Part shown: positions 1 through 40,160 of the stretch, piece by piece | How the letters are laid out: the number at the start of each line of letters is the position of its first letter | Position numbering within the stretch: position 1 is the stretch's first letter | DNA from: a bacterium | Lineage (GTDB): Bacteria; JAGOBX01 | Length of the DNA: 40,160 bases | Reading direction: 5' to 3' | NCBI GenBank assembly: GCA_029551925.1 | Contig: JAKPEO010000001.1 | Coordinates: 1 to 40,160, forward strand | Notes under the pieces: generated by a model | Told to the model about the DNA's origin: nothing | The model's input: the letters and a program-made list of their open reading frames with translations, nothing else | The model's database searches: none | Program-made: the position numbers and the translations under genes

Positions 1-321
1 CAAAATATTAAAAATATCAATGTCGGAAGTTTTGATAGCGGATTAAACGGTTATTTTTTTTCTTTTTATAAAAACAAATATGGCATAAATATTATAAACC
101 TCGATTGTCTTGCAAATAATGAATTATATCATCAAATTTCAAAAAATAAATTTATCGAATTTTTAGAAAAAAATAAAATTAGATATTTTATTGAAGGCAT
201 AAATTTATATAATCATATTTTATGGCTTGGTATTGACCAGCGCAATTCTTTTTTTAATCGTCTAAAAAATAGACATATCATATATTACGATATGATAATT
301 TCAGAATTTAATAGTTTTTAA
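1..321 (+). CDS. C-terminal end of a membrane glycosyltransferase-like protein (5' truncated)
   Basis: An open frame enters from the window edge in frame 1 and ends at TAA 319-321, giving the last 106 residues. It begins with a VGSFDSGLNGYF-like stretch followed by INLDCLANN, and later has a hydrophobic-aromatic stretch ending in IIYYDMII. The combination of glycine-rich GSF(D/N)SG, a following YF and NLDGLVNN-like motif resembles the soluble C-terminal part of GT-C type (dolichyl-phosphate-mannose-like) polytopic glycosyltransferases, which use lipid-linked sugars at the membrane. The membrane segments that would confirm this lie outside the window. The gene is on the same strand as ppk2, but 126 bases with their own promoter-like sequence separate them, so it probably ends a separate transcript. 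The coding call is firm; the family call is moderate. Confidence 0.55.
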   Translation, partial: QNIKNINVGSFDSGLNGYFFSFYKNKYGINIINLDCLANNELYHQISKNKFIEFLEKNKIRYFIEGINLYNHILWLGIDQRNSFFNRLKNRHIIYYDMIISEFNSF

Positions 322-330
322 ATTTTTTAT

Positions 331-358
331 TTGACAATTTCAATATTAATACTAAAAT
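331..358 (+). promoter_or_regulatory. Predicted sigma70-type promoter for ppk2
   Basis: TTGACA at 331-336 and TAAAAT at 353-358 with a 16-base spacer. The -35 is a perfect consensus match and the -10 matches at five of six positions. Transcription would start near 365 and leave an 80-base AT-rich leader before the ppk2 ribosome-binding site. The same -35/-10 pair and spacing occur upstream of livK. In DNA this AT-rich chance matches are common, so this is a prediction. Confidence 0.5.
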
Positions 359-447
359 TAAATTAAATATTTTGCAAAAATTACCAAAAAATAAAAATAT
401 GTTTTTTTTTGTATAAATAATTTATATTTTTTTTGGAGGGATGGGAT

Positions 448-1389
448 ATGTCAAAAAAAGATAAAAAAGAAAAGAAGAAAGAAAAGAAAGAGAAAAAACA
501 AAAAAAACAAGACATTCTAAATGAAATTCAAGCGCAGCAATTGCCGCAGCAGCCGCAAAAGTGGGAAAAAAAATATGATGAGACACATTATAAAGAAAAA
601 AACGGTTATAAAGTTTTAAAAAATGAAATATACGAAAAAGAACTTGGCAAATTGCAAATAGAACTTGTAAAACTTCAAGAATGGATAAAAGTAAAAAAAT
701 TAAAAGTTGTAGTTATTTTTGAAGGTCGCGATGCAGCTGGCAAAGGCGGAGTAATCAAAACAATAACGCAAAGTTTAAATCCCCGCATTTGTCGAGTAGT
801 AGCATTAGGCACGCCATCTGATCGTGAAAAAACTCAGTGGTATTTTCAGCGATATGTTCCGCATCTTCCGGCTGGCGGAGAAATGGTATTGTTTGACAGA
901 AGTTGGTATAACCGCGCAGGCGTTGAAAAAGTTATGGGCTTTTGCACAGAAGAAGAATATCAAGAATTTTTTAGGTCTTGTCCTGAATTTGAACGAATGC
1001 TTATAAGATCTGGAATTATTTTAATTAAATATTGGTTTTCTGTAAGCGACGAAGAGCAGGAACGCAGATTTCAAGCACGCGCCGAAGATCCGACAAAGCG
1101 TTGGAAACTCAGCCCGATGGATATTGAATCGCGCAATCGCTGGATAGATTATTCACGCGCAAAAGATGAAAATTTCAAACATACAGACATCAAAGAAGCG
1201 CCGTGGTATGTTGTCAATGCTGATATAAAAAAACACGCGCGGCTTAATTGTATTTCTCATTTGCTTTCAAAAATCAAATATGAAGATTTAACTCCGGGAC
1301 CAATAAAATTACCGAAGCGCGCACAGGACAAATCCGGTTATGTTAGACCCCCGATGACATCTCAGACATTTGTCCCTGAAATTTATTAA
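448..1389 (+). CDS. ppk2: Polyphosphate kinase 2 (PPK2 family)
   Basis: A 313-residue PPK2-family enzyme, which transfers phosphate between polyphosphate and nucleotides in the cytoplasm; single-domain members mainly make GTP or ATP from polyphosphate, some act on NMPs. Residues 93-101 form the Walker A loop (GRDAAGKGG), D150 lies in the Walker B motif LFDRSWYNRAG, and an arginine-rich lid (RRFQARAEDPTKRWK) follows. The first 21 residues are almost all lysine, glutamate and glutamine, an unusually basic tail that could contact polyanionic polyphosphate (inference). The start is ATG 448, set by a GGAGGG ribosome-binding site at 435-440, seven bases upstream; an in-frame TTG at 433 overlaps that site and is not used. 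The phosphate transporter gene follows on the same strand, a sensible pairing for phosphate storage. Family call is secure; substrate preference is not. Confidence 0.95.
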   Translation: MSKKDKKEKKKEKKEKKQKKQDILNEIQAQQLPQQPQKWEKKYDETHYKEKNGYKVLKNEIYEKELGKLQIELVKLQEWIKVKKLKVVVIFEGRDAAGKGGVIKTITQSLNPRICRVVALGTPSDREKTQWYFQRYVPHLPAGGEMVLFDRSWYNRAGVEKVMGFCTEEEYQEFFRSCPEFERMLIRSGIILIKYWFSVSDEEQERRFQARAEDPTKRWKLSPMDIESRNRWIDYSRAKDENFKHTDIKEAPWYVVNADIKKHARLNCISHLLSKIKYEDLTPGPIKLPKRAQDKSGYVRPPMTSQTFVPEIY

Positions 1390-1455
1390 AATTAAGCAAG
1401 CGATAAAATTTAATATTACGCTTGACAACAATAATTATAAATATTGAGGCGCTAT

Positions 1456-3540
1456 ATGTTAAAAAATTTTTTTTTAATTTTAATAGTTTTTTTATTAATT
1501 TTTGCAAATAAAAATATTATATCAGCACAGAACACTGTTTCTGCCGCTGTTCAATCTTCTTCAACTGCTTCAAAAAACACAATCAAACTTTCTAATGAAT
1601 CATACGAAAAAGGCACGACTATATTAAGCGGTTTAGAGGGCGAAGATATTACAAATATTAAGGTAAAAGTTGAAGGTATAGATTGCGCGGCAAATGATAT
1701 TAATATTATTTTTGCTATTACTTCAAAGCCGTCAAAAAGCGACAAAGTTTATTGTTCTGCAACCAAAGTAAAAGTCAATGCAGATGGCTATGCAACCACA
1801 ATCTTAAAAGACGCCACAAAAAGCGGCGATTATGTGGTAACAGCATATATTTCCGAATATCCTGAGATAAAACCAGTGAATATAAAAATTAATATTATGT
1901 CTAAAACTTGGTATATAATGGTAATTGTCGGACTATTAGGCGGACTTGGCGTATTTCTTTACGGTATGAAAATTTGCGCCGAAGGTCTGCAAAATGTCGC
2001 CGGCGATAAGATGAAGGATATATTATCAAAATTTACTAAAACTCCGATATCAGGGTATATAACCGGTTTTTTTGCCACTGCCGCAGTGCAGAGTTCAAGC
2101 GCTACTACTTCAATGTGTGTTGGGTTTGTCAGCGCAACGCTTATGACAATGGTGCAAGCTATAGCGGTTATGCAGGGCTCGCGCATCGGCTCTACTGTCA
2201 CAGCGCAATTAATAGCATTTAAAATAGCTGACTATGCGCTGCTTCTTGTTATTGCCGGTTTCATTATGATGGTGTCATCGAGCAAAAAAAAATTCAAACA
2301 AATCGGCATAATTTTAATAGGTTTCGGTTTTTTATTTTATGGTATGGAAATTATGTCTTCCGCGATGAAACCGCTGCGTTCTTATCCTGATTTTACAGCA
2401 ATGCTATTAAAATTAAGTTCTAAACCTGCATTAGCTATTATTTTTTCAGTAGCGTTTACTGCATTAATTCAATCGAGCGCAGCAACTGTTGGGCTATGTA
2501 TAGCATTTGCCGAACAGAATCTTATTAATCTTGAAACTGCTGTGCCGTTAGTGTTAGGAGCAATGATTGGCACTACTGCTACCGCAATTTTAGCGTCGCT
2601 TGGAGCAAACAAAAACGGCAAACGCACTGCGGTTGCTAATTTTATTTGCGCAGTACTCGCAGTTTTAGTTTGTTCAATATTCATCACATATATTGACGAT
2701 ATAGTAATAAAAATAACAAAGTTATTCGGGTCCGATTCAATACCGCGGCAAGTGGCAAACACTTATACTCTCTGTGCATCTTTTGGAGTGTTGGTTTTTC
2801 TGCCGTTTATAAAAATAATTGCAAAAATAGTTTATTTAATTTTGCCTGAAAGCGAAAGCGAACGAACAGTTTTTGAGCCAAAATATCTTGCGGAAGGTTT
2901 CGCTAACAGTCCTGATGTTGCGCTGGATATGGCAAAAAAAGAACTATTGCGTATGGGCGGAATACTACAAGATATACTTGAAAATATTGCTCCGGCATTT
3001 GAAAAAAAATCCGAAACACTAATTAGCGAAATAGTCAAAAACGATGATAAAATCGATATACTTGATAAAGCCATAAGACCATATCTCAACAACATCGGAC
3101 GAAGCGGCTTAAATGAAGAGCAGACAAAACTTTATATTACTCAACTTTATATAACAAGTTATTTTGAAACTATCGGCGATATTGTGGTTAAAAACATTGT
3201 TCCGCAAGCAAACAAAGTAATAGATAAAAATCTACCGTTCACTGAAAAAGAAATTGACCATCTAAAAAATTTAACATCAAAAATTTCTGAGCTTTTTAAA
3301 ATGTGTTTAGACGCTTTTGAAAATAGAAAATTAGAGCAAGCGGAAAGCGTTTGTCTTTTATACACTAAACTACAGAGAATAGCTAAAAAAATTCATCAAG
3401 ATACTTTCGATGCAATGCGCAGCGAAACGCAAACATCGGCAGCGCAGCAGGGCTCGCTTTTTCTTGATACCATCGAAGGGTTAATGACAATCGCTGCTAC
3501 TATTAACACAATAGCAAAAACTATAGTTGAAGAATTATAA
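1456..3540 (+). CDS. Na+/phosphate cotransporter with N-terminal Ig-like domain and C-terminal PhoU-like domain
   Basis: A 694-residue inner-membrane phosphate importer of the NaPi/PNaS family. A signal-like helix (residues 3-22) is followed by about 120 residues of beta-rich, Ig-like sequence, then the transporter: first membrane helix about 151-173, the family's QSSSATT repeat near 212 and its inverted-repeat partner QSSAATVG near 339. The last 215 residues are helical and match the PhoU-like regulatory domain often attached to bacterial NaPi proteins. The extracytoplasmic N-terminal domain is not part of the usual architecture. The start is ATG 1456 with GAGG at 1446-1449; the TTG at 1444 overlaps that site. 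It lies 66 bases after ppk2 and 12 bases before a cNMP-binding gene, so the three probably form an operon handling phosphate and polyphosphate, with a possible nucleotide signal input. Confidence 0.9.
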   Translation: MLKNFFLILIVFLLIFANKNIISAQNTVSAAVQSSSTASKNTIKLSNESYEKGTTILSGLEGEDITNIKVKVEGIDCAANDINIIFAITSKPSKSDKVYCSATKVKVNADGYATTILKDATKSGDYVVTAYISEYPEIKPVNIKINIMSKTWYIMVIVGLLGGLGVFLYGMKICAEGLQNVAGDKMKDILSKFTKTPISGYITGFFATAAVQSSSATTSMCVGFVSATLMTMVQAIAVMQGSRIGSTVTAQLIAFKIADYALLLVIAGFIMMVSSSKKKFKQIGIILIGFGFLFYGMEIMSSAMKPLRSYPDFTAMLLKLSSKPALAIIFSVAFTALIQSSAATVGLCIAFAEQNLINLETAVPLVLGAMIGTTATAILASLGANKNGKRTAVANFICAVLAVLVCSIFITYIDDIVIKITKLFGSDSIPRQVANTYTLCASFGVLVFLPFIKIIAKIVYLILPESESERTVFEPKYLAEGFANSPDVALDMAKKELLRMGGILQDILENIAPAFEKKSETLISEIVKNDDKIDILDKAIRPYLNNIGRSGLNEEQTKLYITQLYITSYFETIGDIVVKNIVPQANKVIDKNLPFTEKEIDHLKNLTSKISELFKMCLDAFENRKLEQAESVCLLYTKLQRIAKKIHQDTFDAMRSETQTSAAQQGSLFLDTIEGLMTIAATINTIAKTIVEEL

Positions 3541-3552
3541 TAGGAGTTTTTT

Positions 3553-4008
3553 ATGGCAATAGACATATTTAAAAAAAATCAAATTTTTGAAAATCTCACT
3601 GACAACGAATTAAAATTAATAGAAAACATTTGTAAAATTCAAAATATTCCAGAAAACGAAAATATCTTTGAAGAAGGTGCGCCGAGCGATGATATCTTCA
3701 TTCTTTTAAAAGGCAAAGTGGCGATTGAAATTCAGTTGCAAGTGAAAACTGATAAAGCGCAAGTGCATACAGTCGAAGAAGGGCAGGTATTTGGTGAGTT
3801 TGGACTTATTGACAGAGAAGCGCGGTCAGCGTCTGCTGATACTTTAAAAGATTCTACTGTAATCAGAATACCGATTGACGACCTGACAAAACTTATGGAT
3901 GCAAATACGGCAATCGGTTATAAGATTATGAAAAATTTCAATAAAATATTAGCATCGCGTATCAAAAAAACAACAAAAGAATTACGCGCAAGTTTACTCT
4001 GGAATTGA
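3553..4008 (+). CDS. Stand-alone cyclic-nucleotide-binding domain protein
   Basis: A 151-residue protein made almost entirely of one Crp-type cNMP-binding beta-barrel. The phosphate-binding cassette is visible as VFGEFGLIDREARSASA, with the glutamate and arginine that bind the ribose and cyclic phosphate in true cAMP or cGMP receptors. There is no room for a helix-turn-helix, so it is not a CRP-like DNA-binding regulator; the C-terminal 30 residues are a helix suited to contact a partner protein. ATG 3553 is preceded by TAGGAG. It ends a probable ppk2-NaPi-cNMP operon, 12 bases after the transporter. With the adenylate cyclase at 13808-15571 it could be an effector of the same messenger. The ligand is inferred from the cassette only. 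Confidence 0.88.
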   Translation: MAIDIFKKNQIFENLTDNELKLIENICKIQNIPENENIFEEGAPSDDIFILLKGKVAIEIQLQVKTDKAQVHTVEEGQVFGEFGLIDREARSASADTLKDSTVIRIPIDDLTKLMDANTAIGYKIMKNFNKILASRIKKTTKELRASLLWN

Positions 4009-4019
4009 AAAAAATTAGA

Positions 4020-4059
4020 AAAGGCATTTGCGTATTCGCACAAATACTCAAATGCCTTT
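4020..4059. terminator. Bidirectional rho-independent terminator
   Basis: An 11-bp perfect stem (4020-4030 with 4049-4059) is extended inward by five more pairs (4032-4036 with 4043-4047) after one mismatch, leaving a six-base loop. It sits between the converging cNMP-binding gene and hemW. T-rich sequence follows on the + strand (to about 4080), and the A-rich run at 4008-4017 gives a U tract on the - strand, so it can stop both transcripts. Confidence 0.8.
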
Positions 4060-4118
4060 CTTTACAATTCATTTTATTTTTTCATTGATATACACTCAAA
4101 AATTAGTCCATATATCTT

Positions 4119-5237
4119 TTATAAAAATTCGGAGGCCGCGATATTGGCAAATAATCTGCCCTTAAATGTCAATTTCATATTATTATTATTAACTTCAATC
4201 AATTCTTGATTTATTAATTTTTCAATTTGTTTACGAAATTTTTTCAAAAAATCAATTTGATATTTTTTATTTATTTCCTTTATATTTACGCCTTCAGCTA
4301 AATGCAAATTGAGCATTATTGTCTCGCCTAATCGTCTGTCATCATCTAAAATTTCAAAAGATTCTTCGGCGTTATTTTTATCTAATACGGCATTAATATA
4401 TTGTCTTGGAAATTTATAATTCCAAAATCTTTTTTTATTTATATATGAATGCGCGGCTGCTCCGATCCCTATATATTCATAATTTCGCCAATATAATTTA
4501 TTATGTTTGCACTCAAACCCCGAAAGAGCATAACTTGAAATTTCATAATGATAATAATCAGATGCTGTTAATAAATTATAAACTAATTCATAATATTCAA
4601 CATAGTCATCATCTTCTACTGCTCGAATTTGCAATTTTTTTAAAAGCCAGCCTAAATATGTTTTTTCTTCTATTACTAAATCATATATTGCAAAATGCTT
4701 CGGCTTATATTTCAATGCCAGCATCACATCATTTTCTAATTTTTTTAAACTCTGAACCTGCGGCACAGCAAATAAAATATCAACATTATAATTTTCAAAA
4801 AAACTTGCTGCTAAATTAATCGCTTTCTCTGCTGTTTTTCCATTATACCTGCGCTTCAAAAATTTCAAAATTTCATCATCAAATGATTGGATGCCTAAAC
4901 TTATACGATTAACACCAAAATTTTTATAATATTTCAACAATTGATTATCAACATCGTCAGGATTTACTTCAATAGTAAATTCTATTTTTTTTGATATTTT
5001 AAAATTTGTATGCAGAGCATTTATAAGTTTTTCAAGTTGCGAAGCAGGCATTAACGAAGGCGTGCCGCCACCTAAATACACGCTTTTTAGTTTGTTGCCG
5101 CTATACAACTGCATTTCTTTAATAAGAGCATTTAAGTATATATCAGAATAGCCATTATAATCAGGAACAGTAATATAATCGCAATAACTACATTTACTCT
5201 TACAAAACGGAAAATTTATATACAAACCATAAGACAT
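4119..5237 (-). CDS. hemW: HemW-like radical SAM heme chaperone
   Basis: A 372-residue radical SAM protein. The N-terminus carries CKSKCSYCDY, the CxxxCxxC cluster loop; aspartate rather than a further cysteine after the third cysteine favours HemW over true coproporphyrinogen III dehydrogenase (HemN). GGGTPS follows near residue 58, and NRISLGIQSF, the SAM-binding beta strand of the family, near residue 137. The C-terminal third holds the HemN-C-like region. HemW proteins bind heme and deliver it to target proteins in the cytoplasm. The gene follows the 86-aa gene on the same strand with a 63-base gap and has no clear ribosome-binding site. Many genomes mislabel this family as oxygen-independent coproporphyrinogen oxidase. 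Confidence 0.88.
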   Translation of the reverse strand: MSYGLYINFPFCKSKCSYCDYITVPDYNGYSDIYLNALIKEMQLYSGNKLKSVYLGGGTPSLMPASQLEKLINALHTNFKISKKIEFTIEVNPDDVDNQLLKYYKNFGVNRISLGIQSFDDEILKFLKRRYNGKTAEKAINLAASFFENYNVDILFAVPQVQSLKKLENDVMLALKYKPKHFAIYDLVIEEKTYLGWLLKKLQIRAVEDDDYVEYYELVYNLLTASDYYHYEISSYALSGFECKHNKLYWRNYEYIGIGAAAHSYINKKRFWNYKFPRQYINAVLDKNNAEESFEILDDDRRLGETIMLNLHLAEGVNIKEINKKYQIDFLKKFRKQIEKLINQELIEVNNNNMKLTFKGRLFANIAASEFL

Positions 5238-5300
5238 ATTTTTTTTAATAAAAGTTTATTGGGGAGGGATAGAAATAAAATAAAAATTAACTAATAATTA

Positions 5301-5561
5301 TTATGTCCATCCATTCATTAATTTTTCTGCGATTAATTCTGACACATCTGTATTTTTATAATAATTAGTTGCAAGACGCTCTTTAATTTTTTGTAGTTTA
5401 CTAATTTTGGTATCCGCTGTTTTTTCGCTTGTATCAAATTGCTGACGCAGTATATCTTTAAATTGAATATTATTTTCTTGATAATAATTACTGTCTTTTT
5501 TTTCTTGGTTTTTATTATGCGCCGCAACTATTGGGATTTTCGGAATGCTAATTATATTCAT
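5301..5561 (-). CDS. Small hypothetical protein with FlgM-like C-terminus
   Basis: An 86-residue hydrophilic protein with no signal peptide or cysteine. The first 50 residues are low-complexity and probably disordered. The last 35 (KISKLQKIKERLATNYY... followed by VSELIAEKLMNG) resemble the C-terminal helix pair of the anti-sigma-28 factor FlgM, whose pattern is a lysine-rich helix, an xYxxD turn and an IAxKL helix. FlgM binds the flagellar sigma factor FliA, and an unstructured N-terminus is also FlgM-like. No flagellar gene lies nearby, so this rests on a short motif. ATG 5561 is preceded by AAGGA at a good distance. It lies upstream of hemW on the same strand. Confidence 0.45.
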   Translation of the reverse strand: MNIISIPKIPIVAAHNKNQEKKDSNYYQENNIQFKDILRQQFDTSEKTADTKISKLQKIKERLATNYYKNTDVSELIAEKLMNGWT

Positions 5562-5733
5562 AATTCCATCCTTGGTATTTAAACATAACTCCTAAAAATT
5601 TTTTATAAAAATAATATCTTTTTACAATCCAATCCTTTTAAATCTATATTATTTATCGACAAAAAATCAAAAAACTTTAATTTTTTTTTATTTTTTTTAT
5701 AAAAATATATTTAATATTTTGATAAATTTATCG
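5562..5733. other. AT-rich intergenic stretch without a gene
   Basis: 172 bases of A/T-rich DNA between the fumarase subunit and the 86-aa gene. It holds a perfect 12-bp palindrome GATAAATTTATC at 5721-5732, one base past the fumarase stop, and a 12-codon reading frame (5586 down to 5548, - strand) that overlaps the start of the 86-aa gene. No convincing promoter pair or terminator was seen. Confidence 0.5.
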
Positions 5734-6261
5734 TTAGTTTTTATAAACTAATACTGGAAAACGCTTAACAGTTAATCTTAATAGTGCTTCTGCGCCTAAT
5801 TCTGCAAATGCTATCGTCTCGCTTTTTTCGATAAATTGGGATAATAACGCCGCATAACCGCCAAATGTAATTAAATACACGGCGCCATAATCCCTTATTT
5901 TTTTCATCGCTTCTGCGCTGCGCTGACCTTTGCCAATAAAAGCGTTCACTCCTAATTTCAACATCAATTCAACATAACAATCCATTCTGCTGCTCGTAGT
6001 AGGACCAATAGCGCCAATAATTTTATTGGCAGGCGTAGGCGATGGCCCAGCATAGAATATCACACTATTTTCAAAAGAAACAGGCAATTTTTTATTTTCA
6101 CTGCACAATTCCGCTATTTTTTTATGTACCATATCACGGCAGACCAAAATTTCGCCTGTTAACGCTAAACAATCTAAATGTTTGAATTTTTTTATTTTGC
6201 TTTTATTAAAAGGTAAAATTATCTCTCCAAATTCTTTTTCAATAATATTTCTGAATTTCAT
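5734..6261 (-). CDS. Class I fumarate hydratase / tartrate dehydratase beta subunit
   Basis: A 175-residue protein matching the C-terminal (beta) domain of Fe-S hydro-lyases of the class I fumarase / L-tartrate dehydratase family, which interconvert fumarate and malate. The family's GPTTSSRMD motif and the following IGKGQRS are present, as is an FYAGPSPTP segment near the middle; length is normal for a separate beta subunit. The [4Fe-4S] cluster is carried by the alpha subunit, which is not next to this gene or elsewhere in the window, although the two genes normally sit together. The gene lies four bases after manA and ends the operon that begins with the voltage-sensor gene. Tartrate dehydratase beta cannot be excluded. 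Confidence 0.85.
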   Translation of the reverse strand: MKFRNIIEKEFGEIILPFNKSKIKKFKHLDCLALTGEILVCRDMVHKKIAELCSENKKLPVSFENSVIFYAGPSPTPANKIIGAIGPTTSSRMDCYVELMLKLGVNAFIGKGQRSAEAMKKIRDYGAVYLITFGGYAALLSQFIEKSETIAFAELGAEALLRLTVKRFPVLVYKN

Positions 6262-6265
6262 AAAT

Positions 6266-7267
6266 CTAACATGTTATTTTCAAAAATTTTAATTCTTTAT
6301 GACTTATAATTTTATATGTTTTTAATTGCGCTGGCAAAAACCAAGTTTCGCCGCTGTTGAAATTATAAAGTTTATCATCCGCTATCAACGAAGCGCTGCC
6401 CTGAAAAATCATAAATATCTCAAATTTTTCAGAGCGTTTATTAAAATGACTTTTACCAAATATCCTGTATTCGAATATTTTAAAATATCGGCTGTTCAAT
6501 AATTTTTTATATTGATAATCTATGCAATCCGCTACGCTATTATTTTTTGGCAGTTTGTAAATTGTTTGGTTTTTGAAATTTATTGTTTCTAATGCTTCAG
6601 TAATATGTAATTTTCGCGGTTTTCCATCTAATCCGCAGCGCTGCCAATCATAAATTCTAAAAGTCAAATCAGAATTTTGCTGAATTTCAGCAATACGCAC
6701 ACCGCCTAATATTGCGTGTATCAATCCTGCTGGTATATAAAAAAAATCACCAGTTTTGATATTTATATAATTCAACTCTTTTTCTATTTCAGAATTTTGT
6801 TTTTTTATTTTCTCTTTGAATTTTGCAATATCTATTTTTGACTGCAGTCCTAAAATTATTTTTGCGCTGCGGTCTGCGTTTAAAATATACCAAAATTCAT
6901 TTTTTCCGCTATCTTCAAGTTTTTTTAATTTTGTATATCTTTCAGAAGGATGCACTTGCACTGATAATTTTTCAGCTGCATCTATGTATTTTAACATTAT
7001 TGGAAATCTGCCGAATCTGTCAAACTCAAAATTCTCGCCTAAATATTCATTCTTATTTTTTTTTAAGACATCTATTAATTTTTTTTCAGCATAATAACCG
7101 TTTTCTATTATAGTCGCGGCATCCACACGATCAACTAACTCCCAACTTTCTCCTATTTTTGACGATGGCAGCTGCTTGCCAAAATTTTTAGTCAACCAAC
7201 TGCCGCCCCACACGGTTTCTTTATATATAGGTCTTAATTTTAATGGATAAATATCACAAGCGCGCAT
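6266..7267 (-). CDS. manA: Mannose-6-phosphate isomerase, class I
   Basis: A 333-residue cupin-type phosphomannose isomerase, which interconverts fructose-6-phosphate and mannose-6-phosphate and feeds GDP-sugar and surface polysaccharide synthesis. Zinc ligands are visible: glutamine and histidine in QVHPSERY, glutamate in GKNEFWYI, and histidine in PAGLIHAILGG. QQNSDLTFRIYDWQR, typical of the shorter Bacillus-like class, follows. The N-terminal ETVWGGSWL is also characteristic. Length fits that class (about 315-330 residues). It sits between the 60-aa membrane protein and the fumarase subunit with gaps of six and four bases, so all are likely translated from one message. Activity on related hexose phosphates cannot be excluded. 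Confidence 0.93.
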   Translation of the reverse strand: MRACDIYPLKLRPIYKETVWGGSWLTKNFGKQLPSSKIGESWELVDRVDAATIIENGYYAEKKLIDVLKKNKNEYLGENFEFDRFGRFPIMLKYIDAAEKLSVQVHPSERYTKLKKLEDSGKNEFWYILNADRSAKIILGLQSKIDIAKFKEKIKKQNSEIEKELNYINIKTGDFFYIPAGLIHAILGGVRIAEIQQNSDLTFRIYDWQRCGLDGKPRKLHITEALETINFKNQTIYKLPKNNSVADCIDYQYKKLLNSRYFKIFEYRIFGKSHFNKRSEKFEIFMIFQGSASLIADDKLYNFNSGETWFLPAQLKTYKIISHKELKFLKITC

Positions 7268-7273
7268 AATTAT

Positions 7274-7456
7274 TTACTTCGCATTTAACAACAAGTTCAA
7301 TTGCTCTTCGTATTTATTGCTACCGCCTTTTTCTTTTCTTTTTTTTTCTAAATTTTTTAAATCTTTTTCAGCATGCTTCATAAATGATGACAGCATAAAA
7401 AACATTATCGCTAATATCATTACAATTGCGGCAAAAGAAGTAGGAAATTTCTTCAT
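7274..7456 (-). CDS. 60-residue single-pass membrane protein
   Basis: A small protein with one hydrophobic helix (about residues 8-25) after MKKFPTS, then a strongly charged cytoplasmic-type tail of alternating lysine and glutamate (KHAEKDLKNLEKKRKEKGG). No family recognised. It starts directly after the stop codon of the voltage-sensor gene (ATG 7454-7456 next to TAA 7457-7459), and a GGAG site lies inside the end of that gene, so the two are translationally linked. The tight spacing suggests a partner or accessory subunit of the voltage-sensor protein, but this is inference. It reads as a real gene because of the site, the spacing and the sensible topology. Confidence 0.65.
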   Translation of the reverse strand: MKKFPTSFAAIVMILAIMFFMLSSFMKHAEKDLKNLEKKRKEKGGSNKYEEQLNLLLNAK

Positions 7457-8539
7457 TTATTCTCCTTGCTCCTTTTTGCGCAACTCTTCGTAAGCATTAT
7501 AATATTCCCACAATTTCGTGTTATTATTTTCTAATGTATTATTAATTTTTTCTTGCAATTGATAAATATCCGAACCCTGTAATTTTTCGTCAAGTTCAAT
7601 TAATTTCAATTCCTGTTCTAAATTAGTTTCTAACACTTCATTAATTTTATGTATCGGAGCAATATAATATTTCAAAATTATCAAGTGTAAAGTAATTAGT
7701 AAAATTGCAATTAGCGGCAGCGCTGAAATTAATACCAGCATTTCTACTATTCGCACATAAAATTTTAATTCTTTAATTAAAATTTTTATCACTATTTTAT
7801 CATTCAACGAAATTTCATAAATATCATCTGGAAAATATTTATGAGTAAGTTCTTCTTTTGTGATTGAAATATAATTTTCTATCGGCTTGTCTAATGTATC
7901 CAAACTTATTTTGTAATAAATAACTCTATCAAGCATTTTCAGTTTTTCTATAAACTGCTCGGCAGAAAATTTTCCTTCCTCTGTTTTTGAAGTAATCACT
8001 ATTGCCCTTAATATTTGTCTGTAATTGTCATCTACAAACGAATGCAATCTTTTATCGACAAAATTAGAAACAATTATCGAGACAACAATCATTATTAAAA
8101 TAACAATAATAGCAATAGAATTAAATAATTTTTCTTCTATAAAACATTGCGACGAATGTTTGATTGCTTTCAGCCCGCGGAAAACACGCAGCATCCGCAA
8201 AATTCGTAAAATCCTTATAAATCTCGTATATTTTATCCCGCGCACTGCACGCAAAGCTGGAGTAATAATATCCGAACACGCTAAAATATCTATTATAATT
8301 TCAGCGCTGAACAAATATTTCTTACGAAATATTATTATTCTTACAATAACATCAATTAAAAATATTACTGAAATTATAGTATTGTATAATAAAAATTTAT
8401 TTTGCTGTTCAGGCGTGATTTCAAAATAGGAATTAATTAATAACCCAATTGCAATAACAACTAAAAATAATACAAAATAATCCCAAATTTTAAATGCTAA
8501 ACTTTTTTTTATTTTTTCTGCGTCTATCATTTTCGTCAT
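7457..8539 (-). CDS. Voltage-sensor-domain protein with extracytoplasmic sensor insert and HAMP-like tail
   Basis: A 360-residue membrane protein. Helices S1 (about 21-36), S2 (51-71, with D63), S3 (80-92, with D84 and D90) and S4 (97-124) form an ion-transport-family voltage sensor. S4 carries basic residues at every third position: R97, R100, K103, R106, R109, R112, R115, R118, R121 and K124. An S5-like helix follows (138-160). Instead of a pore loop with a selectivity filter there are about 100 residues (161-263) of mixed alpha/beta sequence resembling a small Cache-type extracytoplasmic sensor. The last membrane helix (266-289) leads into IAPIHKINEVLE, a HAMP-like helix pair, and a coiled tail with no catalytic domain. 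So it looks like a voltage-sensing or potential-modulated receptor rather than a channel. It heads an operon with its own promoter; no clear ribosome-binding site precedes ATG 8539. Confidence 0.75.
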   Translation of the reverse strand: MTKMIDAEKIKKSLAFKIWDYFVLFLVVIAIGLLINSYFEITPEQQNKFLLYNTIISVIFLIDVIVRIIIFRKKYLFSAEIIIDILACSDIITPALRAVRGIKYTRFIRILRILRMLRVFRGLKAIKHSSQCFIEEKLFNSIAIIVILIMIVVSIIVSNFVDKRLHSFVDDNYRQILRAIVITSKTEEGKFSAEQFIEKLKMLDRVIYYKISLDTLDKPIENYISITKEELTHKYFPDDIYEISLNDKIVIKILIKELKFYVRIVEMLVLISALPLIAILLITLHLIILKYYIAPIHKINEVLETNLEQELKLIELDEKLQGSDIYQLQEKINNTLENNNTKLWEYYNAYEELRKKEQGE

Positions 8540-8566
8540 TAACTAAAATTTATATTACGCTTTTTC

Positions 8567-8595
8567 ATATTAATTAAATTACATTTTTTTGTCAA
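8567..8595 (-). promoter_or_regulatory. Strong predicted promoter for the voltage-sensor operon
   Basis: On the - strand TTGACA (8595-8590) and TAATAT (8572-8567) are separated by exactly 17 bases. The predicted start is near 8560, about 20 bases before ATG 8539. It lies in the 64-base gap after tsaD, so the voltage-sensor gene, the 60-aa gene, manA and the fumarase subunit can be transcribed apart from tsaD. Confidence 0.65.
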
Positions 8596-8603
8596 ATTGA
8601 TTT

Positions 8604-9608
8604 TTACTTGACATTCATTCGCGCTGTTGGATTAAACGCTAAATCAAAATCATTCGGTTGATTGGCGCTTAAAAAATAATGCGCTAATCCAGCTACCATC
8701 GCAGCATTATCCAAACAATAAATCATCGAAGGCGCAAAAATTTTCTTTTCGCATTTTTTAGATTTTTCTTCAAAGATACAGCGCAATCTTTTGTTTGCCG
8801 CTACGCCGCCGCCGAGTATAATATTTTTTATATTGTATTCATCAGCTGCGCGAAATGTTTTTTCTAATAATACGTCAAACGCCGCGCTCTGAAACGAAGC
8901 GCAGACATCGTTAATATTATAATTTTTATTTTCATTTAAATAATACAAAACAGCAGTCTTTAAGCCGCTAAAACTAAAATTATAATTATTTTCTTTTATT
9001 AATGGTCTGGGAAAATTTATCGCACAGGCATTACCTTGTTCAGCGTATTTTTCTATTTTCGGACCACCTGGATAACCTAAATCCAACATCTTCGCTACTT
9101 TATCAAAAGTCTCGCCGACAGCATCATCCAATGTGCTGCCTAATATTGAATATTCAGTATAATAATCAGATTTGATGATAAGTGTATGCCCGCCAGACAC
9201 TATCAAGCCAATCACAGGATAAATAATATCGTACTCTAAATTCGCGGCAAATAAATGAGCAGATATATGATTAATTGTTATTAGCGGTTTGTTGAGCGCA
9301 TACGCTAAACTTTTTGCGACTGTCACGCCGATTAATAATGCGCCTATCAATCCCGGTTCGCCTGTCACAGCAATTGCATCAATATCGCGCAATTGCAGAT
9401 TATTTTTTTTTAATAATTTTTCTATTAGCGGCATAATAATTTCTAAATGCATTCGCGCCGCTATTTCAGGTACTACCCCGCCAAATTCACTATGCTTTTT
9501 AACTTGTGAATATAAAAAATTGTCTATTACTATCTTGCCGTTTTTTACTAATGCAACCGCAGTCTCGTCGCAAGAGGTCTCAATACCTAATATGAATAAA
9601 TCTTTCAT
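8604..9608 (-). CDS. tsaD: tRNA N6-adenosine threonylcarbamoyltransferase TsaD
   Basis: A 334-residue ASKHA-fold protein that, with TsaB and TsaE, transfers the threonylcarbamoyl group to A37 of ANN-decoding tRNAs in the cytoplasm. The start GIETSCDETAVAL is the family signature; the metal site HISAH lies near residue 110, followed by VSGGHT, DDAVGETFDKVAK and the C-terminal GGGVAANKRLR. Length is typical (330-345). Tight spacing (nine bases) to the 5'-nucleotidase lipoprotein upstream suggests shared transcription. The family is essential and nearly universal, so it gives little on lifestyle. Confidence 0.97.
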   Translation of the reverse strand: MKDLFILGIETSCDETAVALVKNGKIVIDNFLYSQVKKHSEFGGVVPEIAARMHLEIIMPLIEKLLKKNNLQLRDIDAIAVTGEPGLIGALLIGVTVAKSLAYALNKPLITINHISAHLFAANLEYDIIYPVIGLIVSGGHTLIIKSDYYTEYSILGSTLDDAVGETFDKVAKMLDLGYPGGPKIEKYAEQGNACAINFPRPLIKENNYNFSFSGLKTAVLYYLNENKNYNINDVCASFQSAAFDVLLEKTFRAADEYNIKNIILGGGVAANKRLRCIFEEKSKKCEKKIFAPSMIYCLDNAAMVAGLAHYFLSANQPNDFDLAFNPTARMNVK

Positions 9609-9617
9609 AACAATTAA

Positions 9618-11165
9618 TTATTTTTCTTTCGCGCGACCTTCTGGATATGGCTTGTATTTTTTCTTTGCTTTTAAATATTTTATATATTCTTCGGCAAATG
9701 ATTCGCCTATTTTTTTAGATTTTTCGGCTTTATAATATTTTTCCGCATCTTGCGCGCTGCGTTCGTCGAATATTACAGTATATTTATTTTTTAAATTTAT
9801 CGGCTTTTTCTTGAACAACAATTCCGAAATACTTATTTTCTCGCGTGATACTTCATAGGTATATGATAATGTATGCGGTATATGTAAATATCTGTCTTTG
9901 CGTTTGTTTAAATAATATTCAAGCATTTTCTTGATATTTTCGCCAGTCATCTGAACCTGATAGATTCCGCTTTCAAATGGAAACGCTTCGTAAATATCAT
10001 TTTTAGTGATTTCTGGACCGGGTATTGAATTGCGTATCATTTTGGAACTAAAAAAAGCCGCGTCCGCTTTAAATGCATCTACTAACGCGTCAACAGCAAA
10101 ATTGCCTAACGGCGTCTCGCCAAACCGCGAAACATTACTTAATGGCTTTTCAGTAGTGGCTATTACTTCAAATAGCTCAGCAATCTTTTCTTTTTCTTTA
10201 TCTACTAATTCATTTATTTCTTCGTCAATCTGAATTTTGTCAACATATGTAGGTATCAATTCATAATCCATTTTTTTTACGGTCTTTGATGTTACATCGA
10301 ATTCCATCGAAACTTTGCCCAAATGCGTGCCATTAAAATTCGCTTGAACTACCGGCACTGGCAAGTTGTTATCTATTGATTCTACTAATGTATGAGAATG
10401 TCCGCCAATTATTAAATGCACACCGGAATTTTTTCCTAATTTTTCTGATAATATTACATCTTCCTCAAAGCCAATATGCGATAATATCACTACTGCATCC
10501 GCTTTATCAGTAGATTCTTTTACATATTTTTTTACTGTATTTAAAGCATCTTCGACTTTTACATTATAATTTTTTTCTGTGTAAGATTTGCCTGTGAGCG
10601 GAAATAAACCAATAAACATAATTCTAACATTATTTTTCGTAGTCAAAACTTTATATGGTTCGACAAGCAGTTCATTTGATTCGGCATCTAATAAATTTGC
10701 TGATACTAACGGAAATTTTATCTTTTGTCGCAATTCATCAAAACGCTCTCTGCCGTAGTCAAATTCATGATTTCCAATTGTCGCAATATCAGGATTTAAT
10801 TTATTCATTATTTCAACTGCAAATTCACCTGTTGATAATTTATCTAATGGCGACTGCAAAAATATATCGCCGGCAAATGCTATTATCGCATTTTTATCTT
10901 CTTCGCGAATTTTTTTTATATAACCAGCTAATGTCGCAGCGCCGCTCCATTTCGGCAGTCCTTCTTCTTCTGTGTTTTTAGTTGGCAAAAATGCGCAGTG
11001 AAAATCATTAAAATGATATATAGTTAATTTTTCAATACGCGGCGCTTCTTCTACTTTCGACTGTTCGACATTTTGCGTCTCTTCTGTTTTTTTAGCGCAG
11101 CCAAAAGTAAACAACAAAATCAAAATAACAATTAATAAATTTTTCAATTTAAAAAATTTTGACAT
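9618..11165 (-). CDS. 5'-nucleotidase / UshA-like metallophosphatase lipoprotein
   Basis: A 515-residue exported phosphatase. A lipoprotein signal peptide ends at LLFTFGC (cysteine 23). The metallophosphatase domain shows HFNDFHCAF, FAGDIFLQSPL, GNHEFDYG, ILSHIGFEEDV and GGHSHT, giving the two-metal ligand set. The C-terminal 5'-nucleotidase substrate domain begins near LGNFAVDALVDAF and contains FPFESGIYQVQMTGE, typical of the family. UshA-type enzymes hydrolyse nucleotides or UDP-sugars in the periplasm so nucleosides and phosphate can be recovered; substrate cannot be told here. The segment after the substrate motif reads NSIPGPEIT where many members have NGGIR, a departure worth noting. 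Lipid anchoring suggests the outer membrane inner face or cell surface. Confidence 0.9.
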   Translation of the reverse strand: MSKFFKLKNLLIVILILLFTFGCAKKTEETQNVEQSKVEEAPRIEKLTIYHFNDFHCAFLPTKNTEEEGLPKWSGAATLAGYIKKIREEDKNAIIAFAGDIFLQSPLDKLSTGEFAVEIMNKLNPDIATIGNHEFDYGRERFDELRQKIKFPLVSANLLDAESNELLVEPYKVLTTKNNVRIMFIGLFPLTGKSYTEKNYNVKVEDALNTVKKYVKESTDKADAVVILSHIGFEEDVILSEKLGKNSGVHLIIGGHSHTLVESIDNNLPVPVVQANFNGTHLGKVSMEFDVTSKTVKKMDYELIPTYVDKIQIDEEINELVDKEKEKIAELFEVIATTEKPLSNVSRFGETPLGNFAVDALVDAFKADAAFFSSKMIRNSIPGPEITKNDIYEAFPFESGIYQVQMTGENIKKMLEYYLNKRKDRYLHIPHTLSYTYEVSREKISISELLFKKKPINLKNKYTVIFDERSAQDAEKYYKAEKSKKIGESFAEEYIKYLKAKKKYKPYPEGRAKEK

Positions 11166-11205
11166 TTCTAATAGTCACCCCTTATTAAAAAATGTGAATT
11201 CTATA

Positions 11206-12642
11206 TTAATATGATGAAATTATAATCTCTATTCTGCGATTTTTGCTTCTGCCATCAGCAGTAGAATTACTTGCTATCGGTTTCGTGTCCGCTAATCCTT
11301 GAACAGTTATTCTATTAGCAGAAACTTTAAAATTATTTATTAATGTCCGTGCTATTACGCTTGCGCGCGCTGAAGATAATTCCCAATTCGTAGGATATTT
11401 CGGATTATTAGTGGCAATATTATCGCTGTGCCCGCTAATTAAAATTTTTCTGCTGGTATATTTATTAAAAATTTCTGATAACTTTTTCAAAATTTCAATA
11501 CCGCCATTATTCAACAACATTTTATTTGGCTGATATAAATCTTTTTCATAAATTATTATTTTTATTTCTTTTTCTTGATGCGTTAAATTCAATACATTTA
11601 ACTTTAATTTTTCTAATTCTTCAATTATTGCGGCATTCTCATTTTCAAGTTTTTTTAATTCTTCAATTTTATCTAATCCTACTAATTTTGTCAGCTCTTC
11701 TAATTTTATTTTTATTGCATTATATTCCCGATTTATCAATTCAGTATTTTTCTCTATTATTCGCAAACGAGCAATCTCTTCTTTTAATTTGTTATTTTCA
11801 TGTGATAAAGTATTATTGTCATTTTTCAATTCTTCTAATTCTGATTGGACTTTTTCAGCCGCCTGTTTCTCCGCTGTATTTGCCAATCCCTGATATTCTT
11901 CTTGTTTCTGCGCTAATTCCGCTAACAAACTATTCACACGCAATGTCAGCGAATCATTAATCGTTTTTAATTTTATATTCGTTTCTTCGTTATTCTTAAA
12001 TTCTTTCTTTATTTTTTCAGTTTCTTCTAATAAATTATTATATTTTATATTTTCATTTGCTATTCGTTCTTCGATGTTTTTTTGCAGTTGTATTATTCGA
12101 TTATTCAATTGTTCAATTTCATTTTGTCTTGCGGCCACTGTATTTTTTAAATTTGTTATTTCTATATTCAAAGAATTTTCGATATTTTCCTGCTCTTTGA
12201 TTTTTTCTACTTTTGCTGATAATTCGTTGTTGAGATTTGCAATTAATTCCTGATTCTGCGCAAGTTGCGTTTCTAATCTCTTTATTTTGTCAGATAATTC
12301 ACTATTGAAATTTTGCAATTGACTGTTATTTTTCTGCGCATTAATAACTTCTTCTTTTAATAATAAATTCTGCTTTTCAACTAATCGCAAATTTTCGGTC
12401 AGCGGCGTTTTTTCTTCTTTCAATTCTTCTATTATTTTTTTTAAATTTTGATTTAATTCTTCTGATTTTTCAATATCAGATTTTAATTTCTCTAATTCTA
12501 TTTTACGATTATCCGCTAATACGGTAATTTTCTGGATTTCAGCGTCTTTTTCAAGTAATGTTTTCTGAAAGCCCGGAGTATATGCGCAGCTTACGCAAAA
12601 AATAATTAATAAAAAAAATAATATTATTCGTTTCTTTTTCAT
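11206..12642 (-). CDS. OmpA-like peptidoglycan-binding lipoprotein with long coiled coil
   Basis: A 478-residue predicted lipoprotein. The signal peptide (MKKKRIILFFLLIIFCVSC) ends with a lipobox. Residues about 25-350 are an almost continuous coiled coil of leucine-, glutamate- and lysine-rich heptads. The C-terminal 115 residues are an OmpA/MotB-type peptidoglycan-binding domain: ISGHSDNIATNN, then NWELSSARASVIARTL, and GLADTKPIASNSTADGR with NRRIEI. It would span the periplasm from the outer membrane to the cell wall. The start is ATG 12642; an in-frame codon at 12672 would overlap the upstream gene and put ten residues before the signal. It begins eight bases after the nitroreductase stop. 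A stator-like or envelope-spacer role is possible; no partner is visible. Confidence 0.88.
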   Translation of the reverse strand: MKKKRIILFFLLIIFCVSCAYTPGFQKTLLEKDAEIQKITVLADNRKIELEKLKSDIEKSEELNQNLKKIIEELKEEKTPLTENLRLVEKQNLLLKEEVINAQKNNSQLQNFNSELSDKIKRLETQLAQNQELIANLNNELSAKVEKIKEQENIENSLNIEITNLKNTVAARQNEIEQLNNRIIQLQKNIEERIANENIKYNNLLEETEKIKKEFKNNEETNIKLKTINDSLTLRVNSLLAELAQKQEEYQGLANTAEKQAAEKVQSELEELKNDNNTLSHENNKLKEEIARLRIIEKNTELINREYNAIKIKLEELTKLVGLDKIEELKKLENENAAIIEELEKLKLNVLNLTHQEKEIKIIIYEKDLYQPNKMLLNNGGIEILKKLSEIFNKYTSRKILISGHSDNIATNNPKYPTNWELSSARASVIARTLINNFKVSANRITVQGLADTKPIASNSTADGRSKNRRIEIIISSY

Positions 12643-12650
12643 AAAAAAAA

Positions 12651-13154
12651 TTATTTGCTGTATTCTTCCCAAAATAATTTTTCTTCTAATGGCTTCTTTT
12701 CAGTTGGTTTGACTTTTTCTGATGGATAACCTATTGGTATCAAACTTACAAGTTTATAATTATTCGGCACTTTTAAATATTCTCTTATTTTATCCGCATA
12801 ATCTTTTTTGTCACCCGCGACCCACACAGCGCCTAAACCAAAAGAATGCGCGGCATTCAATATATTTTGCGTTGCGGCGCTACCGTCTTCTAAATAATAT
12901 GTTACATTTTCACAAAATACACAAACACAAACAGGCGCAAATTCTATATACGGCCCGTTATTCGGACACATATCTTTTATTGCTTTACGCCGAACAGCAT
13001 CTGTAACTACCACAAAGAGCCAAGGCTGAATATTTCGTGCAGTCGCAGCATGATGCCCGGCATTTATTATTTTGGTAATTATCTCTTTTGATATTGGCGC
13101 ACTTGAAAAATTTCGCACACTTGTGCGTGATATTAACGTTTCATATAACCCCAT
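12651..13154 (-). CDS. Nitroreductase-family FMN oxidoreductase
   Basis: A 167-residue member of the nitroreductase family, homodimeric flavoproteins using NAD(P)H. SRTSVRNFSSAPIS is the FMN-phosphate-binding start, ATARNIQPWLFVVV is the central motif with flavin contacts, and AAHSFGLGAVWVAG is the conserved glycine-rich helix. Length matches the shorter subfamily found in anaerobes. The C-terminal half contains unusual closely spaced cysteines (VCVCVFC). ATG 13154 is preceded by TAGGAGAC, nine bases upstream. It lies 18 bases after the response-regulator gene. The natural substrate in this family is rarely predictable; quinones, nitroaromatics or flavins are all possible. Confidence 0.9.
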   Translation of the reverse strand: MGLYETLISRTSVRNFSSAPISKEIITKIINAGHHAATARNIQPWLFVVVTDAVRRKAIKDMCPNNGPYIEFAPVCVCVFCENVTYYLEDGSAATQNILNAAHSFGLGAVWVAGDKKDYADKIREYLKVPNNYKLVSLIPIGYPSEKVKPTEKKPLEEKLFWEEYSK

Positions 13155-13172
13155 ATTTATTTGTCTCCTAAT

Positions 13173-13667
13173 TTATATTATTCTTTGTTTTTTACGCTTT
13201 TGCGATAATAAAACACTTTGCACTACTTTCATAAACTCTTCTTCATTATACGGTTTTAATATATATGCGCTGATGCCCTGCCTTAAAAAATTTATTACTG
13301 TATTTTTATCTGCAACCGATGTGCACATTACTATCGGAATCCCGTCAAGCACTTTAGCTTCATTGCCTTTTTGCAAAAATTCTGAGCCGTTCATTATCGG
13401 CATATTATAATCCAAAAATATTAAATCTATATTAGAATTATATCTGCCTAACTGCATAAAACCTTCAATACCATTGCGCGCTTCGATAAATTCTATCTGC
13501 TTTTTAGTCGATAAACTGCGGATAATAGCCCGACGAGCTGTGTCAGAATCATCGATTATTAATATCTTTAATTTTTGCTCGTTTACAATTACTTTCTCAT
13601 TTTCTAATTCTTTTAATATCTCGTCTATTCTTTGAGATATTGTAAGGTCTTCTAAATCTTTTGCCAT
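13173..13667 (-). CDS. CheY-like single-domain response regulator with N-terminal extension
   Basis: A 164-residue protein with one receiver domain (about 38-160). The acidic pocket IIDDSD, phosphoacceptor aspartate in FLDYNMPIMNG, CTSV and the lysine in LKPYNEEE are all present, so it should be phosphorylated. The first 37 residues are a charged helix with no recognised domain. There is no output domain, so it probably acts by protein contacts, like CheY. The best candidate kinase in the neighbourhood is the hybrid CheA at 16664-19630. It lies downstream of the cyclase gene but has its own promoter-like sequence, 140 bases separating them. No ribosome-binding site precedes ATG 13667. Confidence 0.9.
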   Translation of the reverse strand: MAKDLEDLTISQRIDEILKELENEKVIVNEQKLKILIIDDSDTARRAIIRSLSTKKQIEFIEARNGIEGFMQLGRYNSNIDLIFLDYNMPIMNGSEFLQKGNEAKVLDGIPIVMCTSVADKNTVINFLRQGISAYILKPYNEEEFMKVVQSVLLSQKRKKQRII

Positions 13668-13677
13668 AATGTTTATT

Positions 13678-13705
13678 AGTATATTTATTAATTCATTTTT
13701 GTCAA
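13678..13705 (-). promoter_or_regulatory. Predicted promoter of the response regulator; implies a leaderless mRNA
   Basis: On the - strand TTGACA (13705-13700) and TATACT (13683-13678) are 16 bases apart. Transcription would begin near 13671, only about four bases before ATG 13667, and no Shine-Dalgarno sequence is present. The rest of the 140-base gap up to the cyclase gene holds a GC-richer stretch (about 13735-13775) with a four-bp hairpin but no gene. Confidence 0.5.
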
Positions 13706-13807
13706 TATAATTTCTAATTCAATTACATTGTGTTTGATGACATTGGACACCTTTGCGCTGCGAAGCAGTTGAAAAATAATTGTCGGAAATATAACACTAT
13801 GAAATAA

Positions 13808-15571
13808 TTATATCGCTATAACATCTAATACACTGTAAGCTTCTATTTTTTTTGTTTTGCCTTTTAATGATAATTGCCCTTTATTCTCGACTTTGACATA
13901 ATCTTTTACTAATTTATATGTGCTTTCGCTCAATAAAACGCCGTTTATCGGACAATTACTTTCTAATCTCTGCGCAACATTCACTGTATCGCCGATAACA
14001 GTAAAATCACGACGCGATAATTTGCTGCCTATATCGCCGATATACAAATTTCCGGAATTTATTCCTATGCGCATATTTATCGGCGTCTCGCGATTTTTAT
14101 TAAATTCTTTTAATGTTTCTATAATTTCAAAACCTGCTTTTACTGCATTCAGCGCGCCTAATTCAATCTCTTTTGCAAATACCGCCATTATTGCGTCGCC
14201 AATGAATTTATCTATGTTTCCGCTATATTTCAAAATCACTCTGCACATAGCGTCAAAATATTCATTAAGCAATTCCACAAGTTGCTGCGGATTTAATTTT
14301 TCGCAAGTCGGCGTAAATTGCGCAATATCTGTGAACATAACAGTCGCAAATATCTGCTTGGCGCGCATTTCTGATTTAGCGTTCATTTTCTGTCCGCGCT
14401 TCACAGCTTCTTGATATGCCGCATCAGACACATAATTTCGCAAAATCTCGCGCTCGCGCTCCATTTTACTTTCCGCTATTAATCTTTCTACAATAACAAG
14501 CAATTTATCAACGGAAAAAGGTTTGGTTAAATACGCTTTTACGCCTGCCGCTGCTTGTTTGGCTCGATCGCGCGCAGCATCGCGAGATGTCAACATTATC
14601 GTCGGTATCTCTTTTAATTTTTCGTGTTTGCGTAATTCTTGACATAATTCCCACCCGTTCATTATCGGCATATCATAATCGGTTGTAATCAAATCAGGAT
14701 TGCATTCAAGAGCTTTTTGTAAGCCGTCTTTGCCATTAACAGCATAATAAACCTTAAAGCCCTGCTGTTCTAATCCTTGAATAACCATATTTCTTATTGT
14801 CTTGCTGTCATCAATTACCAAAATCTTTTCGCGAGTCGATTTTATATTTTCTTTTAGTATCGCATCTAATCTACTTATCAGTTCTTCCGCGTTCACAGGT
14901 TTGGTAAGATAATCATTAGCTCCGACATCAAATCTGCGGTCTATATCTACACCTGTTGTCAAAGAGGATAATATTACAATTGGTATTTTTTCAGTGGACG
15001 GATTCTGTTTTACTGCTTTGCATAATTCATAGCCGTTCATTATTGGCATTTCTATATCAGTCAGTATAATATCTGGCTTTTGTTTCTCTAATATTTCTAA
15101 TGCTTCTTGACCGTTATATGCCTGCAATACTCGATAATTATTATTAATCAAAATTTCTAATAATTGTTTGTGGATTATCTTGCTGTCGTCTATTATCAAG
15201 ATATAGCGTTTATCATTCAATATTTTATCAAACTCTATTAAAAATTGTTCTTTATTTATTGGCAGTTTTATATATGTATATTTTACATCTTCTAATGTTA
15301 TATCTACATTTTTAAAAGCATAAAATAAAATCGGCACAGGTGCTAACAAAGTTTCAGATTTTATTTTTGTCAATAACTCATCATTCAAATCATTATAATA
15401 AATTATTATTAACAGCGGATTATAATTTAATAATTCAGGAATTATTTCAGCGGGCGAGTCCGGAAAATAGCGAAAGTCTTCTTCTATTTTTTCAAACATA
15501 TTCTCAAAAAAATTTTTTAATAATTCATTTTCAAAAATTACCGCTACGCGTTTTTTTAAGTTTTTCTTCAT
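13808..15571 (-). CDS. Response regulator with three receiver-like domains and a class III adenylate cyclase
   Basis: A 587-residue cytoplasmic protein. Residues 1-118 resemble a degenerate receiver lacking the acidic pocket; 122-240 and 247-365 are intact receivers with phosphoacceptors D172 and D298 and lysines in LTKP. Residues 405-587 are a class III nucleotide cyclase: metal ligands D415 (FTDIAQFT) and D459 (KFIGDAIM), substrate-specifying K455 and T524, transition-state N531 and R535. The lysine/threonine pair is that of class IIIb adenylate cyclases, so cAMP is the likely product; these enzymes are often bicarbonate-responsive. Location directly after cheB makes the hybrid CheA a likely phosphodonor. 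GCGGAG precedes ATG 15571. Two stand-alone cNMP-binding proteins in the window are candidate receptors. Confidence 0.92.
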   Translation of the reverse strand: MKKNLKKRVAVIFENELLKNFFENMFEKIEEDFRYFPDSPAEIIPELLNYNPLLIIIYYNDLNDELLTKIKSETLLAPVPILFYAFKNVDITLEDVKYTYIKLPINKEQFLIEFDKILNDKRYILIIDDSKIIHKQLLEILINNNYRVLQAYNGQEALEILEKQKPDIILTDIEMPIMNGYELCKAVKQNPSTEKIPIVILSSLTTGVDIDRRFDVGANDYLTKPVNAEELISRLDAILKENIKSTREKILVIDDSKTIRNMVIQGLEQQGFKVYYAVNGKDGLQKALECNPDLITTDYDMPIMNGWELCQELRKHEKLKEIPTIMLTSRDAARDRAKQAAAGVKAYLTKPFSVDKLLVIVERLIAESKMEREREILRNYVSDAAYQEAVKRGQKMNAKSEMRAKQIFATVMFTDIAQFTPTCEKLNPQQLVELLNEYFDAMCRVILKYSGNIDKFIGDAIMAVFAKEIELGALNAVKAGFEIIETLKEFNKNRETPINMRIGINSGNLYIGDIGSKLSRRDFTVIGDTVNVAQRLESNCPINGVLLSESTYKLVKDYVKVENKGQLSLKGKTKKIEAYSVLDVIAI

Positions 15572-15597
15572 TTGATATTACTCCGCAAATTTATAAT

Positions 15598-16635
15598 CTA
15601 AAATTTATATTTGTTTTTCTGCCAGTGATTCAATTTTGCTATTATTACGCGCGGCGCTAAAATAAAATCTGCAAATCCTGCATTGATAACGCTTTCTGGC
15701 ATTCTTGAAATCATAGCAGTATCCGGCGACTGACATATTATTTTGCCACCGCGCGCTTTTATCAACGCAGCGCCTTGAACGCCGTCATTTCCCATACCGG
15801 TTAATATTACGCCTATGCATTTATTAAAGTAATTGTCTGCTACTGACATAAATGTTTCATCAATTGACGGCTGCCATATAGAATTTTCAGGGATTTCGAC
15901 AAGTCTTATTTTACTTCGTTCAACTAATAAATTTCTATCGCCCGGGCAAACATATATGTGCTTTTCCTTTATAGTTTCATTATTTTTCGCTTCTGATACT
16001 TTTAATTTTGTTATTTGCGCAAGTTGATTGGCAAATATTGCAGTATATTTCGGCGGCATATGCTGCACTATAATTACTGCGGCTTTAAAATCAGGATTTA
16101 ATAATCCGATTAGTTCCGGCAAAAGCGCCGGACCGCCAGTTGATGCGCCGATGCAGACCACATATTGAGCAACTGTAATATCCAATGTTTCTTCCTTTGA
16201 CAAATTTTTGAATTGCTCTATTTTTCTTAAATCTATTTTTTTCTGTCTTATGTATTTTGTATTTCTAATTTTTTTGGCTAATTCATCTATAATAGAATCA
16301 ATATCGGATATTTCGCCGTCCGGCTTTTGTATAAAATCCACAGCGCCATATCTTAATGCCTTTATAGTCAATTCCGCATCTTTTTTAGAATATGCGCTTA
16401 ACATTATTATCGGCGCTGGATTATTAGACATTATTTCAGCGACTGCATCAATACCGTTCATTACAGGCATATTTATATCCATAGTTATGCAGTCCGGTTT
16501 TAATATTTTATTCTGTTCTATCGCTTCTTTACCATTATAAGCGGCTCCGCAAATTTCTATATCCGTAAATTTTTCCAATTTCCGCTTTATTAAATTTGAC
16601 ATATATTTTGAATCTTCTACTATCAATACCCTCAT
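15598..16635 (-). CDS. cheB: Chemotaxis protein-glutamate methylesterase CheB
   Basis: A 345-residue CheB. The N-terminal receiver (1-120) has IVEDSKYM, the phosphoacceptor in ITMDINMPVMNG and the lysine in IQKPDG. After a linker the methylesterase domain carries the catalytic triad: serine in GASTGGP, histidine in QHMPPKYT and aspartate in TGMGNDG. It removes methyl groups from, or deamidates, glutamyl residues of chemoreceptors and is opposed by CheR. No receptor gene is in the window, so the receptors it modifies are elsewhere. It follows cheA by 28 bases. All catalytic residues are intact, so adaptation should function. Confidence 0.96.
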   Translation of the reverse strand: MRVLIVEDSKYMSNLIKRKLEKFTDIEICGAAYNGKEAIEQNKILKPDCITMDINMPVMNGIDAVAEIMSNNPAPIIMLSAYSKKDAELTIKALRYGAVDFIQKPDGEISDIDSIIDELAKKIRNTKYIRQKKIDLRKIEQFKNLSKEETLDITVAQYVVCIGASTGGPALLPELIGLLNPDFKAAVIIVQHMPPKYTAIFANQLAQITKLKVSEAKNNETIKEKHIYVCPGDRNLLVERSKIRLVEIPENSIWQPSIDETFMSVADNYFNKCIGVILTGMGNDGVQGAALIKARGGKIICQSPDTAMISRMPESVINAGFADFILAPRVIIAKLNHWQKNKYKF

Positions 16636-16663
16636 TACAGCATCACTTATTTTTTTTATTCAA

Positions 16664-19630
16664 TTACAAAAATTTTTTAATAATATTCACTAATTCATTT
16701 TCATTTATCGGTTTTGTCATATATTCGTCTGCGCCTGCGTCCAATCCGCGTAATTTATCTATTTTCTCTGTTTTTGACGAGAGCATCAGAATCGGAACTT
16801 TTTTGTATTCATTCATTTCTCGCAATTTTTGAGTTAATACATAGCCGTCCATTTTCGGCATCATAATATCAACTGTAAATAAATCATATTTTTTTGCTTT
16901 TGCTTTTTCTAACGCCTCTATGCCGTCGTATGCCGCTTCTGCCGAATATCCAGCGGTATTTAATATTTCACACATATTCGCTACAACTGTTTTGGAATCG
17001 TCAACTACAAGTATATTAATTTTCTTTTCTTCGACTTGTTTAGGTTTTGACGATTTTGATATATTCAATTTTCCGACAAACGAATCCATCGCCAAAGCAT
17101 TATCTATTTTTCTTATTGTTTCAAATATTTCAAGCATATCCAAGAGAATAACAACTTTACCTTCGCCTAGTATCGTGGCGCCGCTTATATGCTTCATATT
17201 TTTCAAAATATCGCCTAATGATTTCAATACTATATCCTGCTGCGCTATTATTTTATCTATTATCAAGCCAAATTTTTTATCGCTTATTTTTATAATGATG
17301 ACTTTATATACGCTGCTCGTTTTATCTAATAAATCAGTCAATTCTAATAAATCTGATAATTTCAAAATAGATACTATTTCGCCACGCAAATTAAAAACAT
17401 TTTTTCTGCCTAATTTTTCTATTTCTTTTTCTTTTATATTCAGTGTTTCTTCAATAAAATTTATCGGTATCGCAAAGATATGATTAGAACATTCTATTAA
17501 TTGCACTTGCATTACAGACATTGTTAAAGGTAATCGTATGCTTATAGTCGTGCCTTTATCTTTTTGTGAATCTATCTCGATTGTGCCTTTTAATTTGCGA
17601 ATATTGCTTTTTACTACATCCATTCCTACGCCACGCCCTGATACTTCCGTAATTTTTTCAGCGCTCGAAAAGCCGGGCAGAAAAATAAAATTTAAAATTT
17701 CTGATTTTGTCAATAAATTCGCTTGTTCGGGCTTCACTAAATCTTTTTCAATTGCTTTTTTCAATATTACAGTTTCATCTATGCCTTTGCCGTCATCTAT
17801 AATTTTTATTAAAACCTGATTGCCTAAATGTTCAGAACGAATAATTATAACACCGGTTTCATCTTTTACTTTTTGCTTGCGAATATCTGGCGTTTCAATT
17901 CCGTGGTCTATTGAATTGCGCATTAGATGAATAAACGGATCATTTAACTGCTCGATTACTGTTTTGTCTAATTCTATATCGCCGCCTTCCATTATCAGTT
18001 CCACTTTTTTCTTTAAATCGCGTGAAACGCTCCGCACTATTCTTGGAATCTTATCGTATAATTGCTGTATCGGTATCATTCGCATTTGCATAATGTTTTC
18101 TTGCAATTCGCTCGAAATCAAATCTAAATGTTCTGTCAGTCCATTTAATTCTGTTATATTTTCTTTTAAAATTTGATTTATTCTGCGCAATTCAGAACAA
18201 ATATTATTTATCACACTATGATAATCAGTAGTGTTATATACATTTTGAAATTTAAAGACATCTTTCAACAATTTGCATAATTCATTTATTCTATCATAAT
18301 AAAAACTGTATTTACTGTGGCTAATTTTGTAATTGCCGTAAAAATCATTTAATTTATCGTTTATTGTTAATTCAAATAATACATCCAAATCTGAAAATCT
18401 GTATTTTTCATTTTCGCTCAATATCCTATCTATTAAATCGCTTAACTGCGTAAGCAGCGCTATTTTCTGGCGCAAACGAATTTTATCAATTACAATTTCG
18501 CCCATTAAATTCATCGCCTTATCTAATTTTGAAATGTCTATTCTAATAGTTGATGACACAGCCGTTGCCGCTAATTGCTCTTTTGATTTTTCTTGCGGCT
18601 GGGCATTTTCAGTTTTGCTGTCTGCTGCGGCGACAACAGATTGCTGAGAAGACTGAGCGGCGGATAATTCCTTATTTATTTCCGCTATTTTTTTTTCTGA
18701 CGCTTCTTTATCATTGCCATCTTCTTGTTTTAATTTTGTAGAAAGATTCAGCGATTTTCCGGTATTATTTATAGAATCAAGATTATTTAATAAATTATCT
18801 ATATCTAATTTCGGTTGGTGATGATTTTTTATTTTTTCAATTATCGCCTGAAAATAATCTACGCATTCTAACATCACATCATTTATTTCAGAAGACATTT
18901 TTAATTTATTAGTTCGAATTTTATCTAATACATTTTCAGCGCGATGCGCTATTAAATTCATAATTTTCAAATTCAAAGTTGCTGAATTACCTTTCAAAGT
19001 ATGCATACTTCTAAATATCAAATTTACTATTTCTAATTCTTCCGGTTTCTTTTCACATTCTATAAGATTTTTGGATAATTCTTCGATAATTTCTTCTGTT
19101 TCGCTGATAAAATCTTCTAATATCGAACTATGCGCCGAAGCATCCCAATCCGATATCTCTGCATTATAATTAATAAATGCTGCATTTTCCATTTTTTTCT
19201 CCGCTACTTTATCAGATAATGAATTATTTGCTACTGCGTTTTTTTCGCTTTTTTTCGGTTCTTTAAGTTCGCAAGATGATTGACTGTCAGACACTAAATT
19301 ATTGTAATTGCTTATCAATTTAGACATATCTACTGAAATACTGCGCGCATTAGACAATTGCTTCATTACATCTTTAAAATAATAAATAATCTCAAATAAA
19401 AAATCAAAAGTCGCTGATGACACTGCAAAATTCTGTTCGTTTATTTTTTTTAACAAATCGTTTATAAAATTTATCGGCTTAATTAAAAATAAAAATTGGT
19501 CATCTACTATTGTCTTTTTCAATTTTTCCAATATTTCAATTATCCGCTGTATCTTGCTCAAATCGCTTTTATTATTTTCAAATTTAGACATTACATTCTC
19601 TAAATTTGCAATATTTTCTTCAAATGCCAA
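16664..19630 (-). CDS. cheA: Hybrid chemotaxis histidine kinase CheA with C-terminal receiver (start uncertain)
   Basis: At least 988 residues. In order: a degenerate helical HPt-like bundle (1-110), a functional HPt with H210 in SMHTLKGNSA, a P3 dimerisation domain (from about 360) split by roughly 100 extra residues, the ATPase domain with HLMRNSIDHGIE, DDGKGID and GRGVGMDVV, a CheW-like domain with FNLRGEIVSILKL, and a receiver (last 120 residues) with VVDDSKT, VDIMMPKMDG and TKP. Hybrid CheA of this kind is usual in Chp/Frz-type systems for pili or gliding. The coordinate given starts at TTG 19630, in the middle of the first helix and with no ribosome-binding site; the first ATG is 19591. 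The frame is open for 63 more codons up to a TAA at 19820. Confidence 0.93.
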   Translation of the reverse strand: MAFEENIANLENVMSKFENNKSDLSKIQRIIEILEKLKKTIVDDQFLFLIKPINFINDLLKKINEQNFAVSSATFDFLFEIIYYFKDVMKQLSNARSISVDMSKLISNYNNLVSDSQSSCELKEPKKSEKNAVANNSLSDKVAEKKMENAAFINYNAEISDWDASAHSSILEDFISETEEIIEELSKNLIECEKKPEELEIVNLIFRSMHTLKGNSATLNLKIMNLIAHRAENVLDKIRTNKLKMSSEINDVMLECVDYFQAIIEKIKNHHQPKLDIDNLLNNLDSINNTGKSLNLSTKLKQEDGNDKEASEKKIAEINKELSAAQSSQQSVVAAADSKTENAQPQEKSKEQLAATAVSSTIRIDISKLDKAMNLMGEIVIDKIRLRQKIALLTQLSDLIDRILSENEKYRFSDLDVLFELTINDKLNDFYGNYKISHSKYSFYYDRINELCKLLKDVFKFQNVYNTTDYHSVINNICSELRRINQILKENITELNGLTEHLDLISSELQENIMQMRMIPIQQLYDKIPRIVRSVSRDLKKKVELIMEGGDIELDKTVIEQLNDPFIHLMRNSIDHGIETPDIRKQKVKDETGVIIIRSEHLGNQVLIKIIDDGKGIDETVILKKAIEKDLVKPEQANLLTKSEILNFIFLPGFSSAEKITEVSGRGVGMDVVKSNIRKLKGTIEIDSQKDKGTTISIRLPLTMSVMQVQLIECSNHIFAIPINFIEETLNIKEKEIEKLGRKNVFNLRGEIVSILKLSDLLELTDLLDKTSSVYKVIIIKISDKKFGLIIDKIIAQQDIVLKSLGDILKNMKHISGATILGEGKVVILLDMLEIFETIRKIDNALAMDSFVGKLNISKSSKPKQVEEKKINILVVDDSKTVVANMCEILNTAGYSAEAAYDGIEALEKAKAKKYDLFTVDIMMPKMDGYVLTQKLREMNEYKKVPILMLSSKTEKIDKLRGLDAGADEYMTKPINENELVNIIKKFL

Positions 19631-19819
19631 AACAAATTTTTCAATATCAATATTCGATAAATCTTCCGTTTTAATCTCTATTTTTTTATTTATATCTGCT
19701 TTTTTTAATAATTGTTTTTCTTCGTCTTGCTGAAGCGGCTGCTGTATCTGCTGCTGCTGCGCCGGTATTTCTTCGTTTTTCGGGTCTGAAACATATAAAT
19801 ATTTAAAAAATTTTTCGCT
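19631..19819 (-). other. Open, in-frame coding-like segment joining cheA to the upstream frame
   Basis: 63 codons in the cheA frame with no stop and no ATG or GTG. They encode a protein-like linker: a glutamine-rich run (AQQQQIQQPLQQ), a lysine-rich helix, and EDLSNIDIEKFV leading into the first helix of CheA. The segment begins immediately after the TAA at 19822-19820 that ends the 126-codon frame, which is in the same reading frame. It is most likely translated as part of CheA, either by readthrough, from a non-standard start, or because the stop is a mutation or sequencing error. Confidence 0.6.
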
Positions 19820-20200
19820 TTATTCTGATTGATAATTAGTTTCATATATTGCTTCTTTAAATAAATTTTTGAAATTCGATTGTTCTATTAATTCTATTAT
19901 TTCAGCATTATCTATTTTATTCGTTTCTACTGCTTTTTTTAAATATTCAAATAACTGTTCTATAATAAATACATAATCTCTAACATTTTCGTGCTTTTGC
20001 AAAATTAATACTATACATTTTATCAAGTCAGCAAAAAAATCAAAATCTGAATCCACTAATTTTAATGTTCCCGCTAAAATTTCTAAATCTGATATTATTC
20101 TGTTATGGGATTTTGACAATTCTTCTTGTTTTTTTAATCTTTGACTCTGATAATTTATCAAATTTAAAATTTGCTCTTTTTGTAATGCAGATATATTCAT
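19820..20200 (-). CDS. 126-residue helical protein or detached N-terminus of CheA
   Basis: A 126-residue all-helical, leucine- and lysine-rich sequence (LIKCIVLILQKHENVRDYV, EQLFEYLKKAVE) with no recognised motif; its helix pattern is compatible with another degenerate HPt-like bundle. ATG 20200 is preceded by AAGGT, and it follows cheR by 14 bases, so its start is well supported. It ends at TAA 19822-19820, after which the same frame continues directly into cheA. Either it is a separate chemosensory adaptor-sized protein, or it is the first part of a CheA of about 1178 codons cut by one nonsense codon. Confidence 0.6.
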   Translation of the reverse strand: MNISALQKEQILNLINYQSQRLKKQEELSKSHNRIISDLEILAGTLKLVDSDFDFFADLIKCIVLILQKHENVRDYVFIIEQLFEYLKKAVETNKIDNAEIIELIEQSNFKNLFKEAIYETNYQSE

Positions 20201-20214
20201 ATTATTTTACCTTG

Positions 20215-21426
20215 TTATATAAATATCAATTTATAATCGCCAGCAGCGCGCGATATTTTATTTTTTATGGCACTATCAGTTATTTTCAAATAAACATCAA
20301 TATTGCGCGTTTTTAAAATTTTTATCGTCTTTACTAATCGCTTACAAGATTGATAATCTATATATTTTAATTCAGAACAATCTAAAAGTATATTTTTTTT
20401 TTCATTTATTTCTAAAAACCAATCTAACAATCTTAAAAAATCATAGTAATTTTTTTCAGGCTTTTCATTGTTTTCATTGTCTATTATACCTATTATACTT
20501 TTTTGGTCAGTAAAAATTTCAGCGCTTACTTTTTGGGGTTCTTTCTTTATTATATTTTCCTGTGGGTTGTTCTTCTCAACAATTTTAATATTCTTTTGAA
20601 TTTCAGCTGCTTTTCTATAAAAAATACAATTATTATCATTATATTTTATTAAATCTCCGCTCCCTGAAATTATTTCCGACGCGCCTACAAAAAAATAACC
20701 GCCGTAGTTCAATGCCTTGTAAATTTTTTTTAGCAATAATTCTTGATTCTTCGGCGTTAAATAAATCATCATATTTTTACAAAATATAATGTCATAATTA
20801 AAACCAATATCTTCGGTTACTGCATTAACTAAAAAAAACTTCACTGATTTTTTTATAATAGGAACTAAAATTAATCTATCTTCTTCATTTATTTCAAAAT
20901 ATTTTTTTTTGTATATTTCAGACAAATTAGAGAGTTTGCGCGAATTGGCAGAATAACTTAAATTATCTATCGAATCCAATATTTTTTTGTTAATATCTAA
21001 AGCATTAATTTCAATATAATTACTAAAATCTGGGGCTATCGCATTTTCCGCGCACATTGCTATTGAATACGGCTCTTCGCCTGTCGCACAGCCGATGCTC
21101 AATATCCGCAATTTCTTCGATATTTTTTTTACATTGTTGAATATATTTTTTTCTAAATATTCAAATTGCGCTTTATCTCTGAAAAAATATGTTTCGTTTA
21201 TTGTTAAGTATGGTATTAATTCCTTTATTTCTAAATAAATGTTCGTTGTAAGATATTCATAATATTCTTGATAATTTGTTAAATTTAAGTTTTTTATTCT
21301 TCTGGTAATTTTATTATAAAAAAATGCATCATTAAAATTATCAAAACTTATTTTTGTATTATTCACAATAATTTCTTTTATTTTTTGCAAATAACGCTCT
21401 GCGTTACCAGTATTAATATTAATCAT
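20215..21426 (-). CDS. cheR: CheR methyltransferase fused to a C-terminal STAS-like domain
   Basis: A 403-residue protein. Residues 1-270 are the chemoreceptor glutamate methyltransferase: the helical N-terminal domain, NETYFFRD, the SAM loop LSIGCATGEEPYSIAM, ALDINKKIL and FCKNMMIYLTP. A charged linker (about 275-315) leads to about 85 residues resembling a STAS (anti-anti-sigma factor-type) domain: ILLDCSELKYIDYQSCKRL then a helix and a LKITDSAIKNKI strand-helix. The serine phosphorylated in SpoIIAA-type STAS domains (after the aspartate of the ID motif) is tyrosine here, so regulation by phosphorylation is unlikely. The start is ATG 21426, overlapping the end of cheW by eight bases; the TTG six bases upstream is rejected. 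CheR with TPR extensions is common; with STAS it is unusual to my knowledge. Confidence 0.9.
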   Translation of the reverse strand: MININTGNAERYLQKIKEIIVNNTKISFDNFNDAFFYNKITRRIKNLNLTNYQEYYEYLTTNIYLEIKELIPYLTINETYFFRDKAQFEYLEKNIFNNVKKISKKLRILSIGCATGEEPYSIAMCAENAIAPDFSNYIEINALDINKKILDSIDNLSYSANSRKLSNLSEIYKKKYFEINEEDRLILVPIIKKSVKFFLVNAVTEDIGFNYDIIFCKNMMIYLTPKNQELLLKKIYKALNYGGYFFVGASEIISGSGDLIKYNDNNCIFYRKAAEIQKNIKIVEKNNPQENIIKKEPQKVSAEIFTDQKSIIGIIDNENNEKPEKNYYDFLRLLDWFLEINEKKNILLDCSELKYIDYQSCKRLVKTIKILKTRNIDVYLKITDSAIKNKISRAAGDYKLIFI

Positions 21427-21931
21427 AATCAAATTTTCTTATTTCTTCAGATAAAACTATATTTTTTGTGTTTATTACACATATCGGCTCTTTCTCGTTT
21501 TCATCTATTATTAACAACCCTTGTAAAAATTCCGCTAATTTTCCTGTAACAGATACAGGCAGCGAAATTAACGCGGAATCTTCTTTTTCAATTATATCAA
21601 TAATTTCATCAACTAATAATCCAAATATTTTTTTTTCTTCTTTCACAATTATAATTTTATTAAGAAGAGCATAATTGTTTTTTTCAATTGGCGGCAGCAT
21701 TAATAATTCTTGTAAATCTATTATCGCAATTATATTCCCGCGCAAATTAATTACACCAGCTATATATTCAGGCGTGTGTATTATATGAGTAATATCAGCG
21801 GTTTCTATCGCTTCTAAAACATTATCTATGTCTATCGCAAATTTTTGATTATTTATATTAAACGCAATATATTTTTTTTTTGTAATTTTATCTATGACTT
21901 TATATTTGCTGTATGTTAAATCTACTTCCAT
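21419..21931 (-). CDS. cheW: CheW adaptor protein
   Basis: A 170-residue CheW, the coupling protein that links chemoreceptors to the CheA kinase under the inner membrane. The double SH3-like fold is supported by YIAFNINNQKFAIDIDNV, VINLRGNIIAIIDL (the family signature) and FGLLVDEIIDII. An N-terminal extension of about 20 residues precedes the fold. It is the first gene of the chemosensory operon: 65 bases separate it from hldD and a strong GAGAGGTG ribosome-binding site precedes ATG 21931. Its last codons overlap cheR, so the two are translationally coupled. No convincing -35/-10 pair was found in the gap. Confidence 0.95.
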   Translation of the reverse strand: MEVDLTYSKYKVIDKITKKKYIAFNINNQKFAIDIDNVLEAIETADITHIIHTPEYIAGVINLRGNIIAIIDLQELLMLPPIEKNNYALLNKIIIVKEEKKIFGLLVDEIIDIIEKEDSALISLPVSVTGKLAEFLQGLLIIDENEKEPICVINTKNIVLSEEIRKFDYD

Positions 21932-21996
21932 TATTGCACCTCTCTTTTATAAATAAAATCAATTGTTTATTTGTGGAAAATTATTAAATTTACTTT

Positions 21997-22974
21997 TCAC
22001 AAATAATTTTCTTTTTCTAAATAATTAACTACATAATCATATACACCTTGGTCGATAGAATATTTTTCGATTTTCAGAAATTCGGTCAATTTATCAAATT
22101 TCGACATATCCGCTTCTGTGAAATATTGATATTTTGATTTTAAATATTCCGGCATTTCTATATAATTAATTTTCGGCTGGATATTCAATGCTTTGAATAT
22201 TGCTATTACAAGAGCATTCCAAGTATTCGCTTGACCTGTGCCGATATTAAATATCCCGTTCAAACTCGGTATTTCTATAAAACACATTACTTTACTAATC
22301 GCTTCTTTGATATAAATAAAATCGCGTTTCTGTTCGCCGTCTTTATACTGCGCATTATAAGACTTAAATAAATTTACCGCACCAGTATTTTTTATCTGAT
22401 AATACGCTTTATGCACAACGCTCCGCATATCACCTTTATGATATTCGTTAGCCCCATAAACATTAAAAAATTTCAGTCCTGCGATTTTATCTAAATATCC
22501 TTTACGCAATGCATACAAATCAAACATCTGTTTTGAATAACCATACATATTAAGCGGCTGTAATTTTTCTAACATCTGATGATTATCAGAATATCCTAAT
22601 TCGCCTGCACCATAAGTTGCAGCGCTGCTCGCATAAATAAAACGAATATTATTGGCAATAGCATATTCCGCTAAAATCTTTGAATATTCATAATTATTTT
22701 TTACAAGATACGTGCAATCTGTTTCCGTTGTGGACGAACATGCACCGAAATGTATCAGCGCAGCAATTTTTGATTTTTTTAATTTACCCGCTGATATTAA
22801 ATTCAAAAAATCATCTTTTTCTAAATAATCGCAAAATTTAAGATTCCGCAAATTTTTCCATTTTTCGCTGTTACCTAAATGGTCAACTATAATTATATTT
22901 GTTATTGAATTTTGATTCAATTTAGCAACCAATGCGCTGCCGATAAAACCCGCGCCGCCTGTTATAATATACAT
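21997..22974 (-). CDS. hldD: ADP-L-glycero-D-manno-heptose 6-epimerase
   Basis: A 325-residue extended short-chain dehydrogenase that epimerises ADP-heptose for the inner core of lipopolysaccharide. The NAD(P) loop ITGGAGFIGSALV starts the protein, and the family-specific motifs FGACSSTTETD, YGYSKQMFD with the catalytic tyrosine and lysine, and FFNVYGANEYHKGDMRSVV follow. Length matches the Escherichia coli enzyme (310) with a slightly longer C-terminus. Its presence implies heptose-containing LPS and therefore a diderm cell. It follows apgM by 21 bases. A run of five G's precedes ATG 22974. Confidence 0.95.
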   Translation of the reverse strand: MYIITGGAGFIGSALVAKLNQNSITNIIIVDHLGNSEKWKNLRNLKFCDYLEKDDFLNLISAGKLKKSKIAALIHFGACSSTTETDCTYLVKNNYEYSKILAEYAIANNIRFIYASSAATYGAGELGYSDNHQMLEKLQPLNMYGYSKQMFDLYALRKGYLDKIAGLKFFNVYGANEYHKGDMRSVVHKAYYQIKNTGAVNLFKSYNAQYKDGEQKRDFIYIKEAISKVMCFIEIPSLNGIFNIGTGQANTWNALVIAIFKALNIQPKINYIEMPEYLKSKYQYFTEADMSKFDKLTEFLKIEKYSIDQGVYDYVVNYLEKENYL

Positions 22975-22995
22975 TCACAGCCCCCAAATCTTTTG

Positions 22996-24201
22996 TTAAA
23001 AAAAATAATCTATATGATTTATAAATTTCTCCATTAAACTATAACCGTCTTGAATAAAATATTTCTGCGGTATCTCCGCAAATTCCGAATATATTTTATT
23101 ACTTTCTATTTTACGGCGATTATCGTAAATTGCAAACGGCACCGGCTTATTCTCGTGAGTGCGTAATGTTATCGGAGTCGGATGGTCCGGCAAAACCATT
23201 ATCCTAAAATCATCATAATTATTTTTTAAAAAATCTAATATCGGCGCTGCTATTACTTTATCTACAATTTCAATCATTTCTATTTTCTTTTGGAGATTTC
23301 CGTCGTGCCCAGCTTCGTCTGTCGCTTCAATATGCACAAACACAAAATCTTTATTTTTAAGCGCGGCGAGCGCCGCAGCCGTTTTACCTTCAAAATTACT
23401 GTCATAATAACCAGTCGCGCCAGGCACTTCTATTACCTCTAATCCGACAAATGCGCCTAATCCTTTAATTAAATCAACAGCTGAAATAACAGAACCGTCT
23501 ATTCCGTATTTTTCGCTAAATTTCGCTATTTTCTTGATTTTTCCTTGCCCCCAAGGCCAGAAAAGATTCGCTCTGCTTTTGGGATTTTGCTTTTTGTATT
23601 TCTCTAATATTTCATTTGAAAACCACATAATATGTCGTATTAAATCTTCGCCTTTTCCGCGCGGCAAATAATATTCAATCAATTGATTAACTATATCGTG
23701 CGGCGGCGTGCACTGCAAATCTAAATAATCTAACTCCGGATATTTTCTGCTGTCAATAAGCATTATATGCCTATAACCTGTCCCGGCAAAAAATTTTATG
23801 CCGTCAAAATACATACTCTTATTAAAATAATCTATAATTTTCCTTGCTTCTTCTGTCTTAATATGATAGGCATTAGAACTCTCCATTCTGTTGTCTTCAA
23901 TCGTAATCAAGTTAAATCTAAAAATTATATCGTGCTCGGTAAATGGAATATTCAAACTTACCGCTTCTAATGGCCCGCGCGCCATATAGTATTTTCTTGG
24001 GTCATAGCCCATTACCGACATAATCGCAACATCCGAGCCGGACGGCAACTCGTCAGGTATTGTTTTGACCTGCCCTAAAATTCCGTGTCTCGCTATAAAA
24101 TCAAATGTCGGAGTATCAGCATATTCTACCGGCGATTTGTTAGATAATTCCAGATACCTGTTATCTGCCATACCATCTGGCAATATTACCACATATTTCA
24201 T
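22996..24201 (-). CDS. apgM: Cofactor-independent phosphoglycerate mutase, archaeal type (ApgM-like)
   Basis: A 401-residue alkaline-phosphatase-superfamily metalloenzyme. The start MKYVVILPDGMAD supplies metal ligands, LPSGSDVAIMSVMGYDP contains the nucleophilic serine, and HIEATDEAGHDGN plus VLPDHPTP carry the remaining metal ligands. This is the archaeal-type 2,3-bisphosphoglycerate-independent mutase, which interconverts 3- and 2-phosphoglycerate. A bacterial branch of this family has been proposed to act as homoserine kinase instead, and this sequence is bacterial, so the specific reaction is uncertain. AAGGG lies upstream of ATG 24201. It stands between a flavodoxin-like gene and hldD, with no threonine-pathway gene nearby. 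Confidence 0.9.
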   Translation of the reverse strand: MKYVVILPDGMADNRYLELSNKSPVEYADTPTFDFIARHGILGQVKTIPDELPSGSDVAIMSVMGYDPRKYYMARGPLEAVSLNIPFTEHDIIFRFNLITIEDNRMESSNAYHIKTEEARKIIDYFNKSMYFDGIKFFAGTGYRHIMLIDSRKYPELDYLDLQCTPPHDIVNQLIEYYLPRGKGEDLIRHIMWFSNEILEKYKKQNPKSRANLFWPWGQGKIKKIAKFSEKYGIDGSVISAVDLIKGLGAFVGLEVIEVPGATGYYDSNFEGKTAAALAALKNKDFVFVHIEATDEAGHDGNLQKKIEMIEIVDKVIAAPILDFLKNNYDDFRIMVLPDHPTPITLRTHENKPVPFAIYDNRRKIESNKIYSEFAEIPQKYFIQDGYSLMEKFINHIDYFF

Positions 24202-24243
24202 TATTAATTCAGCGCCCTTTTAAAAAAATTTATAATAAAAAAA

Positions 24244-24822
24244 TTAGTTTGAAATTTTATCTAATAGCCAATTGATGTTTTCAGCAAGCGTCTCCATTGT
24301 AGCAATACCTTCGCTGTCATTCACAACATCGCCCGGCGCGCGCCCAATGCCTATATTCCAATAACACGAGCCGACTACTATCATCTGCGCAATTGTAAAA
24401 AAATGATTGAGCGTATCAAATGTATGAATAGCGCCGCCGCGCCGCACTGACACTACTGCCGCGCCAAGTTTGCGTTTTAATAAATCGCCATTCGCTCTGC
24501 ATACAAATCCGCATCTGTCAATAAATGCCTTCATATCAGATGTCACATCTGCAAAATAAGTCGGCGAGCCCAAAATAATAGCGTCTGATTGCGTTAATTT
24601 TTCTATACATTCGTTAATCATATCATTTTCAATTGCGCATTTTTTATTTTTGCGATCGGCACATTTATAACAAGCAACACAGCCATTTATCTTTTTATTG
24701 GCGATATTTATCAATTCTACTTGATGACCGTATTTTTTTAATTTTTCTAATATAATGTTTAACATAACATAAGTATTTCCTTGATAACGCGGACTGCCGT
24801 TTACCGCAATAACTTTTGCCAT
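24244..24822 (-). CDS. Flavodoxin-fold NAD(P)H-dependent oxidoreductase
   Basis: A 192-residue flavoprotein of the NADPH-dependent FMN reductase / iron-sulfur flavoprotein group. The FMN phosphate loop is VNGSPRYQGNTYVM; GCVACYKCADRKNKKC has four cysteines in the positions that bind a cluster in iron-sulfur flavoproteins of anaerobes; GSPTYFADVTSDMKAFIDRC is the second flavin-binding loop. Such enzymes transfer electrons in oxygen or peroxide defence, but the donor and acceptor are unknown. The start is placed at ATG 24822, 11 bases after AAGGAG; the ATG at 24831 is only two bases from that site. Confidence 0.87.
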   Translation of the reverse strand: MAKVIAVNGSPRYQGNTYVMLNIILEKLKKYGHQVELINIANKKINGCVACYKCADRKNKKCAIENDMINECIEKLTQSDAIILGSPTYFADVTSDMKAFIDRCGFVCRANGDLLKRKLGAAVVSVRRGGAIHTFDTLNHFFTIAQMIVVGSCYWNIGIGRAPGDVVNDSEGIATMETLAENINWLLDKISN

Positions 24823-24843
24823 TTTAATCATTGCTCCTTTGAT

Positions 24844-25110
24844 TTAAAATTTAGTGTCTTCTTCTAATTTTTTTTTTGCTTTTTCAAATTCTTTTTCTAA
24901 TAACTCGCTCTTATTTTGCTCTTGATTAAATAGCATTTCAAATTGATTAGAAATTTTATCTTTGCGAGCCGCTTGCTCTTGGAATAATTCATCAAAAGAT
25001 TTTTTGCTTTTCTGCTGACTCACTGTCTCTGATTTTAAAATTCTGCCGGTCGCTTTGTCAATAATTAAAGTTGTCTCGCAGCACGGACATTTAATTATAA
25101 ATTCGCTCAT
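24844..25110 (-). CDS. Small zinc-ribbon-like coiled protein
   Basis: An 88-residue protein. The start [22 protein letters not shown] is half of a zinc-ribbon (one CxxC knuckle, then a strand), and the rest is a lysine/glutamate-rich helix. The same pattern occurs in uncharacterised small proteins of many bacteria, with no known function. Only one cysteine pair is present, so any metal site would need two subunits or a partner. ATG 25110 overlaps the dCMP deaminase stop codon as ATGA, so the genes are translationally coupled. Twelve bases separate it from the flavodoxin gene. Confidence 0.75.
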
Positions 25111-25568
25111 ATTTTCTCACCTTTTTTATATTGTATTAATTCAATATTGGCTTCCTGTAAAATTTCCATTGCAAGTTTGTCAGGATAGCCGCCGTTAAAA
25201 ATAATTTTTTTTATATCCGCATTTATTAGCATTTTAGCGCAGACAATACACGGCTGTGTCGTGCAGTATAAAATTGAATCTTTAATTGATACGCCGTGAA
25301 GAGCTGCTTGCAGTATTGCGTTTTGTTCAGCATGCAAGCCGCGACATAATTCATGGCGCTCGCCTGACGGAATATTATTAATTGTTCGAATGCAATTTTC
25401 TTTAGCGCAGTGTTTTATATTTTTGGGCACGCCATTATAACCTGTGGCTAATATTCGCTTATCTTTAACTAAAACTGCGCCTACTTGTCTGCGAATGCAG
25501 GACGAACGCCTACTCACTAATTCCGCTATCTCCATAAAATAATCTGTCCAATTCGGTCTATTTATCAT
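25107..25568 (-). CDS. Deoxycytidylate (dCMP) deaminase family protein
   Basis: A 153-residue zinc-dependent cytidine-deaminase-fold enzyme, converting dCMP to dUMP for thymidylate synthesis. The catalytic HAE motif ([10 protein letters not shown]) and the second zinc motif [12 protein letters not shown] are complete; [18 protein letters not shown] and [11 protein letters not shown] are dCMP-deaminase-specific. A ComEB-like annotation would be equivalent. The start is ATG 25568, which shares a base with the rpiB stop (TAATG) and has GGTGA seven bases upstream; ATG 25574 is too close to that site. Confidence 0.94.
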
Positions 25569-26017
25569 TAACATTCACCATTATTTTCAAATTGCGAAAT
25601 TATATCTACTCTTTTTTGATGACGCGCGCCTGCAAATTGCGTATGCAAAAACGCTTCTACTATTTTCAAGGCTTCGGATTTATCTAAAAATCTGCCGCCT
25701 AATGCCAACATATTCGCATTATTATGCTCGCGGCTTAATTTCGCATATTCTACACAGTGACATAACGCTGCGCGAATACCCTTGACTTTGTTAGCGGCAA
25801 TAGATATCCCTATGCCTGTCCCGCAAATTATTATCCCGAAATTTGCAGAGCCGCGCGCTACCTCTTTTGCCGCTTTGATCCCGTAAATCGGATAATCAAC
25901 TGAATCTGCAGAATCAGTTCCTAAATCTTCTATCTCTATTTTTTGGGAAAGTAAATATTTTTTTATATGCTCTTTTAATTCATAGCCGCCGTGGTCTGAA
26001 GCAATAACTATTTTCAT
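25568..26017 (-). CDS. rpiB: Ribose-5-phosphate isomerase B
   Basis: A 149-residue RpiB, which interconverts ribulose-5-phosphate and ribose-5-phosphate in the pentose phosphate pathway; the same fold can act on allose or galactose phosphates. [39 protein letters not shown] with the catalytic cysteine, and [16 protein letters not shown] are all family motifs; length is normal. It lies upstream of dCMP deaminase and 32 bases after the cNMP-binding gene. No Shine-Dalgarno site precedes ATG 26017. RpiB plus dCMP deaminase form a small nucleotide-precursor group. Confidence 0.95.
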
Positions 26018-26049
26018 ATATCGTCAACTCGTTTAATTTCTAAAAAATT

Positions 26050-26442
26050 CTAAATTCCGCTGTATAATTTTTTCAGCGCATCGCTGTATTTCTGATTTAA
26101 AGTAAAAATTTTATTTACTAACCCGTCAATTATTTTCATCGCAAAATCTGGAGATTGCTTGATTATCTGCTGAAGAGTATCTTTGTTTATTACTAACAAT
26201 ATGCCCGCTTTCAATGCTCGCACTGATGCCGACCGCTTTTTCGCTTCAAATAACGCCGCTTCGCCAAAAAATTCGCCAGGACCAATTTTCGTGAGCGGTA
26301 TTATTTTTTTATCAACGCTTGTTTTATATATTTCAAATTCGCCTTCTTTGATTATATAAAACTCCGTGCCCATACTACCTTCTGCTATTATTAATTCGCC
26401 TGCCATAACCTTGCGCTCTAATTTATTAGCACTCTCTCCCAT
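26050..26442 (-). CDS. Second stand-alone cyclic-nucleotide-binding domain protein
   Basis: A 130-residue single cNMP-binding domain without a DNA-binding module. The cassette FFGEAALFEAKKRSASVRA has the glutamate and arginine used to bind cyclic nucleotides, and AEGSMGTEFYIIKEGEFEIY is the typical barrel start. The C-terminal helix (about 100-130) could bind a partner. The start is ATG 26442, where AAGGTGGTG sits six bases upstream; a GTG at 26454 lies inside that site. It lies 31 bases after trxB. With the protein at 3553-4008 it makes two possible cAMP receptors; they share the fold but are not close copies. Confidence 0.87.
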   Translation of the reverse strand: MGESANKLERKVMAGELIIAEGSMGTEFYIIKEGEFEIYKTSVDKKIIPLTKIGPGEFFGEAALFEAKKRSASVRALKAGILLVINKDTLQQIIKQSPDFAMKIIDGLVNKIFTLNQKYSDALKKLYSGI

Positions 26443-26472
26443 AAAAGACACCACCTTAAAAAATTTTATTTT

Positions 26473-27408
26473 TTATACGCTATCTATATAATGCATCGCC
26501 GCAATTGCAGCAATTGCTCCGTCTGAACAAGCAGTAATAACCTGTCTCAAAAATTTTGAACATATATCACCTGCGGCAAAAACGCCTTTTATGTTTGTCT
26601 GCTGTTTTTTATCAACTACAATATAACCATTCTCGTCTTTTTCTATTTCTTGCGGAATAATTTCAGTATTAGCAATATACCCAGCAAAAATGAATACCCC
26701 GTCTATCGCTAATTCTGTAATCTTCTCGGTTTTTACATTTTTTAATGTCAGACCTTTTACATTTTTTTCGCCAATTATTTTTAATGGGATAGTTTCTAAT
26801 ACTAATTCAATTTTAGGGTTTGCCATTACCTTATCTACAATTATTTTTAATGCTCGAAATTTATCGCGACGATGTATTAAAAATAATTTATCAACAAATT
26901 TTGTAAGATACAACGCTTCTTCTAATGCGGAATCGCCGCCGCCGATAACTGCAACTTTTTTATTTTTGAAAAATGCGGCATCACAAGTCGCGCAATATGA
27001 CACGCCGCGGCCTGTAAATTCCGCTTCGCCGGAAATATTCAACTTTCGCGGATTTGCGCCATTACAAAAAATTATAGATTTAGTTTCGTATATAACATTT
27101 TCAGTATAAATTTTATGTCCTGCAAATTTCTTAGACAATTCGATTTTTTGAATTACTGTTATTTGCGGCTCTATTCCGAATTTCTGACAATGCCGCAATA
27201 ATTTATTCGCTAATTCATAGCCACTAATTTTTTCAAAAAAACCCGGATAATTCTCAATTTCATCTGTTATCACAATCTGACCACCAGGATAATTTTTTTC
27301 GAGCAGCGCAACATTCAAACCAGCGCGTTTTGCATATATAGCAGCACACATCCCCGCAGGACCAGCCCCAATTATTACAACATCATAATTTTCTATATTC
27401 ATTTTCAT
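26473..27408 (-). CDS. trxB: Thioredoxin reductase
   Basis: A 311-residue flavoprotein that reduces thioredoxin with NADPH. FAD loop GAGPAGMCAAIYAKRAG (14-30), GGQIVITDEIENYPGF, redox-active GVSYCATCDAAFF, NADP loop GGGDSALEEALYL and the C-terminal FAAGDICSKFLRQVITACSDG are complete. In some anaerobes family members accept reduced ferredoxin or NADH; that cannot be read from the motifs with confidence. Its start overlaps the response-regulator stop as ATGA (27408-27405), so synthesis is coupled to that regulator; an ATG six bases further in is equally possible. Confidence 0.95.
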   Translation of the reverse strand: MKMNIENYDVVIIGAGPAGMCAAIYAKRAGLNVALLEKNYPGGQIVITDEIENYPGFFEKISGYELANKLLRHCQKFGIEPQITVIQKIELSKKFAGHKIYTENVIYETKSIIFCNGANPRKLNISGEAEFTGRGVSYCATCDAAFFKNKKVAVIGGGDSALEEALYLTKFVDKLFLIHRRDKFRALKIIVDKVMANPKIELVLETIPLKIIGEKNVKGLTLKNVKTEKITELAIDGVFIFAGYIANTEIIPQEIEKDENGYIVVDKKQQTNIKGVFAAGDICSKFLRQVITACSDGAIAAIAAMHYIDSV

Positions 27409-27770
27409 TTCCAGTATTTTTCAAAGCGTTGAAATACTTGTATTATTTTATCTTTGACAAATGGCTTTTCAATAAAATCAAATGCGCCGGCCGCTAAACA
27501 CTCTTTTAAAACTTGCTTGCTCGATAATGCAGTTACCATTATTATATTTGCATTTGGATTTAAGTTTTTTATTTCTTTCAGAGCATAATATCCATCTTTA
27601 TTGGGCATTACAATATCTAATGTAACTACATCCGGCATCAATTCTTTATATTTCAATACCGCTTGCTCGCCGTCTTCTGCTTCGCCAACTATTTCAAATC
27701 CTAATCCTTCTAAAATATCGCTTAATTCAAATCTAATAATCGGCGAATCATCTACAATCAAAACTCGCAA
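27405..27770 (-). CDS. CheY-like response regulator, TTG start
   Basis: A 121-residue receiver with no output domain. LIVDDSPIIRFE is the acidic pocket, DVVTLDIVMPNKDG holds the phosphoacceptor, VTALSS and IEKPFVKDK give the conserved threonine and lysine. The start is TTG 27770, decided by the G-rich site TAGGGGGA nine to ten bases upstream and by the need to keep the first beta strand; no ATG lies before the acidic pocket. It lies between the histidine kinase (171 bases upstream) and trxB (four-base overlap), so the kinase is its likely partner. Confidence 0.92.
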   Translation of the reverse strand: MRVLIVDDSPIIRFELSDILEGLGFEIVGEAEDGEQAVLKYKELMPDVVTLDIVMPNKDGYYALKEIKNLNPNANIIMVTALSSKQVLKECLAAGAFDFIEKPFVKDKIIQVFQRFEKYWK

Positions 27771-27941
27771 ATATTTTTCCCCCTATCAAAAAAATATTTT
27801 TTCAAGTTTTACACGGCATTAAAATAATATATATAAAATTTTAAAATACAAGAAAAAAAATTAAAATATATAGTTGTTTGACTATAATTGCAATCATAAC
27901 ATATTTTTTTCTTATAAAAAAAATAAAACACTAATCTTTCT
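27771..27941. other. AT-rich gap with possible promoters for the regulator-trxB pair
   Basis: 171 bases with no gene. On the - strand TTGTAT (27851-27846) and TATTAT (27829-27824) are 16 bases apart and would give a leader of about 47 bases; a second pair, TTGCAA with TATATT at 17 bases, lies further upstream. The base composition makes such pairs frequent, so neither is firm. Confidence 0.35.
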
Positions 27942-28949
27942 TCATTTATTGATTTCGTTTGACTCTTTTTTTATATTTGGATTAAAAAAAGGTAGAGTAA
28001 AGAAAAATTCTGCACCTTCGCCTTCTTTGCTTTCAAACCATATTTTACCATTTTGTTTTTGAACTAACAACTTACAAATCGCCAACCCTAAACCAGAACC
28101 GCCTTTAACAGTAGCATCTTCAACTTGCGCTTGTTTGAATTTTCCAAATATCTTATCTTTAAAATGTTCTGGTATCCCACGCCCATAATCGCGAATAGAG
28201 ATTCTTGCACATTTTGAGCAATTGATGCATCTTGCATTTTCATCAGTTTTTTTTAGATTTTCGCAATCATATTCAATAACATTGATTATAATCTTGCCAT
28301 TATTACTTGAAAATTTTATTGCATTAGACAACAAATTCATAAAAACTCGGTAAGTAGCATTCCAATCGCAAAATGCTGAATATTTTGTCTGCTGGTATTC
28401 TATCTGCATATTTTTTTCTTTGATTTGCGTTGATAAATCGCTAATAACAGTTTGAATTATTTCGTCAATATTATTTTCTGTTATCATCATTTCAAAATTA
28501 TCAGTTTCAATTTTTTCAAGATTCAAAATATTATTGATTAAATTTTGCATTCTTTTTGCCGAATTAAATGAAAGATTGACTAATTCCAATACTTCATTAG
28601 AAACATTGTCACGCAATTTTGAAAGTATTATATTTAATGTCCCGGCTATCGAAGTCAACGGCGCGCGCAATTCGTGTGATACTACTGATATTAATTCATT
28701 TTTCTTTTGTTCGATTTTATTTTTATCTTCAAGCGTATTTTTTAATTCTTCGTTTAATTTTTTTAATTCTTCGTGTTTTTGTAGTTCTTTATAAGTTCGC
28801 TCTAATTCTCTATTTTTATCATCTAATTCTTTATACAGCGCTAATATACCTTTATTCAATTCTGTTATTTCATCATTAAGCGCTTCGATTTTTTCAATTA
28901 GTTCACTCTGAGAACGATTAAAAAGTTCTTTTTTTTCTTGTTTATCCAT
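27942..28949 (-). CDS. Soluble sensor histidine kinase with a four-cysteine insert
   Basis: A 335-residue cytoplasmic kinase with no membrane helix and no PAS domain. Residues 8-85 are a coiled coil; the H box is SVVSHELRAPLTS with H92; the ATPase domain has NLLSNAIKFS (N box), RDYGRGIPEH (G1), FGKFKQA (F box) and GGSGLGLAI (G2). Between the two strands that precede G1, residues 226-248 form an insert with C229, C241, C244 and C247 (CxxCxxC at its end). This hairpin is short and cysteine-free in most kinases, so it may hold zinc, an iron-sulfur cluster or a thiol switch. The gene is upstream of the CheY-like regulator and trxB. ATG 28949 is preferred to a TTG six bases upstream. Confidence 0.9.
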   Translation of the reverse strand: MDKQEKKELFNRSQSELIEKIEALNDEITELNKGILALYKELDDKNRELERTYKELQKHEELKKLNEELKNTLEDKNKIEQKKNELISVVSHELRAPLTSIAGTLNIILSKLRDNVSNEVLELVNLSFNSAKRMQNLINNILNLEKIETDNFEMMITENNIDEIIQTVISDLSTQIKEKNMQIEYQQTKYSAFCDWNATYRVFMNLLSNAIKFSSNNGKIIINVIEYDCENLKKTDENARCINCSKCARISIRDYGRGIPEHFKDKIFGKFKQAQVEDATVKGGSGLGLAICKLLVQKQNGKIWFESKEGEGAEFFFTLPFFNPNIKKESNEINK

Positions 28950-28958
28950 AATCAATTT

Positions 28959-28986
28959 ATTATAAAATTTTCCTTTAAAAAATCAA
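28959..28986 (-). promoter_or_regulatory. Predicted promoter of the histidine kinase; implies a leaderless mRNA
   Basis: On the - strand TTGATT (28986-28981) and a perfect TATAAT (28964-28959) are 16 bases apart. Transcription would start near 28952, three bases before ATG 28949. No ribosome-binding site lies close to the start; AAAGGA sits 22 bases away, inside the spacer. Confidence 0.5.
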
Positions 28987-29035
28987 TAATAAAACACTGT
29001 ATTTAAACAACTAAATTAATTCTATTGATGTTAAA

Positions 29036-29812
29036 TTAACCTATATATTGATCATCGCCTAAATAAGAAGCGATTACTTGTGGATTAGTGGAAATTTCAG
29101 ATGGCGTGCCTTTTGCTAAAAATTCGCCAAAATTCAAAACTATAATTTTTTCTGATATGGTCATAACAAGATTCATATCATGTTCAACTATAAAAATTGT
29201 TTTTCCTATTTTTTTTATTTCTAATAATAATCTTGCTAAATCCTCTGTTTCTTTTGGATTCAATCCGGCAGCCGGCTCGTCTAATAACAATAATTCGCTG
29301 TCAGACATTAAGCAGCGCGCTATTTCGGCTAATCGCAATTGTCCAAAAGTTAATTCTGAAATTTCTGAATACGCTAATTTTTGCAGTCCGACAAATTCAA
29401 GATTGTTCATTGCGCGTTTAAATAATAGTTCATCTTCACGCTTACTTGAAAATACAGCAAATAAATATTTAAAAATAGACGATGACCCATATATATGTCC
29501 GCCGACCATAATATTTTCAACTAAATTCATATTTGGAAATAATACTATATTTTGAAAAGTGCGCGAAATTCCGAGTTGCGGCAATTGATGCGGCGCAAAA
29601 TTAGTAATATCTTTATTTTGAAAAAAAATTTCACCGCTGTCTTGTTGGTAAATGCGTGAAATAATATTAAATACAGTTGTTTTGCCTGCGCCATTCGGAC
29701 CAATTAACGCTGTAATAGAATTTTTTTTTACTGAAAAACTAAAATTTTTTAAGGCGTGAATACCGCCAAATGATTTAGATATATTTTTTGCAATCAATAT
29801 ATTATCAGCCAT
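29036..29812 (-). CDS. livG: Branched-chain amino acid ABC transporter ATPase LivG
   Basis: A 258-residue ABC ATPase. Walker A is GPNGAGKTTVFNIIS, the signature is LTFGQLRLAEIARCLM, Walker B is LLLLDEPAAGLNP, and VEHDMNLVM contains the switch histidine. The signature, the Q-loop region GISRTFQNIVLFPNMN and the length identify the LivG branch, which powers uptake of branched-chain amino acids (or urea and amides in relatives). Its start overlaps livM by eight bases. The usual partner ATPase LivF does not follow; the next gene is the histidine kinase after an 80-base gap. Confidence 0.95.
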   Translation of the reverse strand: MADNILIAKNISKSFGGIHALKNFSFSVKKNSITALIGPNGAGKTTVFNIISRIYQQDSGEIFFQNKDITNFAPHQLPQLGISRTFQNIVLFPNMNLVENIMVGGHIYGSSSIFKYLFAVFSSKREDELLFKRAMNNLEFVGLQKLAYSEISELTFGQLRLAEIARCLMSDSELLLLDEPAAGLNPKETEDLARLLLEIKKIGKTIFIVEHDMNLVMTISEKIIVLNFGEFLAKGTPSEISTNPQVIASYLGDDQYIG

Positions 29813-30773
29813 TATTTTTAAAACATAATCTTTTTAATTTTTTAGGTATTGATGTTAAGCCATCAGGTAAAAATAATAATATTACAATTAATACTGCGCC
29901 TAACACAATGCCTTCGTATTCATCAAATTTCCCTAATAATTCCGGAATAATCATTAAAATAAACACGCCAAATAAAGTGCCCCAAATATTTAATGTCCCT
30001 CCTAATATTACCATTGTCACTAATTTTATTGAAGTATGTAAATCAAAAGTAGTAGGTAAAATATATGAATTATAATGCGCTGCTATACTTCCCGATATAC
30101 CTGCAAGTATCGTACTAAAAACAAAAATAAAAGTTTTATATGCTGTTACATTTATGCCTAATGACTGCGCAGCAAGTTCGTTTATATGCAGAGCTTTTAA
30201 TGCTCTGCCAGCTTTGGAATTTATAAAGTTCAATGATAATTTTAAAACGCAAAAATTCAAAAGCCAGACTAAATAATAATATGCAAATTCCTTATGCTTG
30301 AAATCATTAAAATTAAAATCAAAAATTTTTAAATCAGGCAGCGATATACCTTCGCCGCCGCCGAAATACATAAATTCACGTGAGATGATTTGTATGATTA
30401 ATCCAATACCTAATGTCGCCATCGCAAGATAATGACCTTTAAGTTTTAATATCGGTTTAGAAATCAAAAAACCAATAATAAAATTCAATAATATCGACAA
30501 GGCAAAACCATATAATGCCGAATATCCTAATTTATTGCAAATATACACGCTGCTGTATGCTCCGATTGTCATAAAACCAGCGTGGCCTAATGATATTTGA
30601 CCGGCAAAGCCAATCAACAGATTCAATCCGAGCGCCGTAAGCGTAAAAAAACCTATTGGAACAAATATTCCGATATAATAGCCGCCGCCTTGAAAACTAT
30701 TTAATATCACAGGCAAAAAAAACATTATTATAAAAAAAAACGATAATTGAAAAGTATCTTTTTTAGTAATCAT
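29805..30773 (-). CDS. livM: Branched-chain amino acid ABC transporter permease LivM
   Basis: A 322-residue inner-membrane permease with eight to ten hydrophobic helices. LNLLIGFAGQISLGHAGFMTIGAY is the LivM signature and GRALKALHINELAAQSLGIN is the cytoplasmic coupling loop that contacts the ATPase; the C-terminal VILGGTLNIWGTLFG is also typical. Length is normal. It lies nine bases after livH and overlaps livG. No clear Shine-Dalgarno site precedes ATG 30773, consistent with translation coupled to livH. Confidence 0.95.
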   Translation of the reverse strand: MITKKDTFQLSFFFIIMFFLPVILNSFQGGGYYIGIFVPIGFFTLTALGLNLLIGFAGQISLGHAGFMTIGAYSSVYICNKLGYSALYGFALSILLNFIIGFLISKPILKLKGHYLAMATLGIGLIIQIISREFMYFGGGEGISLPDLKIFDFNFNDFKHKEFAYYYLVWLLNFCVLKLSLNFINSKAGRALKALHINELAAQSLGINVTAYKTFIFVFSTILAGISGSIAAHYNSYILPTTFDLHTSIKLVTMVILGGTLNIWGTLFGVFILMIIPELLGKFDEYEGIVLGAVLIVILLFLPDGLTSIPKKLKRLCFKNNG

Positions 30774-30782
30774 ATTTTTTTG

Positions 30783-31667
30783 TTATACTCGCTTTGTCCA
30801 TTTTTGCCCTAATATTCCAGATGGCTTAAATACCAAGAAAATTATTAAAATTACAAATGCAATCGCGTCTTTATAGCCCGATGAAATCACGCCTGCACCA
30901 ACTTCTTGAACTATTCCTAACATAAAGCCGCCTAATATTGCGCCAATATTATTTCCAATACCGCCGCAAATCGCCGCACAAAATCCTTTGAGTCCAAAAG
31001 ACAGCCCTATATGATAGTTCACATTAGTTAGCGGACATAATATTGCGCCGCTTATTCCGCCGAGTAATGCGCTTATAAAAAATGAAAGCAGCACCATATT
31101 ATTTCTATTTATTCCCATTAACGACGCGGCAGTAGGATTAGAAGCGCATGCAGAAAACGCTTTGCCTAACATTGTTTTTTCAAAAAAATAATGAAGGATA
31201 AACATTAATATTATGGTAATCGCCAATATCCAGATATTTTGAGTTGCGATAATTATTTCATCTGTTATTTTTATTGTTTCAATTTTTGAAAAATGGTCGA
31301 GCATCAACGAATTTTTGCCCCAGAGCAACATTGCGGTTGTTTGTATGGCAATAGATAATCCAATTGTAATTATAATGATTGAAACTAACGGAGAATTAAT
31401 TGCCGGTCTAATAAATAATTGTTGAATGATTATTCCAATTATTGATACTGTCAAAATTGTTAGAATTAATGCAAGCCATAAATTCAAGCCGCATATTTTG
31501 GTGAATGTAAACATAAACATTCCACCTAACATTACAAATTCGCCTTGAGCAAAATTTATGATTTCAGTTGTCCTATAAATTACAGAAAAGCCCAATGCTA
31601 TTAAAGCATATATAGCGCCGTAGGTAAGACCATTAATAAAATACTGCAAAAATATTTCTAAATTCAC
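30783..31667 (-). CDS. livH: Branched-chain amino acid ABC transporter permease LivH, GTG start
   Basis: A 294-residue permease. INGLTYGAIYALIALGFSVIY and INFAQGEFVMLGG are the LivH signatures, with GKAFSACASNPTAASLMGIN as the ATPase-coupling loop and a C-terminal GGIGNNIGAILGGF. The start is GTG 31667-31665 with GGTGA nine bases upstream; no earlier in-frame ATG is available. It lies downstream of the livK hairpin terminator, so its level depends on readthrough from livK unless it has its own promoter. Confidence 0.95.
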   Translation of the reverse strand: MNLEIFLQYFINGLTYGAIYALIALGFSVIYRTTEIINFAQGEFVMLGGMFMFTFTKICGLNLWLALILTILTVSIIGIIIQQLFIRPAINSPLVSIIIITIGLSIAIQTTAMLLWGKNSLMLDHFSKIETIKITDEIIIATQNIWILAITIILMFILHYFFEKTMLGKAFSACASNPTAASLMGINRNNMVLLSFFISALLGGISGAILCPLTNVNYHIGLSFGLKGFCAAICGGIGNNIGAILGGFMLGIVQEVGAGVISSGYKDAIAFVILIIFLVFKPSGILGQKWTKRV

Positions 31668-31702
31668 TTATATTAATTCACCGCAAATAATTTACAAAAA
31701 AA

Positions 31703-31778
31703 AATAGGGCTGTCTAAAAAAATATAGCAGCAAATAAAATTTAAAATTTGTTATTATATTTTTTTAGACAGCCCTATT
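31703..31778 (-). terminator. Attenuator-like rho-independent terminator after livK
   Basis: A perfect 24-bp inverted repeat (31703-31726 with 31755-31778) around a 28-base loop, followed on the - strand by a run of nine T's. It stands between livK and livH, which are otherwise one operon. Partial termination here would yield much more binding protein than permease, the usual need of ABC importers. The outer ten pairs are GC-containing and the inner part is A/T. Confidence 0.75.
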
Positions 31779-31797
31779 CAAATAATATAAACCTAAA

Positions 31798-32976
31798 TTA
31801 TTCTTGAACTAATACCCATTTCCCGTCTTTTACTTCTACTATACAAAACGCTGATTTATCTAAACCATTATGGTCTGTTTCTGAAAAATTATATGTGCCA
31901 GCAGTGCCCGAAAAATTTTTGATTTGCTCGATTGCCGATCTTATTTGCTCTTTATCAGTTGAATTTGCTTTTTTTATCGCTTCAACTAATATCATTAAAG
32001 AATCATAAGCATACCCGCCAAATTGATTCGGCTTTTCATTATATTTTGCCATATATTCATCGCTATAACTTTTCAATAACGCTTTCTGCGGATGCGTATC
32101 TGCTAATTGGTCTAATACCACTAATCGTCCGCAAGGTAAAATTACGCCATTACCCGCTTCGCCAGCAGCCATCAAATATCCATCATTTGCAATACCATGA
32201 CTCATATAAACCGGCACATCTAATTTCATTGTGCGAATGCTCTTTATAACTTTAGCCGAACCTTTGTCTGTATCCCAACACAAAATCGCTTGCGGTTTCT
32301 TGCTTTTGATTTTTGTTATTTGTGTATTTACATCTGGATCTTCGGATGAAAATTTTTCATTTGCTACAATTTGAATATTAAATTGCGGAGCTAATTTTTC
32401 CGCTTGTTTTGCGCCGCCTAATCCGAAGCCCTTATCCGCTGTGATTAATCCGATTTTGGTTATTTTCTTTTCTTTCATTAATTCAAATATTTTTTCAATT
32501 GCCATTCTATCTGACTGCGGAGTCTTGAATATCCATTTGCTTTCTTCTATCGGCACTACAATATCTTCGCTTGCCGCGCAGGATATTAATGGAGTCTGCA
32601 TATTGTTCATTTCATTTTTTATCGCTAAACTTACGCCGCTTGTAGTCGGACCAATAATAGCGACTACGCCGTCTTTCTGCACTAACTCTTTGATTGCATT
32701 CAATGCTTTCTGCGGATCGCCAGCAGTATCTTTGACTATAAGTTCAATTTTTTTGCCTAATACTCCGCCTTGACTATTAATTTTTTCTGCTAACATTTCA
32801 GCAGTTTTTTTCTCCGGCTCGCCTAAAAACGAAGCCGGCCCTGTATAGGCAAAAATTGCTCCGATTTTAATTTTTTCTTCAACTTGCGGCGCGCTCTGTT
32901 CTTCTTTTTTTGCGCAATTAGCAAATAAAGAAAGAATCATTAATAAAATCGCAAAATACCCTAAAATTTTTTTCAT
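31798..32976 (-). CDS. livK: Branched-chain amino acid-type ABC substrate-binding lipoprotein LivK
   Basis: A 392-residue type I periplasmic binding protein. The signal peptide ends with a lipobox at LSLFANC, so it is anchored in a membrane rather than free. KIGAIFAYTGPASFLGEPEKK, AIIGPTTSGVSLAIKNEM and PLISCAASE are family ligand-loop motifs, and GGYAYDSLMILVEAIKKA is the late conserved helix. The family binds leucine, isoleucine or valine, but also amides, urea and aromatic compounds, so the ligand is unsure. The start is ATG 32976 with GGAGGG seven bases upstream; the frame is open for 38 more codons that overlap the promoter and are not translated. Confidence 0.93.
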   Translation of the reverse strand: MKKILGYFAILLMILSLFANCAKKEEQSAPQVEEKIKIGAIFAYTGPASFLGEPEKKTAEMLAEKINSQGGVLGKKIELIVKDTAGDPQKALNAIKELVQKDGVVAIIGPTTSGVSLAIKNEMNNMQTPLISCAASEDIVVPIEESKWIFKTPQSDRMAIEKIFELMKEKKITKIGLITADKGFGLGGAKQAEKLAPQFNIQIVANEKFSSEDPDVNTQITKIKSKKPQAILCWDTDKGSAKVIKSIRTMKLDVPVYMSHGIANDGYLMAAGEAGNGVILPCGRLVVLDQLADTHPQKALLKSYSDEYMAKYNEKPNQFGGYAYDSLMILVEAIKKANSTDKEQIRSAIEQIKNFSGTAGTYNFSETDHNGLDKSAFCIVEVKDGKWVLVQE

Positions 32977-33013
32977 AAAAAATCCCTCCATATATATTTT
33001 TTTTAACAGAGCA

Positions 33014-33041
33014 ATTTTATTTATTTTATTTATATTGTCAA
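33014..33041 (-). promoter_or_regulatory. Predicted promoter of the liv operon
   Basis: On the - strand TTGACA (33041-33036) and TAAAAT (33019-33014) are 16 bases apart, the same pair and spacing as upstream of ppk2. Start near 33007, giving a 30-base leader that contains the strong GGAGGG site. The region 33091-33185 further upstream holds no gene and no clear terminator for the large secreted protein. Confidence 0.6.
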
Positions 33042-33185
33042 TAACGATATTTATTTTTTTAAATTGAACGCAGACATATATCATTTGCACCGCTTTTTTT
33101 GCACGAAATTTTCACACTGCGGCTATTATTTGCCGATAATCATTTTTTGAAAAATTAGCGATAAAAAAAATTAATATAAAAATTG

Positions 33186-36100
33186 TCATTTTTTATATTG
33201 TAGAATTCTGATATTTTTCTTTGATAATAAAAACTCGATTTTGCCTGAAAGCGGAGTCGCTTGCGCGCTAATAGGCATTAAATTTAAAGTCAATGGATAA
33301 TTTACTCCGGGCAAAACCTTAATATAAAAAGTATCATAACTATTATCTTTTGATATTGCAAAAATATCAGGATTAATGATTATAATGCTGTCAGATAAAG
33401 TAGAAGTATCAATTGAATAATACAGCGGCGCAGTATCAAGCCATTTTTCTTGTCTGTAAAAATCATTTAATAATTCGATTCTAACTAATTGCGTTTGTGG
33501 AATAGCAGTGTCATTTACAGTCAACCACGCATCTTTTACTTTTAATTTTAAATCGGTAAATGTTATTATTCCGGCTTCTGTGTCTTGCGGGACGCCGTAT
33601 TCTGGAAGCGGTATAACCCTTACTTTTTCTGAAATATTGTCAAACACTGTAAAATACGCTTCGCCATTTATTATATTTTGAAAATGCGTTTGTGCGATGC
33701 TTGTCGCACTCGACGGCTGAACTATCGCAATTTTAAAACGCGTGGAATTATCAGCAGTAATTATATTATTATATTCATTAAGCACAGCGCAGCGGACATT
33801 AGCTGCAGCGCCAGCGCGCGCTGCAGCGTCAAATATTTTTATTTTAGCATATTGGACATTAGCGGTCGCGCTGCCTTTGATATTCGAACGCTGTTTATCA
33901 TACAAACTAATTGTATTTATTCCAGTATCTAATGAAATCAAATAATTTGAATATTGCAAAACGCCATTATCAATCTGCGGCGAAAATGTATAATTATTCG
34001 GCAGGTTAAATGGATATTTCAGCGATGTTTTATTAAATTCAATTTCGCGATTATAGTTATTTGTAACTTCTGAATCATAACTTATGGAGAAAATATTGAC
34101 ATTATACCACGGCTCTGTTAAATAAAAAAAACTTCTTCCTGATGGATATTGTATCAATACCTGAAACTTTTCAGGATAAAAAGTCAAAATATCTGAAACG
34201 CTTGATATTACAGTATCAGCACAATAATTATTATCAGAAACTTTAATTCTTATACTGCCTGACTCCTTGTATCTTTGACTAACATTTAAAGAGCCGTTTG
34301 TTATTACCGCGTTAGTTATTTTCAAGCCGTTAGTATCTACCGCATTAGTAATATCCGGATTAATAAAAATCGGTGAAAAAGTCAAGATGCTGTTATAATT
34401 CGGCATTGTTTCATTATTCAAAGATTTAGCGATAACATTAAAATCAAAATCAATACCTGCCGTATCTTTAATATTTGAAATAGTTATATCAAAATAAGCG
34501 GGCGTAAATTGCAAATTATGACTATAATTAGAATTTATACCTGCGCTGTCATCTACTACTCTAAACGCTATTGTGCCAGCGTCATCGTAATGAAATCCGA
34601 ATTGCGCGACTCCATTAATAAAATTACTAATAACAATATCGCCGCTTGTCTCTAAACCAGCGCGCTGGATTTCTTTATACTTGCTCGCTGGCATTAAATA
34701 CAATATTTCTGACTGCTTTAAAATCACGCTGCCGCTGTAATTTGTAACTATATTGCCACTATCATCGTATATAGTAATCGTTGCTGTGTAATCCCTACCT
34801 GCAATATAATAAGATTGAGTTTCTACATTCAATACTATATTTGCTATTTTATTCAAAAAATACAATGTGTCGGAATATCCGAAAACACTGCTGTCATTAA
34901 TTTGATATGCAAAAATTCGCATAGTATCTGAATAATTATACATTGCATTAAATATTCCAGAAGAGCCGTTATTTATAGAAACAGATAAAGGCGCAATAAC
35001 GCCCGCTCCTAAAACAACATTCAGCAGCGCAGTATTATTATATGTCGTATCAATGCCAAAACTATTCTTTGCTGTTATGCGCATTTGAAAATTTGTATTT
35101 TTTATATAAGGACTAAATGTTTCAATTTCATAATAAATATAATCGCTTACAACTAATGGCGCTGAATCTTCTTCTATTATATATCTGCCCTGCGGAGTAA
35201 TACTGTTAGCGGAAAATCTAATAGTGCCAATATTATTATATTTCAAATATAAAGTAAATACTCCGTTATCTAACGGACTAAATGTATAGCGCGCAACGCC
35301 AGGTATTGATGTGTCTAAACTTCCATTTCCATTTGCTAATGACCAAACTGCGTCGTTAACATTGCCATCAAGTGTAATATTAACAATTCCTGTATAATTA
35401 CTAACAACTGAATTAGTAGCAGTATCTATTATTGCAATATAAATCGGTTCATTAAAGTTTTTTAATGCGCCGCCGTCATTAGTAATTCTAATTGTATATT
35501 TTTCTGCATCTTTCGGCAAATAATTTATTGATACTGATTTTAATTTTGGCGTGATTGCAGTATCAGCGGTTAATAATATAGCCCGATATTGTATATATTT
35601 TTTATTGGAGTAATAATCATTCAAAAGCGGAGTATAGATGCCAGTAAAAAAAGTATTAATACCATTAGCGCCGCGCCATTGCTCTGTCTCTATCTCAACA
35701 GCAGAATTAGCAGTCCGTAACTGCAAATAGATATTTGTTTGCGATAATAATTCAGAATCAAAACTAACAGAAGTAAAATCAGCAGAATTAGCAACAAAAA
35801 ATTTCGATGAATATAATATTCCAGCTGTATAATAAATTACAGAATATGTCGGCGATACTTCGCTATAACCAGTATATTTGTAAATACGCGGCTGGGCGCC
35901 TAATACTGACATCCATAACACATTATTTTCAAAATCATAACAACCATTTTGCGAAAAATTACCATTCGCATACTGCCAACGTTTTACTATTTGATTCGTT
36001 TGCAAATCAATACGCACTGCTTCAGGATTATTCGCTCTTTCTAAAATATAAATATAATTATTATCAACATATATACCCGCTATATCTGCAAATGAATTTG

Positions 36101-36854
36101 CCATTGGTATTGTCTTAATTTGCGGCGTGTCAATATTCAATAAATCAAAAATTTTTATAGTAAAACCATTATTGCCGTTGTTATTTATTGAATGCGCGAC
36201 ATTATACAAATATCGCGGCGAGGCAGTAATAAATATTTCATCATCAGCGCCGCTAAAAGGCAAACCAGTAGTTTTTTTTACTAAACCAGAAGGTAAATTA
36301 TAATAATCCATCTGTTTAGTATTCAAATTTACTTTTTGTAAATTTGAACCATTAGTAGTATAACCATTTAAAAAATATCTTTGATTATTAACATCAACAA
36401 AAGTCATAGATTTTGAACGATTTGTCGGAGTATCAGAAAAATATCCATAATCCTCCCACAGCGTAGTGCCATTATAACCAGTGCCTATCATCTTTAATTT
36501 GTTGTCATTATTATCAGTAGAATACCAATTTTTGATATATAAATATTTTCCGTCTGTTGTAAGCATACCAGCAGAAATATTAGCGGATGCCACAGCGCCA
36601 CCGGGCGTAGGCGCTGGAAAAACTACTGTATCAATCCAATTTAAAATTGTTTGATTTTGAATATTCGTATAACAATAAGTATCATAAAAATATTTAGACG
36701 AATTATAAACACCGCCTATATCCCATATTTCTTGCCCTGCACCAGATTTCCAATTATTTTGATAAAATATCTCTGCATAAATTCGCTGCACTTTTACTTT
36801 TAACATTACAAAAATAATAAAAATAATTATAATAAAATATTTATTTAATTTCAT
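33186..36854 (-). CDS. Large secreted protein: beta-propeller-like head and Ig-like repeats
   Basis: A 1222-residue protein with a signal peptide (MKLNKYFIIIIFIIFVMLKV to about residue 27). Residues about 75-340 contain repeated short strands of the kind MLTTDGKYLYIKNW, GIYVDNNYIYILERA and VNLNTKQMDYYNLP, like a seven-bladed propeller. About 350-455 resembles a jelly-roll-like module ending YIQYRAILLTADTAITPKL. From 460 on there are about seven divergent Ig-like units, each opening with a strand such as YTATITIYDDSGNIVTNYSG. No catalytic motif, C-terminal membrane anchor or sorting signal is seen. A cell-surface or extracellular adhesion or scaffold role is plausible. It is divergent from the pilus operon and has no ribosome-binding site; the predicted promoter suggests a leaderless transcript. 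Function not recognised. Confidence 0.8.
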   Translation of the reverse strand: MKLNKYFIIIIFIIFVMLKVKVQRIYAEIFYQNNWKSGAGQEIWDIGGVYNSSKYFYDTYCYTNIQNQTILNWIDTVVFPAPTPGGAVASANISAGMLTTDGKYLYIKNWYSTDNNDNKLKMIGTGYNGTTLWEDYGYFSDTPTNRSKSMTFVDVNNQRYFLNGYTTNGSNLQKVNLNTKQMDYYNLPSGLVKKTTGLPFSGADDEIFITASPRYLYNVAHSINNNGNNGFTIKIFDLLNIDTPQIKTIPMANSFADIAGIYVDNNYIYILERANNPEAVRIDLQTNQIVKRWQYANGNFSQNGCYDFENNVLWMSVLGAQPRIYKYTGYSEVSPTYSVIYYTAGILYSSKFFVANSADFTSVSFDSELLSQTNIYLQLRTANSAVEIETEQWRGANGINTFFTGIYTPLLNDYYSNKKYIQYRAILLTADTAITPKLKSVSINYLPKDAEKYTIRITNDGGALKNFNEPIYIAIIDTATNSVVSNYTGIVNITLDGNVNDAVWSLANGNGSLDTSIPGVARYTFSPLDNGVFTLYLKYNNIGTIRFSANSITPQGRYIIEEDSAPLVVSDYIYYEIETFSPYIKNTNFQMRITAKNSFGIDTTYNNTALLNVVLGAGVIAPLSVSINNGSSGIFNAMYNYSDTMRIFAYQINDSSVFGYSDTLYFLNKIANIVLNVETQSYYIAGRDYTATITIYDDSGNIVTNYSGSVILKQSEILYLMPASKYKEIQRAGLETSGDIVISNFINGVAQFGFHYDDAGTIAFRVVDDSAGINSNYSHNLQFTPAYFDITISNIKDTAGIDFDFNVIAKSLNNETMPNYNSILTFSPIFINPDITNAVDTNGLKITNAVITNGSLNVSQRYKESGSIRIKVSDNNYCADTVISSVSDILTFYPEKFQVLIQYPSGRSFFYLTEPWYNVNIFSISYDSEVTNNYNREIEFNKTSLKYPFNLPNNYTFSPQIDNGVLQYSNYLISLDTGINTISLYDKQRSNIKGSATANVQYAKIKIFDAAARAGAAANVRCAVLNEYNNIITADNSTRFKIAIVQPSSATSIAQTHFQNIINGEAYFTVFDNISEKVRVIPLPEYGVPQDTEAGIITFTDLKLKVKDAWLTVNDTAIPQTQLVRIELLNDFYRQEKWLDTAPLYYSIDTSTLSDSIIIINPDIFAISKDNSYDTFYIKVLPGVNYPLTLNLMPISAQATPLSGKIEFLLSKKNIRILQYKK

Positions 36855-36861
36855 ATTTAAT

Positions 36862-36890
36862 AATATACCATATTAAAAAAAATTTATCAA
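36862..36890 (-). promoter_or_regulatory. Predicted promoter of the large secreted protein; implies a leaderless mRNA
   Basis: On the - strand TTGATA (36890-36885) and TATATT (36867-36862) are exactly 17 bases apart. Transcription would begin near 36855, one base before ATG 36854, and no Shine-Dalgarno site exists. It is back-to-back with the pilus operon promoter; the two -35 boxes are 29 bases apart, leaving room for a shared regulator. Confidence 0.5.
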
Positions 36891-36919
36891 TATTTAATTT
36901 TTTTTTAACCATACAATTA

Positions 36920-36948
36920 TTGATTTTTTTTTGAATTAGTAATATAAT
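36920..36948 (+). promoter_or_regulatory. Predicted promoter of the pilus operon; implies a leaderless mRNA
   Basis: TTGATT (36920-36925) and a perfect TATAAT (36943-36948) with a 17-base spacer. The start would be near 36955, five bases before ATG 36960, and only A and T lie between, so no ribosome-binding site is present. Confidence 0.55.
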
Positions 36949-36959
36949 AAATTATTTTT

Positions 36960-38606
36960 ATGAAATTATTATGTTGTTCGATTGATAATTCTGAAATTTC
37001 AATATCCATTGGATATTATAAAAAAAACGTTTGGACAATAGAATTTTGTGAAATATTACCGTTCAATAAAAATCAAAACTTAATATTACGCGAAAAGATA
37101 GAATTAGCGTGCGAAAAACTAATAGAATTAAAATCAAAAAAAATCATAACTAAAAAAAAAATTTATTTTGTAATTGACGATAACTCTATAATTTCAAAAA
37201 ATATATTAGTCCCAACATTATATAATAAAAAAGAACAATTAGAAACACTGCATTGGGCAATAAGAAACGAACATATTCTAACAGAAGAAAATTATCTAAA
37301 ATATAAAGTTATTAGACAAAAAGTTGATAAAAGTATCAAACAAACAGAATATTTAATAAATGCTATAAACCGCAAAGAAACGATAAATTTATGCAGTTTT
37401 ATAAAAGAAAAAACCGGTTTAACACCGAAAATAATTGTATCAAAGGATTATTGCGTATATTCATTATATTCATCGTTATATCAAATCAAAGAAGGTGAAA
37501 TTTACAGCATAATAAATTTTCAAAGAAATAACACATTCATCTTGATGCTTACTAAAAACGGCGTATTGTTTAGTCGCGATATACCTATTGGCTATTATAA
37601 TATTACAGAATTACTAATGCAAAAATTCAAAATCAGCGAAGCGGAATCAGAAGAGATGCAAAAAATAGCGGCTGACGCGTATAAAAATCAAATACGCGGC
37701 AGCGAAGCATACTCTGCGCTTGACGAATTTTTATCAAGATTCACAGACAATATAAACCGAACATTCGATTATTTTTCGTCAATAGAGCACAATCGCAGAT
37801 TAGACGGAATTATATTGACAGGCAATGATATAATAATATCGCTAATCGAAGACAAAATTTCAAAAAATTTTTTGAATGTCAAACTTGAAACTCTTACACT
37901 GCGCCTGAATATTTCAGACAAATATTTTTCAGAAAACAAAGAAAAAGGAAGCCAAATACAACTAATAAAAAATTCGGCTGTTAATTACTGCGGTCTATAT
38001 TTCGATAAAATCAGGGAAATGGATATAATACCGCCGTATTTCAAAAAATTTAATGCATTCTCTTCGCTGATGATAGGTTTGTATTATCTGTTATTTTTAA
38101 TTATTACTTCTCTTATCATCGGAAAATCAAGCGCTAATTATTATCAAGATAAACAGCAAAAACTTGTAGAACATATAAAATTAATAGAAGAACAAATTGC
38201 CAAAGAAAAATCTGAAATACAGACAAAATCACAAATCATAAAAAATAATAAAAGAAGTGACGAGCAAATAGACATAGAAATTAAAATGTTAGAAGACACA
38301 AAAAATTCTATTCTTACAAGATATAATGACATTGCGCAATTTACTCCTAATAAAATCAAATACTCTCAAATTTATAATATTATTTTGAATACCGGAAATG
38401 CCGCATATCTCCAAGAACTATATTTTGACAGCGATAAAATCAAAATTATCGGAATAGCGATAGAACAGGAAACGATAATCGAATATTCAAAAAATTTAGA
38501 AAACAATAATAATGTTTTAGATTTAAAAATAAATTCAATTGAGGATATAATAATAAAAAACAAAAAACTAAAAAAATTTATTATAGAATTTAGATATGTT
38601 GATTGA
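36960..38606 (+). CDS. pilM: PilM-PilN fusion (GspL-like) pilus/secretion alignment protein
   Basis: A 548-residue protein. Residues 1-350 have the actin-like ASKHA fold of PilM: SIDNSEISISIGYY, FVIDDNSIISKNILVP, SIINFQRNNTFILML, LFSRDIPIGY and RLDGIILTGND. A short motif DIIPPYFKKF is followed by one membrane helix (about 367-386), a coiled coil and a 100-residue C-terminal alpha/beta domain like PilN. In type IV pili PilM and PilN are normally separate and joined by the PilN N-terminal peptide; a single chain recalls GspL of type II secretion. The protein would couple the cytoplasmic motor to the periplasmic platform. It is the first gene of the operon; its TGA stop overlaps the next gene by 11 bases. 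Confidence 0.85.
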   Translation: MKLLCCSIDNSEISISIGYYKKNVWTIEFCEILPFNKNQNLILREKIELACEKLIELKSKKIITKKKIYFVIDDNSIISKNILVPTLYNKKEQLETLHWAIRNEHILTEENYLKYKVIRQKVDKSIKQTEYLINAINRKETINLCSFIKEKTGLTPKIIVSKDYCVYSLYSSLYQIKEGEIYSIINFQRNNTFILMLTKNGVLFSRDIPIGYYNITELLMQKFKISEAESEEMQKIAADAYKNQIRGSEAYSALDEFLSRFTDNINRTFDYFSSIEHNRRLDGIILTGNDIIISLIEDKISKNFLNVKLETLTLRLNISDKYFSENKEKGSQIQLIKNSAVNYCGLYFDKIREMDIIPPYFKKFNAFSSLMIGLYYLLFLIITSLIIGKSSANYYQDKQQKLVEHIKLIEEQIAKEKSEIQTKSQIIKNNKRSDEQIDIEIKMLEDTKNSILTRYNDIAQFTPNKIKYSQIYNIILNTGNAAYLQELYFDSDKIKIIGIAIEQETIIEYSKNLENNNNVLDLKINSIEDIIIKNKKLKKFIIEFRYVD

Positions 38607-39540
38607 CGCGCTAAATAATTTTTTAGAAAAAAAATATAAGGAACAATTGTTCTGGATAATATTCACACTAACCGCGATATTTGCGCTGATATTGTATTTT
38701 CGCTTTAAAAATCTAATATATGAAAGCCGTGCAAAAATAAGCAGATTAGAGCAGCAAAAAAATAATTTATTTGACGAATTAAATAAATTTAGACAAGCAT
38801 CAGAAAATATAAGTCAAACTGACGATAAATTGACTCAAAAATTAGAATATCTAAATATTTTAAAAAGCGAAATTACAGATATTCAAAATTCGTTCGCAGC
38901 AAAAAATAGAATGCTGCAATATTCTGCGAAATCATCGGAAATATACAAATTATTATCTACTTTCAACGATACTTCATTTATTCTACAAAATATCGATTAT
39001 TCCAAAGCGGATATTTTAAATTATATTTCCAAAGAGACATACAATATAAAATTTTATATTCATCCGCTGAAATTATACGATTATCTGAATAATTTAGAAA
39101 ATTCAAAATATTATTTAGTAAATGATAAAATGAATGTTTCTCTTGCTTCTTCTGGCGCTGATACCAATATTTCTTCGACTCTTGTATCTGTAAATTTAAC
39201 TATAAATTACTATAAATTAGCGGAACAGCAATATCGTCCAGCGAGACAGCAGCATCTTCCAATCGGCAATATAACGGCAAATTTTTTTGATGAAACCGCC
39301 AAACAAAAATTATTTGCTGACGAAAAAAAAGAGCCGGAAAAACCGAAGCCGTTAAAATATCCGAATTTCAAAATCAAGGGAATAATAATAAAATCAGATA
39401 AAAAATATATAATTGTAGATAATAAACTTTATGGCGAAACTGACATTATCGAAGATTGGAAAATTAAAAATATTTTAACAAACAAATTAATTTTAGAGCA
39501 AAATAACAATACAATAGAATATCCGATTATAACTAAATAA
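38596..39540 (+). CDS. pilO: PilO-like protein with PilP-like C-terminal domain
   Basis: A 314-residue inner-membrane protein. One membrane helix (about 17-36) is followed by a coiled coil (40-85), an alpha/beta region (110-205) like PilO, a proline- and charge-rich linker (about 210-255) and a 55-residue beta-rich end: FKIKGIIIKSDKKYIIVDN, then KLILEQNNNTIEYPI. That end matches the pattern of PilP/GspC homology-region domains, which bind the secretin. So one chain may cover PilO and PilP. ATG 38596 overlaps the PilM-N stop; ribosome-binding is weak, so translation is probably coupled. The PilP part is an inference from pattern only. Confidence 0.75.
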   Translation: MLIDALNNFLEKKYKEQLFWIIFTLTAIFALILYFRFKNLIYESRAKISRLEQQKNNLFDELNKFRQASENISQTDDKLTQKLEYLNILKSEITDIQNSFAAKNRMLQYSAKSSEIYKLLSTFNDTSFILQNIDYSKADILNYISKETYNIKFYIHPLKLYDYLNNLENSKYYLVNDKMNVSLASSGADTNISSTLVSVNLTINYYKLAEQQYRPARQQHLPIGNITANFFDETAKQKLFADEKKEPEKPKPLKYPNFKIKGIIIKSDKKYIIVDNKLYGETDIIEDWKIKNILTNKLILEQNNNTIEYPIITK

Positions 39541-39578
39541 GATTTGGATTTTTTTATAAAAAAAAGGACGGAATAATA

Positions 39579-40160
39579 ATGACTAAAAAACTAAAATTCT
39601 TGATTATTTGCATATTTTTAGCGATTAATCTTGAAATTTGTTTTGCTGAAAAAATAACAAATATAAATTTTACGGGTTCAGCAAAAGATTTAATCGCATT
39701 AATCGTAGCGGATTATAAATTGAATGTTGTGTTGGATTATTCCGCTATTATTGATGACAATGATAAGATAATGATTAGTCTTAATAATGTCGAGCCGATA
39801 GATGTTGTAAAAGAAGCGAGTAAATTAGCTGGTTTTGAAATTCAAGATAAAGGTTATCTGCTAAAAATATTTTCTCGTAAATCCGGCAAAGAAAAAAAAA
39901 TAATGGATAGAATCTACACTGAAAAAATAAAGGTATATACATTAAATTATATTGACGCAGCATCAGCGGCTAACATATTAACTAAAATGTTTGCAGCTGA
40001 TGAAATAAAAGTGGAAATTATACATTTTGAACAAGATAAAATTGAGATGTCAGCCGGCTCTGCAAGTTCGTCTACGTCTAATACTAATGAATCATCTGGC
40101 GGTATTGAACAGACGCTCGGTAAAATCAGCAAATCGACTAAACCGTCAAATAAAATACTT
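39579..40160 (+). CDS. pilQ: Secretin (PilQ/GspD-like), N-terminal part, runs off the window
   Basis: 194 codons from ATG 39579, preceded by AAGGA, to the window edge in frame. A signal peptide (to about residue 23, ending CFA) precedes a secretin N0-like domain: ITNINFTGSAKDLIALIVAD, then NVVLDYSAI and VEPIDVVKEASKLAGFEI. KVYTLNYIDAASAANILTKMF is the start of an N1 (NolW/KH-like) domain, followed by a serine-rich insert. The outer-membrane pore domain lies beyond the window. Order (PilMN, PilOP, secretin) is the classic pilus alignment operon, so PilQ is favoured over GspD. Confidence 0.9.
   Translation, partial: MTKKLKFLIICIFLAINLEICFAEKITNINFTGSAKDLIALIVADYKLNVVLDYSAIIDDNDKIMISLNNVEPIDVVKEASKLAGFEIQDKGYLLKIFSRKSGKEKKIMDRIYTEKIKVYTLNYIDAASAANILTKMFAADEIKVEIIHFEQDKIEMSAGSASSSTSNTNESSGGIEQTLGKISKSTKPSNKIL

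Follow-up and report, generated by a model that had tools for sequence, protein, structure and literature searches.

Pore-less voltage-sensor domain (VSD) proteins are known in eukaryotes, namely Hv1, VSP, TMEM266 and sNHE, and the Hv1 proton channel has an aspartate in the middle of S1. Bacteria change and exploit their membrane potential. A 2023 review states, based on database searches, that every prokaryotic VSD known so far is accompanied by a selective pore, and reports that a tryptophan in S4 is fully conserved in Hv1 (PMC10377628). A term search of a 2024 voltage-sensor review showed no bacterial receptor of the kind described below (PMC13095418), and in the open-access full-text literature on voltage sensors together with HAMP domains, chemoreceptors or kinases we found no receptor whose S4 sensor acts on a signalling pathway.

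The protein described here is encoded on the minus strand of the window, the whole stretch of 40,160 nucleotides that was analysed. Checking of the open reading frame placed the gene exactly at 7457-8539, with an ATG start and a product of 360 amino acids whose sole Pfam match is Ion_trans (E 4.3e-12, residues 17-175), covering S1-S4 and S5 without the pore. The six membrane segments were assigned by hydropathy and S4 by its charge pattern, giving the following features.

7457..8539, minus strand: gene of the 360-aa receptor-like protein with a voltage sensor and no pore (open reading frame; Ion_trans 17-175; orthologue 59% identical)
8432..8491, minus strand: S1, residues ~17-36 (hydropathy; alignment)
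8327..8392, minus strand: S2, residues 50-71, with the gating-charge transfer motif F60xxD63xxxR67 (hydropathy; orthologue comparison)
8258..8305, minus strand: S3, residues 79-94, with D84 and D90 (hydropathy; orthologue and paralogue comparison)
8159..8251, minus strand: S4, residues 97-127, 11 basic residues, one every third position (charge pattern; 80.6% identity between orthologues)
8063..8131, minus strand: S5 or first receptor helix, residues 137-159 (hydropathy; profile match to the spirochaete family)
7754..8062, minus strand: extracytoplasmic insert, residues 160-262, a small mixed alpha/beta-looking domain and the fastest-evolving part (sequence comparison)
7670..7753, minus strand: S6 or second receptor helix, residues 263-290 (hydropathy)
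7460..7669, minus strand: cytoplasmic tail, residues 291-360 (70 residues), HAMP-like by family, without an output domain
7274..7456, minus strand: gene for a 60-aa single-TM protein, starting directly past the receptor stop codon (TAAATG)

The first-pass annotation had described an S1-S4 domain with acidic residues D63, D84 and D90 in S2 and S3. All are present: the charge-transfer centre is made of the S2 motif and D84 of S3, plus D90, and by alignment the three aspartates are kept in the orthologue and in one paralogue. The every-third basic pattern that had been read from residue 97 to 124 of S4 was borne out and proved slightly longer, the unbroken i+3 series comprising residues 97, 100, 103, 106, 109, 112, 115, 118, 121, 124 and 127 (n=11). 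When the protein was shuffled 200,000 times, no i+3 basic run exceeded 8, a length reached 6 times, and the eleven-charge S4 is not due to chance. Between window-type orthologues, identity is 77-81% in S1-S3 and S4 and 47-49% in the insert and tail; the VSD is their best-conserved part.

At the place of the pore, the soluble-looking stretch of about 100 residues noted earlier corresponds to residues 160-262, which are 103 in number and polar, and in which a motif scan detected no T.G.G or GYG-like filter motif. Profile comparison (hhalign) of the post-S4 half with 19 channel pore domains gave 0.44%, and a pore motif was found in none of 54 members; neither a selectivity filter nor a pore helix was found. 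The relatives carry S1-S4, S5, insert, S6 and a HAMP-like segment in this order, and the insert is therefore no channel turret. The tail (291-360) contains no enzymatic or other output domain by Pfam, as had been noted. By the same means the MA, HisKA/HATPase and GGDEF outputs are absent from both the window protein and the spirochaete members described below, and no phosphatase domain follows S4 in the window protein. The Cache-type nature ascribed to the insert turned out to be weaker than stated: neither the insert nor the window tail matched Cache, PDC or HAMP in Pfam, NCBIfam and PDB sequence comparisons, and structure models of the window-type protein (AlphaFold/AF2, built from two sequences) reached a pLDDT of 47, which is unusable.

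The window protein stands outside the channel, Hv1, VSP, chemoreceptor and kinase families because one defining feature of each was looked for and is lacking. With the voltage-gated K+/Na+ channels (VGIC superfamily, PF00520) it shares the S1-S4 sensor, the charge-transfer centre, the S4 arginines and the order of its six TM helices, yet its S5-S6 region is a receptor-like module lacking pore helix and filter, and the pore profile is not matched. As in Ci-VSP, the VSD would drive something other than a pore, but VSPs are eukaryotic and carry a PTEN-like enzyme straight after S4, whereas the S4 of the window protein leads into a TM-sensor-TM-HAMP-like module that lacks an enzyme. Hv1 and TMEM266, the latter a sensor with no known output, likewise have a VSD and no pore domain; however, they have four TM helices and a coiled coil, whereas the window protein is bacterial and has two more TM helices, an extracytoplasmic domain, a HAMP-like tail and no S4 tryptophan. 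The layout of the C-terminal half is that of chemoreceptors and sensor kinases (TM1-sensor-TM2-HAMP), and in the spirochaete family the profile of the tail is HAMP-like, but four extra N-terminal helices carry a voltage sensor and MA, HisKA and GGDEF are missing. Judged by sequence, a TM-sensor-TM-HAMP module joined to a voltage sensor is new, as no known kind combines the two, an assessment that differs if VSPs are counted as the parent kind.

In a search with the whole protein, receptor-type relatives were confined to the two genomes that sample the phylum of the window, i.e. its own and a sister genome (G001), and the protein could be read as an oddity of one lineage. This reading was rejected as a scan of 386 widely sampled genomes for Ion_trans matches that stop before the pore, in which the matches listed reach about E 2e-7, then exposed members in spirochaetes and in one further genome (G236). 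Among the matches listed in the 386 genomes, nearly all Ion_trans proteins that have a voltage sensor are pore channels of the ordinary kind, and those that stop before the pore are four proteins of the window phylum, two fragments (one at a contig end and one shortened by a stop), one protein in G236 and one in G304. The last two, of 316 and 369 aa, respectively, possess S1-S4, S5, an insert of ~100 residues and S6, and the G304 tail looks like HAMP. The G304 genome appears to resemble Spirochaeta thermophila and its phylum Spirochaetota, and 77 of 296 genomes of that phylum, in 44 of 138 genera, have members of a related family that is laid out alike, G236 representing one other phylum. The search for homologues with the S5-insert-S6-HAMP order that the first-pass annotation had suggested thus found them across spirochaetes and in one other phylum; there were no relatives in viral contigs. 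A second, different pore-less bacterial VSD protein was seen in another genome (G218; L052:2155-3123), in which a VSD with a 12-charge S4 is fused directly to a Schlafen/AlbA_2 domain.

Comparison of profiles connects the window protein with the spirochaetes. The post-S4 half of the window family aligned with the spirochaete receptor half at hhalign 96% (E 2.9e-9, 179 aligned columns). As hhalign E-values are pairwise and not database-calibrated, controls were run: reversed profiles gave at most 12%, a mixed TM-sensor-TM-HAMP profile from the same two genomes 16%, and 24 such proteins taken singly at most 6%. The inserts alone aligned collinearly but weakly (26%), with the common pattern 'iT.e.f...Y..DDi..i'. 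The HAMP tail claimed for the window protein is detectable in the related family but not in the protein by itself: the spirochaete tail matched HAMP at 93% (E 3.3e-7), other stretches of those proteins giving at most 0.5%, whereas the window tail alone has no Pfam match and reached 11% by hhalign, its post-S4 half aligning through the tail of the spirochaete family. Pfam reported HAMP for 0 of 36 spirochaete members. Going by these profiles, the window protein has the same order as the spirochaete pore-less VSD receptor family and a post-S4 half homologous to it, and a common origin of the whole protein in the two families is likely. In a tree of the VSD only, the spirochaete members were joined at 99.9/100 and the window family took no resolved position near the channels; as the tree does not join the two families, the architecture may have arisen twice.

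The 60-aa gene downstream of the receptor went unmentioned in the first-pass annotation. In the sister genome the receptor orthologue (59% identity) overlaps the orthologue of the small gene (57 aa) by four bases. As further neighbours the window has tsaD and a gene of phosphomannose-isomerase type, and the sister genome has genes for a histidine kinase and a panD-like product; since the surroundings differ and the pair is kept, the receptor and the small TM gene are conserved as a unit. The profile of the small protein had no other good match in either genome. Besides the orthologue, these two genomes hold two receptor-type paralogues. One, in the window's own genome (C29), has 280 aa and no tail and is followed by an 83-aa single-TM gene; homology between that small TM protein and the one beside the window gene was rejected, as 1535 of 2000 segment-preserving shuffles scored as well. 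The deposited label of the sister genome, 'Candidatus Dependentiae', is doubtful and probably wrong, since all genomes in the set except the window's own are related to it only at domain level. Elsewhere in the window, an open reading frame of 1222 aa (33186-36854) has no Pfam match at E 1.

The spirochaete genes have a different neighbour. Directly upstream on the same strand, and usually abutting or overlapping, 34 of 51 loci, including those with a degenerate S4, carry a gene for a soluble protein of ~310 aa (L051:1678-2604 and relatives) that ends in a near-invariant C-terminus, DRGAE.PDKSWF...LDELY.IA, and has no Pfam or PDB relative. This protein was considered as a partner in the window's genome and rejected, there being no match at E 1, and its gene is likewise absent from G001 and G236, the genomes being 86-98% complete, which makes the absence good and not absolute evidence. 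As the spirochaete partner is missing from the window's genome, the two groups do not have a conserved output in common.

The first-pass annotation had proposed a receptor that reads membrane potential and signals to a partner, and this is the best-supported explanation; we think that the window protein is probably a receptor of membrane potential that acts in trans through a partner. The anatomy read from the sequence, the missing pore, the conserved gating machinery, the recurrence of the architecture and the coupling of genes are shown by the analysis; voltage-driven movement, its coupling to the tail, a ligand, a partner and an output are what we infer for it. Upon a change in membrane potential the S4 gating charges would pass the charge-transfer centre of S2 and S3, and the motion of S4 would be conveyed by the S4-S5 linker to shift the receptor module, that is S5, the extracytoplasmic domain, S6 and the HAMP-like tail. 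The extracytoplasmic domain may bind a ligand and modulate the module. As the protein has neither an enzyme nor a pore of its own, its state must pass to another protein, and the new state of the HAMP-like tail would be read by a partner from the same operon. The likeliest partner in the window lineage would be the translationally coupled 60-aa membrane protein and in spirochaetes the conserved soluble protein of ~310 aa whose gene adjoins upstream. With a K+ channel gene directly downstream in two lineages, control of K+ flux or membrane-potential homeostasis would be the likeliest purpose.

It is unlikely that the protein is instead a voltage-sensing accessory subunit that co-assembles with a separately encoded K+ channel pore protein and gates the pore directly, as in a split channel. 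Such a subunit is suggested by the second paralogue, which lies in the sister genome (696 aa), comprising a VSD, a longer insert, a TM segment and a cytoplasmic part that looks like HAMP and GAF by eye and has no Pfam match, which overlaps (ATGA) the gene of a two-TM K+ channel that has an RCK domain and the filter TCGYGD and no VSD of its own (L044:3-806 and 803-2893). It is also suggested by seven spirochaete loci in which a K+ channel gene (Ion_trans and cNMP_binding), of the domain type of the spirochaete SthK-type cNMP-gated K+ channels, lies immediately downstream, abutting or within 24 nt. However, these channels are separate proteins that are not homologous to the receptor half and already have their own VSD, no channel gene adjoins the window gene or its orthologue, and the HAMP-like tail and the conserved soluble partner point to cytoplasmic signalling. 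Furthermore, all seven loci belong to one bacterial family (f289), so that together with the RCK channel of the sister genome they amount to only two independent K+ channel associations. In the window's own genome (C83; L046:2635-4404), the gene of a two-TM RCK K+ channel precedes one that encodes a stand-alone 159-aa protein binding cyclic nucleotides, both on one strand.

Conservation within the spirochaete family bears on whether the VSD senses voltage at all. Alignment of 36 members showed no variation at D53, F56, E59, D85, R128, R131, R134 and R137 and hardly any at K122, K125 and K140; the pattern G...N..L..K of the tail is likewise invariant, and the insert varies. An S4 run of at least 7 is kept in 46 of 54 members. 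Six loci (L115-L118, L130, L131) have lost most S4 charges and keep insert and tail; four of them (L115, L116, L117 and L118), on chromosomes of ~0.9 Mb, retain the upstream partner as well and represent a natural loss of the voltage sensor, and the gene can thus persist without a full one. Conversely, a 301-312-aa version without insert, present in four genomes (G449, G472, G477 and G507), has an intact S4 and VSD, S5-S6 and the HAMP-like tail, and in one of these (L119:2635-3525, G449), with a full S4, a loop of ~10 residues joins S5 to S6. The insert-less and S4-degenerate members indicate that insert and voltage sensor can be lost separately, the VSD and HAMP-like tail being the commoner core. 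The six S4-degenerate loci would fit a ligand sensor resembling a chemoreceptor, its VSD serving only to anchor it in the membrane or to dimerise it without sensing voltage, yet we hold this to be quite improbable: the gating residues are invariant in the 36 members, the VSD is conserved best, and the insert-less protein with its full S4 is the opposite of what an anchor predicts. An unusual ion or proton channel, with S5-insert-S6 as a non-canonical pore or an Hv1-like proton-conducting VSD, fits the Pfam name Ion_trans and the six transmembrane helices but is very improbable in view of the 0.4% match to pore domains, the lack of a filter motif in the 54 members, the absence of tryptophan from S4 (97-127), an S1 whose sole acid, D20, lies at the helix start with no mid-S1 aspartate, and the natural deletion of the insert to a ~10-residue loop.

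A membrane-potential receptor is the reading that we favour for the window protein. We give about even chances to the broader proposal that these proteins constitute an undescribed receptor class, in which an S4 voltage sensor would drive a TM-sensor-TM-HAMP module, widespread in Spirochaetota, with a dedicated coupled partner and, in some lineages, K+ channels, by which bacteria would read and regulate their own membrane potential. The existence of a pore-less VSD family contradicts the statement that prokaryotic VSDs always come with a pore (PMC10377628). These proteins open bacterial voltage sensing to tests by ordinary gating-current and knockout methods, supply VSD chimaeras made by nature, and give a function to seek in the conserved two-gene unit of spirochaetes. 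Some bacteria may use this family to read the voltage across their own membrane.
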